DNA of 64,000 bases from Chloroflexota bacterium. Its GTDB lineage: Bacteria; Chloroflexota; Dehalococcoidia; UBA2247; RBG-13-53-26. The notes under the pieces were generated by a model. That model had not been told where the DNA came from. It ran no database searches and saw nothing but the letters and a program-made list of their open reading frames with translations. The position numbers were made by a program, and so were the translations under genes. Positions 1-64,000 of this stretch are shown here, in pieces. The first letter of the stretch is position 1; each line of letters starts with the position of its first letter. The stretch lies in the NCBI GenBank assembly GCA_016875915.1, contig VGOM01000009.1:1-64000 (forward strand), written 5' to 3'.

Positions 1-1
1 C

Positions 2-922
2 CTCACCAACCTGCTGGAGCAGGGACACCGGGTCGGGTGCCTCGATCTCGACACGAAGCGCAACCGGAGGGCCGCCAGGGCCTACCGGGGACGCGTGGAT
101 CTGTTCTGGGGCGACCTACGCTGTCCCGGGGACGCGGCCGCCGCAGTGCAGAGCCAGGAGGCTGTAGTGCACCTGGCCTTTGTCCTGCCGCCGGCCAGCG
201 AGGACCGTCCCGAGTGGGCATACCAAATAAACGTGGGCGGCACCAGGAATCTGCTTCAGGCCATGAAGGCCCTGCGGCGGCCGCCGCTGATGGTCTTCGC
301 TTCATCCTTCAGCGTGTTCGGCGAGACCCAGCACCTGCCGCCGCCCCGGACCGCCTCCGACCCTGTTCAGCCGATGGACAACTACAACCGGCACAAGGTG
401 GAATGCGAGGGGCTGGTCCGGGACTCGGGGCTGGAGTGGACCATCCTCCGCCTGGGGGTGGTGCCACCGGCGACCCTGGGTGGATTCAGCCCCAAGATGT
501 TCGATATCCCTCCGGGCTCCCGAGTGGAGTTCGCCCATCCCCGGGACGTGGGCCTTGCGCTGGCCAATGCCCTCGTCTGCTCCGGGGCCCGGGACAGGGT
601 CCTGCTCATCGGCGGCGGGCAGGGCAGCCAGCTCCGCTACCGCGATTTCGTGGGCCGGATGATGGAGGCCCTAGGGGTGGGCCGGCTTCCCGACAGCGCC
701 TTCGCCCCCTCCGCCTCCGCCTACACCGACTGGCTGGATACCGCCGAGAGCCAGAGGCTCCTCAGCTACCAGCAGCACACCTTTGAGGACTTCGTCCGGG
801 AGGTGGCCGCTTCGCTGGGATGCCGGAGGCACCTGATACGCCTGCTGGCGCCGCTGGTCCGCCGCTGGATGCTGAGTCAGTCGCCCCACTACCGGGCCGG
901 CAGACCCGCCTCGGCTGGCTGA
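2..922 (+). CDS. Extended SDR, NAD(P)-dependent epimerase/dehydratase (5' end missing)
   Basis: The reading frame is open from the window edge, so the N-terminal glycine-rich nucleotide-binding turn lies outside. What remains starts in the first helix after it (LLEQGHRV) and runs through the usual extended-SDR core: an acidic GDLR segment, VVHLAF, NVGGTRNLLQA, a serine-rich FASSFSVFGE stretch and a YNRHKVECE motif that supplies the YxxxK pair. The substrate-binding part follows, with a HPRDVGLAL segment typical of sugar-nucleotide epimerases and related reductases. The substrate cannot be read from the sequence. About 306 residues are present, so only some 10-20 are missing. The next gene is convergent, so this is the end of a rightward unit. 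Confidence 0.8.
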   Translation, partial: LTNLLEQGHRVGCLDLDTKRNRRAARAYRGRVDLFWGDLRCPGDAAAAVQSQEAVVHLAFVLPPASEDRPEWAYQINVGGTRNLLQAMKALRRPPLMVFASSFSVFGETQHLPPPRTASDPVQPMDNYNRHKVECEGLVRDSGLEWTILRLGVVPPATLGGFSPKMFDIPPGSRVEFAHPRDVGLALANALVCSGARDRVLLIGGGQGSQLRYRDFVGRMMEALGVGRLPDSAFAPSASAYTDWLDTAESQRLLSYQQHTFEDFVREVAASLGCRRHLIRLLAPLVRRWMLSQSPHYRAGRPASAG

Positions 923-974
923 GGCCCCCGCGGCCGTTGGGCGAATTCCGCTCGGGGTTGCCGGCTGCCCCGGC

Positions 975-1679
975 TCATCTCCTCCGGAACAGATCGAGGA
1001 ATCTGTCCTGGTACTCCTCGAACAGGCCCCACCTCCTCAGCTCCGTCTCCAGTTCGGACACCCTGGACCTTTCGCGTCTGGCCTCTCTGAAGAGGTGTTC
1101 GATCTGCTGGCGGGTATGCCTGGGAATGCCGCCGCCGTCTACGTCCAGCAGCCCTCTCATGCCCAGCTCCATCACGTTGCCGGTCAGGGAGCGCTGGGTC
1201 ATGTCGTAGATAAACTTCATCAGCGACACATCCCACATCTCGTCGATGCCCTTGATGATGGTCACCAGGCGGTTCTCTCCGCTGTCTATCCTCTGGTTCA
1301 GGTTGTCGATCACTGATCCCACGGGACTGGACAGTATGCTGGTCTCCCCCGGCTCGTTCCTGTAGCGGTAGAGCAGGCCCGGCTCATTCGCGCCGTAGTG
1401 ACGCAGCAGGTAGTCGGCGTACTCCCTGCCGTGTTCAAAGCCTTGAAAGAGGTTCAGCAGGTAGTAGGGAGTGACGATCTTGGGCCTCTCGGCCACCACT
1501 CTGCCCTCCCTGACCACCGTCTCGTCCTCCCCCTTGGTGTCCAGCATCTGGCTGTACACCGGCTGGGTGAGCAGGTAGTAGTAGATGTCGGTGATCCCGA
1601 AAGTGGCCAGGTTCTGCTTCGGAGGCCTCACCAACTCCGTGTGCTCGATGGCGTACTGTATCCGGCTGTCGATCTCCAT
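975..1679 (-). CDS. Conserved-looking hypothetical protein with C-terminal coiled coil
   Basis: A 234-residue soluble protein that I do not recognise. The N-terminal half is mixed alpha/beta with aromatic stretches (DIYYYLLTQPVYSQML, PYYLLNLFQGF). The last 50 or so residues are rich in Arg and Glu and look helical or coiled-coil. There is no signal peptide, membrane segment or cysteine motif. The ATG at its right end is the first in-frame start. The start of the Tyr-rich segment looks like a substrate- or partner-binding fold, but no function can be assigned. It is convergent with the SDR gene on its left and is followed on the right by a 230-bp gap with a possible promoter for a rightward gene. 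Coding is supported by length and consistent high-GC third positions. Confidence 0.65.
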   Translation of the reverse strand: MEIDSRIQYAIEHTELVRPPKQNLATFGITDIYYYLLTQPVYSQMLDTKGEDETVVREGRVVAERPKIVTPYYLLNLFQGFEHGREYADYLLRHYGANEPGLLYRYRNEPGETSILSSPVGSVIDNLNQRIDSGENRLVTIIKGIDEMWDVSLMKFIYDMTQRSLTGNVMELGMRGLLDVDGGGIPRHTRQQIEHLFREARRERSRVSELETELRRWGLFEEYQDRFLDLFRRR

Positions 1680-1805
1680 CTTCCTCGTATCCGCCCGGGC
1701 AGGTGAGCCCGGCCCGCGGCAGCCCTGTCTGCTTCGTGCCGGGTACCCATTGTATGTGCAAACGGCGCCTTCCTGTCAAGCAACGGGCCTGTAGCCAAAA
1801 CCGTC

Positions 1806-1835
1806 TTGACACCCACTACATATTGTGTCACTATC
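1806..1835 (+). promoter_or_regulatory. Possible promoter / operator upstream of small ORF
   Basis: A perfect TTGACA hexamer begins at 1806. A weak -10 (CACTAT) follows 17 bases later. The same stretch contains an inverted repeat, TGACAC and GTGTCA, at about 1807 and 1825, which could be a regulator site. The surrounding 1680-1909 gap otherwise shows nothing recognisable. Confidence 0.35.
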
Positions 1836-1909
1836 TACTTGGTTTCAAGATATGGGGCTCCTCTGAGGTCTGGGTCCTGCAGTTCTGGAGAGGGCAACAG
1901 GGAGGGACC

Positions 1910-2101
1910 ATGGACAACGGGTGTGCAACTCCGGCTGCCAGAGAGCGCAAGGACAGGAAGCATGCCGCGTCCCTTTCAGACAAGGACCTGGAGGCGCTGT
2001 GGGAATGCCTCAACCGGAGGATCGCCACTTGGGAGAGAGAGCTCGGCTGGGGCGGGTCTCCCGTGCCGGACTCCAATGCGAATGCCATTGGCAAGAGCTG
2101 A
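1910..2101 (+). CDS. Small hypothetical protein (63 aa)
   Basis: A short frame with an ATG preceded by GGGAGGGACC, a usable ribosome binding site. The product is hydrophilic, with a charged middle (ARERKDRKHAASLSDKDLEAL) and a Trp-containing helix (ALWECLNRRIATWEREL). It resembles a small helical protein of the kind sometimes linked to DNA binding, but no family is recognised. The only support is the binding site, the upstream TTGACA and the amphipathic helix. It lies alone between an unknown leftward gene and an inverted-repeat element. It could be a chance frame. Confidence 0.4.
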   Translation: MDNGCATPAARERKDRKHAASLSDKDLEALWECLNRRIATWERELGWGGSPVPDSNANAIGKS

Positions 2102-2124
2102 TAGCAGTTGAACAGAGGTCAGGC

Positions 2125-2234
2125 GGCCGTGATGGGTTATCTTCCTTACCCTCTACAAAGGCTTTGTCCCCCCAAAGCTGACTGACTGAGGCACTCATCC
2201 AGGCACAACCAATCCAACCTAACCCATCACGGCC
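2125..2234. repeat. 110-bp element bounded by 15-bp perfect inverted repeats
   Basis: GGCCGTGATGGGTTA at 2125-2139 returns as its exact reverse complement at 2220-2234. Inside is a smaller hairpin, GCTTTG-TCCCCC-CAAAGC, at 2161-2178. The arms are too far apart for an ordinary terminator, and there is no T run. The element lies between the small ORF and the 3' end of the UbiA gene. It could be a miniature inverted-repeat element or a structured RNA. No obvious target duplication flanks it. Confidence 0.6.
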
Positions 2235-2261
2235 TCTGCCCTTCCGGCAGCTTCCTGGATT

Positions 2262-3242
2262 CTAGAGGGCTGAGAAGGGATCCCACGGCAGGCAGCCCGG
2301 CGAGTAGAGCTTGATCCAGGCATAGCACAGGCAGGCCACTGAGATCAGGCCCAGCGCTGGAAAGACCCAGCGCCTCCGCGAGACAACAGGCAATTGCATC
2401 CTCGGGGGTCGCAGGAATCTCCAAACCACGGCTGTCAGGGCCACTGCGCCGGCGGCAGACAGGAGAGCGACATACCTGGTACCGACCGGGTAGTAGCCCT
2501 TGAAGACAAGAACTGCCACTATCGAGCAGATCAGAGAGGAAACCAACATGGCCTTCAGCGCTCCGGCCTGCCCCAGCCAGACTACCGTGGTTCTCAATCC
2601 GGCCTTTCGATCGAACTCGAAATCGCTCATCACTGAAGCGATGTAGCCGGTGGCCGTGAAGAAGAACCACAGGAGCATCGTCAGCCCCCGGGGCAGTGCC
2701 CCGTAGCCCAGCAGGAAGCCCGCCGAGGGGATTACCACCCCAACAACGGACATGCAGAGGACATCCCCCACGGGCTTCGCCTTGTACCTGATTCTGGGGT
2801 GAGAGTAGAGGATGCCGCCAAACAGGCATGCAATGGCGACAAGCAGGGCAAACAGCCAACTGACGGCCAGGGCCAGTCCGACTGCTGCCATGAAGGTCGC
2901 CGAGCAGAATGCCAGGCATTCCCTGTCGCTGACTTCGCCGGTGACCATCGGCTGCCGGCCCAGGTCGAAGTCCTTCTGCTTGCCGTCGTGGAACCTGTCC
3001 GTATCCATGTCGGAGTAGAAGTTCAGGGCGAAGGCGAAGGCCGCAAACATGAACAGCGCCAGGAAGCCCGCTGCCACCTTGAACCAGCCTATCGGCTCGC
3101 ACACCCCGGCCGTGAAGGGGATCACGAACGCCAGCGAGTAAGCCGGCCAGGCGGTGATTCTTGCCAATCTCAGGAACCTTCCCACTGATGCATCCTCTGC
3201 GCGGTATGCCCGCCTTGACCCTGAATCTTGGTTGTCCCGCAA
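2262..3242 (-). CDS. UbiA-family prenyltransferase (membrane)
   Basis: A 326-residue integral membrane protein with about eight or nine hydrophobic helices. Both aspartate-rich motifs of the UbiA superfamily are visible: NxxxDxxxD at residues 74-82 (NFYSDMDTD) and DxxxD in SDFEFDRKAG near residue 210. These bind the Mg-diphosphate of an isoprenoid donor. The family attaches polyprenyl chains to aromatic or other acceptors (4-hydroxybenzoate, naphthoate, homogentisate, protohaem, glycerol lipids). The acceptor here is unknown. An N-terminal hydrophilic tail of about 20 residues precedes the first helix. No quinone gene is adjacent, so the context does not settle the pathway. The length and both motifs fit an active enzyme. 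Confidence 0.85.
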   Translation of the reverse strand: MRDNQDSGSRRAYRAEDASVGRFLRLARITAWPAYSLAFVIPFTAGVCEPIGWFKVAAGFLALFMFAAFAFALNFYSDMDTDRFHDGKQKDFDLGRQPMVTGEVSDRECLAFCSATFMAAVGLALAVSWLFALLVAIACLFGGILYSHPRIRYKAKPVGDVLCMSVVGVVIPSAGFLLGYGALPRGLTMLLWFFFTATGYIASVMSDFEFDRKAGLRTTVVWLGQAGALKAMLVSSLICSIVAVLVFKGYYPVGTRYVALLSAAGAVALTAVVWRFLRPPRMQLPVVSRRRWVFPALGLISVACLCYAWIKLYSPGCLPWDPFSAL

Positions 3243-3311
3243 CTACCCTGGGGGTCCGCGTCGCAAACACGAAGGGCGGGGCCGAAGCGCAGGAGGCCTC
3301 TCCCTGCGAAC

Positions 3312-5525
3312 TCAGGCTGGGTCTGCGCCTCGTCTCCTTGTCCTTCGACGGATCAGCACTGTCAACGCTGCCAGGGCGGCTGCAGCAAAGACCAACACGG
3401 CAAGCTTCTGCCAGAGTGTTGTCGATACGAAGAAGGCACTCATTCCAAGCAAGGGCAGGAGTCCCACCCTGACCGCTGCCCTGAGGGAGTCATGCCTGGC
3501 GATGAAATCGGCAGCCGGTGGGCTGTGTCTGTAGTACAGCCGTACCAGTGCTCTGCCCGGAGGGTTGGGCATGAGGTACTGATCCCTGAAATCGCGAAAT
3601 GTCTGCAGACGAGGGTCGAGAGACGAGCCGTAGGCCGCTGTGGCTATGAAGCAGGCGGCCACGCTTCCTATGCCATCGTCCACCCAGACCCACTGGCCTC
3701 CGATGAAGAACCAGGAGAAGGAGGTCACCTCACCATAGGCCATCTGCTCGGCGGCGTCCACCGTTGTAGTTACGTCCGCCCAGTGCCCATCTTCCCAGTG
3801 GAACAACCTCAGGTTCTGCGGTTCGGCAGTTCCTGGCGCGTAGCTGATACCCACAATGACAGGCGGGCCGTACACCGCGGTGGTGGTGATGTCCACGAAC
3901 TGACCCTGCATCTCGACCCCTTCGGGCAGAGTGTCGTAGGGGTTGGTGGGCGACAACGAGTAGCTCGTGTTGCCGGCAGCAGTGACGTCACCGAAGCTGA
4001 CAGTCACGCCGTGAAGCGCTGCCGTCACCGATCTGAACCATTTCCCGTTGGCTTGCACGTGCGGCAGGAGGCTGCTTCTGCCATCGGCGTCGTAGGCCAG
4101 AACCCACCAGTGGTACTTCGTGCCATCGCCATCATACCCTGAGTCGGTGTAGGAGGTGACACCGCCCACCCGCTCATTGAACTTGTGACTGGCCTCCTCC
4201 ATGATGTCGGGGCTGGTGCTCACGATCAGCCGGTAGTCCACGGCTCCGGGCACAGGAGCCCACTCAAACGCTACGGAAGTGTCGATGACTGCAGTCCTGC
4301 CGGCCGGTGAGAGCAGCGCGGGAGCGATGGGCGTGCTGTTCGGTGACACCACCGGAGGCACCGTCCCAAACCAGTTGTCGTACACCAACATGTTGACATA
4401 AGGAGTGAGCCGGAGTCTCTCCAGGCGTTGCTTGAAAGCGGTGGAGAATTCGGCGGAGGACCAGTATGTCCAGTTGTTGTAGACCATGCAGACATTTGTT
4501 GGCACGCCCCTTATGCCCACCGAGATCTGCGACCTGGACTTGAAGGTGTTGTGATGGATGAGGATGGTTCCCCCAGCCGGCACGCTGCGGTCCGGGCCAT
4601 TGTCAAATCCCCAGGACGGGTCATCATTGCCGCCATGCATGTCAAACATGGTGTTGGTCATGTGGGGTTCAACGATGTTGAAGCGGGCTTCATAGTTTGA
4701 AGCAGGGTATCCCCTCTCCCCGGCGATGGCATGACGGCAGTAGTCGAAGATGTTGGCCTCGATCAGGGCGGAAGAGGCGCCAATCTGCACCCCATATCCC
4801 AGACCTGATCGGCGGCAGTGGTGGATGTAGTTGTGGTGGATATAGGCTTTGGATGGACTGCCCAGCCCGGGCAGACGGTCGGAGTAGTAGGCGATCCCGG
4901 CATACGGCCAGTTGTAGATCTCGCAGTTCTCCACAACCAGGCCGGTCTTGCCTGCGGAATAGATGCCGTCGATCAGTGGAGCGCTGCCGCTAGAGCCGAT
5001 GTTGCCGTCCGGCCCCTGGAGTCTTATGCCGTTGAAGGTGACATTCTTCCCCGCCACAAGGAAATGGTCGAAATGGGGCAGTACGCTGGGCATAGACCAG
5101 TAGATGCGTCCACCGGCGGACCCCTTCCAGCCTCGATTGGAGGCAATGGTTGTGCCACTGGGGACCGACAGGTTGAGGGTCCCGTAGGTCCCGCCGCCCA
5201 TGTCGATATTGGCACTCTGTTCAATGTAGATGATCTTCCCGGCCCTAGCGCTTTCGCTCATGCCGGAAAGACTGGAGAGAGCCGCCAGGAACTGGTCCCG
5301 GCTGCCGACGGCATAGTCCCCGGAGGTGATGATGTTCGAATAGCCGGCGCCACCTCCAGTGGGATTGCCGGTGGGATTGGCCTCCGCCCCATATCCGGGA
5401 TTGATGTCCTCGTCCCAGGCGGGTGCGGACTGGACAACAGGCGACGCCGTCAGCAGCAGTATCAGAGCCGCCAAGGCGGTCAGGAGTGTCCTAATTCCCC
5501 ATCCCCCCGTCTTGAACTCCCTCAT
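3312..5525 (-). CDS. Secreted right-handed beta-helix protein with CFI-box C-terminus
   Basis: About 737 residues. The ATG chosen follows a GGGTGAG box; a GTG 13 codons upstream lacks one. A signal peptide (hydrophobic [14 protein letters not shown], then VVQSA) is followed by about 370 residues with the repeated turns of a pectate-lyase-type parallel beta-helix ([32 protein letters not shown]). A fibronectin-like module ([20 protein letters not shown], then YHWWVLAYD) comes next, then a beta-rich part. Near the end is [10 protein letters not shown], the CFI-box of a C-terminal processing domain, followed by a hydrophobic helix and an RRRTRRR tail. This suggests a cell-surface, possibly processed, polysaccharide-binding or -cleaving protein. 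Lyase catalytic residues were not located, so activity is unproven. Confidence 0.8.
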
Positions 5526-5649
5526 CTCACCCGCGAAACCAGACGGACAAGCAAAACGGGTCACAGTGAGGAGAGGGGATGGTGCTTGAGGTATCCCTGT
5601 GGCTCCTGACAGCGGCCCAGCAACACTCTAGCCCAAGCGACCAGAGGTG

Positions 5650-6414
5650 TCAAACGAGAAGCTTCACGGCGCTGAAGTTGCGCTCCACCTTGTCCTTGCC
5701 TTCGATGACGCTGCCAAACTCGGTGGAGTGGCCGGGGAGCAGGTACTCCACGTCCAATGCCGACAGCCTGTCGATGCTCTGTTTGAGGGTGATTATGCTC
5801 CCGCCAGGGAAGTCGGTTCTGCCCACCCCGCCGTAGAAGATCAGGTCGCCGGTGATCAGCGTCTTCTTCTCGGGCCAGTAGATGCTGACGGAGCCCGGGG
5901 AATGGCCCGGCGTGAGGAAGACCTCCAGGCTGACCCTCTTCTCATCGCTGCCCAGGTCTAGTGTGCCTTCGGCGAGGTACATGAAGGGTTCCAGCCGGGC
6001 TGCCTTCATGCCGAACATGCCGAACATCCTCTCTCCCACCGTCCGGTAGTACTCTTCCTCTTCCCGGGACAGGGCCGTGATGGCCTGACTGACTCTGCCC
6101 TTCGATTCCTTAGCCAGGCTCATCTCGACAATGCTCTCTGTGGCCTGGCAGTGATCGGGATGGGTGTGGGTGTTCACAATCAGGCCCACGTCCTGTGCCT
6201 CGTAGCCGTCGCGGCGCATGGCCGCGGTGATGGACTCGAAGCAGCGTTCGCCAGTCTCGTTCACCAGGAAGCCGGGATCGATGAGCACGTGGGGCCGGTC
6301 GCCCCGCAGGACGTTGGGGAGGAGGTAGCTATTGGCGTTGTTTCCCCTGCCCTGCCAGATGTAGCAGATCAGGTTGTCGAACAGCTTCCTCGATTGATGC
6401 AGCCTGTTGAGCAC
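5650..6414 (-). CDS. Metallo-beta-lactamase-fold hydrolase
   Basis: 254 residues. The dinuclear metal motif THTHPDHC (HxHxDH) lies near residue 82. The second half gives TPGHSPGS with a metal-ligand histidine, a GDLIF segment with the bridging aspartate, and LLPGHSTEFG with the last histidine. This layout is that of glyoxalase-II-like thioesterases and related hydrolases; the exact substrate is not deducible. The start is GTG. The protein is cytoplasmic, with no signal peptide. It lies between the secreted beta-helix gene and mfd, all leftward, with separate spacing (over 50 bases each side), so it may be transcribed alone. Confidence 0.85.
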   Translation of the reverse strand: MLNRLHQSRKLFDNLICYIWQGRGNNANSYLLPNVLRGDRPHVLIDPGFLVNETGERCFESITAAMRRDGYEAQDVGLIVNTHTHPDHCQATESIVEMSLAKESKGRVSQAITALSREEEEYYRTVGERMFGMFGMKAARLEPFMYLAEGTLDLGSDEKRVSLEVFLTPGHSPGSVSIYWPEKKTLITGDLIFYGGVGRTDFPGGSIITLKQSIDRLSALDVEYLLPGHSTEFGSVIEGKDKVERNFSAVKLLV

Positions 6415-6466
6415 GTCGGTCGCCTTCTGGAGCGGACAACAGTATAGCCCAAATGCATGATGAGGA

Positions 6467-9400
6467 CTAACCGGCGCCCGGGCTCCGCCCCTCAGATTCC
6501 CGGATCAGCCCTGCCAGGGTCTCCTCCAGAGCCTGCTGCCACCTGCCGCCTAGGCGCTTCGTGTCCAGTTGCACCTGGCATGCCTGGACCGCGGCGGAGC
6601 GGCGGGCGGTCCCGGCCCCGTCGGCGGCGGGTTCACGGCCCTCGGCGAACCTGATCACTATCCGGCCGTCTTCTCTGGCTATCGACCGCGCCCCGGCCCG
6701 GGCGGCAGACAACTTGACTCTCACCAGGTAGAGCAGGTTCTGAACTGATAGGGGCAGTGCCCCGAACCTGTCCCTCAGTTCCTGCCGCAGTTCCTCAACC
6801 TCGTCGGTGACGGTCAATCTGGCCAGCCTCTGGTACAGGGCCACCCGCGTGGTGGGGTCGGTCACGTAGTCCTCCGGGATATAGGCCGAGAGGGGGAGGT
6901 CCACGGTGACGCTGGCCGCCGGCATGGGTTTGGCGCCGGGCTCGCCGCCTCCCTCCTGCCTGGCCTTCAACTCCTGCACTGCCTCGGCCAGCAACTGGCA
7001 GTAGAGTCCGAATCCCACGGCGGCTATGTGCCCGCTCTGTTCGGAGCCAAGCAGGTTCCCCGCCCCCCTGATCTCCAGGTCCTTCATGGCGATGCGGAAG
7101 CCGGCGCCCAACTCGCTGGACTCAAAGATGGTCTGCAGCCTCTTCTCGGCGGCGGGAGTCAGCCGCTTGCCCTTGCCGTGAAGGAAGTAGGCGTAGGCCC
7201 GGTTGCTTCCCCGGCCCACCCTGCCCCGCAGCTGGTAGAGTTGAGCCAGCCCCAGCCTGTCGGCATCGTTGACGATCAGGGTGTTGGCATTGGGCATGTC
7301 CAGACCGGACTCGATGATGGTGGTGCAGAGCAGAACATCGACCCTGCCCTCGGCGAAGTCGATCATGGTTATCTCCAGCTCTTCCTCGTCCATCTGACCG
7401 TGGGCCACCGCCGTGTTGGCCTCCGGCACCAGCTCCCGGAGCCTGTGGGCCACGTGGTTGATGGTCTCCACCCGGTTGTGCACGAAGAAGACCTGCCCGT
7501 TCCTCTCCAACTCCCGGATGATCGCCTCGCGGATGAGCGGTTCATTGTACTCGGCGACATAGGTCTTGATGGGCAGGCGCTCCTCGGGAGGCGTCTCCAG
7601 GGTGCTCATGTCCCTCACCCCCACCAGGGCCATGTGCAGGGTGCGGGGGATGGGTGTTGCGGTCATGGTCAGCACATCCACCTCCTGGCGGAGCTGCTTC
7701 AGCCGCTCCTTGTGCCCCACGCCGAACCTCTGCTCTTCGTCCACAATGACCAGCCCCAGGTTCTTGAAGACGACGTCCTTCTGGAGCAGCCGGTGGGTGC
7801 CGATGCAGATGTCCACGCTGCCGTCCTTCAATCCCTCGACGATGGCCCGCTGCTCTCTGTCCCCTCGGAACCGGCTGAGCATCTCCACCTTCATGGGGAA
7901 CGATGCCAGTCTCTGGGTGAAGGTGGTGAAGTGCTGCTGCGCCAGCACGGTGGTGGGTACAAGGAAGGCCACCTGCCGGCCGTCGCTCACGGCCTTGAAG
8001 GATGCCCTGATGGCGATCTCCGTCTTGCCGTAGCCCACGTCGCCGCAGACCAGCCGGTCCATGGGCTTGGCCTTCTCCATGTCCTCCTTCACCTGTCTCA
8101 CGGCCTCCATCTGGTCCGGGGTCTCCATGTAGGGGAATGATGCCTCCAGTTCCTGTTGCCAGGCACTGTCCGCTGAGTAGCTGAAGCCACGGACCACCTC
8201 CCTCGTGGCATACAGCTTGAGCAGACTCTGGGCCATCTCTCGGGCCGAGTCTCTGACCCGCCGCTTCACCCTGTCCCACTCCTGGGTCCCCAGGCGGCTG
8301 AGCGCCGGCGGCCCGCCCGCCGCGCCGATGTAGTGGCTCACCCGGTCCGCCTGATCGGTGGGGACGTACAGCAGATCCCCGGCGGCGTATTCCAGGGTAA
8401 GGTACTCCCGCTCCGCCTGGTCCAGGCTTATCTTCTTCATGCCCACGAAACGGCCGATGCCGTGATCCACATGGACCGCGTAGTCGCCGGGGGACAGGTC
8501 CGGTATGATGCCTTTGCCCTGGGCCGGCCTTGGCCTTGTCTGCCGGGACTGCCTGACGAAGCCGAAGATCTCGGCGTCCGTGATCACGACCATCTCCTGG
8601 CCCATGATCCACCCCGCTGAGAGGGAGCCGTGGACCAGGGTGAGGGAACCCTTCTCCGGGACCCGGTCCAGGCCTGGCAAAGAGGGGGTGATGATGTCCT
8701 TCTCCTGGAACAGCTCGCTGAGCCTGGCTGCCTGCTGGGAGACCACGATGACACTGCATCCGTGCTCCAGAAGCAGCCTGGCATCCTGGACGAAGCTCTC
8801 CAGTTGTCCCCCGTAGCTGCGGGGAGAGGTGAACAGCGGCGGCCTGTCCCGGCTGTCATTGCCTTGCCAGGGGGGCAGCTCCAGATGGTGCTTCAGCCCG
8901 GCCAGGCTGGCCGCCAGCTCGGCATAGGTCAGGTAGGGCACGGGGGAGCTGTCCGGCAATGCCCCTTCCTCCGTCATTTGCCGGCGGAGCAGCCTTGCCT
9001 CCGCATCGAGTTCGTTCACGGCGGCCTCTATGCCTTCGGGATGGGACAGGACTACCAGGGACTCCGGGGCCAGGTGGTCGACAAGCGTGGCGGCGGCCGG
9101 CCCCGCCGACTCCCGGGCAGCCACCAGTGTCAGTGAAGACGCCGGCTTCAGGGAGCGCTGCGACAGCGGGTCGAACAGCCGGATGCTCTCTATCCGGTTG
9201 CCCAGGAACTCGATCCTGGCGGGCATCTCGCTGTCGGGGGAGTAGACATCGATGATGCCTCCCCGTTGGCTCATGTTGCCCGGCGTCTCCACCAGGCTGA
9301 CCCTCTCATATCCCATACCGGTCCACCTGGTCAGCAGCTCGATGGGGTTGACCGTCATCCCCGGCTCCAGCGTATGAACGGCGGCCCTGAACTCGCTGAC

Positions 9401-9823
9401 CGGGGTGGTCTTTCTCACCAGTGAAGCGGCGGCGCAGACCACCATGGGCTGTGAGATGCCCGGTTCCGGTCCGCCTCCGGCGCCAGCCAGCCTGGTGAGT
9501 ACCCTCAGCCTCTCCTGTTCCTTCGAGGGGTCGGCCGGCAGGCTCTCGTAGGGCAGGGCGTCCGGCTTGGGATAGAGCAGCACTGCGGATGGATCGCCGT
9601 GCCAGACCTGGAGCTGTTCGTAGAATGTCCTGGCTTCCTCGGCGCTGGGCACAACCACCAGCAGCGCCGTGCGCAGTTCCTGGTGCAGCGCTGCCGCCAG
9701 GTAGGGCTGGGCGGCCCGCAGGACGGGCATGGCCAGTCCCCCGTCCCCCTGGCGGGCCGCGTCGACCAGGTCACGGTAGACCGTTGTGTCAGATATTGCC
9801 GACGTCAGACGATGCAGGTCCAT
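6467..9823 (-). CDS. mfd: Transcription-repair coupling factor Mfd
   Basis: 1118 residues, full length for Mfd. The enzyme displaces RNA polymerase stalled at DNA lesions and recruits UvrA. Domains in order: the UvrB-like N-terminal region; the CarD-like RNA-polymerase interaction domain beginning near residue 447 (SPGDYAVHVDHGIGRFVG); the superfamily 2 translocase with Walker A GDVGYGKTE near 595, the DEEQRFGV box and TATPIPRTL; the second RecA lobe with IIESGLDMPNAN and QLRGRVGR; and the C-terminal domain (AYIPEDYV, RVALYQRLA). It is divergent from ilvD with a 190-bp shared upstream region. All key motifs are intact. Confidence 0.98.
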   Translation of the reverse strand: MDLHRLTSAISDTTVYRDLVDAARQGDGGLAMPVLRAAQPYLAAALHQELRTALLVVVPSAEEARTFYEQLQVWHGDPSAVLLYPKPDALPYESLPADPSKEQERLRVLTRLAGAGGGPEPGISQPMVVCAAASLVRKTTPVSEFRAAVHTLEPGMTVNPIELLTRWTGMGYERVSLVETPGNMSQRGGIIDVYSPDSEMPARIEFLGNRIESIRLFDPLSQRSLKPASSLTLVAARESAGPAAATLVDHLAPESLVVLSHPEGIEAAVNELDAEARLLRRQMTEEGALPDSSPVPYLTYAELAASLAGLKHHLELPPWQGNDSRDRPPLFTSPRSYGGQLESFVQDARLLLEHGCSVIVVSQQAARLSELFQEKDIITPSLPGLDRVPEKGSLTLVHGSLSAGWIMGQEMVVITDAEIFGFVRQSRQTRPRPAQGKGIIPDLSPGDYAVHVDHGIGRFVGMKKISLDQAEREYLTLEYAAGDLLYVPTDQADRVSHYIGAAGGPPALSRLGTQEWDRVKRRVRDSAREMAQSLLKLYATREVVRGFSYSADSAWQQELEASFPYMETPDQMEAVRQVKEDMEKAKPMDRLVCGDVGYGKTEIAIRASFKAVSDGRQVAFLVPTTVLAQQHFTTFTQRLASFPMKVEMLSRFRGDREQRAIVEGLKDGSVDICIGTHRLLQKDVVFKNLGLVIVDEEQRFGVGHKERLKQLRQEVDVLTMTATPIPRTLHMALVGVRDMSTLETPPEERLPIKTYVAEYNEPLIREAIIRELERNGQVFFVHNRVETINHVAHRLRELVPEANTAVAHGQMDEEELEITMIDFAEGRVDVLLCTTIIESGLDMPNANTLIVNDADRLGLAQLYQLRGRVGRGSNRAYAYFLHGKGKRLTPAAEKRLQTIFESSELGAGFRIAMKDLEIRGAGNLLGSEQSGHIAAVGFGLYCQLLAEAVQELKARQEGGGEPGAKPMPAASVTVDLPLSAYIPEDYVTDPTTRVALYQRLARLTVTDEVEELRQELRDRFGALPLSVQNLLYLVRVKLSAARAGARSIAREDGRIVIRFAEGREPAADGAGTARRSAAVQACQVQLDTKRLGGRWQQALEETLAGLIRESEGRSPGAG

Positions 9824-9935
9824 CGATGCTCTCCAAACACCTATAGGGCCAGCTCCGAGAGACTGGCCCAGCCTGTCGATTGTGATGCAGTACCTGGACT
9901 AGATTCTACCGTGCCGCCCCGCGCCGGGCAACACT

Positions 9936-9963
9936 TTGCAAACCAGTGGTGGTACGTTATCAT
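9936..9963 (+). promoter_or_regulatory. Probable promoter of the ilvD-ilvB-ilvN operon
   Basis: TTGCAA at 9936 and TATCAT at 9958 are separated by 16 bases. They lie about 50 bases before the ilvD start. No leader peptide, T-box or attenuator hairpin is visible in the short leader. Confidence 0.5.
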
Positions 9964-10014
9964 AAGTAGGCACTCTCAGCGAGGCAGCAGTCTGTGGAAA
10001 GGGGTGAGCCGGTC

Positions 10015-11676
10015 ATGAAGAGCGATGCCGTGAAGTCAGGCGTGGAGCGCGCCCCGCACCGTGCTCTGCTGCGGGCCCTGGGGTGCACCGAGGAGGAGAT
10101 TGGGCAGCCATTCATCGGCATCGTCAACAGCTACAGCGAGGTGGTGCCCGGACACACTCACCTGCGCAGCATCGCCGACGCGGTCAAGGCCGGGGTGCGG
10201 CAGGCCGGAGGCACCCCCTTCGAGGTCAACACCATCGCCGTCTGCGACGGCATCGCCATGAACCACTTCGGGATGAGATTCAGCCTGCCCAGCCGGGAAC
10301 TCATCGCCGATTCGGTGGAGATCCTGGCCCAGGCACACGGCTTCGATGCCCTGGTGTTCATCCCCAACTGCGACAAGGTCATCCCGGGCATGCTCATGGC
10401 GGCGGCCAGGCTGAACCTGCCCTCCATATTCGTCAGCGGCGGTCCCATGATGGCCGGCAGGCTGGGCTCGGAGTCAGTGGACCTCAATTCCGTCTTCATG
10501 GCCGTGGGCAAGGTGACCCGGAAGAAGATGAGCCTGTCGGAGCTGAGGGAACTGGAGGAGGCGGCCTGTCCCGGCTGCGGCAGCTGTGCCGGGATGTTCA
10601 CCGCCAACACCATGAACTGCCTCACCGAGGCGCTGGGGATGGCCCTGGGCGGCAACGGCACCATCCCCGCCGTGGATTCCCGTCGGGTCCGGCTGGCCAA
10701 GAAGGCCGGGTCTATGATCATGGATCTGCTGCACAGGGATGTCCGTCCCCGCAGCGTCATTACCCGGGACTCCATCTACAATGCCCTGGTGGTGGACACC
10801 GCGCTGGGCGGCAGCACCAACTCCATCCTTCACCTCATGGCCATTGCCCATGAAGCCGGGGTTCGTTTCCCGCTATCCATGATGAACGACATCAGCGACC
10901 GGACCCCCTATCTGTGCAAGCTCAGCCCGGCCGGGGACTACCATATCGAGGATTTCGATCTGGCTGGCGGCGTGCCCGCTTTGATGGCGGAACTGTCCAG
11001 GGCCAGGCTGCTGAAGACCAGGGTGGCCCGGGTGTCGGGCAGATCGCTCAGCGAGGAGAATGCCGCCGCCAAGAACAGGAATGAGGGCGTCATCCATCCG
11101 CTGTCCGCCCCGTATTCGGCCAAGGGAGGGCTGGCCATCCTGTTCGGCAATCTCGCCCCTGAAGGTGCCGTGGTCAAGGCCGCCGCAGTCGCTCCCGAGA
11201 TGCTCTCCCATCAGGGTCCGGCCAGGGTCTTTGACTCCGAGGAGAGCGCCACCAAAGCCATTATGGGCCGGAGCATCAAGGCCGGCGAGGTGGTGGTTGT
11301 CCGCTACGAGGGGCCCAGGGGAGGGCCGGGCATGCCGGAGATGCTCACGCCGACCTCGCTGCTCACCGGCATGGGCATGGACGGCAAGGTGGCCCTGATA
11401 ACTGACGGACGGTTCTCCGGCGCTACCAGAGGGGCGGCCATCGGTCATGTCTCCCCCGAGGCGGCGGCGCGGGGCCCTATTGCCGCCGTACGGGATGGTG
11501 ATATAATACGCGTAAACATCGCCCGGCGCACGGTTGACGTTGACCTCTCCGACCGCGAGTTGAAGAGCCGGCTGTCGAAGCTGCCTCCGTTCCAGCCCAA
11601 AGTAGCCACAGGCTATCTGAAGCGGTACTCTGAACAGGTCGGTTCGGCCAGCACCGGGGCGGTCTTCGTATCTTAG
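10015..11676 (+). CDS. ilvD: Dihydroxy-acid dehydratase
   Basis: 553 residues. IlvD removes water from 2,3-dihydroxy-isovalerate and -methylvalerate in valine, isoleucine and leucine synthesis. The iron-sulphur cysteines are visible in [12 protein letters not shown] and in [18 protein letters not shown]. Other signatures are [10 protein letters not shown] and the C-terminal [10 protein letters not shown]. The ATG chosen has GAAAGGGGTGAG upstream; a GTG seven codons earlier lacks a separate binding site. It is followed after only nine bases by ilvB, then ilvN, forming a branched-chain amino acid operon. ilvC and leuABCD are not in the window. Confidence 0.97.
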
Positions 11677-11685
11677 GGGGCGGGA

Positions 11686-13398
11686 ATGAAGCTGACGGGT
11701 GCCCAGATAATCTGTGAGAGCTTCGCCAAGGAAGGCGTGGAAGTCATCTTCGGCTTCCCCGGCGGATCTCTCCTGCCCTTCTACGACACACTGCCCCAGT
11801 ATCCCCAGCTGCGGCATATACTGGTCCGCCATGAACAGGGCGCGGCCCACGCCGCCGACGGCTATGCCCGGGCCTCGGGAAGGGCCGGGGTGTGCTGTGC
11901 CACTTCGGGGCCCGGCGCCACCAACCTGGTCACGGGGATCGCCAACGCTTACCTTGATTCCTCGCCCGTCATCGCGCTGACCGGCCAGGTGGCCCGGCCG
12001 TTCATCGGCAAAGACGCCTTCCAGGAGATAGATATCACCGGCATCACGCTGCCAATAACCAAACACAACTACGTGGTGATGAGCGCTGCTGAGATGGCCG
12101 GCGTTATCAAGGAGGCCTTCCATATCGCCACCACGGGCAGGCCGGGGCCGGTGCTCATCGATGTCCCCCGTGACGTCTTCGTTGAGGAGGCGGAGTATCA
12201 CTATCCGGCCAGGGTGGATCTCCCCGGCTACAAGCCCGTCATCCGGGGCCACTCCGCCCAGATCAAGAAGGCGGCCCGGCTGATCAACGAGTCCCGGCGC
12301 CCGGTGATCATATCGGGCAGGGGCGTGGTCATCTCCAGGGCCTATGAGGAGCTGCGGGAGTTGGCGGAGAAGGCCCAGATCCCGGTGATCACCACATTGC
12401 TGGGCATCAGCTCTTTCCCCGAGAACCATATGCTGAGCCTGGGCATGCTGGGGATGCACGGCATGGCCCACGCCAACAAGGCGGTGAACGAGGCTGACCT
12501 GGTCATCGCCGTGGGGATGAGGTTTGACGACCGGGCCACGGCCAAGGTCAGCGCCTTTGCCCCCAAGGCCCGGATCATCCATGTCGATATTGACCCCGCT
12601 GAGATCGGGAAGAACGTCAGGGTGGACGTCCCCATCGTGGGGGATGCCCGGGATGTCCTCAGGGACCTGAACAAAGAGGTGGTCACGCTGAGTCGCGTGG
12701 AGTGGATCAGCCAGATGGACGAATGGCGCGGCTGTCACATGGCGGCGGCCATCAGGGACGGGGAGGACCTCATCCCTCAGTATGTCATCCACAGCATCTG
12801 CGAGGTCACCCAGGGCAACTCCATCATCGTCACCGGCGTGGGACAGCACCAGATGTGGTCGGCGCAGTGCTTCTGCTACAAGAAGCCGAACACCCTCATC
12901 TCCTCCGGCGGACTGGGGACCATGGGCTTCGAGCTGCCGGCAGCCATCGGGGCCAAGGTCGGCTGTCCGGACGAGACGGTCTGGTGCGTGGCCGGAGATG
13001 GCGGTTTCCAGATGACCATCCAGGAGTTGGCCACCATCACCCAGGAGCGGACGGCGGTCAAGATCGCCATCATCAACAACGGCTACCTGGGCATGGTCCG
13101 GCAGTGGCAGGAGCTCTTCTACGGGCGTCGCTACGTGGCCACGCCTCTCAGCAGTCCGGACTTCGTCAAGATCGCCGAAGCCTATGGGATTGCGGCCGTC
13201 AGGGTGAGGACCAGGCTGGAGGTTGTCCCCGCCATCCAGAAGGCCATGGAGCACGACGGGCCGTTTCTGATCGATTTCGTGGTTGAGCCGGAAGAGAATG
13301 TCTATCCCATGGTGCCGCCCGGGGCGGCGCTGGCGGACCTCATCGAGGCGCCGAGGACCCAACTGGTCGCCCCCGGCAGCGACCGTGTCAGCGAGTGA
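11686..13398 (+). CDS. ilvB: Acetolactate synthase, large (catalytic) subunit
   Basis: 570 residues, a thiamin diphosphate enzyme that condenses two pyruvates, or pyruvate with 2-oxobutyrate. The N-terminal pyrimidine-binding domain has the catalytic glutamate in RHEQGAAHAADGYARASG. The FAD-binding central domain follows. The C-terminal pyrophosphate domain has the GDG...NN motif (GDGGFQMTIQ, then INNGYLGMVRQW). The GMVRQWQ segment is typical of anabolic AHAS rather than catabolic enzymes. The ATG follows GGGGGCGGGA. It lies in the middle of the ilvDBN operon. Confidence 0.97.
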   Translation: MKLTGAQIICESFAKEGVEVIFGFPGGSLLPFYDTLPQYPQLRHILVRHEQGAAHAADGYARASGRAGVCCATSGPGATNLVTGIANAYLDSSPVIALTGQVARPFIGKDAFQEIDITGITLPITKHNYVVMSAAEMAGVIKEAFHIATTGRPGPVLIDVPRDVFVEEAEYHYPARVDLPGYKPVIRGHSAQIKKAARLINESRRPVIISGRGVVISRAYEELRELAEKAQIPVITTLLGISSFPENHMLSLGMLGMHGMAHANKAVNEADLVIAVGMRFDDRATAKVSAFAPKARIIHVDIDPAEIGKNVRVDVPIVGDARDVLRDLNKEVVTLSRVEWISQMDEWRGCHMAAAIRDGEDLIPQYVIHSICEVTQGNSIIVTGVGQHQMWSAQCFCYKKPNTLISSGGLGTMGFELPAAIGAKVGCPDETVWCVAGDGGFQMTIQELATITQERTAVKIAIINNGYLGMVRQWQELFYGRRYVATPLSSPDFVKIAEAYGIAAVRVRTRLEVVPAIQKAMEHDGPFLIDFVVEPEENVYPMVPPGAALADLIEAPRTQLVAPGSDRVSE

Positions 13399-13461
13399 TT
13401 CGCGCCGCATCTGTCCAGCTGCGGCAGGCCCTGCGGCTGCCAGCCGCGGTCTGAAAGGGGG

Positions 13462-13962
13462 ATGGTGATGACCTCCGACAAGCATATCCTGGTTGCCCTG
13501 GTGGCCAACAAACCCGGCGTGCTCAATCGAGTGGCCAGCCTCTTTCGGCGCCGGGGCTTCAACATCGAGAGCATCACTGTGGGGCATACCGAGAAGGAAG
13601 GCATTTCCCGGATGACCATTGTGGTCAATGGCGACCCGGCCACGGTGGAGCAGGTCCGGAAGCAGCTCGACAAGGTCATCGACGTGGTTAAGGTCCACGA
13701 TATCACCCAGGACAGCGTGGTGGACCGGGAGTTGGCCCTGATCAAGGTGAAGACCACGTCCACTAATCGCAGCGAGATCATCCAGATCGTGGACATCTTC
13801 AGGGCCAATATCGTGGATGTGGCCGCCGACTCCCTCATCGTGGAAGTGACCGGCGATGAGGACAAGCTGAACTCCCTATTCCGGCTGCTCAGCAGCTTCG
13901 GCATCAGGGAGATCGCCCGCACCGGCCGGCTGGCCATGACCCGGGGCGTTCCTCCTGGCTAG
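13462..13962 (+). CDS. ilvN: Acetolactate synthase, small (regulatory) subunit
   Basis: 166 residues. An N-terminal ACT domain starts at about residue 7 (HILVALVANKPGVLNRVASL, NIESITVG) and binds valine for feedback control; the C-terminal half (VDRELALIKVKT, VEVTGDEDKLNSLF) activates the large subunit. GAAAGGGGG precedes two nearby ATGs (13462 and 13468); either may be used. The last 87 bases overlap, tail to tail, the coding end of the DUF2851 gene on the other strand, so the two transcripts are complementary there. The C-terminus is slightly longer than usual (RLAMTRGVPPG), consistent with that overlap. Confidence 0.96.
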   Translation: MVMTSDKHILVALVANKPGVLNRVASLFRRRGFNIESITVGHTEKEGISRMTIVVNGDPATVEQVRKQLDKVIDVVKVHDITQDSVVDRELALIKVKTTSTNRSEIIQIVDIFRANIVDVAADSLIVEVTGDEDKLNSLFRLLSSFGIREIARTGRLAMTRGVPPG

Positions 13963-15375
13963 GGGACAGGCGCGGCACCGGTGCTCGGCGCAGAAGGCCC
14001 GGTGCAGCTGGATCAGGCCCTGCTGGTAGCACGCCCTGCGCCGCATCGCCGGCACGGCACCGAAGATCTGCCCCTCCATGTGCCTGGTGATCCAGTTCTC
14101 CTGGAGCCCCGGGCAGTTTACATAAAGTTCCCGGACCCGCTTCCGAAGCCATCGGTCGTCCCTGGCCTCCGCCCAGGCGAGGCAGAAGGGGAGTATCACG
14201 TTCACTGCGACGTCTCTGGCCCTGTCCCGTCCGACGAGGCTGGGGGCTTTCCGCCTGACCCCAGGTGGGGACAGAGACGCCGGGTGGCACCTGGCTCCCA
14301 CGGTGAAGGTCCGCTCCAGTTCCCTCCGGGCTTCCCCCGCTGAGGGCTGTCTCACGCAGGCCAGCACCGTGGTGAGCAGCTCCCCCCTGTTCCTGGCCAG
14401 CACATGGCTGGCGGCGGCGATGCGGCGGACGGGATGATTCTCCGGCCTGACCCTGAACAGCCGCCAGTCGCTGCGAGACATGGTCTTCCTGATGCCGGCG
14501 AGCCGCCGCGGTCTCTCGACGCGCACTCCCCTGGCCTTGTCACGTCTGCGTGGCCCGGTCCGGGCTGCCGCTGGCCGTGAGTGGGATGGCGCCAGGCCGG
14601 ATGCGGCCAGCATCAAAGCCTGGATCTCCGCCGCCGATCCTCTGCTGGCGAAGCCGTACACTGACCGCAGCGGCAGCAGCCGGGCCAACTGCTCAAAGGA
14701 CTCCCTGTTCTTGGCGTAGCCCAGGGCCGCGAGAAGGGCTTCATAGAGCACCTGCTCCGGGTCGTTCCGTGCCAGGACGTCCCTGAATCGCGCCGCCCTG
14801 GCACGGAAGCGCCTTGCCCCTGCCCTGTCTATCGCGGCCAGCACGCGCGGCTTGCCTCCCTGCCTGACCACCCGACGGCACGGCTCTTCGGGAGCCGGTG
14901 CCAGGCTCAGCAGGCCGCCGGGGGCCACCAACGACGCTTGGAGATGCGGGGCTAGGGCCAGGATGGGGATTCCCTCGCCGCTCCTGACAAGGCTGGTCTC
15001 CCGGCCTTCGTCCCACATCACCACATGGAGGATGACGTTGTTGAAGCCTGGATTCCGGTGGTGTCCGTGAGATCGCCAGTGCCGGGCTCTGACATCGACC
15101 TCGATGTCCCCCCTCAGGCGCCTCCGGCCCATGGCGATGAGCGCATCGCGGAAGTCCGGACCGCTGTCCGTGTTCTTCCTGCCAGGGTGCAGGATGCGGA
15201 TCATCTTGCCGCCGCTGGTTGCCAGGGACGCCCCGCCCGGCAGCCGCTGCCAGGCCTTGACCAGGAAGCTCTCGGTTATGGCTGTCTCCTGGCCTCGCTG
15301 GGTGTCGCAGGCGCCGGGAACGCGCCTCGCCTGCCTCCGGCACACCCCGGGAGGTGCGGAATCCGCCGCCGCCAT
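13876..15375 (-). CDS. DUF2851 family protein
   Basis: 499 residues. The N-terminal third carries the family signature: an ILHPGRKNTDSGPDFRDA segment (from LHPGR.N...GPDF), then LRGDIEVDVRARHWRSHGHH and NNVILHVVMWDEG. This pattern of Asp, Glu and His with a nuclease-like arrangement (GPDF...GDIEVDV) is characteristic of DUF2851, whose function is unknown. A C-terminal run of Cys pairs (CRACPLARR) may bind metal. The middle region is Arg-rich. The end overlaps ilvN by 87 bases on the opposite strand. It is downstream of the XRE regulator gene on the same strand. Confidence 0.8.
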   Translation of the reverse strand: MAAADSAPPGVCRRQARRVPGACDTQRGQETAITESFLVKAWQRLPGGASLATSGGKMIRILHPGRKNTDSGPDFRDALIAMGRRRLRGDIEVDVRARHWRSHGHHRNPGFNNVILHVVMWDEGRETSLVRSGEGIPILALAPHLQASLVAPGGLLSLAPAPEEPCRRVVRQGGKPRVLAAIDRAGARRFRARAARFRDVLARNDPEQVLYEALLAALGYAKNRESFEQLARLLPLRSVYGFASRGSAAEIQALMLAASGLAPSHSRPAAARTGPRRRDKARGVRVERPRRLAGIRKTMSRSDWRLFRVRPENHPVRRIAAASHVLARNRGELLTTVLACVRQPSAGEARRELERTFTVGARCHPASLSPPGVRRKAPSLVGRDRARDVAVNVILPFCLAWAEARDDRWLRKRVRELYVNCPGLQENWITRHMEGQIFGAVPAMRRRACYQQGLIQLHRAFCAEHRCRACPLARRNAPGHGQPAGAGDLPDAEAAEQPE

Positions 15376-15407
15376 CGGCTTGATCTTACACGGTTACGTG
15401 TATGACG

Positions 15408-15686
15408 TCAAGCCTTCCGGCGCTTGGTCTTCCCGGCGGGACTGGCTTCGTAGCTGAAGCCCGCCCTCTCTGCAACCATGGTCAGTAGCGTTGAGGAAGT
15501 GCCTCGTGGCTGGTACATCCCCGTCTCCCACTCGCTGACTGTCTGCTGCCGGATGCCCAGTTCATCGGCCATCTGCTGCTGGGTCAGCCCCAGATGCCGT
15601 CGCAGGGCGCGGACCTGAGCCCTGTCCCACTTGCGCTTCGCCTTGCTGGACATGCTATGCCGGACAGAAAGGTCCGCCCCCCCCAA
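15408..15686 (-). CDS. XRE-type helix-turn-helix regulator
   Basis: 81-92 residues. The HTH is plain: LRRHLGLTQQQMADELGIRQ followed by QTVSEWETGMYQPR. Such small proteins are DNA-binding repressors or antitoxins; no toxin partner is adjacent. The long form begins with TTG at 15686; an internal ATG at 15653 gives the compact protein starting MSSKAKRKW, and may be the true start. Neither has a convincing ribosome binding site. The C-terminus is basic (GKTKRRKA). It follows polX after 27 bases, so it probably belongs to the secA-polX transcript. Confidence 0.85.
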   Translation of the reverse strand: MGGADLSVRHSMSSKAKRKWDRAQVRALRRHLGLTQQQMADELGIRQQTVSEWETGMYQPRGTSSTLLTMVAERAGFSYEASPAGKTKRRKA

Positions 15687-15713
15687 TCTGAAGGTTCCTG
15701 TGTCGCATACGAT

Positions 15714-17447
15714 TCATGCCTTCGCTTCGCCCCTGCCGCGCAACCATGCCAGCAGTTCTTCTACTGGCATGGTGTTCAGGAAGTGCCTGGCTTCGCCCCA
15801 GCCGCGGCGGGCCATGCCCACGGCGAAGCGCACGTTGCTCAAGTGCTCCGTGCCATGGGCATCTGTGCCCAGGGCCAGTCTGACCCCCAGTTCCCGCGCC
15901 CGGAAGATGTGGATGTCCCTCAGATCGAGGCGGTCCGGCATGCAGTTGATCTCCAGGGCCGTCCCGGTCCGGGCCGCGGCGCGGAAGATAGCCTCCATGC
16001 CCAGGGCGACGGGCTCCCGCTGCCCCAGCAGCCTGCCGGTGGGATGGGCGATGATGTCCACGTGGGGGTTCTCCATGGCCCCCAGGAGTCTCCGGGTCAT
16101 CCGGTCCTCGTCCTGGCTCAGGGCGGAATGGACAGCGGCGATGACCACATCGAGGTTCGCCAGGATCTCGTCGGGAAGGTCCAGGCTGCCGTCGGCCCGG
16201 ATGTCCACCTCTGTGCCGGAGAGCACCCGGATGCCATGCAGATTCTCATTGAGCTTCCTGATCTCGGACGTCTGGGCCCTCAGCCGTTCCTCGTTCAAGC
16301 CGTGGGCGATCCCCAGGCCCCTGGAATGGTCGGTCACCGCGATGTACTCATAGCCCAGGCCCCTGGCCGCCACGGCCATGGCCTCTATGGAGTCCCGGCC
16401 GTCGCTCCAATCGGAATGAAGATGGAGGTCGCCCTTCACATCGGCCGGCTCCAGCAGTCGCGGGATGCTGTGCTCCTCCGCCCTTTCGATCTCATGCTGT
16501 CCCTCACGCAGCTCCGGGGGGATGAACTCCAGTCCCAGCCGCCCGTAGAAGCCCTCCTCCGTTGAGAACCTCTCCAACCGGCCGTCATCGAGGGTGGTGA
16601 TGCCATATTCGCTGAGCTTCAGCCCCTGGCGCTGCCCCCTTTCCCTCAGGGCTATGTTGTGCTGCTTGCTGCCCGTGAAGTACTGCAGCAGTGAGCCGAA
16701 GTCGTCGTGCTCCACCACCCGCAGGTCTGCCTGCAGGCCTCGGTGGGTGACCACGCTGGCCTTGGTGCCGCCTCGGGCCAGAACCTCCTTGACCAGCGGC
16801 AGCCTGGTGAAGGACTCGATGACCGCCTCGCCGTCGTCGGCGGTGCCCATGAGATCGATGTCGCCTATGGTCTCCCTGAAGCGGCGGAGGCTGCCCGCAG
16901 GGGTGAGATTCCGTATCGGGGAGGTCTGCCGCAGAGAGGCCATGATCTCCTCGGCCAGGGGCAGAGCCGTGCCGATGGGGATCCTCTGCTCCTTGGTCCG
17001 CATCGACCGGAGGTGGTGCAGGATGTTCTCGGCTGTCTTCTCACCCAGCCGGTACAGCCCCTCTACCCTGCCGTCGATGATCGCCCCCTCCAGTTCCTCC
17101 AGTGACCTGATCCCCAGCTCCGTGGAGAGCCTCATGGCTGTCTTGGGGCCGATGCCGGGGACCTGGAGAAGGGAGATGACGCCGGGGGGGAATTCAGACC
17201 GGAGCTCTTCGTAGTACTTCAGGCGACCCGTGGTCAGCAGCTCGACGATCTTCTTCTCGATGGCCTCGCCCACCCCGGGGACGTCCCTCAGCTTGCCTTC
17301 CTGCCTCAGCTGGTCCAGTCCCACCGGCAGTTGCTCGATGGAGCGGATGGCCTTCTGGTAGGCCCTGATTTTGAACGGGGTTTCTCCCTTGAGTTCGAGG
17401 AGGTCGGCGATGTCCTGGAACACCCGGGCGATGTGGCTGTTGTTCAT
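15714..17447 (-). CDS. polX: DNA polymerase/3'-5' exonuclease PolX
   Basis: 577 residues. An N-terminal family X polymerase starts with two helix-hairpin-helix units (DVPGVGEAIEKKI, QVPGIGPKTAMRL) and has the nucleotidyl-transfer aspartates in GDIDLMGTAD. The C-terminal third is a PHP domain with DLHLHSDWSDGRDS and AHPTGRLLG, which supplies Mn-dependent exonuclease and AP-endonuclease activity. The enzyme fills small gaps in base-excision repair. It follows secA without any gap (secA ends at 17448), so it is co-transcribed and probably translationally coupled. Both active sites look intact. Confidence 0.96.
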   Translation of the reverse strand: MNNSHIARVFQDIADLLELKGETPFKIRAYQKAIRSIEQLPVGLDQLRQEGKLRDVPGVGEAIEKKIVELLTTGRLKYYEELRSEFPPGVISLLQVPGIGPKTAMRLSTELGIRSLEELEGAIIDGRVEGLYRLGEKTAENILHHLRSMRTKEQRIPIGTALPLAEEIMASLRQTSPIRNLTPAGSLRRFRETIGDIDLMGTADDGEAVIESFTRLPLVKEVLARGGTKASVVTHRGLQADLRVVEHDDFGSLLQYFTGSKQHNIALRERGQRQGLKLSEYGITTLDDGRLERFSTEEGFYGRLGLEFIPPELREGQHEIERAEEHSIPRLLEPADVKGDLHLHSDWSDGRDSIEAMAVAARGLGYEYIAVTDHSRGLGIAHGLNEERLRAQTSEIRKLNENLHGIRVLSGTEVDIRADGSLDLPDEILANLDVVIAAVHSALSQDEDRMTRRLLGAMENPHVDIIAHPTGRLLGQREPVALGMEAIFRAAARTGTALEINCMPDRLDLRDIHIFRARELGVRLALGTDAHGTEHLSNVRFAVGMARRGWGEARHFLNTMPVEELLAWLRGRGEAKA

Positions 17448-20042
<2,595 letters not shown>

Positions 20043-20052
20043 GTCTTCTCGG

Positions 20053-21006
20053 CTACGCCTCGAACTCCTCGAACATAGCCCCCATGGAGAGACCGGTGTG
20101 TATCCTGTGGATGGCCTCTCCCAGCAGAGGGGCCACCGACAGCACGGTGATCTTCTTCAGCTTCCTGTTGGCGGCAATGGGGATGGTGTCGGTGACCACC
20201 ACCTCCTTCACCGGGCAGGACTGGATGTTCTCCATGGCCGGTCCGGATAGGACCGGATGGGTGCAGCAGGCGTAGACCTCCTTGGCTCCCTGCTGGTGCA
20301 GGGCGGCCACCGCGCCGACCAGCGAGCCCGCCGTGTCGATCTCGTCGTCGAGGGTCAGGGCCCGCATCCCCTTGACGTCCCCGATGACGTTGAGGGTCTC
20401 GGCCTTGCCGGTGTTCCCGATCCGCCTCTTCTCAATGATGGCCAGTGGGGCATCGAGCCTCTCCGCCAAGTCGCGCGCCCTCTTGGAGATGCCGATGTCG
20501 GTGGCTACCACTACCAGGTTGTCTATGGCCTTCTTCTTGAAGTAGCGGGTAATGAGGTGGAGCGCGGTCATCTCATCCACCGGAATCTGGAAGAAGCCCT
20601 GGATCTGTCCGGCGTGCAGGTCCATGGTCAGCAGCCTGTTGGCCCCCGCCACCGTGATCAGGTCGGCGATCAGCCTGGCTGTTATCGGCACGCGGGGCTG
20701 ATCCTTCTTGTCGGTCCGGCCGTAGCCGTAGTAGGGGACCACCGCGGTGATCCTCCCCGCCGAGGCGCGCTTCACGGCGTCGAGCATGATCAGCAGTTCC
20801 ATCAGGCTCCTGTTCACCGGGGAGCAGACGGGCTGGACCACGAAGACATCCCGCTCCCTGACGCTCTCCAGCAGCCGGACGAAGGTGTTCTCGTTGCTGA
20901 ACTCGCTCACCTCGGCCTTGCCCAGAGGTATGCCCAGATAGTCGGAGATCCCTTGGGCCAGCGCGGGGTGGGCGTTGCCGGTGAATACCTTCAGTTCGTC
21001 AATCAT
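20053..21006 (-). CDS. prs: Ribose-phosphate pyrophosphokinase
   Basis: 317 residues with the chosen ATG, which has GGAGGGGAGCC directly upstream; a longer frame lacks support. The enzyme makes PRPP from ribose 5-phosphate and ATP. Visible signatures: [15 protein letters not shown], the ATP-binding stretch [17 protein letters not shown], the signature [12 protein letters not shown], and the PRPP loop in [11 protein letters not shown]. The usual bacterial class I length is about 315. It leads the prs-secA-polX group. Its product also feeds the NAD pathway (nadC uses PRPP) encoded elsewhere in the window. Confidence 0.97.
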
Positions 21007-21039
21007 GCGGCTCCCCTCCAGATCGGCTGTCGTCTGCCC

Positions 21040-21069
21040 AGTATAGCACAGCGATTTTCGCGCCAACAA
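21040..21069 (-). promoter_or_regulatory. Extended -10 promoter for prs
   Basis: On the minus strand TATACT (21040-21045) is preceded by TGC, giving an extended -10. TTGTTG lies 18 bases further upstream. The predicted leader is about 30 bases and ends in the prs ribosome binding site. Confidence 0.55.
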
Positions 21070-21092
21070 CGAGATCGGAAGCAGGGAAAACG

Positions 21093-21122
21093 CGAAGGGC
21101 CCCGCCTGAGCGGGACCCTTCG
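21093..21122 (-). terminator. Rho-independent terminator after the enoyl-CoA hydratase gene
   Basis: CGAAGGG-C-CCCGC, loop CTGA, GCGGG-A-CCCTTCG: a 12-pair stem with one mismatch. On the minus strand it is followed by CGTTTTCCC. It sits just past the stop of the leftward gene and before the prs promoter. Confidence 0.75.
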
Positions 21123-21170
21123 TCGATCTGCCTCCGTCTGCTCGCTGGAAAGGGCCAGCCTATGCGGCTG

Positions 21171-22052
21171 CTACAGCCCCAGGCTCTTGTAGCGCGCATC
21201 CCTGGCGTGGAAGGCATCTTTGGCGGTGCCCCTGTCTCTCCTCTCCTTGAAGAAGTTGAACTCATCGTCCTCCCACCTCAGGTTGGTGAACAGCGTGTGC
21301 GAGATGTAGGCCGGGACGAAGTCGCTGATCAGTCCTATCCGATCGAAGATGATGTGGCGGGTGGCCTTCCCGATGGCGATGCCGTCGCGGGGGAGCAGGG
21401 TCATGGCCATGGCCAGCTTGCGGGTCTCTTCGTCCAGCTTGTCTGCCGGGACGGCCTTGTTCACCAGTCCGATCTCCGCTGCTTCCTTGCCCGATATCGT
21501 CTTGCCGGTGAGCAGGAGCTCCATGGCCCTCTTCATTCCCACGTGGTAGATCAGGTGGGTGATGCCCAGCACACCGCTGCCTGAGAAGCCCAGCCGCTGC
21601 TCGGTCAGGCCCAGCTTGGCATCCTCGGCTGCCACGGCCAGGTCGCACAGCAGGGGGAAGTACACCCCGCCGCCGATGCAGTAGCCGTGAAGCTGGGAGA
21701 TGGTGATCTTGGGATTGAGGAAGACGTGCATCATGTTGTCGTCCATGCCCATCTTGTCGTACTTCAGCCTGATCCTCTGGCTGGGCTTGCGCTCGCCGGC
21801 CTTGCCGGTGCCCATGCCGTAGATGAAGCCCACCTTGGTCAGGTCATGGCCCACGGTAAAGGCCTTCCCGGAGCCCCTGAGGATGATCACTTTGACGTCG
21901 TCGTCGTCCGCCGCCTGATCGAACGCCCGCCATACCTCCTGGGCATCCTCACCCCGCCCGATCCACTGGAAGGCGTTCATCTTGTCCGGCTTGTTCATGG
22001 TGATGGTGGCGATCTGGTCCTTCACTTCGTAGATGATGTACTTGTAGCTCAA
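21171..22052 (-). CDS. Enoyl-CoA hydratase/isomerase (crotonase family)
   Basis: 293 residues from a TTG start preceded by GAAGGAGGAGAT; no ATG is placed as well. The crotonase fold shows ITMNKPDKMNAF, the first oxyanion-hole strand GSGKAFTVGHDL, and the second, GYCIGGGVYFPLLCDLAVA. The conserved GLTEQRLGFSGSGV follows where many members carry a catalytic glutamate. Substrate is not deducible: the family covers hydratases, isomerases, thioesterases and ring-cleaving enzymes. The C-terminal part (about 80 residues) is longer than in the shortest members. It stands alone between leuS and a terminator. Confidence 0.9.
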   Translation of the reverse strand: MSYKYIIYEVKDQIATITMNKPDKMNAFQWIGRGEDAQEVWRAFDQAADDDDVKVIILRGSGKAFTVGHDLTKVGFIYGMGTGKAGERKPSQRIRLKYDKMGMDDNMMHVFLNPKITISQLHGYCIGGGVYFPLLCDLAVAAEDAKLGLTEQRLGFSGSGVLGITHLIYHVGMKRAMELLLTGKTISGKEAAEIGLVNKAVPADKLDEETRKLAMAMTLLPRDGIAIGKATRHIIFDRIGLISDFVPAYISHTLFTNLRWEDDEFNFFKERRDRGTAKDAFHARDARYKSLGL

Positions 22053-22180
22053 ATCTCCTCCTTCAACGATTGTTTGTCGCAGGGGTCGGCATTCGCAGCC
22101 CTTCCCCTGGTTGCGGCTTCGTCTTCCCGGTACGCGTCTCTCTCGATACCCTCTCACTCCTCTCCGGTGCCATGTCTTGC

Positions 22181-24637
22181 CTATTTCACCACGAGGTTGA
22201 CCAGCTTCTGAGGCACGTAGACCACGCTGGCCAACTGCTTCCCCTCGAGGAAAGCCTTCACCCGCGGTTGTGACAGGGCTAGATCCCGGGCCTCCGCTTC
22301 GCTGATGGAGGCGGGGACCATGACCTTGTCTCTGACCTTGCCGTTGATCTGGATGACGAAGGTGATCTGCTCTTCGGCGGCCAGCTCTTCATCCCACTGG
22401 GGCAGGTGTTGCTGATGGATGCTGTAGGCGTGGCCTGTCCTGTCCCACAGCTCCTCCGCCAGGTGCGGCGCCGTAGGGGCCAGGAGCAGCAACAGGGCAT
22501 CGCTGGCTTCCCGCCAGGACTGTGCATCCGCGTATCCCTCCGCCAGCACCTTCCCCAGGTGGTTGCTGAACTCCATGAGGCAGGCCAGCATGGTGTTGTA
22601 GCGGAACTTGCCCAGGTCCTCGGTGACCTTCTTGATCGTCTTGTGCGTTCGGTGGCGCAGCTCCCTGGCTGCCCCCTGGTCCGGAGCCACCCCAGGCAGG
22701 GCCGTCTCTTGGCCCTGGAGGACCAGATGCCACACCCGGTTCAGCCACCGGCTCATGCCATTGATCCCCCTGTCGTCCCATTCCCCGCCCTGCTCCCATG
22801 GGCCGATGAACATCAGGTAGGCCCGGACCGTGTCCGCGCCCAACTCGGAAACGTAGCTGTCCGGGTTGACCACGTTGCCCCGGGACTTGCTCATCTTGTG
22901 CTTCTGGGCCACGATGATCCCCTGATTGAACAGGCGGGTGAAGGGCTCGCCGAAGGGGACCAGCCCCAGATCGCGGATGGCCTTGATGAAGAAACGGGCG
23001 TAGAGAAGATGCATCACCGCGTGCTCGGCCCCGCCCGTGTACTGGTCCACCGGCAGCCAGTAGTCCAGCGCCTTGGCATCGAAGGGGCCCCGATCATAGC
23101 CGGGGCTGGCGTAGCGCAGGAAGTACCAGGAGGAGCACATGAAGGTGTCCATGGTGTCCGTCTCCCTGCGGGCCGGGCCCTTGCACCGGGGGCAACTGGT
23201 GTTGACGAAGGACCGGCAGTAGAGAAGCGGTGATTCGCCCGTGGGCCGGAAGTCAGCGTCGGCGGGCAGAAGCACCGGCAGGTCCGTCTCAGGCACGGGC
23301 ACGATGCCGCAGGCGTTGCAGTAGACCACCGGGATGGGCGCTCCCCAGTAGCGCTGGCGGGAGATCAGCCAGTCCCGCAGGTGATAGCTGACCACCCGCT
23401 TGCCGTAGCCCTTCTTCTCCATGAAGTCGGCGATGGCCTCTTTGCCGCTCTCGCTGGGCAGGCCATCGAACTGGCTGGAGTTGACCATGGTGCCCGGCTC
23501 GATGTGGGCCGTCTCCAGTTCCTCGCCCGACCAGCCGGGCGGCGCGACGACCACCCGGATGGGCATGCCGAATCGCTTGGCGAAGTCGAAATCGCGGCTG
23601 TCATGCGCTGGAACCCCCATCACCGCCCCGGTTCCGTAGCTGAGGAGGACGTAGTCCCCGATCCACAGCGGGATCCGCTCGCCGCTGAGTTTGTTGATCA
23701 CGTAGGCGCCGATGAATGTCCCCGTCTTCTCCTTCTCGGTGGAGAGCCGTTCGATCTCCGTCTGGCGCCTTGAGGCGGCGATGTACTCCTCCACCTGGGT
23801 CTTGCGTTCCGGGGAGGTCAGCTTGGCCACCAGGGGATGCTCCGGGGCCAGCACCAGGAAGGTCACCCCGAACACGGTGTCGGGCCGGGTGGTGAACACC
23901 CGGATCTCCTTTTCCTCCACACCGCTCCGGTCCAATCCGAAGGATATCTCCACGCCATCGCTGCGGCCGATCCAGTTCTTCTGCATGATGCCGATTCTCT
24001 CCGGCCACTCGATGCGGGAGTGGTCAGCCAACTCGTCGGCGTAGCGGGTGATCCGGAAGAACCACTGTTCTCTGTCCTCCCGGGTCACCGCCGTGTCGCA
24101 GCGCTCGCAGCGTACCCCTTCGATGACCTGCTCGTTGGCCAGCACCGTCTGGCAGTTGGGGCACCAGTTGACCGGTGCCTTGGCCCGGTAGGCCAGCCCG
24201 CCTTCGAGCAGCTTGAGGAAGAGCCACTGCGTCCACCGGTAGTATTCCGGCAGACAGGTGACCACTTCGCGGCTCCAGTCGTAGCACGCCCCGATGCTCT
24301 TCAGCTGGCGGCGCATGTTCTCCACGTTCTGCATGGTCCAGGTGAGCGGGTGGATACCCCGCTTGATGGCGGCATTCTCAGCCGGCAGTCCGAAGGCGTC
24401 GAAGCCCATGGGATGGAGGACGTTGTAGCCCTGCATCCGCTTGAAGCGGGCGTGAACGTCGGAGGGAGCCATGGCGTACCAGTGCCCGATGTGGAGGTCC
24501 CCCGAGGTGTAGGGGAACATGGTCAGGGCGTACCACTTGGGGCGGCTAGTGTCTTCGGTTACCTTGTGGAGTTGGTCGGCAGCCCACTTCTCCTGCCACT
24601 TGGGTTCGATCTCGCTGGGGGTGTATCTCGGTATCAT
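22181..24637 (-). CDS. leuS: Leucyl-tRNA synthetase
   Basis: 818 residues, a class Ia synthetase. HIGH is intact at residues 49-52 (DLHIGHWYA) and KMSKS near residue 580 (HKMSKSRGNVV). The CP1 editing domain in between shows TRPDTVFGVTFLVLAPEHP and GTGAVMGVPAHDSRDFDFA, which remove mischarged isoleucine and norvaline. A zinc-type cysteine pair is present (CPNCQTVLANEQV, CERC). The C-terminal anticodon-binding and leucine-specific parts are complete, ending in VVYVPQKLVNLVVK. A downstream gap of 128 bases separates it from the enoyl-CoA hydratase. Confidence 0.98.
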   Translation of the reverse strand: MIPRYTPSEIEPKWQEKWAADQLHKVTEDTSRPKWYALTMFPYTSGDLHIGHWYAMAPSDVHARFKRMQGYNVLHPMGFDAFGLPAENAAIKRGIHPLTWTMQNVENMRRQLKSIGACYDWSREVVTCLPEYYRWTQWLFLKLLEGGLAYRAKAPVNWCPNCQTVLANEQVIEGVRCERCDTAVTREDREQWFFRITRYADELADHSRIEWPERIGIMQKNWIGRSDGVEISFGLDRSGVEEKEIRVFTTRPDTVFGVTFLVLAPEHPLVAKLTSPERKTQVEEYIAASRRQTEIERLSTEKEKTGTFIGAYVINKLSGERIPLWIGDYVLLSYGTGAVMGVPAHDSRDFDFAKRFGMPIRVVVAPPGWSGEELETAHIEPGTMVNSSQFDGLPSESGKEAIADFMEKKGYGKRVVSYHLRDWLISRQRYWGAPIPVVYCNACGIVPVPETDLPVLLPADADFRPTGESPLLYCRSFVNTSCPRCKGPARRETDTMDTFMCSSWYFLRYASPGYDRGPFDAKALDYWLPVDQYTGGAEHAVMHLLYARFFIKAIRDLGLVPFGEPFTRLFNQGIIVAQKHKMSKSRGNVVNPDSYVSELGADTVRAYLMFIGPWEQGGEWDDRGINGMSRWLNRVWHLVLQGQETALPGVAPDQGAARELRHRTHKTIKKVTEDLGKFRYNTMLACLMEFSNHLGKVLAEGYADAQSWREASDALLLLLAPTAPHLAEELWDRTGHAYSIHQQHLPQWDEELAAEEQITFVIQINGKVRDKVMVPASISEAEARDLALSQPRVKAFLEGKQLASVVYVPQKLVNLVVK

Positions 24638-24681
24638 GCTCGCTTGGCCGTCTAAGTTTATCAGAAAACCCCGAACACAAA

Positions 24682-24714
24682 CAAACCCCGGAGACGGAAG
24701 GTCCCCGGGGTTTG
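24682..24714 (-). terminator. Terminator of the DUF35-thiolase-HMGCS-like operon
   Basis: CAAACCCCGG (24682-24691) pairs with CCGGGGTTTG (24705-24714). Read leftward, the hairpin is followed by TTTGTGTTCGGGGTTTTC. It lies 25 bases beyond the stop of the last gene of the operon and before leuS. Confidence 0.75.
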
Positions 24715-24739
24715 CCCCGTTCGTACGTCCGCTGTCGCC

Positions 24740-25756
24740 CTAGTAGGGGACGCGTCTGAGGTTGCCCATCAGCCTCAGGTAGGCCGGGTAGTCCACATAG
24801 GTCTTGCGGGCGATGTACTTCTCCAGTGTAGTGGTCCTGCCCCTCTTCTTCTCGATGGCTTCATTGGCCACAATGCTGAAGGCAGTGGCCGTGCCCGACC
24901 CGTAGGAGGCGACCAGCAGCCTCTCGCCCGGCTTGGCCTGGTCCAGGGCGCCTGTCAGGCACAGGAAGGGAGACACCCCGCCTACGTCACCGATAGCCCC
25001 TGTGAGGTCAGGGAACACGTTCTTCATCCCCAGAGCCTTCCCTGCCCCGGCGGGCACCCTGGCGTCCACCTGCGGGAATATGGCCAGCTTGTAGTCAGCC
25101 GTCTTCTTGTTGATCTTGGCCATGACGGCCTTGGACGCTTCCTCTATGTGTTTCGCATAGCCATCGTCCCGGTAGAAGCGCTGGTCAAAGAGGTTGCTGA
25201 CCCAGGGGTCTTTGGCGGCTCTCCACCTGTCCAGGAACAGGGTCCGGTATGACTGCACTCCTTCGATATCGGCTATCGTCCCCTGGTTGCCGATGACCAT
25301 GGCCACGGCCGCGGCACCGAAGCTGACCTCTCCGTCCGATCCCGGCCCCACCATTCTGTTCTCGGTTCCCACCACAATGCCGCAGTCTATCCTCTTGGCC
25401 TCGACGGCCATCATGCACTGCGACAGCGCCGTACCCACTGCGTTCACGCTGCCCATGAAGTCCAGCACGGAAGCATGTGGCGACAGGTTCAGGGTCTCGG
25501 CCAGTACAGGGGAAAGGTGGGTCTCAATCATAGGCGAGGAAGCCGTGCCCATGTACAGCGCACCGACATCTGCAGCCTTGACGCCGGAGTGCTTCACGGC
25601 GTTGTCCAGGGCCTCGGCCGCCATGCTGATGATGTCCTCGTCCCAGCCGCAAACGGCCTTCTCTCCCATTGCCCATCCGCCCCAGGGGATGGCTGCGTCC
25701 TGCTGCTTTATTCTGTACTTGGGGACGTAAGCACCGTATCCAATGATTCCAATCAT
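24740..25756 (-). CDS. HMG-CoA-synthase-like protein lacking catalytic residues
   Basis: 338 residues with the thiolase-fold layout of archaeal/bacterial HMG-CoA synthase: MIGIIGYGAYVPKYRI at the start, GPGSDGEVSFGAAAVAMVIG in the middle and ASYGSGTATAFS near the end. The catalytic positions are all changed. Residue 72 is Ala where the family has Glu (GTASSPM against xTES); residues 102-103 are Gly-Ser where the nucleophilic Cys sits (DFMGSVNAVGTA); residue 228 is Pro where His stands (IFPQVDARVP); residue 257 is Asp instead of Asn. It is the last gene of an operon with an intact thiolase and a DUF35 protein, an arrangement known from archaeal acetyl-CoA thiolase/HMGCS complexes. A scaffold or CoA-binding role seems likelier than catalysis. 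The start follows AAGGAGGGAGCG. Confidence 0.85.
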   Translation of the reverse strand: MIGIIGYGAYVPKYRIKQQDAAIPWGGWAMGEKAVCGWDEDIISMAAEALDNAVKHSGVKAADVGALYMGTASSPMIETHLSPVLAETLNLSPHASVLDFMGSVNAVGTALSQCMMAVEAKRIDCGIVVGTENRMVGPGSDGEVSFGAAAVAMVIGNQGTIADIEGVQSYRTLFLDRWRAAKDPWVSNLFDQRFYRDDGYAKHIEEASKAVMAKINKKTADYKLAIFPQVDARVPAGAGKALGMKNVFPDLTGAIGDVGGVSPFLCLTGALDQAKPGERLLVASYGSGTATAFSIVANEAIEKKRGRTTTLEKYIARKTYVDYPAYLRLMGNLRRVPY

Positions 25757-25770
25757 CGCTCCCTCCTTAC

Positions 25771-26979
25771 CTATGGCTCACGACCGATGATGTTGACGGA
25801 GGATACCCCGAATCCGTTGCCACCAACGTTGTGGCTCAGGGCGATGCCCTTCTTCAACTTCACCTGCCTCACTGGTTCTATCTGTTCCCGCAGTTGCCAG
25901 AAGTTCTCGCAGATCTGGCCCAACCCTGTGGCGGCAATTGGATGTCCGTGTGCCTTCAGCCCTCCACTGGGGTTGATGGGTTTGTGCCCATCCTCTCGGT
26001 TCCAGTAGCCTTCCTTGAGGAGCTTGTGTGCTTCGCCCTTCTTGCAGAAGCCGATGTCCTCGATGTTCAGGAGTTCGGTGTTGGTGAAGCAGTCGTGAAC
26101 CTCAGCCAGGTCGACGTCCTCTGGCTTGATCCCGGCCATGTCCATGGCCATCTTCGCTGCGAACTTGGTGGCCGGCATCTCGATGAAGTTCTCTTTGTCC
26201 CACATGTCCTTGTAGTCTACCCCGGTGGCGCTTCCCAACACGTAGACCGGCTTGTCGGTGTACTTCTTGGCCAGATCGGCGCGGCAGACTATGGCGCAGG
26301 CAGCACCATCAGTCTGCGGGCAGCAGTCCAGCAGGTGCAGTGGCCAGCAGACCACCGGGCTGCTCAGCACTCTCTCCACCGTAACCTCGAAACGGTACTC
26401 CGCATAGGGACATGCCACGCCGTTGTGATGGTTCTTCACCGCTACCCGGGCGAAGTCCTCCATGGTGCAGCCCAGTTCGTGCATCTGTCTGGTGGCGTAG
26501 AGCGCCTGAAGCACCGGGCCGCCCATGCCCATCATCCAGGAGGGATGCAGGCCCAGGATGCCGCCGCCGGCTCCTCCACCAGCCGCTACCAACGATTCCA
26601 CTCCGGGCTTGTCCCTCATCTTCTCTGCGCCCAGGGCCAGAACGACATCGTAGGCACCGGAGGCGACGCCCAGCACGGCATTCCGGAAGACATCGTTGCC
26701 CGTTGGGCAGCCGTTCTCCAGCCTGCTGATGGGAATGCCCCGCAGTCCAAGGACGGTCCCCAGGGTCGTGCCCTCACGTGAGCCTTGCCCGATCATGCCA
26801 CCACCGCTCCACTGACCGAACCAGGCTGCCTTGATGTCCTTCGGGTCGAACCCCTTGTCGACGCTCTTCACGCAGCTCATGAAGGCTTCCTGGATCATAC
26901 TCTCCAGGCCCTTGTGGAAGAGTTCCCCGAAGGGGATCAAGCCCACGCCGATTATGGCTACCTTGCCCCTGACGCTCAT
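25771..26979 (-). CDS. SCP2-type thiolase / acetyl-CoA acetyltransferase-like
   Basis: 402 residues. The acyl-accepting Cys is residue 91 (ENGCPTG), followed by the two later active-site blocks EVHDCFTNTELL and GGLKAHGHPIAATG, then NVGGNGFG. All thiolase catalytic residues are present, in the SCP-x / archaeal style. A long Gly-rich stretch (AAGGGAGGGILG) lies near residue 133. It probably acts with the DUF35 partner just upstream (one base between genes) and the inactive-looking HMGCS-like protein 14 bases downstream. Reaction: thiolytic cleavage or Claisen condensation of acyl-CoA. The retro-aldol activity of Ltp2-type relatives is also possible. GAGGAGG precedes the ATG. Confidence 0.9.
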   Translation of the reverse strand: MSVRGKVAIIGVGLIPFGELFHKGLESMIQEAFMSCVKSVDKGFDPKDIKAAWFGQWSGGGMIGQGSREGTTLGTVLGLRGIPISRLENGCPTGNDVFRNAVLGVASGAYDVVLALGAEKMRDKPGVESLVAAGGGAGGGILGLHPSWMMGMGGPVLQALYATRQMHELGCTMEDFARVAVKNHHNGVACPYAEYRFEVTVERVLSSPVVCWPLHLLDCCPQTDGAACAIVCRADLAKKYTDKPVYVLGSATGVDYKDMWDKENFIEMPATKFAAKMAMDMAGIKPEDVDLAEVHDCFTNTELLNIEDIGFCKKGEAHKLLKEGYWNREDGHKPINPSGGLKAHGHPIAATGLGQICENFWQLREQIEPVRQVKLKKGIALSHNVGGNGFGVSSVNIIGREP

Positions 26980-26980
26980 G

Positions 26981-27409
26981 CTAGGCCTCCTCTACCAGTC
27001 TGAACTTGTAACCGTAGAAGTCCAATCCGCTGTCGTTCAGCAGTCTCCGGAGCACCATCTCCACCTTGGTGCCGATCTTGACTTCTTCCGGGTTGGCGAC
27101 TTCTGTGATCAGCCCCACATATCGGCCCCCGCCGTCCAGGTCAACGATGACATTGACGGTCGGCGGCTCCAGGCCGGGTGGCGGCGTCCAGTTGATGCAG
27201 AAGGTGTGCACCTTTCCCGTCTTGGGCAACTGGTGGTCCTTCTGATTGAAGCTGCCGCACTTGTGGCAGATCTTGGTCTGCGGGTAGGTTATGTGACCGC
27301 AGTCGGAACACTTCGAGCCCAGTAGGTGGTAGACGGTTGGGTTGAGTCTCCAGAACAACGGCGATGCCGGTCTCGGGGATTGCATCCTTTCTCTTTCCCA
27401 CATGGTCAT
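26981..27409 (-). CDS. DUF35 zinc-ribbon/OB-fold protein, thiolase partner
   Basis: 142 residues. The N-terminal half carries a rubredoxin-like zinc ribbon, CSDCGHITYPQTKICHKC, with four cysteines. The C-terminal half is an OB fold (VHTFCINWTPPPG, VGLITEVANPEEVKIGTKV). In characterised systems such proteins bind CoA and bridge the active sites of thiolase and HMG-CoA synthase in archaea, or complete aldolases and thiolases in steroid and toluene breakdown. It is the first gene of the operon with the thiolase and the HMGCS-like gene. AGGAGGAGATAGCAG precedes the ATG; a second in-frame ATG two codons later is possible. Confidence 0.92.
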   Translation of the reverse strand: MTMWERERMQSPRPASPLFWRLNPTVYHLLGSKCSDCGHITYPQTKICHKCGSFNQKDHQLPKTGKVHTFCINWTPPPGLEPPTVNVIVDLDGGGRYVGLITEVANPEEVKIGTKVEMVLRRLLNDSGLDFYGYKFRLVEEA

Positions 27410-27492
27410 CTGCTATCTCCTCCTTCTGCTCCAGAACATCGTTTCTTCTGGTGCTGGTTCAGTGCGCGTGGATGCCTCCTTCTCTCAGAACA

Positions 27493-27522
27493 ACTGTACT
27501 GCAGACGGCCCTCGTGTGTCAA
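27493..27522 (-). promoter_or_regulatory. Promoter of the DUF35-thiolase-HMGCS-like operon
   Basis: On the minus strand TTGACA (27517-27522) and TACAGT (27493-27498) are separated by 18 bases. The leader is about 75 bases. It is back to back with the acyl-CoA dehydrogenase promoter in a 250-bp divergent region, so the two units may share control. Confidence 0.6.
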
Positions 27523-27562
27523 AACAGAACGACCCCTCGCGGGCCCCTCAACTGATGGCCTG

Positions 27563-27594
27563 TTTAGACCTGCTGCCCCTGCCTCTGTTATACT
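27563..27594 (+). promoter_or_regulatory. Extended -10 promoter of the acyl-CoA dehydrogenase gene
   Basis: TGTTATACT at 27586-27594 is an extended -10 (TG plus TATACT). TTTAGA at 27563 is a weak -35 with a 20-base spacer. The gene starts about 65 bases later behind GAAAGAGAGGTAG. Confidence 0.5.
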
Positions 27595-27661
27595 TCTTGC
27601 AGTGTCCCATCGCCCCGGTTCCGGCCTGGGCAGAGAGCGGAAAGAGAGGTAGAGTTCTACT

Positions 27662-28804
27662 ATGGACCTGAGTCTGTCTGAACAGCAAGAGATGCTCCGC
27701 AAGATGGCGCGGGATTTCCTGACCACCGAGTGTCCCAAGAAGCTGGTCAGAGACATGGAAGAAGACCCCAAGGGCTACGTGCCGGAGCTCTGGCGCAAGA
27801 TGGCCGAGCTCGGCTGGCAGGGGTTGCCCTTCCCCGAGCGATATGGCGGTGGGGACGGGAGCTTCCTGGACCTGGTCATCCTGCTGGAGGAGATGGGCCG
27901 CGCCCTTCTGCCCAGCCCCTTCTTCTCCACGGTGGCCGTCTGCGGACTGACCATCCTGGATGCCGGCACTGAATCGCAGAAGAAGCACTTTCTGACCGCA
28001 ATAGCCAACGGCGACATGATCCTCACCCTCGCCCTGGCCGAATCGGCCGGCGGATACGACGCGGCGGAGATCACCGCCCAGGCTGTCAAGCACGACGGGA
28101 AGTACGCCCTCAGCGGGACGAAGCTCTTCGTTCCCGATGCCCATGTCGCCGACTGGATACTCTGCGCGGCCAGGACCTGCAAGGGTCAGGACCTCGAGGA
28201 GGGGGTCACCGTCTTCATGACCGAACGGGCAGGCCACGGACTGACCTGTTCCGTGATGCCCTCTCTATCCAAGGAGAAGCTGTGCGAGGTGGTCCTCGAC
28301 CACGCTGCTGTGCCTGCGGAGAGCATTCTGGGCCATCTCGATCAGGGCTGGCCGGTGCTGCACCGGACTCTGCAGCGGGCGGCGGTGGCCAAGAGCGTGG
28401 AGATGGTCGGTGGGGCACAGCAGGTCCTGGAGATGACGGTCAACTATGCCAAGGAGAGGGTGCAGTTCGACAAGCCAATCGGCAGCTTTCAGGCCATCCA
28501 GCACCACTGCGCCAACATGGCCATAGACGTAGACAGCTCGCGGTATCTGGCCTATCTGGCTGCCTGGAAGATGAGCGAAGGCCAGCCGTGCGAAACGGAA
28601 GTGGCCGTGGCCAAAGCATGGGCGAGCGAGGCCTACAAGCGCATCTCCGTGCTGGGCCACCAGGTTCACGGGGCCATTGGCTTCACCCTGGATCACGACA
28701 TGCAGCTCTACTCCAGGCGGGCCAAGGCGGCGGAGGTCATCTTCGGGGATGCCGATTTCCATCGGGAGGCGCTGGCCCGGCAGTTGGAAGCTCAGCACGT
28801 CTAG
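27662..28804 (+). CDS. Acyl-CoA dehydrogenase
   Basis: 380 residues. The N-terminal helical domain (MDLSLSEQQEMLRKMARDFL), the beta domain with LALAESAGGYD for FAD contact and the C-terminal helical domain with RVQFDKPIGSFQAIQH and QVHGAIGFTLDHD are complete. The C-terminus reads KAAEVIFGDADFHREALARQ. Where medium-chain enzymes have the catalytic Glu of the IYEG box, this one has Phe-Gly-Asp, the pattern of FadE/ChsE-type proteins whose base lies elsewhere or in a partner subunit. No partner is adjacent. It is divergent from the thiolase operon and may feed it enoyl-CoA. Electron acceptor genes are absent here. Confidence 0.93.
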   Translation: MDLSLSEQQEMLRKMARDFLTTECPKKLVRDMEEDPKGYVPELWRKMAELGWQGLPFPERYGGGDGSFLDLVILLEEMGRALLPSPFFSTVAVCGLTILDAGTESQKKHFLTAIANGDMILTLALAESAGGYDAAEITAQAVKHDGKYALSGTKLFVPDAHVADWILCAARTCKGQDLEEGVTVFMTERAGHGLTCSVMPSLSKEKLCEVVLDHAAVPAESILGHLDQGWPVLHRTLQRAAVAKSVEMVGGAQQVLEMTVNYAKERVQFDKPIGSFQAIQHHCANMAIDVDSSRYLAYLAAWKMSEGQPCETEVAVAKAWASEAYKRISVLGHQVHGAIGFTLDHDMQLYSRRAKAAEVIFGDADFHREALARQLEAQHV

Positions 28805-28912
28805 GCTTGGAGCGGCCTTTGGCATACCGCGTGCTACTGCATGCGGCCTCAAGCCTCGGGGCCTGTCCCGGCATGAGGGGCATGTGATCAAGTCACCCGT
28901 CGCGGATGGCCT

Positions 28913-30448
28913 ATGCACACGTATGACTACGCAATCGTCGGCACCGGCATAGCCGGACTCTACACCGCCCTGCTGGCGCAGCGGCGGGGCAGCGTCCTGA
29001 TCCTCACCAAGGGCAGCATTGACGACTGCAACACCAAGTATGCCCAGGGCGGCATCGCCGCTGCCATTGGCGAGGGGGACTCCCCGGATCTCCACTTCTG
29101 GGACACCGTGGCCGCCGGTGCCGGCTTGTCCAACAGAGATACGGTGCGGCTGCTGGTCAGCGAGGCGGCCGACCGGATCGCCGAGCTGATAGAGTTGGGC
29201 GTCCCCTTTGATACCGTCAACGGGGAGGTAGCCCTGGCCAAGGAGGCGGCGCACACCATGCCCCGCATCCTGCATGCCGGTGGGGATGCCACCGGGGAGC
29301 ACATCGAGGTCACCCTAGGTCACAGGGTGCGCCAGTCCCGGATCGAGGTTCTAGAGCACTGTCTGGCCACCGAGATCCTGGTTGAAGACGGCGTTGTCAG
29401 AGGCGTGGAGGCCCTCGACTGCCGCACTGGCTCCAAGGAGCAGTTCGGCTGCAAGAGGCTGGTCCTGGCCACCGGGGGCGCCGGCCGCCTCTTCAAGTAC
29501 ACCACCAACTCCGAGGTGGCCACCGGAGACGGAGTGGCACTGGCCTTCCAGGCCGGGGCGGAGATCATGGACATGGAGTTCTTCCAGTTCCATCCCACTG
29601 CCATACGCCTGCCGGGGGTGCATCCCTTTCTGATATCCGAAGCCGTCCGCGGTGAGGGCGGACTGCTGCGCAACGTGGAGGGCCATCGCTTCATGCCGGA
29701 CTACTCCGCCGAGAACGAAATGGCGCCCCGCGATGTGGTCACCCGGAGCATACTCTACGAGATGCAGAAGACCCGGAGTGACCGGGTGTTTCTTGACATA
29801 ACCCATCTGGCCCCGCGCGTAATCACCACCCGTTTCCCCCATATCTACCGCTTCTGCATGGATCATGGGCTGGATATCACCAGGGGGCTGATACCGGTGG
29901 CCCCGGCCGCGCACTATATGATGGGCGGGGTCAAGACCAACTCCTGGGGTGAGGCCAGCATCAAAGGGCTCTTCGCCGTCGGAGAGACGGCCTGCACCGG
30001 ACTGCACGGTGCCAACAGACTGGCCAGCAACTCGCTGCTCGAAGTGCTGGTCTTCGGCAAACGGGTGGTGGAGAAGGAGATCGACAAGACCGGCGAAGAC
30101 GGTCCCGGTGTGGGTGAGCTGGGCTACTACTACCTGCCCGACCGGGGTGCCTCGGGCATGCCCCTGGTGGGCTGCACCGCGCTGCAGTCGCTGATGTGGG
30201 AGAGCGTGGGCATCATTCGCAGTGGAGATGCCCTGGACAAGGCGGCGAACACCGTCTCGGCTTGGGAGAAGTGCCTGGAGAAGCCTTCCGACCGCAGCTC
30301 CTATGAGTTGGACAACCTGGTGCTCACCGGAAGGCTGGTGGCCGAGGCCGCCCTGATCCGGGAGGAGAGCCGGGGGGCCCACTTCCGCACCGACTACCCG
30401 GAGCCGTCACCGGACTGGGTGAGGCACATCGTTCTGAGGAGGAATTGA
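28913..30448 (+). CDS. nadB: L-aspartate oxidase
   Basis: 511 residues, a flavoprotein that turns aspartate into iminoaspartate, the first step of de novo NAD synthesis; fumarate can serve as acceptor without oxygen. The FAD fingerprint is IVGTGIAGLYTALLA. The succinate-dehydrogenase-like active site appears in GGIAAAIGEGD, HAGGDATGEH, FFQFHPTAIRLPG and EAVRGEGGLLRN, and GLHGANRLASNSLLE is near the end. It is followed after three bases by nadC. nadA (quinolinate synthase) is not in the window. Confidence 0.97.
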   Translation: MHTYDYAIVGTGIAGLYTALLAQRRGSVLILTKGSIDDCNTKYAQGGIAAAIGEGDSPDLHFWDTVAAGAGLSNRDTVRLLVSEAADRIAELIELGVPFDTVNGEVALAKEAAHTMPRILHAGGDATGEHIEVTLGHRVRQSRIEVLEHCLATEILVEDGVVRGVEALDCRTGSKEQFGCKRLVLATGGAGRLFKYTTNSEVATGDGVALAFQAGAEIMDMEFFQFHPTAIRLPGVHPFLISEAVRGEGGLLRNVEGHRFMPDYSAENEMAPRDVVTRSILYEMQKTRSDRVFLDITHLAPRVITTRFPHIYRFCMDHGLDITRGLIPVAPAAHYMMGGVKTNSWGEASIKGLFAVGETACTGLHGANRLASNSLLEVLVFGKRVVEKEIDKTGEDGPGVGELGYYYLPDRGASGMPLVGCTALQSLMWESVGIIRSGDALDKAANTVSAWEKCLEKPSDRSSYELDNLVLTGRLVAEAALIREESRGAHFRTDYPEPSPDWVRHIVLRRN

Positions 30449-30451
30449 GCG

Positions 30452-31306
30452 TTGGACACAGCCTGGAGGCAGAAGATTGAGGAGACTATTGACCGGGCTC
30501 TGGCCGAGGACTGCGCCTGGGGCGATGTCACTACCCAGGCCTTGATCCCCCCTAACGCTCTGGGAAAGGCCACCGCCGTGGCCAAGTCCCCCGGCGTGCT
30601 GGCTGGCCTGGAGGTGGCCCGGACGGTCTTCGAAAGGGTGGATCATTCCCTCACCTTCCGGGCGCTCCTGGCGGACGGGGACAGGGTCCAGGCCGGGGCG
30701 CGGATGGCCGTGGTCGAAGGCAGGGTGGCGAGCATTCTGCGCGCCGAGCGGGTGGCCTTGAACTTCCTCCAGAGGCTGAGCGGCATCGCCTCCGAGACCA
30801 GCCGCTATGTGGAGGCCGTACGCGGCACCGGCGTCCGCATAGTCGATACCCGCAAGACCACGCCGGGGCTGAGGTTCCTGGAGAAGTACGCCATCAGGGC
30901 CGGAGGCGGCCACAATCACCGGGTCCACCTCGGCGACGGCATCCTGGTCAAGGACAACCACCTGGCTGCTCTGCGCGCGCGGGGCATCGGCCTGAAGGAA
31001 GCCGTGGCCCTGGCCCGGAAGAACGCCCCCCACACCCTCAAGGTCGAGGTGGAGGTGACCAGCGTTGAGGAGGCCGCCGAGGCCGCCGAGGCCGGGGCGG
31101 ACATCGTCATGCTGGACAACATGACCGTGGATGACATGCGCCGTGCCGTGGGCCGTGTCAGAGGGCGGGTCCTGCTGGAAGCCTCGGGCGGCATCACTCT
31201 GGGCAACATCAGGGCGGTTGCGGAGACCGGGGTTGACCTGATCTCGGTCGGTGCCCTGACCCACTCGGTCAAGGCGCTGGACATCAGCCTGGAGCTGGAG
31301 TTCTAG
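30452..31306 (+). CDS. nadC: Nicotinate-nucleotide pyrophosphorylase (carboxylating)
   Basis: 284 residues from a TTG start with GAGGAGGAA upstream inside the end of nadB. The enzyme makes nicotinate mononucleotide from quinolinate and PRPP. Signatures: EDCAWGDVTTQALIP, RVALNFLQRLSGIAS, DTRKTTPGLRFLEKYA, GGGHNHRVHLGDGILVKDNH and the TIM-barrel glycines in LLEASGGITLGNI. Length is normal. It is coupled to nadB and is convergent with the nickel cassette. Confidence 0.97.
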   Translation: MDTAWRQKIEETIDRALAEDCAWGDVTTQALIPPNALGKATAVAKSPGVLAGLEVARTVFERVDHSLTFRALLADGDRVQAGARMAVVEGRVASILRAERVALNFLQRLSGIASETSRYVEAVRGTGVRIVDTRKTTPGLRFLEKYAIRAGGGHNHRVHLGDGILVKDNHLAALRARGIGLKEAVALARKNAPHTLKVEVEVTSVEEAAEAAEAGADIVMLDNMTVDDMRRAVGRVRGRVLLEASGGITLGNIRAVAETGVDLISVGALTHSVKALDISLELEF

Positions 31307-31331
31307 GCTGCCCCCGGGCGCAGGCCGGGCC

Positions 31332-32042
31332 TCACAGCCCCAGGAACTTGATGGCGCCGCCGCAGAGGAAGATCGATAGGCCGGCGAAGGCGTGGGAGTA
31401 TCTCTCCAGCCTGCGAAGCGGCAGCTTCGACAGCCCAAAGGATGACGCCATGACGACGGCCAGCATGGTAGCCATAGTCACCACCCCGAAGATAGAGGCC
31501 ACTATGGCCACGCCCACCATGTTGTGCTCAGCCGCGGGGTACATCACCAGGGGTATCAGCGGCTCGCAGGGGCCGAAGACGAAGATCGTGAACAGGATCC
31601 AGGGGGTCAGGCTTCGATAGCTGGCCACATGGACGTGGGCGTGCTCCTGGAAGTGCTTGTGGGGATGCGAATGGTCCAGCCCTTCATCATGAGGGTGAGC
31701 ATGCTCGTGACGCCGTCCCCGGATGGCCTTGCGCACTCCCCAGACGAAATACGCTAGGCCGAATCCAATAAGCAGCCAGGCAGCTATCTCTCCCCTTGAT
31801 GACTCGATTGCCTCCAGCCTGAACACCGCAATCCCCAGGGCTATGCCCACGAAGCCCATGGCGATGGAGCTGAGCACATGGCCCAGGCCGCAAAGCAGCG
31901 TGACCACGGCTGTCTTGAGGTGGCTCCAGTTCCTGGCTCTGGCCAGCACCACGAAAGGGAGGTAGTGATCCGGCCCGATCAGTGTGTGAACGAGCCCCAG
32001 GCTTGCTGCGGTTCCCGCCAGGACGACGATCTCGTTTGACAC
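31332..32042 (-). CDS. Membrane metal transporter with His-rich loop, probably nickel
   Basis: 236 residues with about six hydrophobic helices of the UreH / TauE-SafE-like class. The first helix has HTLIGPDHYLPF, resembling the HxxxxDH metal motif of nickel-cobalt permeases. A cytoplasmic-looking loop near residues 112-138 has a dozen His in a short stretch (HEHAHPHDEGLDHSHPHKHF, then HAHVHV), typical of metal buffering. The gene is downstream of a Fur-family regulator and a CooT nickel protein, with a palindrome in its own upstream gap. Nickel is therefore the likely cargo, though cobalt or zinc cannot be excluded. Confidence 0.8.
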   Translation of the reverse strand: MSNEIVVLAGTAASLGLVHTLIGPDHYLPFVVLARARNWSHLKTAVVTLLCGLGHVLSSIAMGFVGIALGIAVFRLEAIESSRGEIAAWLLIGFGLAYFVWGVRKAIRGRRHEHAHPHDEGLDHSHPHKHFQEHAHVHVASYRSLTPWILFTIFVFGPCEPLIPLVMYPAAEHNMVGVAIVASIFGVVTMATMLAVVMASSFGLSKLPLRRLERYSHAFAGLSIFLCGGAIKFLGL

Positions 32043-32118
32043 GGGCGACTCCTTTGCCGGTTTCAGGGCGCTCTACGCTGCCCGATACCCCCGGTTCCCC
32101 GACTTCCCTGCCAACAGA

Positions 32119-32138
32119 TGCAATTGCAACTAGTTGCA
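32119..32138. promoter_or_regulatory. Palindromic operator, Nur-like
   Basis: TGCAATTGCAACTAGTTGCA. It contains a perfect 14-bp palindrome (TGCAACTAGTTGCA, 32125-32138) overlapping a perfect 10-bp one (TGCAATTGCA, 32119-32128), so three TGCAA/TTGCA half-sites lie in 20 bases. Nickel-sensing Nur of Streptomyces recognises tGCaa-n5-ttGCA; the spacer here is four. It lies 77 bases upstream of the transporter start and next to the Fur-family gene. Target assignment is inference. Confidence 0.7.
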
Positions 32139-32162
32139 TTATGGCACAAGAAGAAGGGGCGG

Positions 32163-32573
32163 TCAACCCTTGCAGCGCAGGCAGTGACCCTGTATGCCCA
32201 GATGCCTCAGGTCCGCCTGGAACCTGTACTTCCGGCGCAGGGTGTCTTCCAGGGGAGAGAAGAAGCTCTCATCGATGTCGATGACCCGCTGGCACTTCTG
32301 GCAGATGAGGTGGTGATGGTGCCCCTTCTCGGCGTGGTGGTAGTACAGCCTGTCCCCGCCGAGTTCGGTCTCAGTGACTAGGTCCAGTGTCTTCAAGAGC
32401 TCCAGCGCCCGATAGACGGTGGACTTGTTGATCCAGGGATACTTCAGCCGGACGCGGTTGTAGATCTCCGGGGCGGTGATGTGTTCCTTGGCTTCGTGCA
32501 GGGTCTTCAGAACCATCAGGCGCTGCGGGGTGAGCCTGTATCCCTTGGCCTTCAGGTCTTCGAAGCAGGTCAT
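32163..32573 (-). CDS. Fur-family metalloregulator (probably nickel, Nur-like)
   Basis: 136 residues. The winged helix is visible (LTPQRLMVLKTL, then ITAPEIYNRVRLKYPWINKS), followed by STVYRALELL. The dimer domain holds YYHHAEKGHHHHLICQKC and a final CLRC, giving the two CxxC pairs of structural zinc and the His-rich sensing site. The metal cannot be read from the protein alone. Its position between CooT and a metal permease, plus a TGCAA-type palindrome, argue for nickel. The start follows ACGAGGCC. It is the third gene of a leftward operon that begins at 32991. Confidence 0.9.
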   Translation of the reverse strand: MTCFEDLKAKGYRLTPQRLMVLKTLHEAKEHITAPEIYNRVRLKYPWINKSTVYRALELLKTLDLVTETELGGDRLYYHHAEKGHHHHLICQKCQRVIDIDESFFSPLEDTLRRKYRFQADLRHLGIQGHCLRCKG

Positions 32574-32585
32574 GGCCTCGTAGGT

Positions 32586-32777
32586 TCACCCGGCCCTTTC
32601 CAGAATAATCCTGGAGCTCTGGAAGTCTATCTCCCTCAGGCTGGCCTCGATCTCCTTCTCTTCACCGAACAGGCTGGACAGGCGGAGCTTCTTGCCCCGG
32701 ACCTCCACCAGCGCCACCGACTCCAGGACCAACTCCCTCTTGCCCTCTCCCTCAAGGTACGCCTTCCCCAGACACAT
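32586..32777 (-). CDS. CooT-family nickel-binding protein
   Basis: 63 residues, the size of CooT. It starts with MCLGKAYL, matching the family's MCxxK start where Cys2 binds nickel. ELVLESVALVEVRG and a late FGEEKEIEASLREIDFQS segment are also characteristic. CooT is a small dimeric nickel protein linked to CO-dehydrogenase maturation in Rhodospirillum, but homologues also occur without CO dehydrogenase, as here. GGCTGAAGGAGAAGTGAC precedes the ATG. It lies one base from the stop of the small helical gene upstream, so the two are probably coupled. Confidence 0.85.
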   Translation of the reverse strand: MCLGKAYLEGEGKRELVLESVALVEVRGKKLRLSSLFGEEKEIEASLREIDFQSSRIILERAG

Positions 32778-32778
32778 G

Positions 32779-32991
32779 TCACTTCTCCTTCAGCCGCTTC
32801 AGGGCCGCCAGCAGGTACTCGTTGGCCTTGGTGATCTGCTTCACCGCCTGGGTCATGTCATCGTGGACCGCCGGCTGGCCGAAGCCCCTGGCCTTCTCCG
32901 CCCACTCGGTGAACTCCTCGGCATGTTCCCGGTTGTGTTCTATCCAGTGATCCAGCAGTATCCCCAGCTTGGCCTTCTCGTCCTTCGCCAT
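32779..32991 (-). CDS. Small helical protein paired with CooT
   Basis: 70 residues, entirely helical: LGILLDHWIEHNREHAEEF, TEWAEKARGF and MTQAVKQITKANEYLL. Three His lie at HWIEHNREH, a spacing that could bind metal. Short proteins of this type are found beside CooT in several anaerobes (recollection, not a search). It opens the leftward operon that continues with CooT and the Fur-family gene. The binding site is CGAGGAAGAGAT. A metal-sensing or chaperone role is inference. Confidence 0.7.
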   Translation of the reverse strand: MAKDEKAKLGILLDHWIEHNREHAEEFTEWAEKARGFGQPAVHDDMTQAVKQITKANEYLLAALKRLKEK

Positions 32992-33030
32992 ATCTCTTCC
33001 TCGTCGTACCGGGCAGTATTGTTCGATCCG

Positions 33031-33039
33031 ATTATAGCA
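33031..33039 (-). promoter_or_regulatory. Extended -10 promoter of the nickel operon
   Basis: On the minus strand TGCTATAAT, an extended -10 with the consensus hexamer. No convincing -35 is seen. It is about 40 bases before the first gene. The divergent tldD promoter lies just to its right. Confidence 0.6.
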
Positions 33040-33086
33040 CAGGCCCTCCGCGTTCAGGAAAGGGCCTCGACGCCCGTTCCCTCAGA

Positions 33087-33114
33087 TTGACAATGATTCC
33101 GCCGTGCTTATACA
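33087..33114 (+). promoter_or_regulatory. Promoter of tldD-tldE
   Basis: TTGACA at 33087 and TATACA at 33109 with a 16-base spacer. The leader is about 85 bases and ends with AGAGGTGAACCGGA before the TTG start of tldD. Confidence 0.65.
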
Positions 33115-33204
33115 CTGTTCGTGGTTGTGCGTGGGGCCGCGTCATTCTGTCTCCCCCGAAGAGGCAGTGCTTTGGCCGTTGTCCCTGAACAGAGGTGAAC
33201 CGGA

Positions 33205-34566
33205 TTGCAGCGGGACCTGATTGAGAGTGCTTTGAAGGGGCACGAGGCCGACTACGTCGAGGTGCGCCTCGAAGAGAGCCGGTCTACCTCGGTCCGGTAT
33301 CGAGGCAAGGAACTGGAGGAGATCAGCCAGCCGGTCAGCTCGGGGGGCAACGTCCGGGCGCTGGTCAGGGGAGGATGGGGATTCGTCAGCTTCAATGAAC
33401 CTGGCCACCTGCGTGAGAAGGTGGGGCTGGCCGTGGCCCATGCCAGGCATGTGGGCAGGGGCGCCACCAGCTTTGCCGCCACGGAGCCGGCCGTCGATGT
33501 CCTGAACGAGACGGCGGCCAAGGACTGCTCGGCCATCGCCTTGGCCGAGAAGAAGCGGCTTGCCGAGGAATACAACGAGATCGTTCTGAGCACCCCCCGC
33601 GTCGAAACCTCCGTCGTTGCCTACAGAGACCGCCGGAGGAGGGTGGTGTTCGCCAGCTCCGAAGGGAGCTACATTGAGCAGAGCAACAGCGACCTCGCCC
33701 TCCGGGTGGCCGCCATGGCCAGGGATGGCGGCGATGTGCAGCAGTCAGGCCTGAGCACCGGAAGCAGGGGCGATTTCGGCCAGGTTGAAGGACTGCACCA
33801 GCAGGTGCGGGAGACGGCGCTTCGGGCGGTGGAACTGCTGTCCGCCCCCCGGGTGAGCAGCGGCGAGCACTGGGTGGTTTTGGATCCCATACTAGCCGGC
33901 GTCTTCGTCCATGAGGCCTTCGGCCACCTTTCCGAGGCCGACTTCACCTACGAGAATGAGCGGATGCGCCAGATCATGGTCGTGGGACGCAGATTCGGTG
34001 GCGACCACCTCAACATCGTCGACGGCGCGGCTGTGCCCGGCTTGAGGGGCAGCTACCGGTATGACGACGAAGGGGTGCCTGCGGCGAGGACCTACCTTGT
34101 CAAAGAAGGGGTCCTCGTCGGCAGGCTCCACTCCCGCGAGACGGCGGCCAAGATGGCCGAGCCGGTCACGGGCAACGCCAGGGCGGTGGACTATCACCAC
34201 CCCCCCATCGTGCGTATGACCAACACCTTCATCGAGGCCGGTCAGGCATCCTTCGATGGAATGGTCGGCGAGATCAAGGAGGGCGTGTACGTCAAGAACT
34301 GGTATGGCGGGACCACCAGCATGGAGATGTTCACCTTCTCCGCCGCCGAGGCCTATGCCATCCGGAATGGCCGGGTGGCCGAGCTGCTCCGTCCGGTGGT
34401 GCTCAGCGGCAATATCTTCACCACCCTGGAGAACGTGGATGCCATCGGAGATGATCTGCAGATGAATCAGGGCGGCGGCTGCGGCAAGAGCGGCCAGGCT
34501 CCCCTGCCCGTATCCAACGGCAGCCCACACATTCGGATTCGGCGCTGTCTCATTGGTGGAGCATGA
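33205..34566 (+). CDS. tldD: Metalloprotease TldD
   Basis: 453 residues from a TTG start behind AGAGGTGAAC. The HExxxH zinc motif (HEAFGH, residues 236-241) is intact and defines the catalytic partner of the TldD/TldE heterodimer. The C-terminal cysteine region GGGCGKSGQAPLPVSNG follows. The pair processes small peptides, for example microcin B17 and the CcdA antitoxin in E. coli, and leader peptides of several natural products. tldE follows after 35 bases. No precursor peptide was noticed nearby. Confidence 0.95.
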   Translation: MQRDLIESALKGHEADYVEVRLEESRSTSVRYRGKELEEISQPVSSGGNVRALVRGGWGFVSFNEPGHLREKVGLAVAHARHVGRGATSFAATEPAVDVLNETAAKDCSAIALAEKKRLAEEYNEIVLSTPRVETSVVAYRDRRRRVVFASSEGSYIEQSNSDLALRVAAMARDGGDVQQSGLSTGSRGDFGQVEGLHQQVRETALRAVELLSAPRVSSGEHWVVLDPILAGVFVHEAFGHLSEADFTYENERMRQIMVVGRRFGGDHLNIVDGAAVPGLRGSYRYDDEGVPAARTYLVKEGVLVGRLHSRETAAKMAEPVTGNARAVDYHHPPIVRMTNTFIEAGQASFDGMVGEIKEGVYVKNWYGGTTSMEMFTFSAAEAYAIRNGRVAELLRPVVLSGNIFTTLENVDAIGDDLQMNQGGGCGKSGQAPLPVSNGSPHIRIRRCLIGGA

Positions 34567-34601
34567 ACCAGGGCTGTGCGCAGCCCGTCGGATAGGCGGA
34601 G

Positions 34602-35927
34602 ATGAGTGATCCCCTGAAGTCCCGGATTGAACAAGTCCTTCTCATGGCCGGGAAGCGGGCCCAGGAGGCTGAGGTCTTCGTCGGCTCCGTGGATGACACG
34701 CCGGTGGTCTTCGAGGCCAACCGCCTGAAGCAGTTGCAGACCAATCGCGGCATGTTGGTGGCCCTCAGGATCGTCAGGGACGGCAAGCTTGGCTTCGCCA
34801 CAGCCACATCGCTGGATGACATCGGCTCTCTGGTTGACCGCGCCGTGGACATCTCCCACTTCGGCGCGCCGGCCCGGTTCGAGCTGCCCTCCGGGCAGGA
34901 GTACCCCCGGGTGTCGGTGTATGACCGGGAGGCCGAGACCTTCGACGTCGACGCTATGGTTGAGCTGGGGCAATCGCTCATCGCCCGGGTGCGGGAGCAT
35001 ACCCCCGATCTGCTCTGCGACGCCAGCGTGGGCAGGGGCGCTGCCCTGGTGCATGTCATGAACTCCCGGGGAGGGGAAGCCAGCTTCACCCGGAGCTACT
35101 TCGGCCTGGCTCTGGAGGGCACTCTCATCCGGGGCACGGACATACTGTTTGTCGGTGACAGCGAAAGCTCCTGCCATCCCATCAGGGATGTCGACTGGCT
35201 GGTCAAGTCCACCGTCAACCAGCTGGAGCTGTCCCGGAGGCAGGCGGCCTTGACCACCGGCCACATGCCGGTGATCTTCACCCCCCATGGGGTGGTCAGC
35301 GCTCTGATCGCTCCCCTGGCGGCCGCCTTCAACGGCCGGGTGGTTCTCCAGGGCGTGTCTCCCCTGATGAACCGGACCGGAGAGCAGGTCTTCAGTCCAG
35401 AACTGTCGCTGCGTGACGATGCCACCGTGGCCTATCGGCCCAGGAGCCGCCCCTGCGACGACGAAGGGATGCCCAGCCGGGTCATACCCCTTGTCGAGCA
35501 CGGCGTGGTATCGGGCTTCATCTACGATCTGCAGACGGCTGCTCTGGCCGGCACCCGGAGCACAGGCAGCGGCGACAGGGCCGGGGCCAGCCTGCCTTCT
35601 CCCTCGGTGAGCAACTTGGTGGTCCAGACGGGGAAGACCGGCTTCGAGGACATGGTCCGGGGTCTGGACGAGGGACTGGTGGTGGAGCAGCTCATGGGGG
35701 CGACGCAAACCAATGTCCTCGGCGGCGATTTCAGTGGCAATGTCCTCCTGGGCTACAAGGTGGAGAAGGGTGAGATGGTCGGCCGTGTGAAGGACACCGT
35801 GGTCTCAGGCAACGTCTACCAGGCGCTCTCCGCCGCCATCGCTGTGGGCAGGGAGGCGCGCTGGGTCGGGGCGGTTCACACCCCGGCCATCCTCTGCCCC
35901 GATCTGGCGGTGGGGGTCAAGGGGTGA
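34602..35927 (+). CDS. TldE/PmbA family protease subunit
   Basis: 441 residues. The TldD/PmbA fold is seen (VFVGSVDDTPVVFEANRLKQ, VDRAVDISHFGAPARFELPS). The HExxxH motif is absent, as expected for the non-catalytic partner that forms the heterodimer's substrate channel. The end reads MVGRVKDTVVSGNVYQAL, a strongly conserved PmbA segment. The ATG follows GGCGGAG. Its last bases overlap the GTG of the GNAT gene by four, so translation is coupled. Confidence 0.94.
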   Translation: MSDPLKSRIEQVLLMAGKRAQEAEVFVGSVDDTPVVFEANRLKQLQTNRGMLVALRIVRDGKLGFATATSLDDIGSLVDRAVDISHFGAPARFELPSGQEYPRVSVYDREAETFDVDAMVELGQSLIARVREHTPDLLCDASVGRGAALVHVMNSRGGEASFTRSYFGLALEGTLIRGTDILFVGDSESSCHPIRDVDWLVKSTVNQLELSRRQAALTTGHMPVIFTPHGVVSALIAPLAAAFNGRVVLQGVSPLMNRTGEQVFSPELSLRDDATVAYRPRSRPCDDEGMPSRVIPLVEHGVVSGFIYDLQTAALAGTRSTGSGDRAGASLPSPSVSNLVVQTGKTGFEDMVRGLDEGLVVEQLMGATQTNVLGGDFSGNVLLGYKVEKGEMVGRVKDTVVSGNVYQALSAAIAVGREARWVGAVHTPAILCPDLAVGVKG

Positions 35928-36478
35928 GCGAGGAGATACGGGGGAAGAGGGTGCTCCTTCGGAAGAAGAAGCTGGAGGATGCCTGGATCGACTATGCTTG
36001 GAAACGGGACCCGGAGCTGGCCCGGCTCGATGCCACCATCCCTCTCGACCTGCCCTTCTCCATGTACCTCATCGGCTACGCCGAAGAGCTGAACCAGTAT
36101 GACGGCAGAACTCACACCTATGCCATCGAGACCCTCGACGGCAAGCACATCGGCAACTGCAGCTACTACAACCTGGACCGGGACAGAAGGGAGGCCGAGC
36201 TGGGCATCCTCATCGGAGAGGCCTCCTGCTGGGACTCGGGATACGGCACCGATGCCGTAGCCGCGCTGGTTCAACATGCCTTCAGGAAGGAGAGCCTGAA
36301 GCGGATGTATCTTCATACCCTGGTGGAGAACATCAGGGCGCAGCGCTGCTTTCGGAAGTGTGGCTTCGTTCCCTGCCGGAGGGTGACCCGGGCGGGCTAT
36401 GACTTCATCCGCATGGAGATCACCGAGCAGGAAGTCCGTTCCGCCTGGGACTCGGCGCACGAAACGGAGCCAATCTGA
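35924..36478 (+). CDS. GNAT-family N-acetyltransferase
   Basis: 184 residues from a GTG start overlapping the tldE stop by four bases. The acetyl-CoA-binding core shows ELGILIGEASCWDSGYGTDA (the Q/R-x-x-G-x-G/A-like loop), then ALVQHAFRKESLKRMYLHTLVENIRAQRC and FRKCGF, typical of RimJ/RimL-like ribosomal-protein or antibiotic acetyltransferases. The substrate is unknown. Being coupled to tldD-tldE, it may act on the same peptides or proteins, but that is inference. Confidence 0.88.
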   Translation: MSEEIRGKRVLLRKKKLEDAWIDYAWKRDPELARLDATIPLDLPFSMYLIGYAEELNQYDGRTHTYAIETLDGKHIGNCSYYNLDRDRREAELGILIGEASCWDSGYGTDAVAALVQHAFRKESLKRMYLHTLVENIRAQRCFRKCGFVPCRRVTRAGYDFIRMEITEQEVRSAWDSAHETEPI

Positions 36479-36564
36479 ATCCGGTTCCCGGGCCATATTC
36501 TGACGCTTGCCCTTTGATTCCTTCACGTGGACAGAGGAACTGAACACGCTGGGAGGTGAACAGG

Positions 36565-38379
36565 ATGAAGAACACCATGCACAGAGCGATGATGGCTGGA
36601 CTGCTCCTGCTTCTGGTTCTGACGCTTGCTCCAAATCAATGGCTTCACCAGAACGCCAGGGCCGAAACAACGCAGGAAGATGGCGGAGTAATGGAGGTTG
36701 ACATCAATCCCAACGGGACTTACCTGCACGCTGTCAACTGGTACGATCAATGGGGGCCGGGACCGTCTGACTTGACTCCAACGATCGTCGATCTTGAATC
36801 CTGTGGAATCGCTTCTGGAGATCGGGTCATCCTGAGCATATCCGGTCGGTGGTCTCCGTGTGCGAAGTGGGGACTCCCAGAGACGGAGTGCGGCTGGTAT
36901 GATGCAAGCAACGTGAAGTTGCTGGCCGTTTTCAGCGCGAATTCGAGTCTGGGGCCGCTCACTGGTCTGCACAGGGTTCCAGGTGCGATTGACTTCGGGG
37001 AAGACTATGCTACGCCTCCAACCGTTCCTGCCCCCCCCGACTATGATCCGCCCCTGACAGGAGGGGGCGAGCCTACGGACATCCCCGAGGACTTCAGGAT
37101 AAGCCCCAACGAAGGAATGTCCATCGAGATCCCGAAGAATGCGAAGTTCCTGATGTTCTCCTTTGCCGAAGGAATCTTCTACGCCCCCGACAACGATGGG
37201 AACCTCAAAGTCACGATTGACAGAGACTCTGACGGTGACGGACTGCTTGACTCGTGGGAGCAAGACGGCATCGACTTCGACAAAGACGGAGAGGTAGACC
37301 TGGACCTGCCCATGCTGGGCGCGGACTGGGAACACAAAGACATATTTCTGGAAGCCGACTACATGAGCGGTTATGCGCCAGACCAACTCGCAATCGATGA
37401 CGTCAAAGCTTCCTTCGCCAATTCTCCGGTTGCCAATCCTGACAACATCAACGGAATCAACCTGCATGTTGTGGTCAATGAGGTTGTGCCCTGGAAGGAA
37501 CTGCTGAACGTCTGGGCGGACTACTACAGCCTGAAGAGTACCTACTTTGGCAAGGAGGACGAAAGAACGGACATCAACGCAATTCAGGCCAAGAAGATGG
37601 TCTTCCGCTACTGCCTGTTTGTAGACAAGATGAGCTTCGATCCAAAGTGTCCAGGAGTTGCAGAGGGCATTACCTGTGACGATTTCGTCCTGGCCTTTGG
37701 CGCGTTCAAGGTTGGACATGGTGGTCGTGAAGACCAAGCCGCGGTATTCATGCATGAACTGGGGCACGCGCTTGGTCTGCATCATGGCGGAAACACCGCA
37801 GTTAACTTCAAACCCAACTACTTGAGCATCATGAACTATGCCTTTGAGTTCAACACTTGGAAGCCGACCAGACCCCTCGACTACTCGCACGGCTCGTGCA
37901 TTGACCTCAAAGAAGACAGGCTTGACGAAACCCAGGGGATCGGCTACTCCGAGGTGACGGTGTGGCGTGCACCGGGCGGAGTACTATGCACGAATAGTCT
38001 CGGATTGTATATCAACTGGGACGATGACTCTGACGTGGATATGGGAACGGCCAGGGTGAACCTGAACAACCACCCGGACTTCCCTAGTCCTGACGGTGAA
38101 ACCTTGAAAGACTACAATGATTGGGCCAATCTGGTATACAGTTTCAGGGGCACGAGCCTCTCTGCCGCCAGCGCCACCCCCGAAGACTACCATGTGGAAC
38201 TGACAGTAGACCAGATTGAAAGGATGCGAGAAGAGGCCAAGGACATGGTTGAGGTCTCTGTGCCTGAACTTGCAGACACCGGCTCCGGACTGCCCTGGGC
38301 AGTCTATGCAGCCATCGGAGCTGGTGTTGCCGCGATAGCGGTTGCGGCCGTCTTGTTCCTGAGGAGGAAACGCAGCTAA
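36565..38379 (+). CDS. Membrane-anchored metzincin-type zinc protease with Ca-binding repeats
   Basis: 604 residues. The ATG follows GGGAGGTGAACAGG; a GTG three codons upstream is the alternative. A signal peptide (LLLLLVLTLAPNQWL) leads. Near residues 220-250 is an acidic segment, DRDSDGDGLLDSWEQDGIDF with DKDGEVDLD, resembling thrombospondin-type-3 or EF-hand calcium loops. HELGHALGLHH at residues 397-407 gives HExxHxxGxxH with SIMNYAF as Met-turn. The C-terminus has a single membrane helix (AVYAAIGAGVAAIAVAAVLF) and an RRKRS tail. This is therefore a surface protease held by its C-terminus. Its base composition is less GC-rich than the neighbours, which may hint at transfer. It follows the TldD/E-GNAT group after 86 bases. 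Confidence 0.85.
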   Translation: MKNTMHRAMMAGLLLLLVLTLAPNQWLHQNARAETTQEDGGVMEVDINPNGTYLHAVNWYDQWGPGPSDLTPTIVDLESCGIASGDRVILSISGRWSPCAKWGLPETECGWYDASNVKLLAVFSANSSLGPLTGLHRVPGAIDFGEDYATPPTVPAPPDYDPPLTGGGEPTDIPEDFRISPNEGMSIEIPKNAKFLMFSFAEGIFYAPDNDGNLKVTIDRDSDGDGLLDSWEQDGIDFDKDGEVDLDLPMLGADWEHKDIFLEADYMSGYAPDQLAIDDVKASFANSPVANPDNINGINLHVVVNEVVPWKELLNVWADYYSLKSTYFGKEDERTDINAIQAKKMVFRYCLFVDKMSFDPKCPGVAEGITCDDFVLAFGAFKVGHGGREDQAAVFMHELGHALGLHHGGNTAVNFKPNYLSIMNYAFEFNTWKPTRPLDYSHGSCIDLKEDRLDETQGIGYSEVTVWRAPGGVLCTNSLGLYINWDDDSDVDMGTARVNLNNHPDFPSPDGETLKDYNDWANLVYSFRGTSLSAASATPEDYHVELTVDQIERMREEAKDMVEVSVPELADTGSGLPWAVYAAIGAGVAAIAVAAVLFLRRKRS

Positions 38380-38415
38380 CTTGGCGAGAAGATAGCCCCT
38401 ACACCGGGACAATGG

Positions 38416-38443
38416 AACGGGCCACCCTCAGGGTGGCCCGTTT
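38416..38443. terminator. Bidirectional terminator
   Basis: AACGGGCCACCC, loop TCA, GGGTGGCCCGTT: a 12-pair perfect stem followed by TTT on the plus strand. It lies between the rightward metzincin gene and the leftward SDR gene and can serve both. Confidence 0.8.
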
Positions 38444-38482
38444 GATGTTCGTCTGGATAGTGATTGGCCGGCCGGAGAAGCC

Positions 38483-39418
38483 TTACTTCTTGTCCTCGGG
38501 CGGGGCCGGATTGACGTAGCCCTTGAGCAGGTTGGGCATGCACTTCTCCACTTCGTCCACGGTCCACTTGCCGTAGGTGTCCCAATCCCGGTTGTAGATC
38601 GCGGTCTCCTTGGACGGCGCCCAGTAGGAGAAGAAGGCCCCCGCCGTGCCGAAGATGCAGCCATTGACGTGACCGGCCTTGTCGCTGGCCAGGTAGGCCG
38701 GGATGGCTGCCAGGTAGTCGGCTGTGGCCACATGGGTCACTTCATCATACTTCTCCTTGGTCCACAGTCCTGACTCCACTCGCTTCTTGTATCCCGCCAG
38801 GACGTCCGGTCCCAAGGTCATCCTGGTGGCCGCCCTGGGGCAGATGGCATTGCAGGTCACCCCGTACCGGCCCAGCTCCCAGGCCACGGCGTAGGTCAGG
38901 CTGGCGATGCCGCCCTTGGCCGCGCCGTAGTTCACGTGACCCACGGTGCCCACGAAGGCTTCGGAGATGGTGTTCACGATCCGGCCGTACTTCTGCTCTC
39001 TCATAAGGGGGGCGGCATGGCGGATGGTGTTGAAGGTACCCTTGAGGTGTACCGCTATCACTACGTCCCAGTCCTCTTCCGAGAGGTTCCAGATCATTCT
39101 GGCCCTGTCGATGCCGGCCACGTTGACCAGGATGTCTATCCTGCCGAAGTTGCTGACGCAGGCCTGGATCATGGCCTCGGCGGCCTTGAAATCGGCCACG
39201 CTGCCATACTGGGGTATGGCCTGGACGCCTAGCTTCTTGCACTCCTCAACGGTGGCGTCGGCCAGAGTGGTGCTGGCTCCCTTGCCGTCAACGCCCCCGC
39301 CCAGGTCGCAGACCACGATGTTGGCTCCCTCGGCGGCCAGCGCCACGGCCACTGCCTTGCCGATGCCGCTGCCGGCACCAGTGACTACTGCATTCCTGCC
39401 CTTCAGTCTGTCAGCCAT
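38483..39418 (-). CDS. Short-chain dehydrogenase, tandem copy 1
   Basis: 311 residues. Rossmann TGAGSGIGKA at the start, CDLG after strand 2, and catalytic Ser in VNTISEAF, Tyr-Lys in NYGAAKGG. The segment AICPRAATRMT suits an NAD-dependent 3-hydroxyacyl-CoA or related dehydrogenase. About 50 residues extend beyond the usual SDR core and end in GYVNPAPPEDKK, a tail shared with the next two genes. It is the last of five leftward genes that also encode the hydratase pair. Confidence 0.93.
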   Translation of the reverse strand: MADRLKGRNAVVTGAGSGIGKAVAVALAAEGANIVVCDLGGGVDGKGASTTLADATVEECKKLGVQAIPQYGSVADFKAAEAMIQACVSNFGRIDILVNVAGIDRARMIWNLSEEDWDVVIAVHLKGTFNTIRHAAPLMREQKYGRIVNTISEAFVGTVGHVNYGAAKGGIASLTYAVAWELGRYGVTCNAICPRAATRMTLGPDVLAGYKKRVESGLWTKEKYDEVTHVATADYLAAIPAYLASDKAGHVNGCIFGTAGAFFSYWAPSKETAIYNRDWDTYGKWTVDEVEKCMPNLLKGYVNPAPPEDKK

Positions 39419-39451
39419 GATGTCGAATCCTCCTTATCGAATCAACTGTCT

Positions 39452-40396
39452 CTACTTCTTCTCTTCCGGCTTTGGTGGAGCCGGGTTGACATAGCCCTTG
39501 AGCAGCTTGTCCGCTGCGAAGGCCGCCTTGATGGCCTCCACGGTCCACGGCCCTTCACTGGGGTTCTCCGCCTGGGCCACCGGTTCCGGCTTGCTGTATC
39601 GGGCCACGGTCAGGGCCGTGGTCAGGAACACCTGCCCGTTGACCAGGGCAGCATCATCGCTGGCGAGGAAGGCCACGATCCCGGCAAATGCCGAAGGGTC
39701 AACCATCTCCCGGTCCATCCTCTTCAGCACCGAGGCATCCATCAGCCCCTTCTCCACCCGCTTGACCACCATCTCCCGCACCTTGGGGTCATCCGTCATC
39801 CGCGTCTTCGCCCGGGGGCAGATGGCGTTCACGGTTATCCCCGACGGACCCAGTTCCTGGGCCGCTCCCCAGGTGAGGGTGACGATGCCGCCCTTGGCTG
39901 CACCGTAGTTGAGGTGGGTCACGCCGCCCAGCCAGGCTTCCGAGGTGCAGTTGATGATCCTGCCGTATCGCTGCTCCCTCATCAAAGGAGCGGCCTGTCT
40001 CATGAAATTGAAGGTGCCCTTCAGATGGACGGCGACCACCTGGTCCCACTCCTCCTCGGACATGTTCCAGATCATCTTGGGCTTGTCTATTCCGGCGATG
40101 TTGCACAGGATGTCGATCCTGCCGAAGTTGTCCACGCAGGCCTTGACTGCTGCCTCGGCATCGCTGAACTTGGCCACGTTGCCGAACTGGGCGATGGCCT
40201 TGACGCCATGCTTCTTGCACTCGGCCACCGTCTCGGCGGCTGGACTCTGATCGGTCCCTGAGCCGTCCACGGCCACGCCGAGATCGCAGGCCACCACGTT
40301 GGCACCCTGCTCGGCCAGGGCCACGGCCACTGCCCTGCCGATCCCCCTCCCCGCACCGGTCACCACCGCGTTCTTGCCCTTCAGTCTATCACCCAT
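39452..40396 (-). CDS. Short-chain dehydrogenase, tandem copy 2
   Basis: 314 residues. TGAGRGIGRA, CDLG, INCTSEAWLG and NYGAAKGG give the complete SDR active site. It differs from copy 1 in the substrate-side part (MVDPSAFAGIVAFLASDDA). The C-terminus again reads LLKGYVNPAPPKPEEKK. The ATG is preceded by AAAGGAGGACCG. Together with copies 1 and 3 it looks like a tandem duplication with later divergence. Confidence 0.93.
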   Translation of the reverse strand: MGDRLKGKNAVVTGAGRGIGRAVAVALAEQGANVVACDLGVAVDGSGTDQSPAAETVAECKKHGVKAIAQFGNVAKFSDAEAAVKACVDNFGRIDILCNIAGIDKPKMIWNMSEEEWDQVVAVHLKGTFNFMRQAAPLMREQRYGRIINCTSEAWLGGVTHLNYGAAKGGIVTLTWGAAQELGPSGITVNAICPRAKTRMTDDPKVREMVVKRVEKGLMDASVLKRMDREMVDPSAFAGIVAFLASDDAALVNGQVFLTTALTVARYSKPEPVAQAENPSEGPWTVEAIKAAFAADKLLKGYVNPAPPKPEEKK

Positions 40397-40479
40397 GAAT
40401 CGGTCCTCCTTTGTTCTAGTCTGTGCAGTCCGTCATCTGACGATTCATCGACACCACCCGTCGGCAGCAAGGCGGTCAC

Positions 40480-41424
40480 TCAGGCCTTCGCCGGCGCGGG
40501 ATTCACGTATTCTGACAGAAGCTCCGACGGAACCCGCTTCTCCAGTTCCGCGATGCTCCAGGGCTCCTCGATCTCCCAGTCCCGGGTGAACTTGTGGATG
40601 ATGGCCGGGTGGTTCCACACCCCGATGGTGGCCCTGGAGGCCACAAAGACGCAGCCGTTCACATTGGCCGCCGCGTCGCTGGCCAGGTAGGCCACGAAGG
40701 GAGCGAAGTGCTCCGGGTCGGCCCCCTCCCTCCTGGTCTCCTCCATCCCCTGCAGGCGTTCCTCCGAGATGAGGCCGGCCTCCATCCGCTTCTGCAGTCC
40801 CTGATCCTGGTCGTCTCCCACGCTCAGCCTGGTTCGCGCCCGCGGTGCGAAGGCATTGCAGGTCACCCCGTATCTGCCCATCTCCCTGGCCACGTCGTAG
40901 GTCAGGCTGACGATGCCGCCCTTGGCTGCGGCGTAGTTGGAGTGGCCCACGGTCCCGGCGTAGGCCTCGGAGGTGCAGTTGACGATCCGGCCGTACCTCT
41001 GCTGTCTCATGACCGCGCACGCGTGTCTGCAGAGGTTCCAGGTTCCCTTGAGGTGGACGGCCAGCACCCGGTCGAAATCCTCTTCCGACATGTTGAAGAT
41101 CATCCTGGGTCTGAGGATGCCGGCTATGTTGCACAGGATGTCCAGGCTGCCGAACCGGCTGACGCAGGCCCGGACCATCTCTTCGGTGGCCTTGAAGTCG
41201 GAGACATCGGCGGAGTATGCACTGGCCTCGACGCCGAGCTTGCGGCATTCCCCGGCCGTGTCTTCGGCGGGACCCTGGTCGCTGCCCGTCCCGTCCATGG
41301 CCACCCCCAGATCGCAGACCAGAACGTTGGCTCCCTCCCTGGCCAACGCCAGGGCCACTGCCCTGCCGATTCCCCTGCCGGCACCGGTCACCAGCGCACT
41401 TCTGCGCCTTAGCCTCTGCCCCAA
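40480..41424 (-). CDS. Short-chain dehydrogenase, tandem copy 3
   Basis: 314 residues. TGAGRGIGRA, CDLG, VNCTSEAYAG and NYAAAKGG are intact. The YVNPAPAKA tail marks it as the third paralogue, with a slightly different C-terminal region (WNHPAIIHKFTRDWEIEEPW). It starts only 22 bases from the MaoC-like gene's stop, so it is co-transcribed with the hydratase pair, whose (R)-3-hydroxyacyl-CoA product would be a plausible substrate. Confidence 0.93.
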   Translation of the reverse strand: MGQRLRRRSALVTGAGRGIGRAVALALAREGANVLVCDLGVAMDGTGSDQGPAEDTAGECRKLGVEASAYSADVSDFKATEEMVRACVSRFGSLDILCNIAGILRPRMIFNMSEEDFDRVLAVHLKGTWNLCRHACAVMRQQRYGRIVNCTSEAYAGTVGHSNYAAAKGGIVSLTYDVAREMGRYGVTCNAFAPRARTRLSVGDDQDQGLQKRMEAGLISEERLQGMEETRREGADPEHFAPFVAYLASDAAANVNGCVFVASRATIGVWNHPAIIHKFTRDWEIEEPWSIAELEKRVPSELLSEYVNPAPAKA

Positions 41425-41446
41425 CCTCTGGTCCCTCTGGTGGCTT

Positions 41447-41872
41447 CTACTTGGAGGGTACGGCTACCACGGCGGTCCCTGGGGTGATCCTCTGGCCGGC
41501 GGGATTCTCCACCCAGATCTCTGCCTCGACGAGATGCTGCCCGTCCTTGACGTACTTCTTGGTCACCTTCCCTTTGCAGAGCAGCTTCTCGCCCGGGAAA
41601 GCGTTGCCGCGGTACTGGACGCTGATCTTCTTGATCTCGCCCTTGGGCCCGATCCAGTCGGTCAGCAGTTGGGTCAGATAGGCGGCCTCCAGCCTGCCGT
41701 GGACCAGCACATTGGGGAACCCCATGGACTTGGCGAACTCCTTGTCGTAGTGCAGCTCGAAGAAGTCACCCGAAGCCCCGGCCCACTGCACCAGCGTTCG
41801 GGTGGTGGGGGTCTTCTCCAGCGTGGGGATATCGGCGCCTTCGTGGATGTCTTCGTAGTGGATCTGTGCCAT
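41447..41872 (-). CDS. MaoC-like hot-dog hydratase, catalytic subunit
   Basis: 141 residues of a single hot-dog fold. The hydratase-2 motif is recognisable (SGDFFELHYDKEFA, then LVHGRL), with the catalytic Asp and His both present. Such subunits hydrate 2-enoyl-CoA to (R)-3-hydroxyacyl-CoA. It is followed by the SDR genes and preceded by an FAS1-like dehydratase subunit (24 bases apart), so the two probably form a heteromer as in split MaoC hydratases. Confidence 0.9.
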   Translation of the reverse strand: MAQIHYEDIHEGADIPTLEKTPTTRTLVQWAGASGDFFELHYDKEFAKSMGFPNVLVHGRLEAAYLTQLLTDWIGPKGEIKKISVQYRGNAFPGEKLLCKGKVTKKYVKDGQHLVEAEIWVENPAGQRITPGTAVVAVPSK

Positions 41873-41896
41873 ATCTCCTCTCTAGCCTCCTTCTCT

Positions 41897-42322
41897 CTAG
41901 TAGGTCATGATGGTGTTGGTGCTCACGGCCACGGTCTCACCCTTCTGGTTCTTGTGGGTTGACCGGTAGACCATCAGGGCGCGGGGCCCCTTGTCGCTGG
42001 ACTTGTCCTGAAGCTCGACGAATTCGTGTGAAGTGTGGATGACGTCGCCCTTCTTGATCGGCTTCACGAACTCCCAGTCGGCTCCCCCGGCCACGCTTCT
42101 CTTGAAGGGCAGCGGCACGCCCAGGAGCATGGCACCGCTGCTGATCATGGCGGTGGTCACCAGGCCGGGAGGGGCAATCCCCACCTTCCACTGGGGATTG
42201 GCGTCGCCGATGCACTCGCAGTAGGCTCTGATCACGGTCCCGTCGATCTCCATCGACTCCTCTCGCTTCCTGCCGATGTGGGACCTCACCTCATCCAGTG
42301 TCGCCAGTTTCTTCTCGGTCAT
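41897..42322 (-). CDS. FAS1-like/MaoC N-terminal dehydratase subunit (non-catalytic)
   Basis: 141 residues from an ATG preceded by AAGGAGGGTCT. It resembles the N-terminal half of MaoC hydratases (REESMEIDGTVIRAYCECIG, DANPQWKVGIAPPGLVTTAM). The position of the catalytic His is taken by Trp-Lys in NPQWK, so it should be the structural or substrate-binding partner of the next gene. It is the first gene of the hydratase-SDR operon. Confidence 0.85.
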   Translation of the reverse strand: MTEKKLATLDEVRSHIGRKREESMEIDGTVIRAYCECIGDANPQWKVGIAPPGLVTTAMISSGAMLLGVPLPFKRSVAGGADWEFVKPIKKGDVIHTSHEFVELQDKSSDKGPRALMVYRSTHKNQKGETVAVSTNTIMTY

Positions 42323-42360
42323 AGACCCTCCTTGTCCAGACGATTGTGCTGCAAGAAAAG

Positions 42361-42388
42361 GATATCTGAAAGCCCGTTGGTAAGTCAA
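42361..42388 (-). promoter_or_regulatory. Promoter of the hydratase-SDR operon
   Basis: On the minus strand TTGACT (42383-42388) and GATATC (42361-42366) with 16 bases between. The gene start is about 35 bases downstream. Confidence 0.45.
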
Positions 42389-42433
42389 AACTGTTCGCGT
42401 TGCCGCAACCATCCTGTGTGATAGACGGGATGG

Positions 42434-42456
42434 CCCCGGACGGCCGTGCTCCGGGG
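42434..42456 (-). terminator. Possible terminator of the first VTT gene
   Basis: CCCCGGA and TCCGGGG form a seven-pair stem with a nine-base loop, just past the stop of the leftward gene. There is no T run, so it may be only a weak structure. Confidence 0.35.
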
Positions 42457-42468
42457 GCTGGCTCCCGG

Positions 42469-43167
42469 CTAGAACTCCACGCCGAACAGGCGGAGGAGGT
42501 AGGACAGCAGTCCGTAGCCCACCAGGGCGATGACCGTCCACTTGACGGTCTTCCCGGCCCAGACGATGAGGAAGAACTTCCACGCCGGGAAGCGCAATGC
42601 CCCGGCGGTAGCCCCGATCACGCTGAAGAAGGGATTGAACACCGCCGATGAGAGGAACAGGGCCAGGGCCCCTCGGGTCCTGATCCATTTCTCCAGCTGG
42701 TAGTACAGACCCTCGGTATTGCCGGTGATGGTGGACCGGCCCTTGATGAAGAAGGCGTGGCCGCTGCGCCCTGCGAAGTAACCCACCAGCTCGCCCATGG
42801 CCTCGCCCACGCCGGCGGTCAGGCCGACCAGGAACGGATTCAGCACGCCGCCCAGGGCGAACATCACCGGAACGCTGGGGACGAAGGCAATCACCGTGGC
42901 GGAAGCCGTCAGGCTGATCAGGAACACCCCCAGGTAGCCGTACTGCTGGAAGTCGGCGATGTGCTCCCTGAAGACCACTATGGACACGGTGGTGCCGGTG
43001 ATCAGCAGGGCTGCCACCACAAACCACTGCCAGCGCTCCTTGAACCAGTGCCGCTTCTTCCCGGGGGTGGAGCTGACAGCCTGGGTGTCATGGGCGCCCT
43101 GAGTCTGCCCGGCAGCCTGGCTGTCCTGACCGCCTGTTACCGGGGTATCCTGGTTTGTCTGATCCAT
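42469..43167 (-). CDS. VTT/DedA-family membrane protein
   Basis: 232 residues from the ATG at 43167. A Gln/Thr-rich cytoplasmic tail of about 30 residues precedes a hydrophobic helix (FVVAALLITGTTVSIVVF). The VTT (SNARE-associated) core shows FVPSVPVMFALGGVLNPF, VGEAMGELVGYFAGRSG and SSAVFNPFFSVIGATAGALR, which fits the membrane-embedded reentrant loops of DedA proteins, believed to move lipids such as undecaprenyl phosphate. A paralogue lies 177 bases upstream. Confidence 0.85.
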   Translation of the reverse strand: MDQTNQDTPVTGGQDSQAAGQTQGAHDTQAVSSTPGKKRHWFKERWQWFVVAALLITGTTVSIVVFREHIADFQQYGYLGVFLISLTASATVIAFVPSVPVMFALGGVLNPFLVGLTAGVGEAMGELVGYFAGRSGHAFFIKGRSTITGNTEGLYYQLEKWIRTRGALALFLSSAVFNPFFSVIGATAGALRFPAWKFFLIVWAGKTVKWTVIALVGYGLLSYLLRLFGVEF

Positions 43168-43274
43168 TGCCTCGCCTATGGACGCCTCATCCCAATAGAG
43201 GGCGCTGGCCCGGACCTGCCGCAATCGCCCAAGCCCCCGCCCGCTGCGTCGGAGGCTTCGCTCCGGGCTGCCGA

Positions 43275-43280
43275 ATTATA
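43275..43280 (-). promoter_or_regulatory. Possible -10 of the first VTT gene
   Basis: A perfect TATAAT on the minus strand about 110 bases before the start. No good -35 is visible (TGGAAT at the expected distance). Confidence 0.35.
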
Positions 43281-43344
43281 GTCCACACTGCTTCCCCATT
43301 CCACCGCGCCATCGATGCCGCCATGCCCGGGGTCGGCACTATCC

Positions 43345-43947
43345 CTACAGAAACGGTATGAAATCCGACAGCTCGGTGAAGAAGTAGATGATGATCACAT
43401 ACTTGGGAAACTTGCCCAGGAAGCAGGCCAGGAGGAACTTCGATGCCCGCATCCGCGAGGCTCCCGCCACCAGCCCGGCCATATCGAAGGGTATGATCGG
43501 CTGAAAGGCCAGGGCCGATATGGCCCACATTCCATAGCGCTTCACCCACCCCGTCACTCTATCATAGGCCTCGGGGTACTCCTTGAAGAGCACCTGCTTC
43601 CCCAGTGAGCCGGCATAGTAGCCACCGAGTTCCCCCAGGGTCCCCCCCGCCGCGCCAAACAGGGCAATCAGGGCCGGATGGTACATCTTGGCCGCGGCCA
43701 GCATGATGGCCGTGCCCACCGAGACCGGGGCCAGCACCGTCAGGTTCGACAGCAGGTTGGTGGCGAAGACGATGAGGTAGGCCAGCCAGGCGAAGGACTC
43801 AAGCTCATCCTCGAGAGGCGCCAGGAGCCAATCGAACAGCCATGCCAGAGCGAAGCTGAAGATGAGGAGGATGACCAGCAGTATCCCCAGTTTCACCCAT
43901 CTGTTCTTCCTCAGCTTGCCTAGCCTGTCCGGGTGTTCTGCTCTCAT
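43345..43947 (-). CDS. VTT/DedA-family membrane protein, second copy
   Basis: 200 residues with a shorter N-terminus than its neighbour. Hydrophobic helices flank the VTT core: APVSVGTAIMLAAAKMYHP, TLGELGGYYAGSLGKQVLF and FQPIIPFDMAGLVAGASRM, the last a typical DedA loop with a Pro-Phe-Asp. The E and R/K residues that characterise lipid-handling DedA proteins appear in GELGGY and the second loop. Its promoter has its own extended -10 (TGCTATGAT). Being paired with a similar gene suggests duplication. Confidence 0.85.
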   Translation of the reverse strand: MRAEHPDRLGKLRKNRWVKLGILLVILLIFSFALAWLFDWLLAPLEDELESFAWLAYLIVFATNLLSNLTVLAPVSVGTAIMLAAAKMYHPALIALFGAAGGTLGELGGYYAGSLGKQVLFKEYPEAYDRVTGWVKRYGMWAISALAFQPIIPFDMAGLVAGASRMRASKFLLACFLGKFPKYVIIIYFFTELSDFIPFL

Positions 43948-43976
43948 CTCTTCGAGGCCGTCGCTGCTTGCGTCCT

Positions 43977-44006
43977 ATCATAGCAGCAGCGGACACGGGG
44001 CACAAA
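43977..44006 (-). promoter_or_regulatory. Extended -10 promoter of the second VTT gene
   Basis: Minus strand TGCTATGAT at 43977-43985, with TTTGTG 18 bases upstream. The leader is about 30 bases. Confidence 0.5.
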
Positions 44007-44066
44007 GCGGCGTGCTCAACAGGTCCCCGCTGCCGGTGGCCGGTTTGGCGTTCGGCGCCGAAGCGA

Positions 44067-44075
44067 TGCTATAAT
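44067..44075 (+). promoter_or_regulatory. Extended -10 promoter of the MoxR-VWA operon
   Basis: TGCTATAAT at 44067-44075, with TTGGCG about 17 bases before the TGC. The MoxR start is about 80 bases downstream. Confidence 0.55.
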
Positions 44076-44157
44076 GAATCCTTGTGTTGCCGGCCGGACC
44101 CGCCGCTGCGGATGCCTGACGGCCCTGCAGCCGAGTAACGTCTCTTGGAGGTTCACA

Positions 44158-45030
44158 TTGGCCAACAGTGACTTTGACAGGTTCCAGGGAAGCGCCGACT
44201 ACGTTACCGACGAGGCTCTGCGAAATGCCGTCAATGTGGCCATCGCCCTGAAGAAACCCCTGCTGGTCCGCGGCGAGCCCGGCACGGGCAAGACCATGCT
44301 GGCCCACAGCATTGCCAGGGGACTGAGCAAGCGTCTCCTCATCTGGAACATCAAGTCGACCACCAAGGCCCAGGAGGGGCTCTACGTCTATGATACTGTT
44401 CAGCGGCTGAACGACAGCCGCTTCGGTGACAAGGACGTGTCCGACATCAGCCGCTACATCAAACTGGGCAAGCTGGGCCAGGCCTTCATCTCCGAGGAGC
44501 AGGTGGTGCTGCTCATCGACGAGGTGGACAAGGCCGATCTGGAGTTCCCCAACGACCTGCTCAATGAGCTGGACGAGATGACCTTCTACATCGCCGAGAC
44601 CAACGTCACCATCAAGGCGGTCCACCGTCCCGTGGTGATCATCACCAGCAATGCCGAGAAGGAGCTTCCCGACGCCTTCCTCAGACGCTGCGTCTTCCAC
44701 TATATCGAGTTCCCCGATCCCACCCTGATGGAGGAGATCGTCAGGGTCCACTTCCCCGATATCCAGGGGAACCTCCTCCGTGAGGGAATGAAGACCTTCT
44801 ACCTGATGAGAGGGATGGACGACCTCCGCAAGAAACCGTCAACTTCGGAGCTGATAGACTGGCTCCAGTGCCTCATGGCCGGTGGTGTGTCCCACGATCG
44901 CGTTCTCAAGGAAGTGCCCTTCGTGGGGACACTGCTGAAGAAGGAAGTGGACTACGACTACTTCGTGTCCCGGTACATGAACAAGCAGCGGCCGGGGCGC
45001 AAGGCTGACGTCTACCAGATGCTGCACTGA
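44158..45030 (+). CDS. MoxR-family AAA+ ATPase
   Basis: 290 residues from a TTG behind GGAGGTTCACA; an upstream ATG frame has no binding site. Walker A is GEPGTGKTML and Walker B VLLIDEVDKA; sensor 1 is IITSNAEKELPDAFLRRC. MoxR ATPases work as chaperones with VWA-domain partners in enzyme maturation or metal insertion. The adjacent downstream gene (18 bases) is such a partner. The client protein is not in the window. Confidence 0.93.
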   Translation: MANSDFDRFQGSADYVTDEALRNAVNVAIALKKPLLVRGEPGTGKTMLAHSIARGLSKRLLIWNIKSTTKAQEGLYVYDTVQRLNDSRFGDKDVSDISRYIKLGKLGQAFISEEQVVLLIDEVDKADLEFPNDLLNELDEMTFYIAETNVTIKAVHRPVVIITSNAEKELPDAFLRRCVFHYIEFPDPTLMEEIVRVHFPDIQGNLLREGMKTFYLMRGMDDLRKKPSTSELIDWLQCLMAGGVSHDRVLKEVPFVGTLLKKEVDYDYFVSRYMNKQRPGRKADVYQMLH

Positions 45031-45048
45031 TCTCCGGCTAGGCCGCCT

Positions 45049-46218
45049 ATGTTCACCGACTTCTTCTACCTCCTGAGGAAGAAACGGGTCCCCGTGTCCT
45101 TCACGGAATGGATGACCCTGATGGAGGCCCTCTCGCAGGGGTTGGCCACCAACCTGGACGACTTCTACTACCTGGCCCGGGCCACCCTGGTGAAGAGCGA
45201 GGCCTACTTCGACCAGTACGACGTCGCCTTCCAGGAGTACTTCAAAGGCATTCAGGGACCGGCGGACATCACCGACATGATCCGGGAGTGGCTCAAGGAC
45301 CCCCTGGACAAGATGGGCCTGACCGAAGAGGAGCGGGCCATGTTCGACATGATGGACCTCGACGAGCTTCTCCGTGAGTTCGAGAAACGGCTGGCGGAGC
45401 AGACGGAACAGCACGACGGAGGCAACTACTGGATCGGCCGGGGAGGGACCAGTCCCTTCGGACACTCGGGCTCCCATCCCGCCGGGGTGCGGGTGGGTGG
45501 CCAGTCACGGGGAAGGGGGGCCATACAGATCGCCCAGGAGCGCCGGTTCCGCAACTACCGCAGCGATCTCACCCTGGACGTGCGCCAGGTCAAGATCGCG
45601 CTGAGGCGGGTGCGGCAGCTCAGCCGCATCGGCGCCGAGGATGAGCTGGACCTGGACAGGACCATCGACGCCACGGCCAGGAACGCCGGCGACATCGAGC
45701 TGCTCTGGATGCGCAGCCGGAAGAACGCCGTCAAGCTGCTGCTGTTGATGGACGTCGGCGGTTCCATGGAACCCTTCGCCGAGCTGTGCAGTCTGCTCTT
45801 CTCGGCGGCCCACACAAGCTCCCACTTCAAGGACTTCCAGTACTACTACTTCCACAACTGCATCTACGAGAACGTCTATCGTGACGTGGAGACCCAGGAG
45901 CAGGTGGCCACCGAGCACTTGCTGCGCACCCTGGAGCCGGACTACAAGGTCATCCTGGTGGGCGACGCCCGGATGGCCATCTCCGAGCTGACCGAGCGGT
46001 TCGGGGCCATCTACTACTACCAGCGCAACGACACCCCGGGCGTCCTTTGGCTGAAGCGGATCGCTGATCACTTCACCCACTGCATCTGGCTCAATCCGGA
46101 GGGGGCCCACTACTGGAACCACCCCACGGTGTCCATGATCGGCAGGCTGTTCCCCATGTACGGACTGAACATCGACGGCATCGGCGACGGCGTGAAGAAG
46201 TTGGTCAGCAAGAGGTGA
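45049..46218 (+). CDS. CoxE-like VWA-domain protein
   Basis: 389 residues. A long N-terminal helical region (VSFTEWMTLMEALSQG) is followed by a Gly-rich linker and a C-terminal von Willebrand A domain with the MIDAS motif DxGxS in LLLLMDVGGSMEPFAE (canonical DxSxS; the first Ser is Gly here). The last third matches CoxE-type proteins that work with MoxR ATPases. No CO dehydrogenase is nearby, so the client is unknown. Confidence 0.9.
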   Translation: MFTDFFYLLRKKRVPVSFTEWMTLMEALSQGLATNLDDFYYLARATLVKSEAYFDQYDVAFQEYFKGIQGPADITDMIREWLKDPLDKMGLTEEERAMFDMMDLDELLREFEKRLAEQTEQHDGGNYWIGRGGTSPFGHSGSHPAGVRVGGQSRGRGAIQIAQERRFRNYRSDLTLDVRQVKIALRRVRQLSRIGAEDELDLDRTIDATARNAGDIELLWMRSRKNAVKLLLLMDVGGSMEPFAELCSLLFSAAHTSSHFKDFQYYYFHNCIYENVYRDVETQEQVATEHLLRTLEPDYKVILVGDARMAISELTERFGAIYYYQRNDTPGVLWLKRIADHFTHCIWLNPEGAHYWNHPTVSMIGRLFPMYGLNIDGIGDGVKKLVSKR

Positions 46219-46227
46219 GTTCCGTCC

Positions 46228-47250
46228 ATGACTGACGCCCCGTCCGGCCGCGGCCGCAGCAGCCCGCCAGGCATCTGGCGGACCAGGATCACCGAGATGC
46301 TGGGGATCGAGTACCCCATCATCGAGGGCGCCTTCGGCACCTTCGGCACCTCGGCCCTGGCTGCCCCTGTCTCTGAAGCCGGCGGGCTGGGAATGATCAC
46401 CGCCACCGCCCTGCGCACCCCCGAGGGACTGCGCCAGGACATCCGCCGGGCCCGATCTCTCACCGGCAAGCCCATCGGCGTGAACCTGACCGTCATGACC
46501 TGCCCCGGCATCGACGAGATGTGTCAGGTGGTCATCGAGGAAGGCATCCCCGTCGTGGAGACCGCCTCCTACCGGGCCGATGCCTATGGCAAGCGACTGC
46601 AGGCCGCCGGCGTCAAGTGGATCCACAAGGTGGCCACCGTCAAGCACGCGCTGGCCGCCGAGCAGCAGGGCGTTGACGCCGTGGTCATCGTCGGACTGGA
46701 GGGTGCCGGATTCAAGAGCATCCTGCAGCTTCCCACGCTGGTCTCCATCCCCTGGGCGGTGAAGCAGTTGAAGATCCCGGTGATCGCCGCCGGCGGCATC
46801 GGCGACGGCCGCGGCTTCATGGCCGCTCTGGCCATGGGCGCCGAGGCGGTCTACCTGGGCACTGCCTTCATGGCTACCCGGGAGTGCCCCATCTCGGAGC
46901 GCCACAAGCAGTCCATGGCCGCCGCGGACCCCACCGAGCCCCGGTACCGGGAGCGCTGTCTGGCCCCGCCCCGGCCCGAGGAGTTGGCCCGGGTCATGGC
47001 GGAGAGGGACTCCGAGCCGGTGGACAGTTGGCTGAGGAAGCTGGAGAGGGTCATGCTCAAGGATCCGGCCGATGTCCCCGATCTGATGGGGGACGGCCTG
47101 ACCGAGGAGGCTGTGGAGGAGGAGATACTGCGCAGCCTGCCCGGATCGCTGGCCGTGGCCGCCATCGACAGAGTGGTCAGCGTCAGGGAACTGATGGAGA
47201 ACATGATCAGCGAGGCTGAGGACATCCGGCGCCGCTGGTCCATCTGCTAG
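46228..47250 (+). CDS. Nitronate monooxygenase / FabK-type flavin oxidoreductase
   Basis: 340 residues, a TIM-barrel FMN enzyme. GTFGTSALAAPVSEAGGLGM and AAGGIGDGRGFMAALAMGAE with VYLGTAF give the FMN-binding sites. In nitronate monooxygenases and FabK the loop reads EAGGHxG with a catalytic His; here it is VGLEGAGFKS, without His, so neither activity is assured. It starts nine bases after the VWA gene with no obvious shared function, and is followed by the VOC gene. Confidence 0.85.
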   Translation: MTDAPSGRGRSSPPGIWRTRITEMLGIEYPIIEGAFGTFGTSALAAPVSEAGGLGMITATALRTPEGLRQDIRRARSLTGKPIGVNLTVMTCPGIDEMCQVVIEEGIPVVETASYRADAYGKRLQAAGVKWIHKVATVKHALAAEQQGVDAVVIVGLEGAGFKSILQLPTLVSIPWAVKQLKIPVIAAGGIGDGRGFMAALAMGAEAVYLGTAFMATRECPISERHKQSMAAADPTEPRYRERCLAPPRPEELARVMAERDSEPVDSWLRKLERVMLKDPADVPDLMGDGLTEEAVEEEILRSLPGSLAVAAIDRVVSVRELMENMISEAEDIRRRWSIC

Positions 47251-47263
47251 AGAGGAAGTGAGT

Positions 47264-47704
47264 ATGCAACCGAAGGGCGTCAACAGGGTGGTCATCGCCG
47301 TCAAGGACATCGACGGGGCCGTGGAGAAGTACACCAGGCTCCTGGGCGGCACCTTTCACGACTTGAGCACTGGCGCCGAGCCCTATGGGGCCAGGGTATT
47401 CATCAACTGGGAAGCCGGCATCGAGCTGTGCTCGCCGCTGCCCGGCCGCAACAGCTACATCGAGCAGATCATCAGCAAGCGGGGAGAGGGTCTGATGGGG
47501 GTGGTGTTCTGCGTCGATGACGTGGACGAAGCACACGCCAGGGCCAAGGAACTGGGCATTGGCATCGTGGCTCTCATCGAGTATGACCGGGACTACATCG
47601 AGCAGCATCTCGGCGGCAGATTCAGGAAGTACAAGGAATACATGCTGAAGTCAGGGGATCTGCACGGCGTCGGGGCCATCGTGGGCCAGATCGAGCCCAA
47701 ATAG
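47264..47704 (+). CDS. VOC-family protein resembling methylmalonyl-CoA epimerase
   Basis: 146 residues; the ATG has GAGGAAG upstream, though GTG at 47258 is possible. Two beta-alpha-beta-beta-beta modules are seen: NRVVIAVKDIDGAVEKYTRL and GLMGVVFCVDDVDEAHARAK. The central GIELCSPLPGRNS and ISKRGEGL recall methylmalonyl-CoA epimerase, but the metal ligands are not there: DHIGIAV has become NRVVIAV, and GLHHIAF is GLMGVVF. It may bind an acyl-CoA without that reaction, or hold another metal. Preceded by the flavin gene and followed by an aldehyde dehydrogenase. Confidence 0.85.
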   Translation: MQPKGVNRVVIAVKDIDGAVEKYTRLLGGTFHDLSTGAEPYGARVFINWEAGIELCSPLPGRNSYIEQIISKRGEGLMGVVFCVDDVDEAHARAKELGIGIVALIEYDRDYIEQHLGGRFRKYKEYMLKSGDLHGVGAIVGQIEPK

Positions 47705-47720
47705 CCCGTCATTTCTGAAT

Positions 47721-47750
47721 GTCATCCGCCTCTGGCAGATCCAGGGCAGG
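47721..47750. repeat. REP-like palindrome, short form
   Basis: GTCATCCGCCTCTGGCAGAT then CCAGGGC. The GCC-TCT-GGC stem is shared with the copy at 53423. The 131-bp gap around it holds the aldehyde dehydrogenase start region and little else. Confidence 0.6.
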
Positions 47751-47835
47751 GGAGAGGGCCGCGATCAACTTCTGAGTCTGCTGATCTTGCCCGCCCTGTG
47801 TCAACTTGACATAATACCATCCTGGAGGTTGAGCC

Positions 47836-49260
47836 ATGAGAGAGCCATCCCAACTGCTCATCAACGGCCAGTTGGTCCCCGGCGAGGGCGGCACCCGGGT
47901 CAACGCCAGCCCCTTCGGCGGTGAGGCTGTCGCCGAGGTCGCTCTGGCCAGTCCCGTCCAGGTGGAGGCAGCCCTGTCCGCAGCGCGGACGGCCTTCCAG
48001 AGCTACCGCCGCGTCCCTGCCCACAAGAGGAGCGAGATGCTGCTCAAGGCCGGCAGTCTCATCGCCGCCAGCGGTGAGGAAATCGCCCGAACCATCACCC
48101 TGGAGAACGGCAAGCCCATCAGGTCGGCCCGGGCCGAGGTCAGCCGGGCTGTGACCACCTTCAACCTGGCGGCGGCCGAGGCCGGCCGCATCGGCGGTGA
48201 GATCGTGCCCGCGGACGCCGTGCCCGGCTCAGGCGAGCGCCTGGCCTTCTACACCCGCCAGCCCATCGGGGTGGTGTGCGCCATCACCCCCTTCAACTTC
48301 CCCCTCAATCTGGCCGTTCACAAGGTGGCTCCCGCCCTGGCCGCGGGCAACACCGTGGTCCTCAAGCCCTCGTCGCAGACCCCACTGACGGCCTGCCTCC
48401 TGGGCCGGATCATGATGCAGGCCGGCTTTCCCGCTGGGAGCATCAATGTGGTCCCCTGCGACAAGGAGACCGCCGACCTGCTGGTGACCAGCCCTCAGGC
48501 GGCCATGGTCAGCTTCACCGGCAGCGCCGCCGTGGGCCGGCTCATCCGGGACAGGGTCGGACTGAAGAGGGTCACCCTGGAGCTGGGCTCCAACTCCAGC
48601 AACATCGTCACCGAGCACGCCGACCTCGAGCGGGCCGCCGCCTCCTGTGTGGTCGGCGGCTACACCTACGCCGGCCAGGTCTGCATCTCCGTTCAGCGCG
48701 TCTACGTCCAGGAGTCGGTCATGGACGCCTTCCTGGGCCTCTTCCTGCCCAGGGTCAGAGCCCTCAAGACCGGCGATCCCCTGGAGGAGAGCACGGACGT
48801 CGGGCCGCTGGTCTCCGATGAGGCTGCCGAGCGGGTGGCCGCCTGGCTGGCTGAAGCCAGGGCCGGCGGGGCCAAGGTGCTGGCCGGAGGCACCATGAAT
48901 GGCCGGATGATGGCCCCCACTGTCCTCTCCGACGTGCGACCGGAGATGAAGGTGGTCTGCGAGGAGGTGTTCGCCCCCCTGGTCAGCCTCATGCCGTACC
49001 AGCGTTTCGAGGAGGCCATTGCCCTGGCCAACGATTCCCGGTATGGACTCAATGCCGGCGTGTTCACTCAGGATCTGGGGGAAGCCCTCAGTGCGGTGAG
49101 AGATCTCGAGGTGGGGTCGGTGATCATCAACGATAGCTCCGCCTACCGCGCCGACCATATGCCCTACGGAGGAGTCAAGGACAGCGGCCTGGGGCGGGAG
49201 GGGGTCAGGTTCGCTGTGGACGAGATGACCGAGGTCAAGGCCGCGGTCATCAGGTTCTAG
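47836..49260 (+). CDS. Aldehyde dehydrogenase (NAD(P)+)
   Basis: 474 residues. The catalytic Cys is residue 283 (YAGQVCISVQR) and the general base Glu is residue 249 (LELGSNSSNIV). NAD-binding segments NTVVLKPSSQTPLTA and SFTGSAAVGRLI are typical, as is the late EEVFAPLV. The SNSSNIV version of the usual GGK(N/S)P stretch places it near lactaldehyde/sulfolactaldehyde or glyceraldehyde-type members; specificity is uncertain. GGAGGTTGAGCC precedes the ATG. Confidence 0.94.
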   Translation: MREPSQLLINGQLVPGEGGTRVNASPFGGEAVAEVALASPVQVEAALSAARTAFQSYRRVPAHKRSEMLLKAGSLIAASGEEIARTITLENGKPIRSARAEVSRAVTTFNLAAAEAGRIGGEIVPADAVPGSGERLAFYTRQPIGVVCAITPFNFPLNLAVHKVAPALAAGNTVVLKPSSQTPLTACLLGRIMMQAGFPAGSINVVPCDKETADLLVTSPQAAMVSFTGSAAVGRLIRDRVGLKRVTLELGSNSSNIVTEHADLERAAASCVVGGYTYAGQVCISVQRVYVQESVMDAFLGLFLPRVRALKTGDPLEESTDVGPLVSDEAAERVAAWLAEARAGGAKVLAGGTMNGRMMAPTVLSDVRPEMKVVCEEVFAPLVSLMPYQRFEEAIALANDSRYGLNAGVFTQDLGEALSAVRDLEVGSVIINDSSAYRADHMPYGGVKDSGLGREGVRFAVDEMTEVKAAVIRF

Positions 49261-49348
49261 AGGGGAGTGGCCACCGCAGGCATCTCCGTGATACAAATAC
49301 CGGTCAGGGTACCATCGCGCCCGGTCTACGGCAGCAAGCGAAGGGGCT

Positions 49349-50089
49349 ATGCCTGACATCACCATTGACGGACTGAACGTTCACTACCAGGTGGCCGGGC
49401 AGGGATATCCCTTCGTCCTGGTGCACGGCGGCCACCTCGACTCGTCCAACTGGCAGGCCCAGGTGGATTTCTTCTCGCAGAGATACCGTGTCATAACCTA
49501 CGACCTGCGGGGCCACGGCCAGTCGGAGATCCCGGCGGGGGACTACTCCCTGGGCGACTGCGTGGCTGACCTCGGCCGGCTGCTGGATCACCTGGGCGTG
49601 GAGCAGGCCTTCCTGGCTGGCCATTCCATGGGTGGCTACATCGCCCTCAGCTTCGCCCTGAACTGTCCCCGGCGCGTGCAGGCGCTGATCCTCACCGGCA
49701 CCAACTGCGGTCCGGTGGTGGAAACGCTGAAGGCCTGGGGAGATGAGAAGGCCGCCCGGCTGGAGTCCAGGACCGCCCCGGCCGCCAAACGGTTCGTCAA
49801 GGCCCACAAGGCCAATGCGGCCCGGCCCGACCTCACTCCCAGGCTGGCCGAGATCCGCCGGCCGGTTCTCATTGTCGTCGGTGACGGCGATACCGTGACC
49901 CCGCGCCGCATCTCCGAGGCTATGCTGAAGCAGATCCCGGGCTCCAAGCTGGAGGTCATCCCCGGGTGCGGCCACATGTGCCACCAGGAACAGCCCGACA
50001 CCTTCAACGCCATGGTGGCCGACTTCCTCGGCAGGGTCGAGGCGAGTCAGTTCGTACTTGACCATGGGCCGCAGGCCGACAGATGGTGA
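49349..50089 (+). CDS. Alpha/beta hydrolase
   Basis: 246 residues. LVHGGHLDSSNWQAQVDFF with the oxyanion His-Gly, nucleophile Ser in AGHSMGGYIAL, acid Asp in VVGDGDTVT and His in GCGHMCHQEQ complete the triad. The lid is short. This resembles 3-oxoadipate-enol-lactonase-type and related esterases. Substrate unknown. The next gene starts within its stop region. Confidence 0.9.
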   Translation: MPDITIDGLNVHYQVAGQGYPFVLVHGGHLDSSNWQAQVDFFSQRYRVITYDLRGHGQSEIPAGDYSLGDCVADLGRLLDHLGVEQAFLAGHSMGGYIALSFALNCPRRVQALILTGTNCGPVVETLKAWGDEKAARLESRTAPAAKRFVKAHKANAARPDLTPRLAEIRRPVLIVVGDGDTVTPRRISEAMLKQIPGSKLEVIPGCGHMCHQEQPDTFNAMVADFLGRVEASQFVLDHGPQADRW

Positions 50090-50094
50090 GGCAA

Positions 50095-51306
50095 ATGACA
50101 GACATGCCCGCGAGCAGTCACCAGGACTATATGTTCGGCCTTCTGAAGAAGGTCATTGACGAGATCGGCCCACGCCCAGCCTGCAGTGAGGCCGAGAAGA
50201 GACTGGGCCGCCTTCTGGTTGAGGAGTGGAAGCCTATCTGCGACATGATAGACGTGGAGCCGTTCACATGCAGTCCGACCGCGCTTGATGGCTCGATTCC
50301 CATCTCGGCGTTTCTCTTCCTGGCATCTGTCGTCCTCTACTGGTTTCTCCCACCCCTGGCGCTTGCATTGGCGGCAGCCAGTTGCGGCATTGTGGTTCTC
50401 GAGGTGTTCCGGTACAAGGAGTTCGTCGATTTCCTCTTCCCGCGCAAGCAGGGCGAAAACGTGATCGGGACAATTCAACCCAAGGGCAAACCCACGCAGC
50501 GGGTCATTGTCAGCGGTCACTTGGATTCGGCATACGAGTCCAATCTGTTCTTGTATCTGAAGAGCGCTTCATGGCCCGTAATAGCGGTCAGTGTGTTCGG
50601 GATACTTGTAGCTTGTGCCGGCAGTCTTGCGAAGACCCTAGCCTATCTAGGAGTCTTCTCCAATGACTCAGCTCTTGCCGGCGTCGGGATAGCCATGATT
50701 GCCTTCTGCCCTTCTGCGGCGCTCTTCCTCTTCTGGACTTCGTGGAAGCCGGTGCCGGGTGCCGTTGACAACTTGTCTGGGGTCAGTGTAGTCGCGGGCC
50801 TAGGCAGGTGCCTGGGCGAGGCAAGACAGAGCGGAGAGTGGTTTCCTGAGAGAACCCAAGTGGTGTTGTTGGCGACATCGTCGGAGGAGCCGCATCTGAG
50901 AGGCGCCATGCGATATGTAGGGCAACACCTGAAAGAGTTGAGGCTCATGCCAACGCATTGCCTCGTCCTGGAAATGATAAAAGATGAGAAGTCACTTGGG
51001 GTGTTGAAGGGTGAGTCTGCAACCGGGGCAAGACACGACCCTAGCCTGGTCAAGTTGGCTCAAGAGGCTGCCGCAAGTCACAATTGGACCATAGCCGCAG
51101 TGCAGAGTCAGCCGCCTCTTGGCACCGATGCTGCCATCTTCTCCCTGAAGGGAATCTCGGCCACATGCCTGTTCTCTCATGATCCCGATGGGTTTGACCC
51201 AACCTACCACACAAGGTACGACACGTATGAGCACGTGCGGCCCCAGGCGCTGTCCGTGATGCTGCAGTTGGTCATGGATATGATTCGGCGGATCGACGAA
51301 TCATGA
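50095..51306 (+). CDS. M28-family zinc aminopeptidase with membrane segments
   Basis: 403 residues from the ATG at 50095 (a second ATG, 50083, overlaps the hydrolase stop). Zinc ligands: VSGHLDSAYE (H, D), PGAVDNLSGVSV (bridging D), TSSEEPHLRG (catalytic E and ligand E), and YHTRYDTYEHV (final H). Two hydrophobic stretches precede the catalytic part (FLFLASVVLYWFLPPLALAL) and a third pair sits inside it (PVIAVSVFGILVACAGSLAK, IAMIAFCPSAALFLF), so the enzyme is membrane-bound. Codon use is less GC-rich than in the neighbours. Confidence 0.88.
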   Translation: MTDMPASSHQDYMFGLLKKVIDEIGPRPACSEAEKRLGRLLVEEWKPICDMIDVEPFTCSPTALDGSIPISAFLFLASVVLYWFLPPLALALAAASCGIVVLEVFRYKEFVDFLFPRKQGENVIGTIQPKGKPTQRVIVSGHLDSAYESNLFLYLKSASWPVIAVSVFGILVACAGSLAKTLAYLGVFSNDSALAGVGIAMIAFCPSAALFLFWTSWKPVPGAVDNLSGVSVVAGLGRCLGEARQSGEWFPERTQVVLLATSSEEPHLRGAMRYVGQHLKELRLMPTHCLVLEMIKDEKSLGVLKGESATGARHDPSLVKLAQEAAASHNWTIAAVQSQPPLGTDAAIFSLKGISATCLFSHDPDGFDPTYHTRYDTYEHVRPQALSVMLQLVMDMIRRIDES

Positions 51307-51370
51307 CCGCGCTGGTATGTCCCCGGCCAGCCGGCCGCATCCGTCATCCACGCATCCGTGAACGGGTTTG

Positions 51371-51379
51371 TGGTATAGT
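51371..51379 (+). promoter_or_regulatory. Extended -10 promoter of typA
   Basis: TGGTATAGT: TG-G followed by TATAGT, an extended -10 without a clear -35. The predicted leader is about 160 bases, long enough for unseen regulation; no named riboswitch is recognised. Confidence 0.5.
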
Positions 51380-51543
51380 AGATGCAGCAGCCTATGTCCA
51401 TGCATGCCTGGCCATCCCGGTGACCCACCAGTTGTCCGCCTGAGCGCGGTGCGTCTTGCGCCGTCCGCAGCGGTGGAGCATCCAGTGTCTCCCTCCCGGA
51501 TGAGAAGACCGTGGCAGCGTGGCATGCCTGTTGAGAGGTGAAG

Positions 51544-53388
51544 TTGGCGCAGACCCATCGTCAGGACATCAGAAACATCGCCATAATCGCCCACGTGGAT
51601 CATGGCAAGACCACCCTGGTTGATGCCATGCTCAAGCAGAGCAAGATCTTCCGTGACACCGAGCAGATCGGTCAGTTCATCATGGACCGCAACCCGCTGG
51701 AGCGCGAGAAGGGCATCACCATCCTGGCCAAGAACACTGCAGTGATCTACCGCGGTGTGAAGATCAACATCATCGACACCCCGGGGCATGCCGATTTCAG
51801 CGGCGAGGTGGAGCGCGTCACCAACATGGCCGATGGCTGCCTGCTCCTGGTGGACTCTGTGGAAGGCCCCATGCCCCAGACCAAGTTCGTGCTCCGGCAG
51901 GCTCTAGAGGCGGGACTGAAGCCCATCGTGGTCATCAACAAGATCGACCGCGAGAACGCCCGCGTGGACGAGGCAGTCAGCCTCACTCAGGACCTCTTCT
52001 TGGAGTTGGCGACCAGCACCGACCAACTCGACTTCCCGGTGCTCTACGCCAGCGCCCGGGACGGCGTGGCCGTGACCGATCCCGAAGCGGAGGGCGGGGA
52101 CCTGGTACCACTCTTCGAATGCATACTCCGGCAGGTGCCCCCGCCGGCCATTGAGGAAGGCCCGTTTCAGATGCTGGTCTCGAATCTCGACTATGACAGC
52201 TACCGGGGCAAGATCGCCATTGGCCGCATCCTGCGGGGCAGGGTCAGTCCCCACGACCGCGTGGTCACCCTGAACAGCGAAGGAGAAGCCGCAACTTGGG
52301 AAATCAGCCAAGTGTTCACCTATCTGGGGCTGGAGCGCTTGGAGGTGGAAGAGGCCCGGGCCGGCGACATCGTGGCTCTCACCGGACTGGAAGAGGTCCG
52401 CATTGGCGACACCATAGCCAGCCCGGAACAGCCGCAGGCTCTGCCCGGCATAGAGGTGGGCGAGCCCACCCTGAAGATGACCTTCGGCGTGAGTACCTCG
52501 CCTCTCGCCGGCAGGGAGGGACAGTACTGCACCTCCCGTCATCTGCGGGCCAGGCTGTTCAGGGAACTGGAGACCAACATCAGCCTCAGGGTTGAGGAGA
52601 CCGGCAACGCCGACGTCTTCCTTGTCTGCGGCCGGGGCGAGCTGCATCTGGCCATCCTCATCGAAACCATGCGCCGTGAGGGCTACGAGTTCCAGGTCTC
52701 CAAACCGGAGGCCATCACCAGGACGGTCGACGGCGTGCTCCTCGAGCCCGTGGAGGCCTTGACCATAGACACCACGGCGGAGTACATCGGGGTGGTCTCG
52801 GAGATCCTCAGCCAGCGCCGGGCCCGGATGGTCAACATGCGCAATGAAGGAACCAGCGCCCATCTGGAGTTCCACATCCCCACCAGAGGACTGGTCGGCT
52901 TCCGCAGCGCCTTCCTCACCGCCACCCGGGGCGAGGGAGTGATGAACACGCTGTTCCTGGACTATGAGCCGTGGGCCGGCGAGATCGCCCCATTCCGTGG
53001 CGGGGTCCTGGTCGCCTCAGCGGGCGGAGTGGCCGTCACCTATGGACTGAACAACGCTCAGGGCCGCGGCATCACCTTCATCGAGCCGGGAGCGCAGGTC
53101 TATGAAGGCATGATCGTCGGTTCGACTGCGCACGGACGCGACATCCCGGTGAACGTCTGCAAGGAGAAGAAACAGACCAACATCCGCTCATCGACGTCCG
53201 ACATCGCCGTGAAGCTGGCCCCTCCCGTGAAGATGAGCCTGGAGGAAGCCCTGGGCTTCGTCAACAACGATGAGCTTGTTGAAGTGACCCCGAAGAACAT
53301 CAGGCTGCGGAAGAAGCTGCTCATCCAGCGCGAGCGGCTCAGGGCCAGCTACGCCGCAAGGCGGGGTCGGGACGAGGAGGCCGACTAG
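51544..53388 (+). CDS. typA: GTPase TypA/BipA
   Basis: 614 residues from TTG (GTG at 51538 is also in frame; GAGAGGTGAAG lies just upstream). Translation-factor GTPase with [14 protein letters not shown] (P-loop), the switch [15 protein letters not shown] and [13 protein letters not shown], and NKIDRENAR. Ribosome-binding C-terminal domains include [20 protein letters not shown] and the TypA-specific end with [13 protein letters not shown]. It helps ribosome assembly under stress. Confidence 0.97.
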
Positions 53389-53422
53389 GCGTTCGTCTGG
53401 ACACCCTGCTCGCCCATGACGT

Positions 53423-53447
53423 GTCATCCGCCTCTGGCGGACCCAGG
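53423..53447. repeat. REP-like palindrome, short form
   Basis: GTCATCCGCCTCTGGCGGAC, where TCCGCC-TCT-GGCGGA is a perfect 6-pair hairpin, followed by CCAGG. It lies between typA and the PaaI-like gene. Confidence 0.65.
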
Positions 53448-53491
53448 TGGGGTGGGGCACGCCCAATCCAGCCGAAGAAAGAGGTCCCGAT

Positions 53492-53962
53492 TTGACTGAC
53501 AAGGCCTTTCAGGACTACTACCCCGATCAGTTGAGCTACTGCTACGGCTGCGGCCGGCTCAACGAACACGGCCTGCATGTTCAGAGCCGCTGGGATGGGG
53601 AAGAGGCCGTCTGCACCTTCCAGCCGAAGTCCTATCACATCGCCATCCCCGGCTATGTCTATGGTGGCCTGATCGCCTCGCTCATCGACTGCCACTGCAC
53701 AGGCACGGCGGCCGCCGCCTCATACCGGGCCGAGGGCCGGACCATGGGCACGGAGCCTGCCCTCCGTTTCGTCACCGCTTCACTCCATGTGGACTACCTC
53801 AAGCCCACCCCGCTTGGCCTTCCCCTGGAGGTCCGGGCCACAGTCAAGGAGCTCAAGGGCCGCAAGGTCATCCTGTCGGCCACCCTCTCCGCTCAAGGCA
53901 CCGTCTGTGCACGGGGGGAAGTCGTCGCCGTCAGGATGCCGGAGCACCTAGTCACCGCCTAA
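53492..53962 (+). CDS. PaaI-type hot-dog thioesterase
   Basis: 156 residues from a TTG behind AAAGAGGTCCCGA. A hot-dog fold: CYGCGRLNEHGLHVQS at the start (typical for this subfamily, with CxxC), then GYVYGGLIASLIDCHCTG and TASLHVDYLKPTPLG. The GG/LID-type motif suits acyl-CoA thioester hydrolysis. The substrate is not known; it could be an acyl-CoA made by the enzymes of this window. Confidence 0.85.
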   Translation: MTDKAFQDYYPDQLSYCYGCGRLNEHGLHVQSRWDGEEAVCTFQPKSYHIAIPGYVYGGLIASLIDCHCTGTAAAASYRAEGRTMGTEPALRFVTASLHVDYLKPTPLGLPLEVRATVKELKGRKVILSATLSAQGTVCARGEVVAVRMPEHLVTA

Positions 53963-54030
53963 CCCCGGCCACGCTACAAGGGATTCCCCGCCGCTGTTTC
54001 GTGCGTCGTGCCCGCGGTCCCTCGACCATG

Positions 54031-54060
54031 TGATGCCGCACTCGATGCGGCATCCAGGGC
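54031..54060. repeat. REP-like palindrome
   Basis: TGATGCCGCACTCGATGCGG then CATCCAGGGC. The stem GATGCCGCA / TGCGGCATC is nearly perfect. Same family as the copies at 57750 and 62745. Confidence 0.7.
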
Positions 54061-54117
54061 CGGAGCGGGGCGGCAACGCACCTGATCCTCATTCGCGGAT
54101 CAGCCATCTTCGCGAGT

Positions 54118-54147
54118 TTGACAACCCCCCCCGTGTTTCTCTATGCT
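54118..54147 (+). promoter_or_regulatory. Promoter of the small lipoprotein gene
   Basis: TTGACA at 54118 and TATGCT at 54142 with 18 bases between. The preferred ATG (54157) lies only ten bases past the -10, so the message should be almost leaderless. Confidence 0.5.
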
Positions 54148-54156
54148 TTGCCCACT

Positions 54157-54630
54157 ATGGCATACAGTGAGCAACTGCGCCGCGGCCTTGCCTTCGGAGT
54201 CCTCGGTTTGTTGGTGGTTGCCATGGTGGCGCTTCCCGCTGCCTGCGGCTGCCGCGAAGACCACGTTGCGTACCTTTGTTTCACACCGGCCAGTGCGTCA
54301 CTGGTTGTTGGCAATTCGCTCCAGGTCACAGCCACGTTGCAGCCAGAGGACGAGCCTTCCGATAGGGCGTGTATCGAAAAGGAGAACTGGCAGTGGGTAT
54401 CATGGAGCAACGACGGCGGCGAGATCGAGTTCAGCCAGATTGAACTGGACTGGAGCGGTCCAGCCGAAGGGATCTACGTAGCTCAGGTTCTGTGCACGGC
54501 TAGGCAGGCAGGGACCGTCTCGATCAGGCCAAAGCAAGCTGGGAGCGAGCCCTGTCTCGGATTCACCGGCGGGTTGTCCTGCATTGATGTATGCACCATC
54601 ACCGTAACCACCAGCCCCTTCATATGGTGA
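54157..54630 (+). CDS. Small predicted lipoprotein with Ig-like domain
   Basis: 157 residues. A hydrophobic N-terminus (LAFGVLGLLVVAMVALPAAC) ends with LPAAC, a lipobox-like site whose Cys could be lipidated. The rest is beta-rich with several Cys (AYLCFTPASASLVVGNSLQV, a BIG2-like bacterial Ig start). No function is assignable. The chosen ATG gives a standard signal peptide; a TTG at 54118 would use the promoter region. Confidence 0.6.
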   Translation: MAYSEQLRRGLAFGVLGLLVVAMVALPAACGCREDHVAYLCFTPASASLVVGNSLQVTATLQPEDEPSDRACIEKENWQWVSWSNDGGEIEFSQIELDWSGPAEGIYVAQVLCTARQAGTVSIRPKQAGSEPCLGFTGGLSCIDVCTITVTTSPFIW

Positions 54631-54698
54631 GCCGGCAGGCCGCCTCACTGTTCGGCCCCTCCCGGATCAGCCCCCCTTCACCGGCGCCCGACGGCGCT

Positions 54699-55145
54699 TC
54701 ACCCCGCGCTCTCGAAGCTCACCCTGGAGGCATCGCTGGTCCCAGGCCAGAGCAGGCCTCTAATCTCCCGCTGCTCCACCGGATCGGTGATCGGCTCGAC
54801 CTCTGAGAGGGCCTCGCCGTTCTCATTCGATCCGTATCTCCAGCGCACCACGTAGCCCTTCACGCTCATGCTCCCCAGCCAGGAGACGCCCGTGCCGGTG
54901 CAGAAGGTGATATTGCTGGCCTCGGCGTAGTGGTAGAGCACCTTCCGCCCCTGGTAGTCCAGCAGTTCCTCATTCAGGGTAAATCGCTTCTCTTCCAGGA
55001 CCGGGTCCCGAATGGGATGGGCATACACATAGGCCATGGCTGTCGAACCCTGCTTGGCCTCCATAATACCGTCCCTCACGGCGGACATCAACCCGGCCGG
55101 CAGACCCTGGAACTGGGAACCGGAGCCCCCTCCATTTCGTCTCAT
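54699..55145 (-). CDS. Hypothetical protein
   Basis: 148 residues if the ATG at 55145 is used; no ribosome binding site is evident, and a start at MSAVRDGIMEAK is possible. The sequence is soluble, with AYVYAHPIRDPVLEEKRFTL and ITFCTGTGVSWLGSMSVKGY, a beta-rich pattern with no recognised family. The end (GTSDASRVSFESAG) is close to a rightward orphan. Coding is supported by the composition only. Confidence 0.5.
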   Translation of the reverse strand: MRRNGGGSGSQFQGLPAGLMSAVRDGIMEAKQGSTAMAYVYAHPIRDPVLEEKRFTLNEELLDYQGRKVLYHYAEASNITFCTGTGVSWLGSMSVKGYVVRWRYGSNENGEALSEVEPITDPVEQREIRGLLWPGTSDASRVSFESAG

Positions 55146-55187
55146 TGATTGGATGGCAAGGACTGCTTGCCACTTGCCGGAGTCACC

Positions 55188-55433
55188 ATGAGCCGTCGAG
55201 TGAAGGAAGAGGCCACGGGGGCTGCCCCCGGTAGGTACTACTACCGCGGTCGCTACTGGTCGGGGCTGCACTGGTCCAAGCTGCACAGCCTGGCCGGCGC
55301 TGCCGAAGCATCTCCTTCCCCGGAAGAGGGGTTCGGCTCCGCTGGGGAGCCCGAGGTGGCGCCGCACGGTGACCGTCGCCGCGCGCCCGAACCCGCCACC
55401 CTAGACGTCGCTCTCATCCCTTCGCCGCTCTGA
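55188..55433 (+). CDS. Possible small protein (81 aa)
   Basis: A short frame with GGAGTCACC before the ATG. The product is basic and aromatic at the start (APGRYYYRGRYWSGLHWSK), then low-complexity Pro/Ala/Glu. The last 20 bases overlap the end of the methyltransferase on the other strand. Probably not conserved; could be chance. Confidence 0.25.
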   Translation: MSRRVKEEATGAAPGRYYYRGRYWSGLHWSKLHSLAGAAEASPSPEEGFGSAGEPEVAPHGDRRRAPEPATLDVALIPSPL

Positions 55434-56220
55434 TGGTGGCCCACCTCATCTTCCCCGTCACCACCGTCTTCTGTCCCTCTGTGGCGAAGGCGAAGTAGTT
55501 CCGCTCGAACCTCTGCACAAGTTCCTTCTGCCTCCGGAAGACCATGTTGCCCCGGGCCTGCGCCCAGTGGGCGCCCATGGGTATGCTCTCTATCCCCCTG
55601 CGGTCCACACTGAACTCATGCACGTGGTAGCTGTTGCTGGAAAAGCCCGCTGCCTCGTAGAGCCCCACCAGTTGCGACATGGTGAAGAAGCGGAACTGGG
55701 GGCCGTGAGCTTCCTGGAAGGCCTCTTCTATGGCTTCGTTCAGCTTCTCATCCTGGCTGTCCCCAGGTTCGAGCAGCACGGGGTCCAGGGAGAACAAATA
55801 GCCCTTCGGCTTCAGCACCCGGTGAAGCTCCACCGTGGCCTCTTCCGGGCTGGCGAAGTGATGAAAGCTCAACATCAGGCAGGCGGAGTCGAAGGATGCC
55901 TCCCGGAACGGCAGCTTCTCCGCAGCGCCCCTGACCAGGAGGAAGTTCTCGATGCCTTGTCTGACGGTCTTCTCCCTGGCCACCCTCAACATGCCCCGGC
56001 CGGAATCGATGCCCACCACGGACCCGCGGCGCAGCCTCTTGTACAGGACCATGGCCAGGCGGCCTGTGCCGGTGCCCACGTCCAGCACCCGGTCTCCCTC
56101 ATTGGGCTTCAGCCCGTCGATGACCACGCTGGTCAGATGGTCCAGCGCCTCCATTCTAGTCACCCGCTGGTCGAACTGAAGCGCCTTCTGATAGTCCTGA
56201 TAGTCCATCTCTTCGGCCAT
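55414..56220 (-). CDS. Class I SAM-dependent methyltransferase
   Basis: 268 residues from the ATG at 56220, with GGAAGGG ten bases upstream. Motif I is VLDVGTGTGRLA; post I is GIDSGRGML; motif II LPFREASFDSACLMLSFHHF; motif III VLKPKGYLFSLDP. This is the UbiE/COQ5-like layout for small molecules. Substrate unknown; no quinone or cobalamin gene is next to it. The final part (RRQKELVQRFERNYFAFA) is helical. Confidence 0.85.
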   Translation of the reverse strand: MAEEMDYQDYQKALQFDQRVTRMEALDHLTSVVIDGLKPNEGDRVLDVGTGTGRLAMVLYKRLRRGSVVGIDSGRGMLRVAREKTVRQGIENFLLVRGAAEKLPFREASFDSACLMLSFHHFASPEEATVELHRVLKPKGYLFSLDPVLLEPGDSQDEKLNEAIEEAFQEAHGPQFRFFTMSQLVGLYEAAGFSSNSYHVHEFSVDRRGIESIPMGAHWAQARGNMVFRRQKELVQRFERNYFAFATEGQKTVVTGKMRWATIRAAKG

Positions 56221-56335
56221 AGCGGTCAGTCCCTTCCAGATGGCGTCACGCCATCCACCCCGTCGAATCCGTCGGCTTCCTCGGACTGCGCTCAAGTATA
56301 TCACCGCCGCCACCGCCCCTCGCACGCGCGCCAAG

Positions 56336-56380
56336 TCCTTCCGCGGAAGGATCATGCCGCACTTGATGCGCCACCCAGGG
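56336..56380. repeat. Composite REP element, with 16-bp palindrome
   Basis: TCCTTCCGCGGAAGGA, a perfect palindrome (56336-56351), is followed at once by TCATGCCGCACTTGATGCG. The same composite occurs at 57809. It lies in the divergent gap before coaE. Confidence 0.7.
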
Positions 56381-56487
56381 GGCCGCGGGATGGGGGCAAG
56401 CCGCCGCGCGGAGCCCTCCTTCTGCCATCACCCCCCCGCTTGAAGCCACCTGCCGCACCGTGCGACAATAAGGCAGCGGGCTTCAGC

Positions 56488-57081
56488 ATGACAGTCATAG
56501 GCCTCACCGGTGGCATATGCAGCGGCAAGAGCACCGTAGCCGACTTCCTGGCCCGCCTGGGCGCGGTTGTCGTAAGCGCCGACGCCATCGGGCACGAAGC
56601 CTTCAAGCCCCATTCGGAGATGTGGCAGCGCGTAGTGGATGAGTTTGGCCGGGGCATCCTCACTGACGGCGATCAGATCGACCGCCGGAAGCTCGGTGAG
56701 ATGGTCTTCGGCAACGGCGATGCCCTGGCCCGGCTGAACGGCATCATGCACCCCGGCATGCATCAGGTGGCCGTCGGCAGGATCGAGGAACTCAAGCGCC
56801 AGGGCGTGAAGGTGGTGGTCCTCGAAGCGCCCCTTCTCATTGAGGCCAACTGGCTGGACCTGGTCGATGAGATCTGGGTGGCTGTGGCTGGCGAAGAGAC
56901 CGTGCTGCGCCGTTGCCGCCAGCGCTCCGGCCTGTCCCAGGACCAGGCCAGGGCCCGCATCACGGCTCAGACCTCCGTCCAGGAGAAGCTGAAGCACGCC
57001 GATGTGGTCATTGACACCGATGTCACCCTGGCCGAGTTGGAGGCCAGGGTGAAGGGACTCTGGAAGGAGAAGTTTGCCTAG
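56488..57081 (+). CDS. coaE: Dephospho-CoA kinase
   Basis: 197 residues. P-loop GLTGGICSGKSTVADFLA, then VVSADAIGHEAFK and the lid-type VLRRCRQRSGLSQDQARARI. It phosphorylates dephospho-CoA in the last step of CoA synthesis. No strong binding site precedes the ATG. Its 3' end overlaps the next gene's TTG by eight bases, and that gene's product breaks CoA down. Confidence 0.95.
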   Translation: MTVIGLTGGICSGKSTVADFLARLGAVVVSADAIGHEAFKPHSEMWQRVVDEFGRGILTDGDQIDRRKLGEMVFGNGDALARLNGIMHPGMHQVAVGRIEELKRQGVKVVVLEAPLLIEANWLDLVDEIWVAVAGEETVLRRCRQRSGLSQDQARARITAQTSVQEKLKHADVVIDTDVTLAELEARVKGLWKEKFA

Positions 57082-57685
57082 CCTCTGCGGCAGGTTGGAC
57101 AAGGAGAGCATCCGCGGGGCCCTCTCTCGGCGTCTGAAGCACATCGAGAAGGCCCCCGGCTACACGCCATCCGCCGTTCTCATCCCCCTCTACGTCAAAG
57201 AGGGCGAGTGCTGCCTGGTCTTCACCAGGCGGACGGAGATGGTCAACCACCACAAGGGCCAGATCTCCTTCCCCGGAGGCGGACGCCACCCTGAAGATGC
57301 CACCCTGATGCACACCGCCATCAGGGAGTCCTGGGAGGAGATCGGCCTCAAGCCTGAACACATAGAGATCCTCGGCGAGCTTGACGATATCGCCACCTAT
57401 ACCACCAACTTTGTCATCTCCCCCTATGTGGCTGCCATCCCCTACCCCTACCAGTTCCGGCTCAACGCCTACGAGGTGGACCAGATCATCGAGGTCCCCC
57501 TGTCCGTTCTCTTCGACCCGAACAACTTCAGCCAGGAAGTGGTATCTCTGGGGGACAAGCTCATCCTGCAGTACTTCTACCGCCACGGCGACCAGGTCGT
57601 CTACGGAGCCACCGCCCGGATCCTGAAGCAGTTCCTGGAGATCCTCGCCGACGCGCCCCAAGCGCAAACCCTGGGCCCATCATAG
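57074..57685 (+). CDS. Nudix CoA pyrophosphatase
   Basis: 203 residues. AAGGAG lies just before the TTG start, inside coaE. The CoA-pyrophosphatase signature LVFTRRTEMVNHHKGQISFP leads into the Nudix box (FPGGGRHPEDATL, then AIRESWEEIGL). Such enzymes split CoA to 4'-phosphopantetheine and 3',5'-ADP. The overlap with coaE means CoA synthesis and CoA breakdown are translated together. Confidence 0.92.
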   Translation: MPSLCGRLDKESIRGALSRRLKHIEKAPGYTPSAVLIPLYVKEGECCLVFTRRTEMVNHHKGQISFPGGGRHPEDATLMHTAIRESWEEIGLKPEHIEILGELDDIATYTTNFVISPYVAAIPYPYQFRLNAYEVDQIIEVPLSVLFDPNNFSQEVVSLGDKLILQYFYRHGDQVVYGATARILKQFLEILADAPQAQTLGPS

Positions 57686-57749
57686 GTAGTCTGTCCTTCA
57701 ACGCTTCCCCCGCCTCAAGCGGGTCTCGCCGCATACCCTAGTCAATGAT

Positions 57750-57780
57750 GTCATGCCGCACTTGATGCGGCATCCATGGC
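57750..57780. repeat. REP-like palindrome
   Basis: GTCATGCCGCACTTGATGCG then GCATCCATGGC. The stem ATGCCGCA / TGCGGCAT is perfect. Part of a 258-bp gap with two repeats and no gene. Confidence 0.75.
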
Positions 57781-57808
57781 TGGTGCGGGGCGGCGCGGTG
57801 CCGCCAGG

Positions 57809-57850
57809 TCCTTCCGCGGAAGGATCATCCCGCACTTGATGCAGGATCCA
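57809..57850. repeat. Composite REP element, second copy
   Basis: TCCTTCCGCGGAAGGA then TCATCCCGCACTTGATGCAG. It repeats the element at 56336 and follows the plain copy at 57750 after 28 bases. Confidence 0.7.
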
Positions 57851-57901
57851 CGTCTCCGATAGCCTCAGCCTTCACAGCCCGTATCCAAACTGAGGTTGGG
57901 C

Positions 57902-57910
57902 TGCTATAAT
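57902..57910 (+). promoter_or_regulatory. Extended -10 promoter of the zinc-ribbon membrane gene
   Basis: TGCTATAAT, the same extended -10 as found for the MoxR operon and the nickel operon. The gene starts 34 bases later behind GAGGGAGGAAGAT. Confidence 0.6.
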
Positions 57911-57943
57911 CTCGCACGAGACTGTTGTCAGAGGGAGGAAGAT

Positions 57944-58579
57944 ATGCTCTACTGCCCAAAATGTCGCGGTGAGTTCGAGGACTGGGTCAAGACGTGCCCG
58001 GACTGCCAGGTCGACCTCGTAGCCGAGGCACCCCCTCCACCGGATCGGCCAAGTCGACTCAACTCGCTCAGGGCACTTGGCCAATCCCTTGGCAACCCCA
58101 GGCTGCTGCTGATCCTGGCTGGCGCGACGACGCTCCTGGCCCTCTTTGCGTTGATATTCGTCTTTGTGGCAGCCCGAGTTGTGGAGAATGCGGGGGGATG
58201 GGGCTTGAGTATGACCATACTGATCTACTTGAGCGGAGTCGCATACTATCCGGGAGTGCTGCTCGGTCTGGCTGCCTTGGTAATACCAGCATGGACTGAC
58301 AGTCCTGCGGGTGCGCATCGCGTGTTTCGGTTGTTGGTGATCGGGGCTGTTGCCCTTGTCCTTCTGGGTATTGGTCAGGTGGTCACCTATGCCGCTCTAC
58401 ACCTCGGCCCAACCTATACCTATCCCGAATCAGGTTGGCGAATAGCCAGTGAGGTCTCCCGTATGCTGGCCGGTGCCCTGTTCAGCAGTGCCCTGCTGCT
58501 TGGCCTGGGCTATCTGTGCCTGCGTCGAGCCAGAGCCACCGACTCAACAGGGGAAGTGACTCAGCAGCCGGAACCCTAG
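57944..58579 (+). CDS. Zinc-ribbon membrane protein
   Basis: 211 residues with a strong ribosome binding site. The N-terminal zinc ribbon is CPKCRGEFEDWVKTCPDC with two CxxC pairs, then a Pro-rich spacer (EAPPPPDRPS). Four or so hydrophobic helices follow, for example ILAGATTLLALFALIFVFVA and LLVIGAVALVLLGIGQVV. Such proteins are common and uncharacterised. The context, between CoA genes and a Nudix gene, adds nothing. Confidence 0.75.
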   Translation: MLYCPKCRGEFEDWVKTCPDCQVDLVAEAPPPPDRPSRLNSLRALGQSLGNPRLLLILAGATTLLALFALIFVFVAARVVENAGGWGLSMTILIYLSGVAYYPGVLLGLAALVIPAWTDSPAGAHRVFRLLVIGAVALVLLGIGQVVTYAALHLGPTYTYPESGWRIASEVSRMLAGALFSSALLLGLGYLCLRRARATDSTGEVTQQPEP

Positions 58580-58702
58580 TCATTCGTGCTGCGCACACTC
58601 AGGCGCCAAACGGGTTCTCTGCATCCGTTGACTTCAGCCCGTGGCATTCATGCCCAGTCCCGGCCCGGCATGGTACACTCAAGCAGGTGATCCGAACCCA
58701 CC

Positions 58703-59440
58703 ATGCCAGCCCTACCTCGAGTCGCCGCCACTCTGATCCTGCCGCGCCAAGCAGCCCCGCCCGCCGCCGGGATTGAGGTGCTCATGCTGCGCAGGCACGC
58801 CGGCAGCGCCTTCATGCCTGGGGCGTATGTCTTCCCCGGCGGGGTTGTGGAGGAGTCGGACTATTCCCCCGAAATGGAGCGTCTCTGCCGCGGGCTGACC
58901 TCTGCCCGGGCCCGAGACATCATCCCCGACGCCACTCCACCCCGGAAGGCCCTGGGCTTCTTCGTGGCCGCCGTCCGTGAGGCCTTCGAAGAGGCCGGGA
59001 TTCTCCTGGCCTGCACCGAAGCATCATCTCCCTCATCGCTCACCCATGAGCAGAAGGCCCGCCTTGCCTCCCACCGCCTCCCCGTCCACCGCAACCCCCG
59101 ACTCTTCGCCTCCATGCTTGCCGGCGAAGGCCTCAAGATCGCTGCGGACAGCCTCTCCTACTTCGCCCACTGGATCACCCCCGAGGCGTCCCCGATCAGG
59201 TTCGACGCCCGTTTCTTCGTGGCCGCGGCCCCTGAGGATCAGGAGGCCTCGTCAGACGACATGGAGACTACCGCTGCGCTGTGGATTGCCCCGCGGGCGC
59301 TGCTGGAGGCGCATCACAGAGGGGACCTCTACCTGCCCGTGCCCACGCTGGCCAGCGTGACCGCTCTGATGGAGTTCTCCAGCGTTGAGCAGGTGATTGC
59401 CTCGGCCCGGGCCAGGGCAATACGCGTCAGCTACGGATGA
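58703..59440 (+). CDS. Nudix hydrolase, NUDT19-like
   Basis: 245 residues. VEVLMLRRH-like start (EVLMLRRHAGSAFMPGAYVF), then PGGVVEESD and, after a 40-residue insertion, the Nudix box rest in AAVREAFEEAGILL. Long insertions between the GG and the REXXEE part are typical of the NUDT19 / CoA-diphosphatase branch. It may therefore be a second CoA- or acyl-CoA-hydrolysing Nudix enzyme, though that needs assay. It is convergent with meaB. Confidence 0.85.
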   Translation: MPALPRVAATLILPRQAAPPAAGIEVLMLRRHAGSAFMPGAYVFPGGVVEESDYSPEMERLCRGLTSARARDIIPDATPPRKALGFFVAAVREAFEEAGILLACTEASSPSSLTHEQKARLASHRLPVHRNPRLFASMLAGEGLKIAADSLSYFAHWITPEASPIRFDARFFVAAAPEDQEASSDDMETTAALWIAPRALLEAHHRGDLYLPVPTLASVTALMEFSSVEQVIASARARAIRVSYG

Positions 59441-59458
59441 GGCCGCCCGGCCAGCCCT

Positions 59459-60442
59459 TCACTCGCCCTTGACCCTGCGCAGCCAGTGCTCCACCCACGA
59501 CACCAGTTCGCCGTGGCTCAGGATCTCCTCGGCGGCCGAGTAGGGGTCGAGGTCGCCCTTCTCCACCTTCTCCAGGTAGGCGTTGAGCTGCCCGTCGCTC
59601 TCCACCAGCCTCAGCACCTGGCTGGTGATCCTGTCCTCGATGGTGTGCAGCAGGTCAGCCCTCCGCTGCTTCTGCCGCTTCAACGACAGCCTGCCGCTGC
59701 ACTTTAGCGCCTCGTAGTGTTTCTCGATGTGCTGGTACAGCTCCCTGGTGCCCACGTCGTTGGTGGCTTGGGTGGCCACGATGGGCACCTCCCACCACTC
59801 ATTCTTGGGCTTCTGGTGGAGCATGGCCATCAGGTCGGCCACCACCAGGTCGGCCCCGGGCCGGTCGGCCTTGTTCACCGCGAAGACGTCGGCGATCTCC
59901 ATTAGCCCGGCCTTCATGGTCTGGATGGTGTCCCCGGCCTCGGGGACCAGCACCACCACCACTGTGTCCACCGTCTCCATGACGTCGATCTCCGTCTGGC
60001 CCACCCCCACCGTCTCCACGAGGATGACGTCCTTCCCTGAGGCATCCATCAGCTTGATCACGCTGGGCGCCGTCCTGGGCAGTCCCCCGTGGCTGCCCCG
60101 GGTGGCCATGCTGCGGATGAACACCCCCTCGTCCAGGAAGTGCTGCTGCATCCTGATCCTGTCCCCCAGCACCGCCCCTCCCGAGAACGGGCTGGTTGGG
60201 TCGACCGCCAGTACCCCGACCTTCAACCCCTTCTCCCTGGCGATCCCGGTCAGCCGGCCCACCAGCGTGCTCTTGCCTCCGCCGGGGGGGCCGGTGACAC
60301 CCACGCACAGCGCCTTGCCGGTGTGAGGATAGACGGCCCTCAGTATCTCGGGCGCCTCTGGGCTCTCTCTCTCCACCAGGGTGATCAGTCGGGCCAGCGC
60401 CTGCTTGTCGCCGGAGAGCATCTTCTCTACCAGTTCGGTCAT
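59459..60442 (-). CDS. MeaB-type GTPase for B12-dependent mutase
   Basis: 327 residues from the ATG at 60442 with GAGGAGACCGA upstream. P-loop GVTGPPGGGKSTLVGRL, DPTSPFSGGAVLGDRIRM (metal- and switch-type), VETVGVGQTEID, and NKAD at the guanine-specific site. MeaB proteins gate cobalamin loading and protect methylmalonyl-CoA-mutase-type enzymes. It is divergent from the mutase gene, the usual functional partner; they share a 136-bp region. Confidence 0.95.
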   Translation of the reverse strand: MTELVEKMLSGDKQALARLITLVERESPEAPEILRAVYPHTGKALCVGVTGPPGGGKSTLVGRLTGIAREKGLKVGVLAVDPTSPFSGGAVLGDRIRMQQHFLDEGVFIRSMATRGSHGGLPRTAPSVIKLMDASGKDVILVETVGVGQTEIDVMETVDTVVVVLVPEAGDTIQTMKAGLMEIADVFAVNKADRPGADLVVADLMAMLHQKPKNEWWEVPIVATQATNDVGTRELYQHIEKHYEALKCSGRLSLKRQKQRRADLLHTIEDRITSQVLRLVESDGQLNAYLEKVEKGDLDPYSAAEEILSHGELVSWVEHWLRRVKGE

Positions 60443-60501
60443 TCGGTCTCCTCGTTCCGTTCGGCGGCCGGGATGGCGGCACAATGCTGCAACCCTGAGT
60501 T

Positions 60502-60531
60502 TTGCAGTCGGGCCGTGCTTACTGATATTAT
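60502..60531 (+). promoter_or_regulatory. Promoter of the acyl-CoA mutase genes
   Basis: TTGCAG at 60502, an 18-base spacer, and TGATATTAT at 60523-60531 (extended -10). The mutase start is about 48 bases away behind CGAGGAGGCTCC. No cobalamin riboswitch is visible. Confidence 0.6.
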
Positions 60532-60578
60532 AGTTGGGAACGAATCGGATTCAAATCCGGCACTATCGAGGAGGCTCC

Positions 60579-62180
60579 ATGGCTGAGAACAAGGACGGGC
60601 AGGTCTATACCGCGTCAGGCATACCCGTCAAGGACATCTACACACCGGATGACGTCAAGAAGGTCGACTACAACCGGGACCTGGGCTCGCCCGGCCAGCC
60701 GCCGTTCACCCGCGGTGTCTATGCCAGCATGTACCGCGGCCAGCTGTGGACCATCAGGCGTCTCACCGGCTACAGCACTCCCGAGGACACCAACAAGCGC
60801 TACCGCGATGAATACGCCATGGGGCAGACCGGCTTCTCCATCGCCCCTGACATCTCCACCGCCGCCGGCATGGACCCCGACGACCCCCGGGTCTCGGCGG
60901 ACGTTGGCCATTCCGGCGTTCCCATCTACTCCATCGAGGACATGGAGGTCGTCTTCGATGGCCTGCCCATTGAGAAGTGCTCCACCTACCTCGCAGACCG
61001 TGTCGGTGGACTGCTAAGTCCGGCCTACTTCATCATGGCTGAGAAGCGGGGCATCCCCCTCAACTACGTCAGAGGCACTACCCCCAATGACCTGTTCACC
61101 TGGAGCTCCATGGACCTGGCCAACCAGCCCCCTCCCGATGCCTACGTCCGCTATGCCGTGGACTTCATCGAGTGGTGCACCGAGCACGCGCCCCGCTGGT
61201 ACCCCGTCTCATTCAATTCCTACAACCCGCGTGACAACGGCCTGAGCGCCGTCCAGGAGGTCGGCGGGCTCATGGCCACGGTCATCCAGTATGTTGATGA
61301 GGAGAAGCGCCGGGGCAGGATCCCCCTGAATAAGTTCGTCAAACGCTTCGCCTTCAATATGGCGGCCAACAACGACTTCTTCGAGGAGATCGCCAAGTTC
61401 CGCGCCGCCCGGCGGATGCTCTACCGGTTGATGAAGGACAGATACGGCATCGACGACCCCACTTGCGGCCAGTTGCGCGTTCACGTTCAGACCTCTGGCT
61501 CCACCCACACCCACCAGGAACCCCTGAACAACCTGGTCCGTATCGCCTACCAGGTGCTCGCCGGTGTCCTCGGCGGGGCCCAGTCAATCCACGCCAACGG
61601 CTACGACGAGGCCGTCTGCCTCCCCACGGAGGAGGCCATGCTCCTCGCCATACGCACCGAGCAGATCGTTGCCCTGGAGACCGGCGTCACCAACACCGTC
61701 GATCCCCTGGGCGGCTCCTACTACGTGGAGAGCCTCACCAATGAGCTGGAGGAGCGCGCCTGGGACTACGTCAAGAGGATTGAGGACGTCGGCGGTATGG
61801 CCGAGGCGGTCAAGTCGGGATGGATCCACAGAGAGTACAAAGCGGCCATCATCGACTATGAACGCAAGCTGGATGCCGGCGATGTCACCGTTGTCGGAGT
61901 CAACAAGTTCCGTCTGGAGAAACCGCCCTACAAGGTGCCTATCTTCAGGCCCGATCCCAAGTCCCCCGATCTGCTCATCGAGAGGATCAAGCTGCTCCGC
62001 AAGAACAGGGACAATGCCCGCGCCGCAGCCGCGCTGAAGGAGTATGAGAGGGCGGCCCGCAGCACCGAGAACACCGTGCCGGCCATCTTCGAGGCGGTCA
62101 AGGCCCACGCCACTCCCGGCGAGCTTGCCGAAGTTCAGCTCAGAGTCACCGGTGGCTGGACCTACCCCATCGCCGGATAA
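60579..62180 (+). CDS. B12-dependent acyl-CoA mutase, large subunit, unusual specificity
   Basis: 533 residues, the TIM-barrel substrate domain without the cobalamin domain. Family marks: TRGVYASMYRGQLWTIR, GQTGFSIAPDIS, FFEEIAKFRAARRM, TVDPLGGSYYVESLT. Three residues that define methylmalonyl-CoA mutase have changed: Tyr89 (after WTIRQ) is Leu62, Arg207 aligns to Asp179, and His244 (GYHxxEAG) is Asn216 in NSYNPRDNG. GTIQND has become GTTPND. These alter substrate carboxylate binding and radical chemistry, so the substrate is probably not methylmalonyl-CoA. The B12 subunit follows after 18 bases. The start has a perfect binding site. Confidence 0.9.
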   Translation: MAENKDGQVYTASGIPVKDIYTPDDVKKVDYNRDLGSPGQPPFTRGVYASMYRGQLWTIRRLTGYSTPEDTNKRYRDEYAMGQTGFSIAPDISTAAGMDPDDPRVSADVGHSGVPIYSIEDMEVVFDGLPIEKCSTYLADRVGGLLSPAYFIMAEKRGIPLNYVRGTTPNDLFTWSSMDLANQPPPDAYVRYAVDFIEWCTEHAPRWYPVSFNSYNPRDNGLSAVQEVGGLMATVIQYVDEEKRRGRIPLNKFVKRFAFNMAANNDFFEEIAKFRAARRMLYRLMKDRYGIDDPTCGQLRVHVQTSGSTHTHQEPLNNLVRIAYQVLAGVLGGAQSIHANGYDEAVCLPTEEAMLLAIRTEQIVALETGVTNTVDPLGGSYYVESLTNELEERAWDYVKRIEDVGGMAEAVKSGWIHREYKAAIIDYERKLDAGDVTVVGVNKFRLEKPPYKVPIFRPDPKSPDLLIERIKLLRKNRDNARAAAALKEYERAARSTENTVPAIFEAVKAHATPGELAEVQLRVTGGWTYPIAG

Positions 62181-62198
62181 CTGAAGGAGAGGATGCTC

Positions 62199-62630
62199 AT
62201 GGACAAGAAGAGAGTCAAGATACTCATGGCCAAGCCCGGACTGGAGGGTCACTGGCGGGGCATGATCGCCGTCAGCAGCGCCTTCAGGGACGCTGGCTTC
62301 GAGGTGGTCTACGGCGGCAATATCCTCCCGCCGGAGATCGCTGCCACCGCCCTGCAGGAAGATGTGGATATCGTGGGGCTGAGCATCCTGTCGTCGAACT
62401 ACATGCGCCTGGTAGCCGAGACCATCAAGGAACTGAAGGCCCGCGGCAAGGGCGATGTCATGGTCCTCCTCGGTGGCATCATCTATGAAGAGGACTTCCC
62501 TGCCCTGAAGGAGATGGGCGTCGCCGGGATATTCGTCCCCGGAACTCCGCTGAAGGACATCGTGGACTTCGTCAACGAGAAGATGTCCGCTCCGGCCCAC
62601 AAAGGCCACAAGACCCACAGAGCAAAGTAG
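62199..62630 (+). CDS. Cobalamin-binding subunit of the acyl-CoA mutase
   Basis: 143 residues; AAGGAG lies nine bases before the ATG (an ATG two codons earlier is possible). The Rossmann-like B12 domain shows ILMAKPGLEGHWRGMIAV. The DxHxxG motif reads E-G-H-W-R-G: the cobalt-ligating His is kept but the Asp that tunes it has become Glu. Then VDIVGLSILSSNY and VLLGGIIYEEDF follow. It partners the large subunit upstream. A 10-pair hairpin follows. Confidence 0.92.
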   Translation: MDKKRVKILMAKPGLEGHWRGMIAVSSAFRDAGFEVVYGGNILPPEIAATALQEDVDIVGLSILSSNYMRLVAETIKELKARGKGDVMVLLGGIIYEEDFPALKEMGVAGIFVPGTPLKDIVDFVNEKMSAPAHKGHKTHRAK

Positions 62631-62635
62631 TATTC

Positions 62636-62669
62636 GGGCGCGCCGCTCTGGGATCAAGACGGCGCGCCC
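62636..62669 (+). terminator. Hairpin after the mutase operon
   Basis: GGGCGCGCCG (62636-62645) pairs perfectly with CGGCGCGCCC (62660-62669), loop 14 bases. It lacks a T run, so termination is probable rather than certain. Confidence 0.6.
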
Positions 62670-62744
62670 ATCTATGCCTCCCCACCCTCACCACCCTAGG
62701 CCTGTCTCCCGCCTCTAGCGCAGAACCCGCTTCAAGCTCTCTAT

Positions 62745-62775
62745 GTCATGCCGCACTTGATGCGGCATCCAGGGC
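62745..62775. repeat. REP-like palindrome
   Basis: GTCATGCCGCACTTGATGCG then GCATCCAGGGC; nearly identical to the copies at 57750 and 63599. It sits in the gap between the mutase operon and the alpha/beta-barrel gene. Confidence 0.75.
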
Positions 62776-62918
62776 AGAGGATGGGTGTGGCAGAGCCTCA
62801 TCGTCCTCCTGCCGCCGACCCTCGGGGGGCCCCGGTCCCATCACAATCATGGAGACGACTCGAACCCACGGACCCGGGCCCCCCCCTTCGTCCGGCCAGC
62901 CGCCCCTCAACGGCGAGC

Positions 62919-63239
62919 CTACTTCTTCGCCGCCAACTGCTGATACGCCCTGTCCAACTGCTTCTTCCAGGTATCCCACTCCACCAGGCCGTAGGCCTCA
63001 ATATCGCTGTAGTTGTACAGAGGGCTCTCCAGGCTCAGCCGGCTGGCCTCTTCGTCGCTTTCCACCTCAAGGAAGAACACGGTCTTGCCCCAGCCCGGCA
63101 TCACATGGATTTCGCTGAGCTTGCCTTCCTTCCGCAGCTTCTCCGTGTAGGTCATGGCTGCCCCCATGATCACCATGCGCTGCTCATCGGGCAGCATGTA
63201 GAATACGTCCTTGATCTTGCTGGTAACGAGATACTTCAT
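62919..63239 (-). CDS. Dimeric alpha/beta-barrel protein (muconolactone-isomerase-like)
   Basis: 106 residues. The pattern of MKYLVTSKIKDVFYMLPDE, then EIHVMPGWGKTVFFLEVESD and SPLYNYSDIEAYGLVEWDTW fits the ferredoxin-like fold of muconolactone isomerases and related dimeric barrels. Catalytic residues are not recognised, so the reaction is unknown. A strong promoter lies upstream (about 200 bases) on the same strand. AGGGAGGGAGT precedes the ATG. Confidence 0.7.
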   Translation of the reverse strand: MKYLVTSKIKDVFYMLPDEQRMVIMGAAMTYTEKLRKEGKLSEIHVMPGWGKTVFFLEVESDEEASRLSLESPLYNYSDIEAYGLVEWDTWKKQLDRAYQQLAAKK

Positions 63240-63436
63240 GACTTCACTCCCTCCCTCGGTGCGATAGTCGGATTTTCGGTCTCTCCCGGAATGGGCCGGT
63301 CAACCGTCGTCGCGCTCAGTCAGTTCTGATCCATCATCAGCATCACCACGCTTCCTCGCGATCCCCCCGATTGATGCCTGATGCGCCAGGAGTAGGAGAA
63401 AAGGAGTGTATCTCCTATGAGCTATGGACATATATG

Positions 63437-63465
63437 ATATTAGTGCCCCTGCCATGGCCTGTCAA
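63437..63465 (-). promoter_or_regulatory. Consensus sigma-70 promoter of the alpha/beta-barrel gene
   Basis: On the minus strand TTGACA (63460-63465), 17-base spacer, TAATAT (63437-63442). This is the closest match to the consensus in the window. The leader of about 190 bases is long. Confidence 0.75.
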
Positions 63466-63485
63466 TAGCTTTTCGCCCATGCCGC

Positions 63486-63540
63486 AGGTCCGCCTCTGGC
63501 GGGCTGCCACGTCCTTCCCATCAGGGAGGTATCATCCCGC
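63486..63540. repeat. Degenerate composite REP element
   Basis: GGTCCGCCTCTGGCGGGC, then GTCCTTCCCATCAGGGAGG and ATCATCCCGC: a decayed version of the composite at 56336 joined to the short form of 53423. Confidence 0.5.
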
Positions 63541-63557
63541 GCACCTTCTTCCGTGGT

Positions 63558-63583
63558 GTCATGCCGCACTTGATGCGGGATAC
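63558..63583. repeat. REP-like palindrome
   Basis: GTCATGCCGCACTTGATGCG then GGATAC; the right arm is partly changed. Confidence 0.65.
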
Positions 63584-63598
63584 GCACTCCCTAGCCAT

Positions 63599-63629
63599 GT
63601 CATGCCGGACTTGATCCGGCATCCAGGGC
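63599..63629. repeat. REP-like palindrome
   Basis: GTCATGCCGGACTTGATCCG then GCATCCAGGGC. Both stem arms carry a compensating change (CCGGA / TCCGG instead of CCGCA / TGCGG), so pairing is kept. Confidence 0.75.
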
Positions 63630-63670
63630 AGGGGCGTGGCGTGGCGGGTTGCCCCCTACCCACTCACAAT

Positions 63671-63702
63671 TTGACAGGCCGTTGTTCCCACCGTGGTATT
63701 AT
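63671..63702 (+). promoter_or_regulatory. Possible promoter of the last gene
   Basis: TTGACA at 63671 and TATTAT at 63697, but with a 20-base spacer. The gene starts about 70 bases later. Confidence 0.35.
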
Positions 63703-63774
63703 CATGCCGGAACAGAGCATCCAAGTATCCTGCACGGGCGCGCGATCAGACCGACGTCGACTAGGAGGGTTCAT

Positions 63775-64000
63775 ATGAAAGCACTGGTCACAGGAGCCAC
63801 CGGCTTCATAGGTTCATCACTGGTTCGGGAACTGCTCAAGGACGGCAAGGAGGTCAAGGTCCTGGTCAGACAGAGCAGCAACACCAAGAACATCGATGGC
63901 CTGGATGTGGAGAAAGCCTATGGTGATGTCAGGGACAAAGAAGCCGTCAAGGCCGCGCTCGAAGGATGTGACGTGTTCTATCAGACGGCCGCTCTGTTCG
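63775..64000 (+). CDS. Extended SDR, HpnA-like epimerase/dehydratase (3' end missing)
   Basis: The first 75 residues are in the window. ALVTGATGFIGSSLVREL is the NAD(P)-binding glycine motif (TGxxGxxG) of extended SDRs. KVLVRQSSNTKNIDGLDVEK and YGDVRDKEAVKAALEGCDVF closely resemble the hopanoid-associated sugar epimerase HpnA and dihydroflavonol-reductase-like proteins. Start: ATG behind AGGAGGGTTCAT. Substrate cannot be told without the rest. It is the same superfamily as the truncated gene at the window's start but not the same gene. Confidence 0.85.
   Translation, partial: MKALVTGATGFIGSSLVRELLKDGKEVKVLVRQSSNTKNIDGLDVEKAYGDVRDKEAVKAALEGCDVFYQTAALF

Follow-up and report, generated by a model that had tools for sequence, protein, structure and literature searches.

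The three genes at 24740–27409 of the analysed window, a stretch of 64,000 nucleotides from a Dehalococcoidia contig (VGOM01000009.1), form a real and well-conserved operon. Their products, a DUF35 protein, an SCP2-type thiolase and a protein resembling HMG-CoA synthase (HMGCS), probably make up one catabolic heteromeric thiolase complex for an unusual β-ketoacyl-CoA, in which the HMGCS-like subunit would be an inactive scaffold or cavity wall. We infer substrate, assembly and activity from homologs, gene fusion and gene neighbourhoods. The pairing of an intact thiolase with a dead HMGCS subunit, in catabolic surroundings, seems to be a widespread and so far undescribed variant; the class is not described in the literature searched, which covered few subscription journals.

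Operon structure and conservation

The open reading frames of the trio and the neighbouring genes that bear on its function are as follows.

24740–25756, minus strand: HMGCS-like subunit, 338 aa, matching 6ESQ_I, without the Glu/Cys/His of HMGCS
25771–26979, minus strand: SCP2-type thiolase subunit, 402 aa, matching 6ESQ_A, active-site columns intact
26981–27409, minus strand: DUF35 subunit, 142 aa, zinc ribbon and OB fold (Pfam PF12172/PF01796)
27662–28804, plus strand: acyl-CoA dehydrogenase, divergent from the trio (Pfam acyl-CoA dehydrogenase domains)
21171–22157, minus strand: crotonase-family protein, downstream of leuS in the same minus-strand run (Pfam ECH_1)

The three frames agree with the 24740–27409 span of the preliminary description and are read on the minus strand in the order DUF35–thiolase–HMGCS-like. 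They are separated by only 1 and 14 bases, as in a tight operon, and the third gene (HMGCS-like) is preceded by a Shine–Dalgarno-like aaggagg. A −35/−10-like site was located at 27522–27493 and a weak terminator at 24699–24686, the totals of both scans being not clearly above those of shuffled sequences. The nearest co-directional neighbour of the trio in the window is leuS. Further away, three tandem SDR-family dehydrogenases (38483–41424) and, near them, a MaoC-like protein (frame 41897–43027) were named by eye; they are possibly further acyl-CoA degradation genes.

Among named relatives, a Dehalococcoidia MAG is the nearest. That the three genes belong together, as had been supposed beforehand, was borne out by the neighbourhood comparison: the trio is conserved in 5/5 related genomes with enough contig, and fused and thiolase-linked forms occur in many more. 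The gene order was retained in G009 (locus L010), G005, G006 and G010, and in G009 the acyl-CoA dehydrogenase is divergent from the trio as in the window, while G008 and G003 are represented by fragments that retain the leuS side, with crotonase, prs and secA after the leuS region in G008 (L055). The thiolase is 92, 89 and 85% identical in relatives. In the trio of G010 (L044, 4117–6974) a second thiolase is inserted in tandem; the two are 64% and 69% identical to that of the window, with motifs intact in both. In a phylum-wide search of 400 genomes, the close separate-gene form was rare outside the family and order of the window, a result obtained at a limit of 1e-55 that is too strict and bears on this close form only.

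Subunits and their relation to solved complexes

The same three protein types occur side by side in the archaeal thiolase/HMGCS/DUF35 complex of Methanothermococcus thermolithotrophicus (PDB 6ESQ/6ET9). This likeness, drawn from the letters alone in the preliminary description, was confirmed by sequence comparison, where the archaeal complex gave the best match for each subunit: E = 2e-46 for the HMGCS-like protein against 6ESQ_I, 1e-76 for the thiolase against 6ESQ_A and 1e-14 for DUF35 against 6ESQ_E. The structure predicted by AlphaFold2 for the HMGCS-like protein (pLDDT 89, pTM 0.90) had chain I of 6ET9/6ESQ as its best PDB fold match (TM 0.91), followed by PhlA. PhlACB (PDB 5M3K/5MG5, 9SKH/9SKM), which likewise consists of three subunits, is the next-best solved relative for the HMGCS-like and DUF35 parts (PhlB, E = 3e-14).

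The thiolase and DUF35 subunits had been called intact, and the alignments agree. The thiolase, whose closest sequence relative is the archaeal acetoacetyl-CoA thiolase, keeps C91 (ENGCPTG), H295 (HDCF), H346 (GHP) and N384 (NVGG), the set of Cys, HDCF, GH and Asn being identical in the active archaeal enzyme. Cys, HDCF and GH were present in 19/19 partner thiolases checked, and Asn in 18/19. With an intact Cys/HDCF/GHP thiolase and a DUF35 partner, the trio falls among the DUF35-linked SCP2-type thiolases. The Cys4 zinc site of DUF35 (C34/C37/C48/C51) is invariant in orthologs, and the N-terminal tail before W20 is conserved in them as well. The corresponding tail of PhlB is reported to lie buried in PhlACB, and the archaeal protein has none (PMC6392133), so that in this respect the DUF35 subunit of the window resembles PhlB and differs from its archaeal counterpart.

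The third subunit, described at the outset as seemingly dead, has Ala, Val and Pro in place of E82, C114 and H238 of archaeal HMGCS. The archaeal enzyme, with Cys114 and Glu82 in place, is active and supplies the mevalonate pathway, whereas the protein of the window is predicted from these replacements to be inactive. Glu and Cys were absent in 43/43 relatives (36 from the genome survey and 7 from plasmids), a few of which carry Asp for Glu, and the His was kept solely in a haloarchaeal sequence. At the Cys position the relatives vary freely between Val, Leu, Pro, Thr, Ile, Met, Gln and His, which are mostly non-nucleophilic.

Comparison with an 83% identical relative gave 31, 32 and 129 changes at codon positions 1, 2 and 3 of the HMGCS-like gene, and dN/dS values (NG86) of 0.13 for the HMGCS-like, 0.07 for the thiolase and 0.075 for the DUF35 gene; against more distant relatives the HMGCS-like value was 0.11. 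The HMGCS-like gene thus evolves faster than its partner genes, yet is clearly under purifying selection. Pseudogene decay was ruled out, because a dN/dS of 0.11–0.13 and the lack of stop codons are not those of a relic.

A bacterial trio with an inactive HMGCS-like subunit, overlooked in the preliminary description, was already known in PhlACB; lack of Cys and Glu in this subunit is common to PhlACB and the trio of the window (PMC6392133). PhlACB is active only with all three subunits, each of which contributes to the cavity lining, while the acting residues are those of PhlC alone (PMC6392133). As early as 2010, phlABC was described as DUF35 with 'an active, as well as an inactive' member of the thiolase superfamily (PMC2954200), so that a trio whose third member is dead is no new principle. 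The present trio differs in its combination of a full thiolase motif set, a catabolic setting and multiplication in one genome.

Two further systems are more distant. MucABC of Streptococcus (PDB 9VBO/9VBT) is also three-part, with an HMGCS/KAS-III-like, a thiolase-like and a PhlB-family subunit; its HMGCS-like part matches at E = 2e-11, and its cluster serves tetramate acetylation. Benzoylsuccinyl-CoA thiolase BbsAB (PDB 7PXP) is a catabolic thiolase into which a DUF35 zinc-finger subunit is integrated, but it is distant in sequence and has no HMGCS-like subunit; the window proteins reached 40.4 of 250 and 181.2 of 750 bits of the BbsA and BbsB family cut-offs. On a Priestia megaterium plasmid (L061, 4992–7770), a PhlA/PhlC/PhlB-like trio lies upstream of NRPS genes. 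Tetramate clusters of the muc-like type have been described for Priestia (PMC10161427), and this locus is probably one of them.

Fused paralogs and metabolic context

Seven further HMGCS-like proteins, 33–36% identical to that of the window, are encoded in the source genome. In 7/7 a DUF35 domain forms one protein with the HMGCS-like part, and the thiolase is the next gene in six of them (one cut by the contig end) and lies three genes downstream in the seventh. The separate subunits of the window are expected to associate, because their homologs fuse the HMGCS-like and DUF35 parts, which is good, though indirect, evidence. Beside one fused paralog (L054, 14375–17212), two thiolase-like proteins without the catalytic Cys and a DUF35 protein were observed.

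Plasmids of Sphingomonas, Rhodococcus, Azoarcus, Tistrella, Variovorax and Haladaptatus also carry the fused form with an adjacent thiolase, with sets of SDR, MaoC, acyl-CoA dehydrogenase and CoA-transferase genes at the Sphingomonas, Variovorax and Tistrella loci. At locus L047 the gene row reads crotonase (by sequence only), 3-hydroxyacyl-/3-hydroxybutyryl-CoA dehydrogenase, fusion, thiolase and acyl-CoA dehydrogenase, and the fusion groups with the window clade in the HMGCS tree at modest support (90/61). This tree, which holds one active HMGCS sequence and was midpoint-rooted, sets PhlA apart from the window clade and fits one or several losses of the active site alike.

A B12-dependent mutase system is located at the far end of the window, with the MeaB gene divergent from a split mutase of large and small subunits (59459–62630).

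59459–60484, minus strand: MeaB-type GTPase, 73% and 67% identical to MeaB of L042 and L043
60534–62180, plus strand: B12-dependent acyl-CoA mutase large subunit, 81% and 74% identical to the mutase of L042 and L043
62193–62630, plus strand: B12-binding mutase small subunit, from the translation after 62180; the L042 counterpart matches TIGR00640

In G005 and G006 the trio adjoins a B12 acyl-CoA mutase and MeaB; the mutase and MeaB genes of the window are orthologs of these, but their distance to the trio is 33 kb. Mutases with an identity of 72% or more were found in the source genome itself and in G003, G005, G006, G008 and G009, all of which have the trio or a piece of it, while in G007 such a mutase (a partial match) occurs in the absence of the trio, and G010 has the trio but no close mutase. 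The mutase of the window has Leu at what we take to be the position of Tyr89 of methylmalonyl-CoA mutase. Literature searches on SAR202/Chloroflexi thiolase paralogs and for a link to 2-hydroxyisobutyryl-CoA mutase returned nothing of use.

Proposed reaction and competing interpretations

As in the archaeal complex and PhlACB, DUF35 would bridge a thiolase dimer and an HMGCS-like dimer. The thiolase would be the sole catalytic subunit, with Cys91 taking the acyl group, CoA being exchanged, and His346, His295 and Asn384 assisting, while the HMGCS-like pseudoenzyme would keep the scaffold and, above a substrate that is bulky or branched, close or shape the shared cavity; it may, as first suggested, bind or shield an intermediate. 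The complex is proposed to run catabolically, as the last, thiolytic step of a β-oxidation-like pathway for an unusual acyl-CoA, a pathway that in this family of bacteria would also use the B12-dependent acyl-CoA mutase. Since thiolases are reversible, the direction of the reaction is taken from the neighbouring genes alone.

This reversibility, together with the archaeal acetoacetyl-CoA thiolase as closest relative by sequence, also suits a biosynthetic condensing thiolase that makes a β-ketoacyl-CoA and whose dead subunit holds the product, which would correspond to the archaeal complex minus its second step. Such a role is considered unlikely, as HMG-CoA reductase was not found in the source genome (93% complete), the neighbours are acyl-CoA dehydrogenase, crotonase and mutase, and eight complexes per genome better suit a range of catabolic substrates. 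The missing reductase, together with the presence of DXR, also excludes a mevalonate enzyme in general, within the limits of this genome completeness. A complex with a genuine HMG-CoA synthase, implied by the NCBIfam name of NF003274 ('hydroxymethylglutaryl-CoA synthase'), is effectively refuted on these grounds and by the absence of Glu, Cys and His, even though the protein scores above the model's cut-off (255.7 vs 244 bits). That the HMGCS-like subunit catalyses some other, unrecognised reaction is quite improbable: the strong purifying selection and polar residues invariant among orthologs, such as N105, E78 and H203, would accord with this, whereas the freely varying Cys position and the presence of only 15 invariant columns in 30 sequences, few of them polar, speak against it.

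The identical subunit plan with an inactive HMGCS-like member (PMC6392133) and the rank of PhlA as second-best structural match would also be expected of a C-acyltransferase of the PhlACB/MucABC kind, which moves an acyl group between carbon acceptors for a secondary metabolite, without CoA. PhlACB acts in this way on phenols and belongs to an antibiotic cluster, whereas the neighbours of the window trio are catabolic. The PhlC active site (Cys88, Tyr298, His347, Ser349) differs from that of the window thiolase, with Tyr for the His of HDCF (YD motif) and Ser after GH, where the window has GHPI for GHAS. Among the window ORFs read no type III PKS, the mark of the PhlACB cluster, was seen, and the neighbours read include β-oxidation genes instead of PKS or NRPS genes; as PhlA also lies outside the window clade, an acyltransferase of this kind is improbable. 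Of the two possibilities left side by side in the preliminary description, a modified thiolase or aldolase complex, the thiolase is upheld by its intact motifs and the aldolase is not. A thiolase fold with a DUF35 partner, and ChsH2 (6OK1) among the DUF35 matches, recall the retro-aldolase complexes Ltp2–ChsH2 and Sal–Shy. The catalytic motif of these aldolases is YDHF or YDCY (PMC12329534), whereas the window thiolase and its relatives have the SCP2-thiolase HDCF and a nucleophilic Cys, and neither aldolase complex has an HMGCS-like subunit. A retro-aldolase was rejected on the thiolase motifs and is held to be very improbable.

Beyond the catabolic thiolase complex favoured for this operon, it is conceivable, and put forward here tentatively, that the family as a whole represents catabolic thiolases of a widespread kind not described before. 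Their HMG-CoA synthase, inactivated and in many cases fused to DUF35, would take no part in catalysis but be indispensable as a subunit, adapting the thiolase to β-ketoacyl-CoAs that are bulky or branched. One Dehalococcoidia genome would hold eight complexes of this class, and in its clade the class would be linked to a B12 acyl-CoA mutase.

For annotation, the passing of the NCBI cut-off without catalytic residues means that mevalonate capacity may be assigned wrongly to genomes encoding proteins of this kind, and the NF003274 model needs a residue check. The family is an example of an enzyme retained as a pseudoenzyme subunit, and its natural variants (separate, fused, active and inactive) allow direct tests of the role of the dead subunit. 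In Dehalococcoidia and in bacteria beyond them, it points to unassigned routes of acyl-CoA degradation; a widespread dead-HMGCS thiolase class acting with a B12 mutase would, if true, mark a new degradation route.
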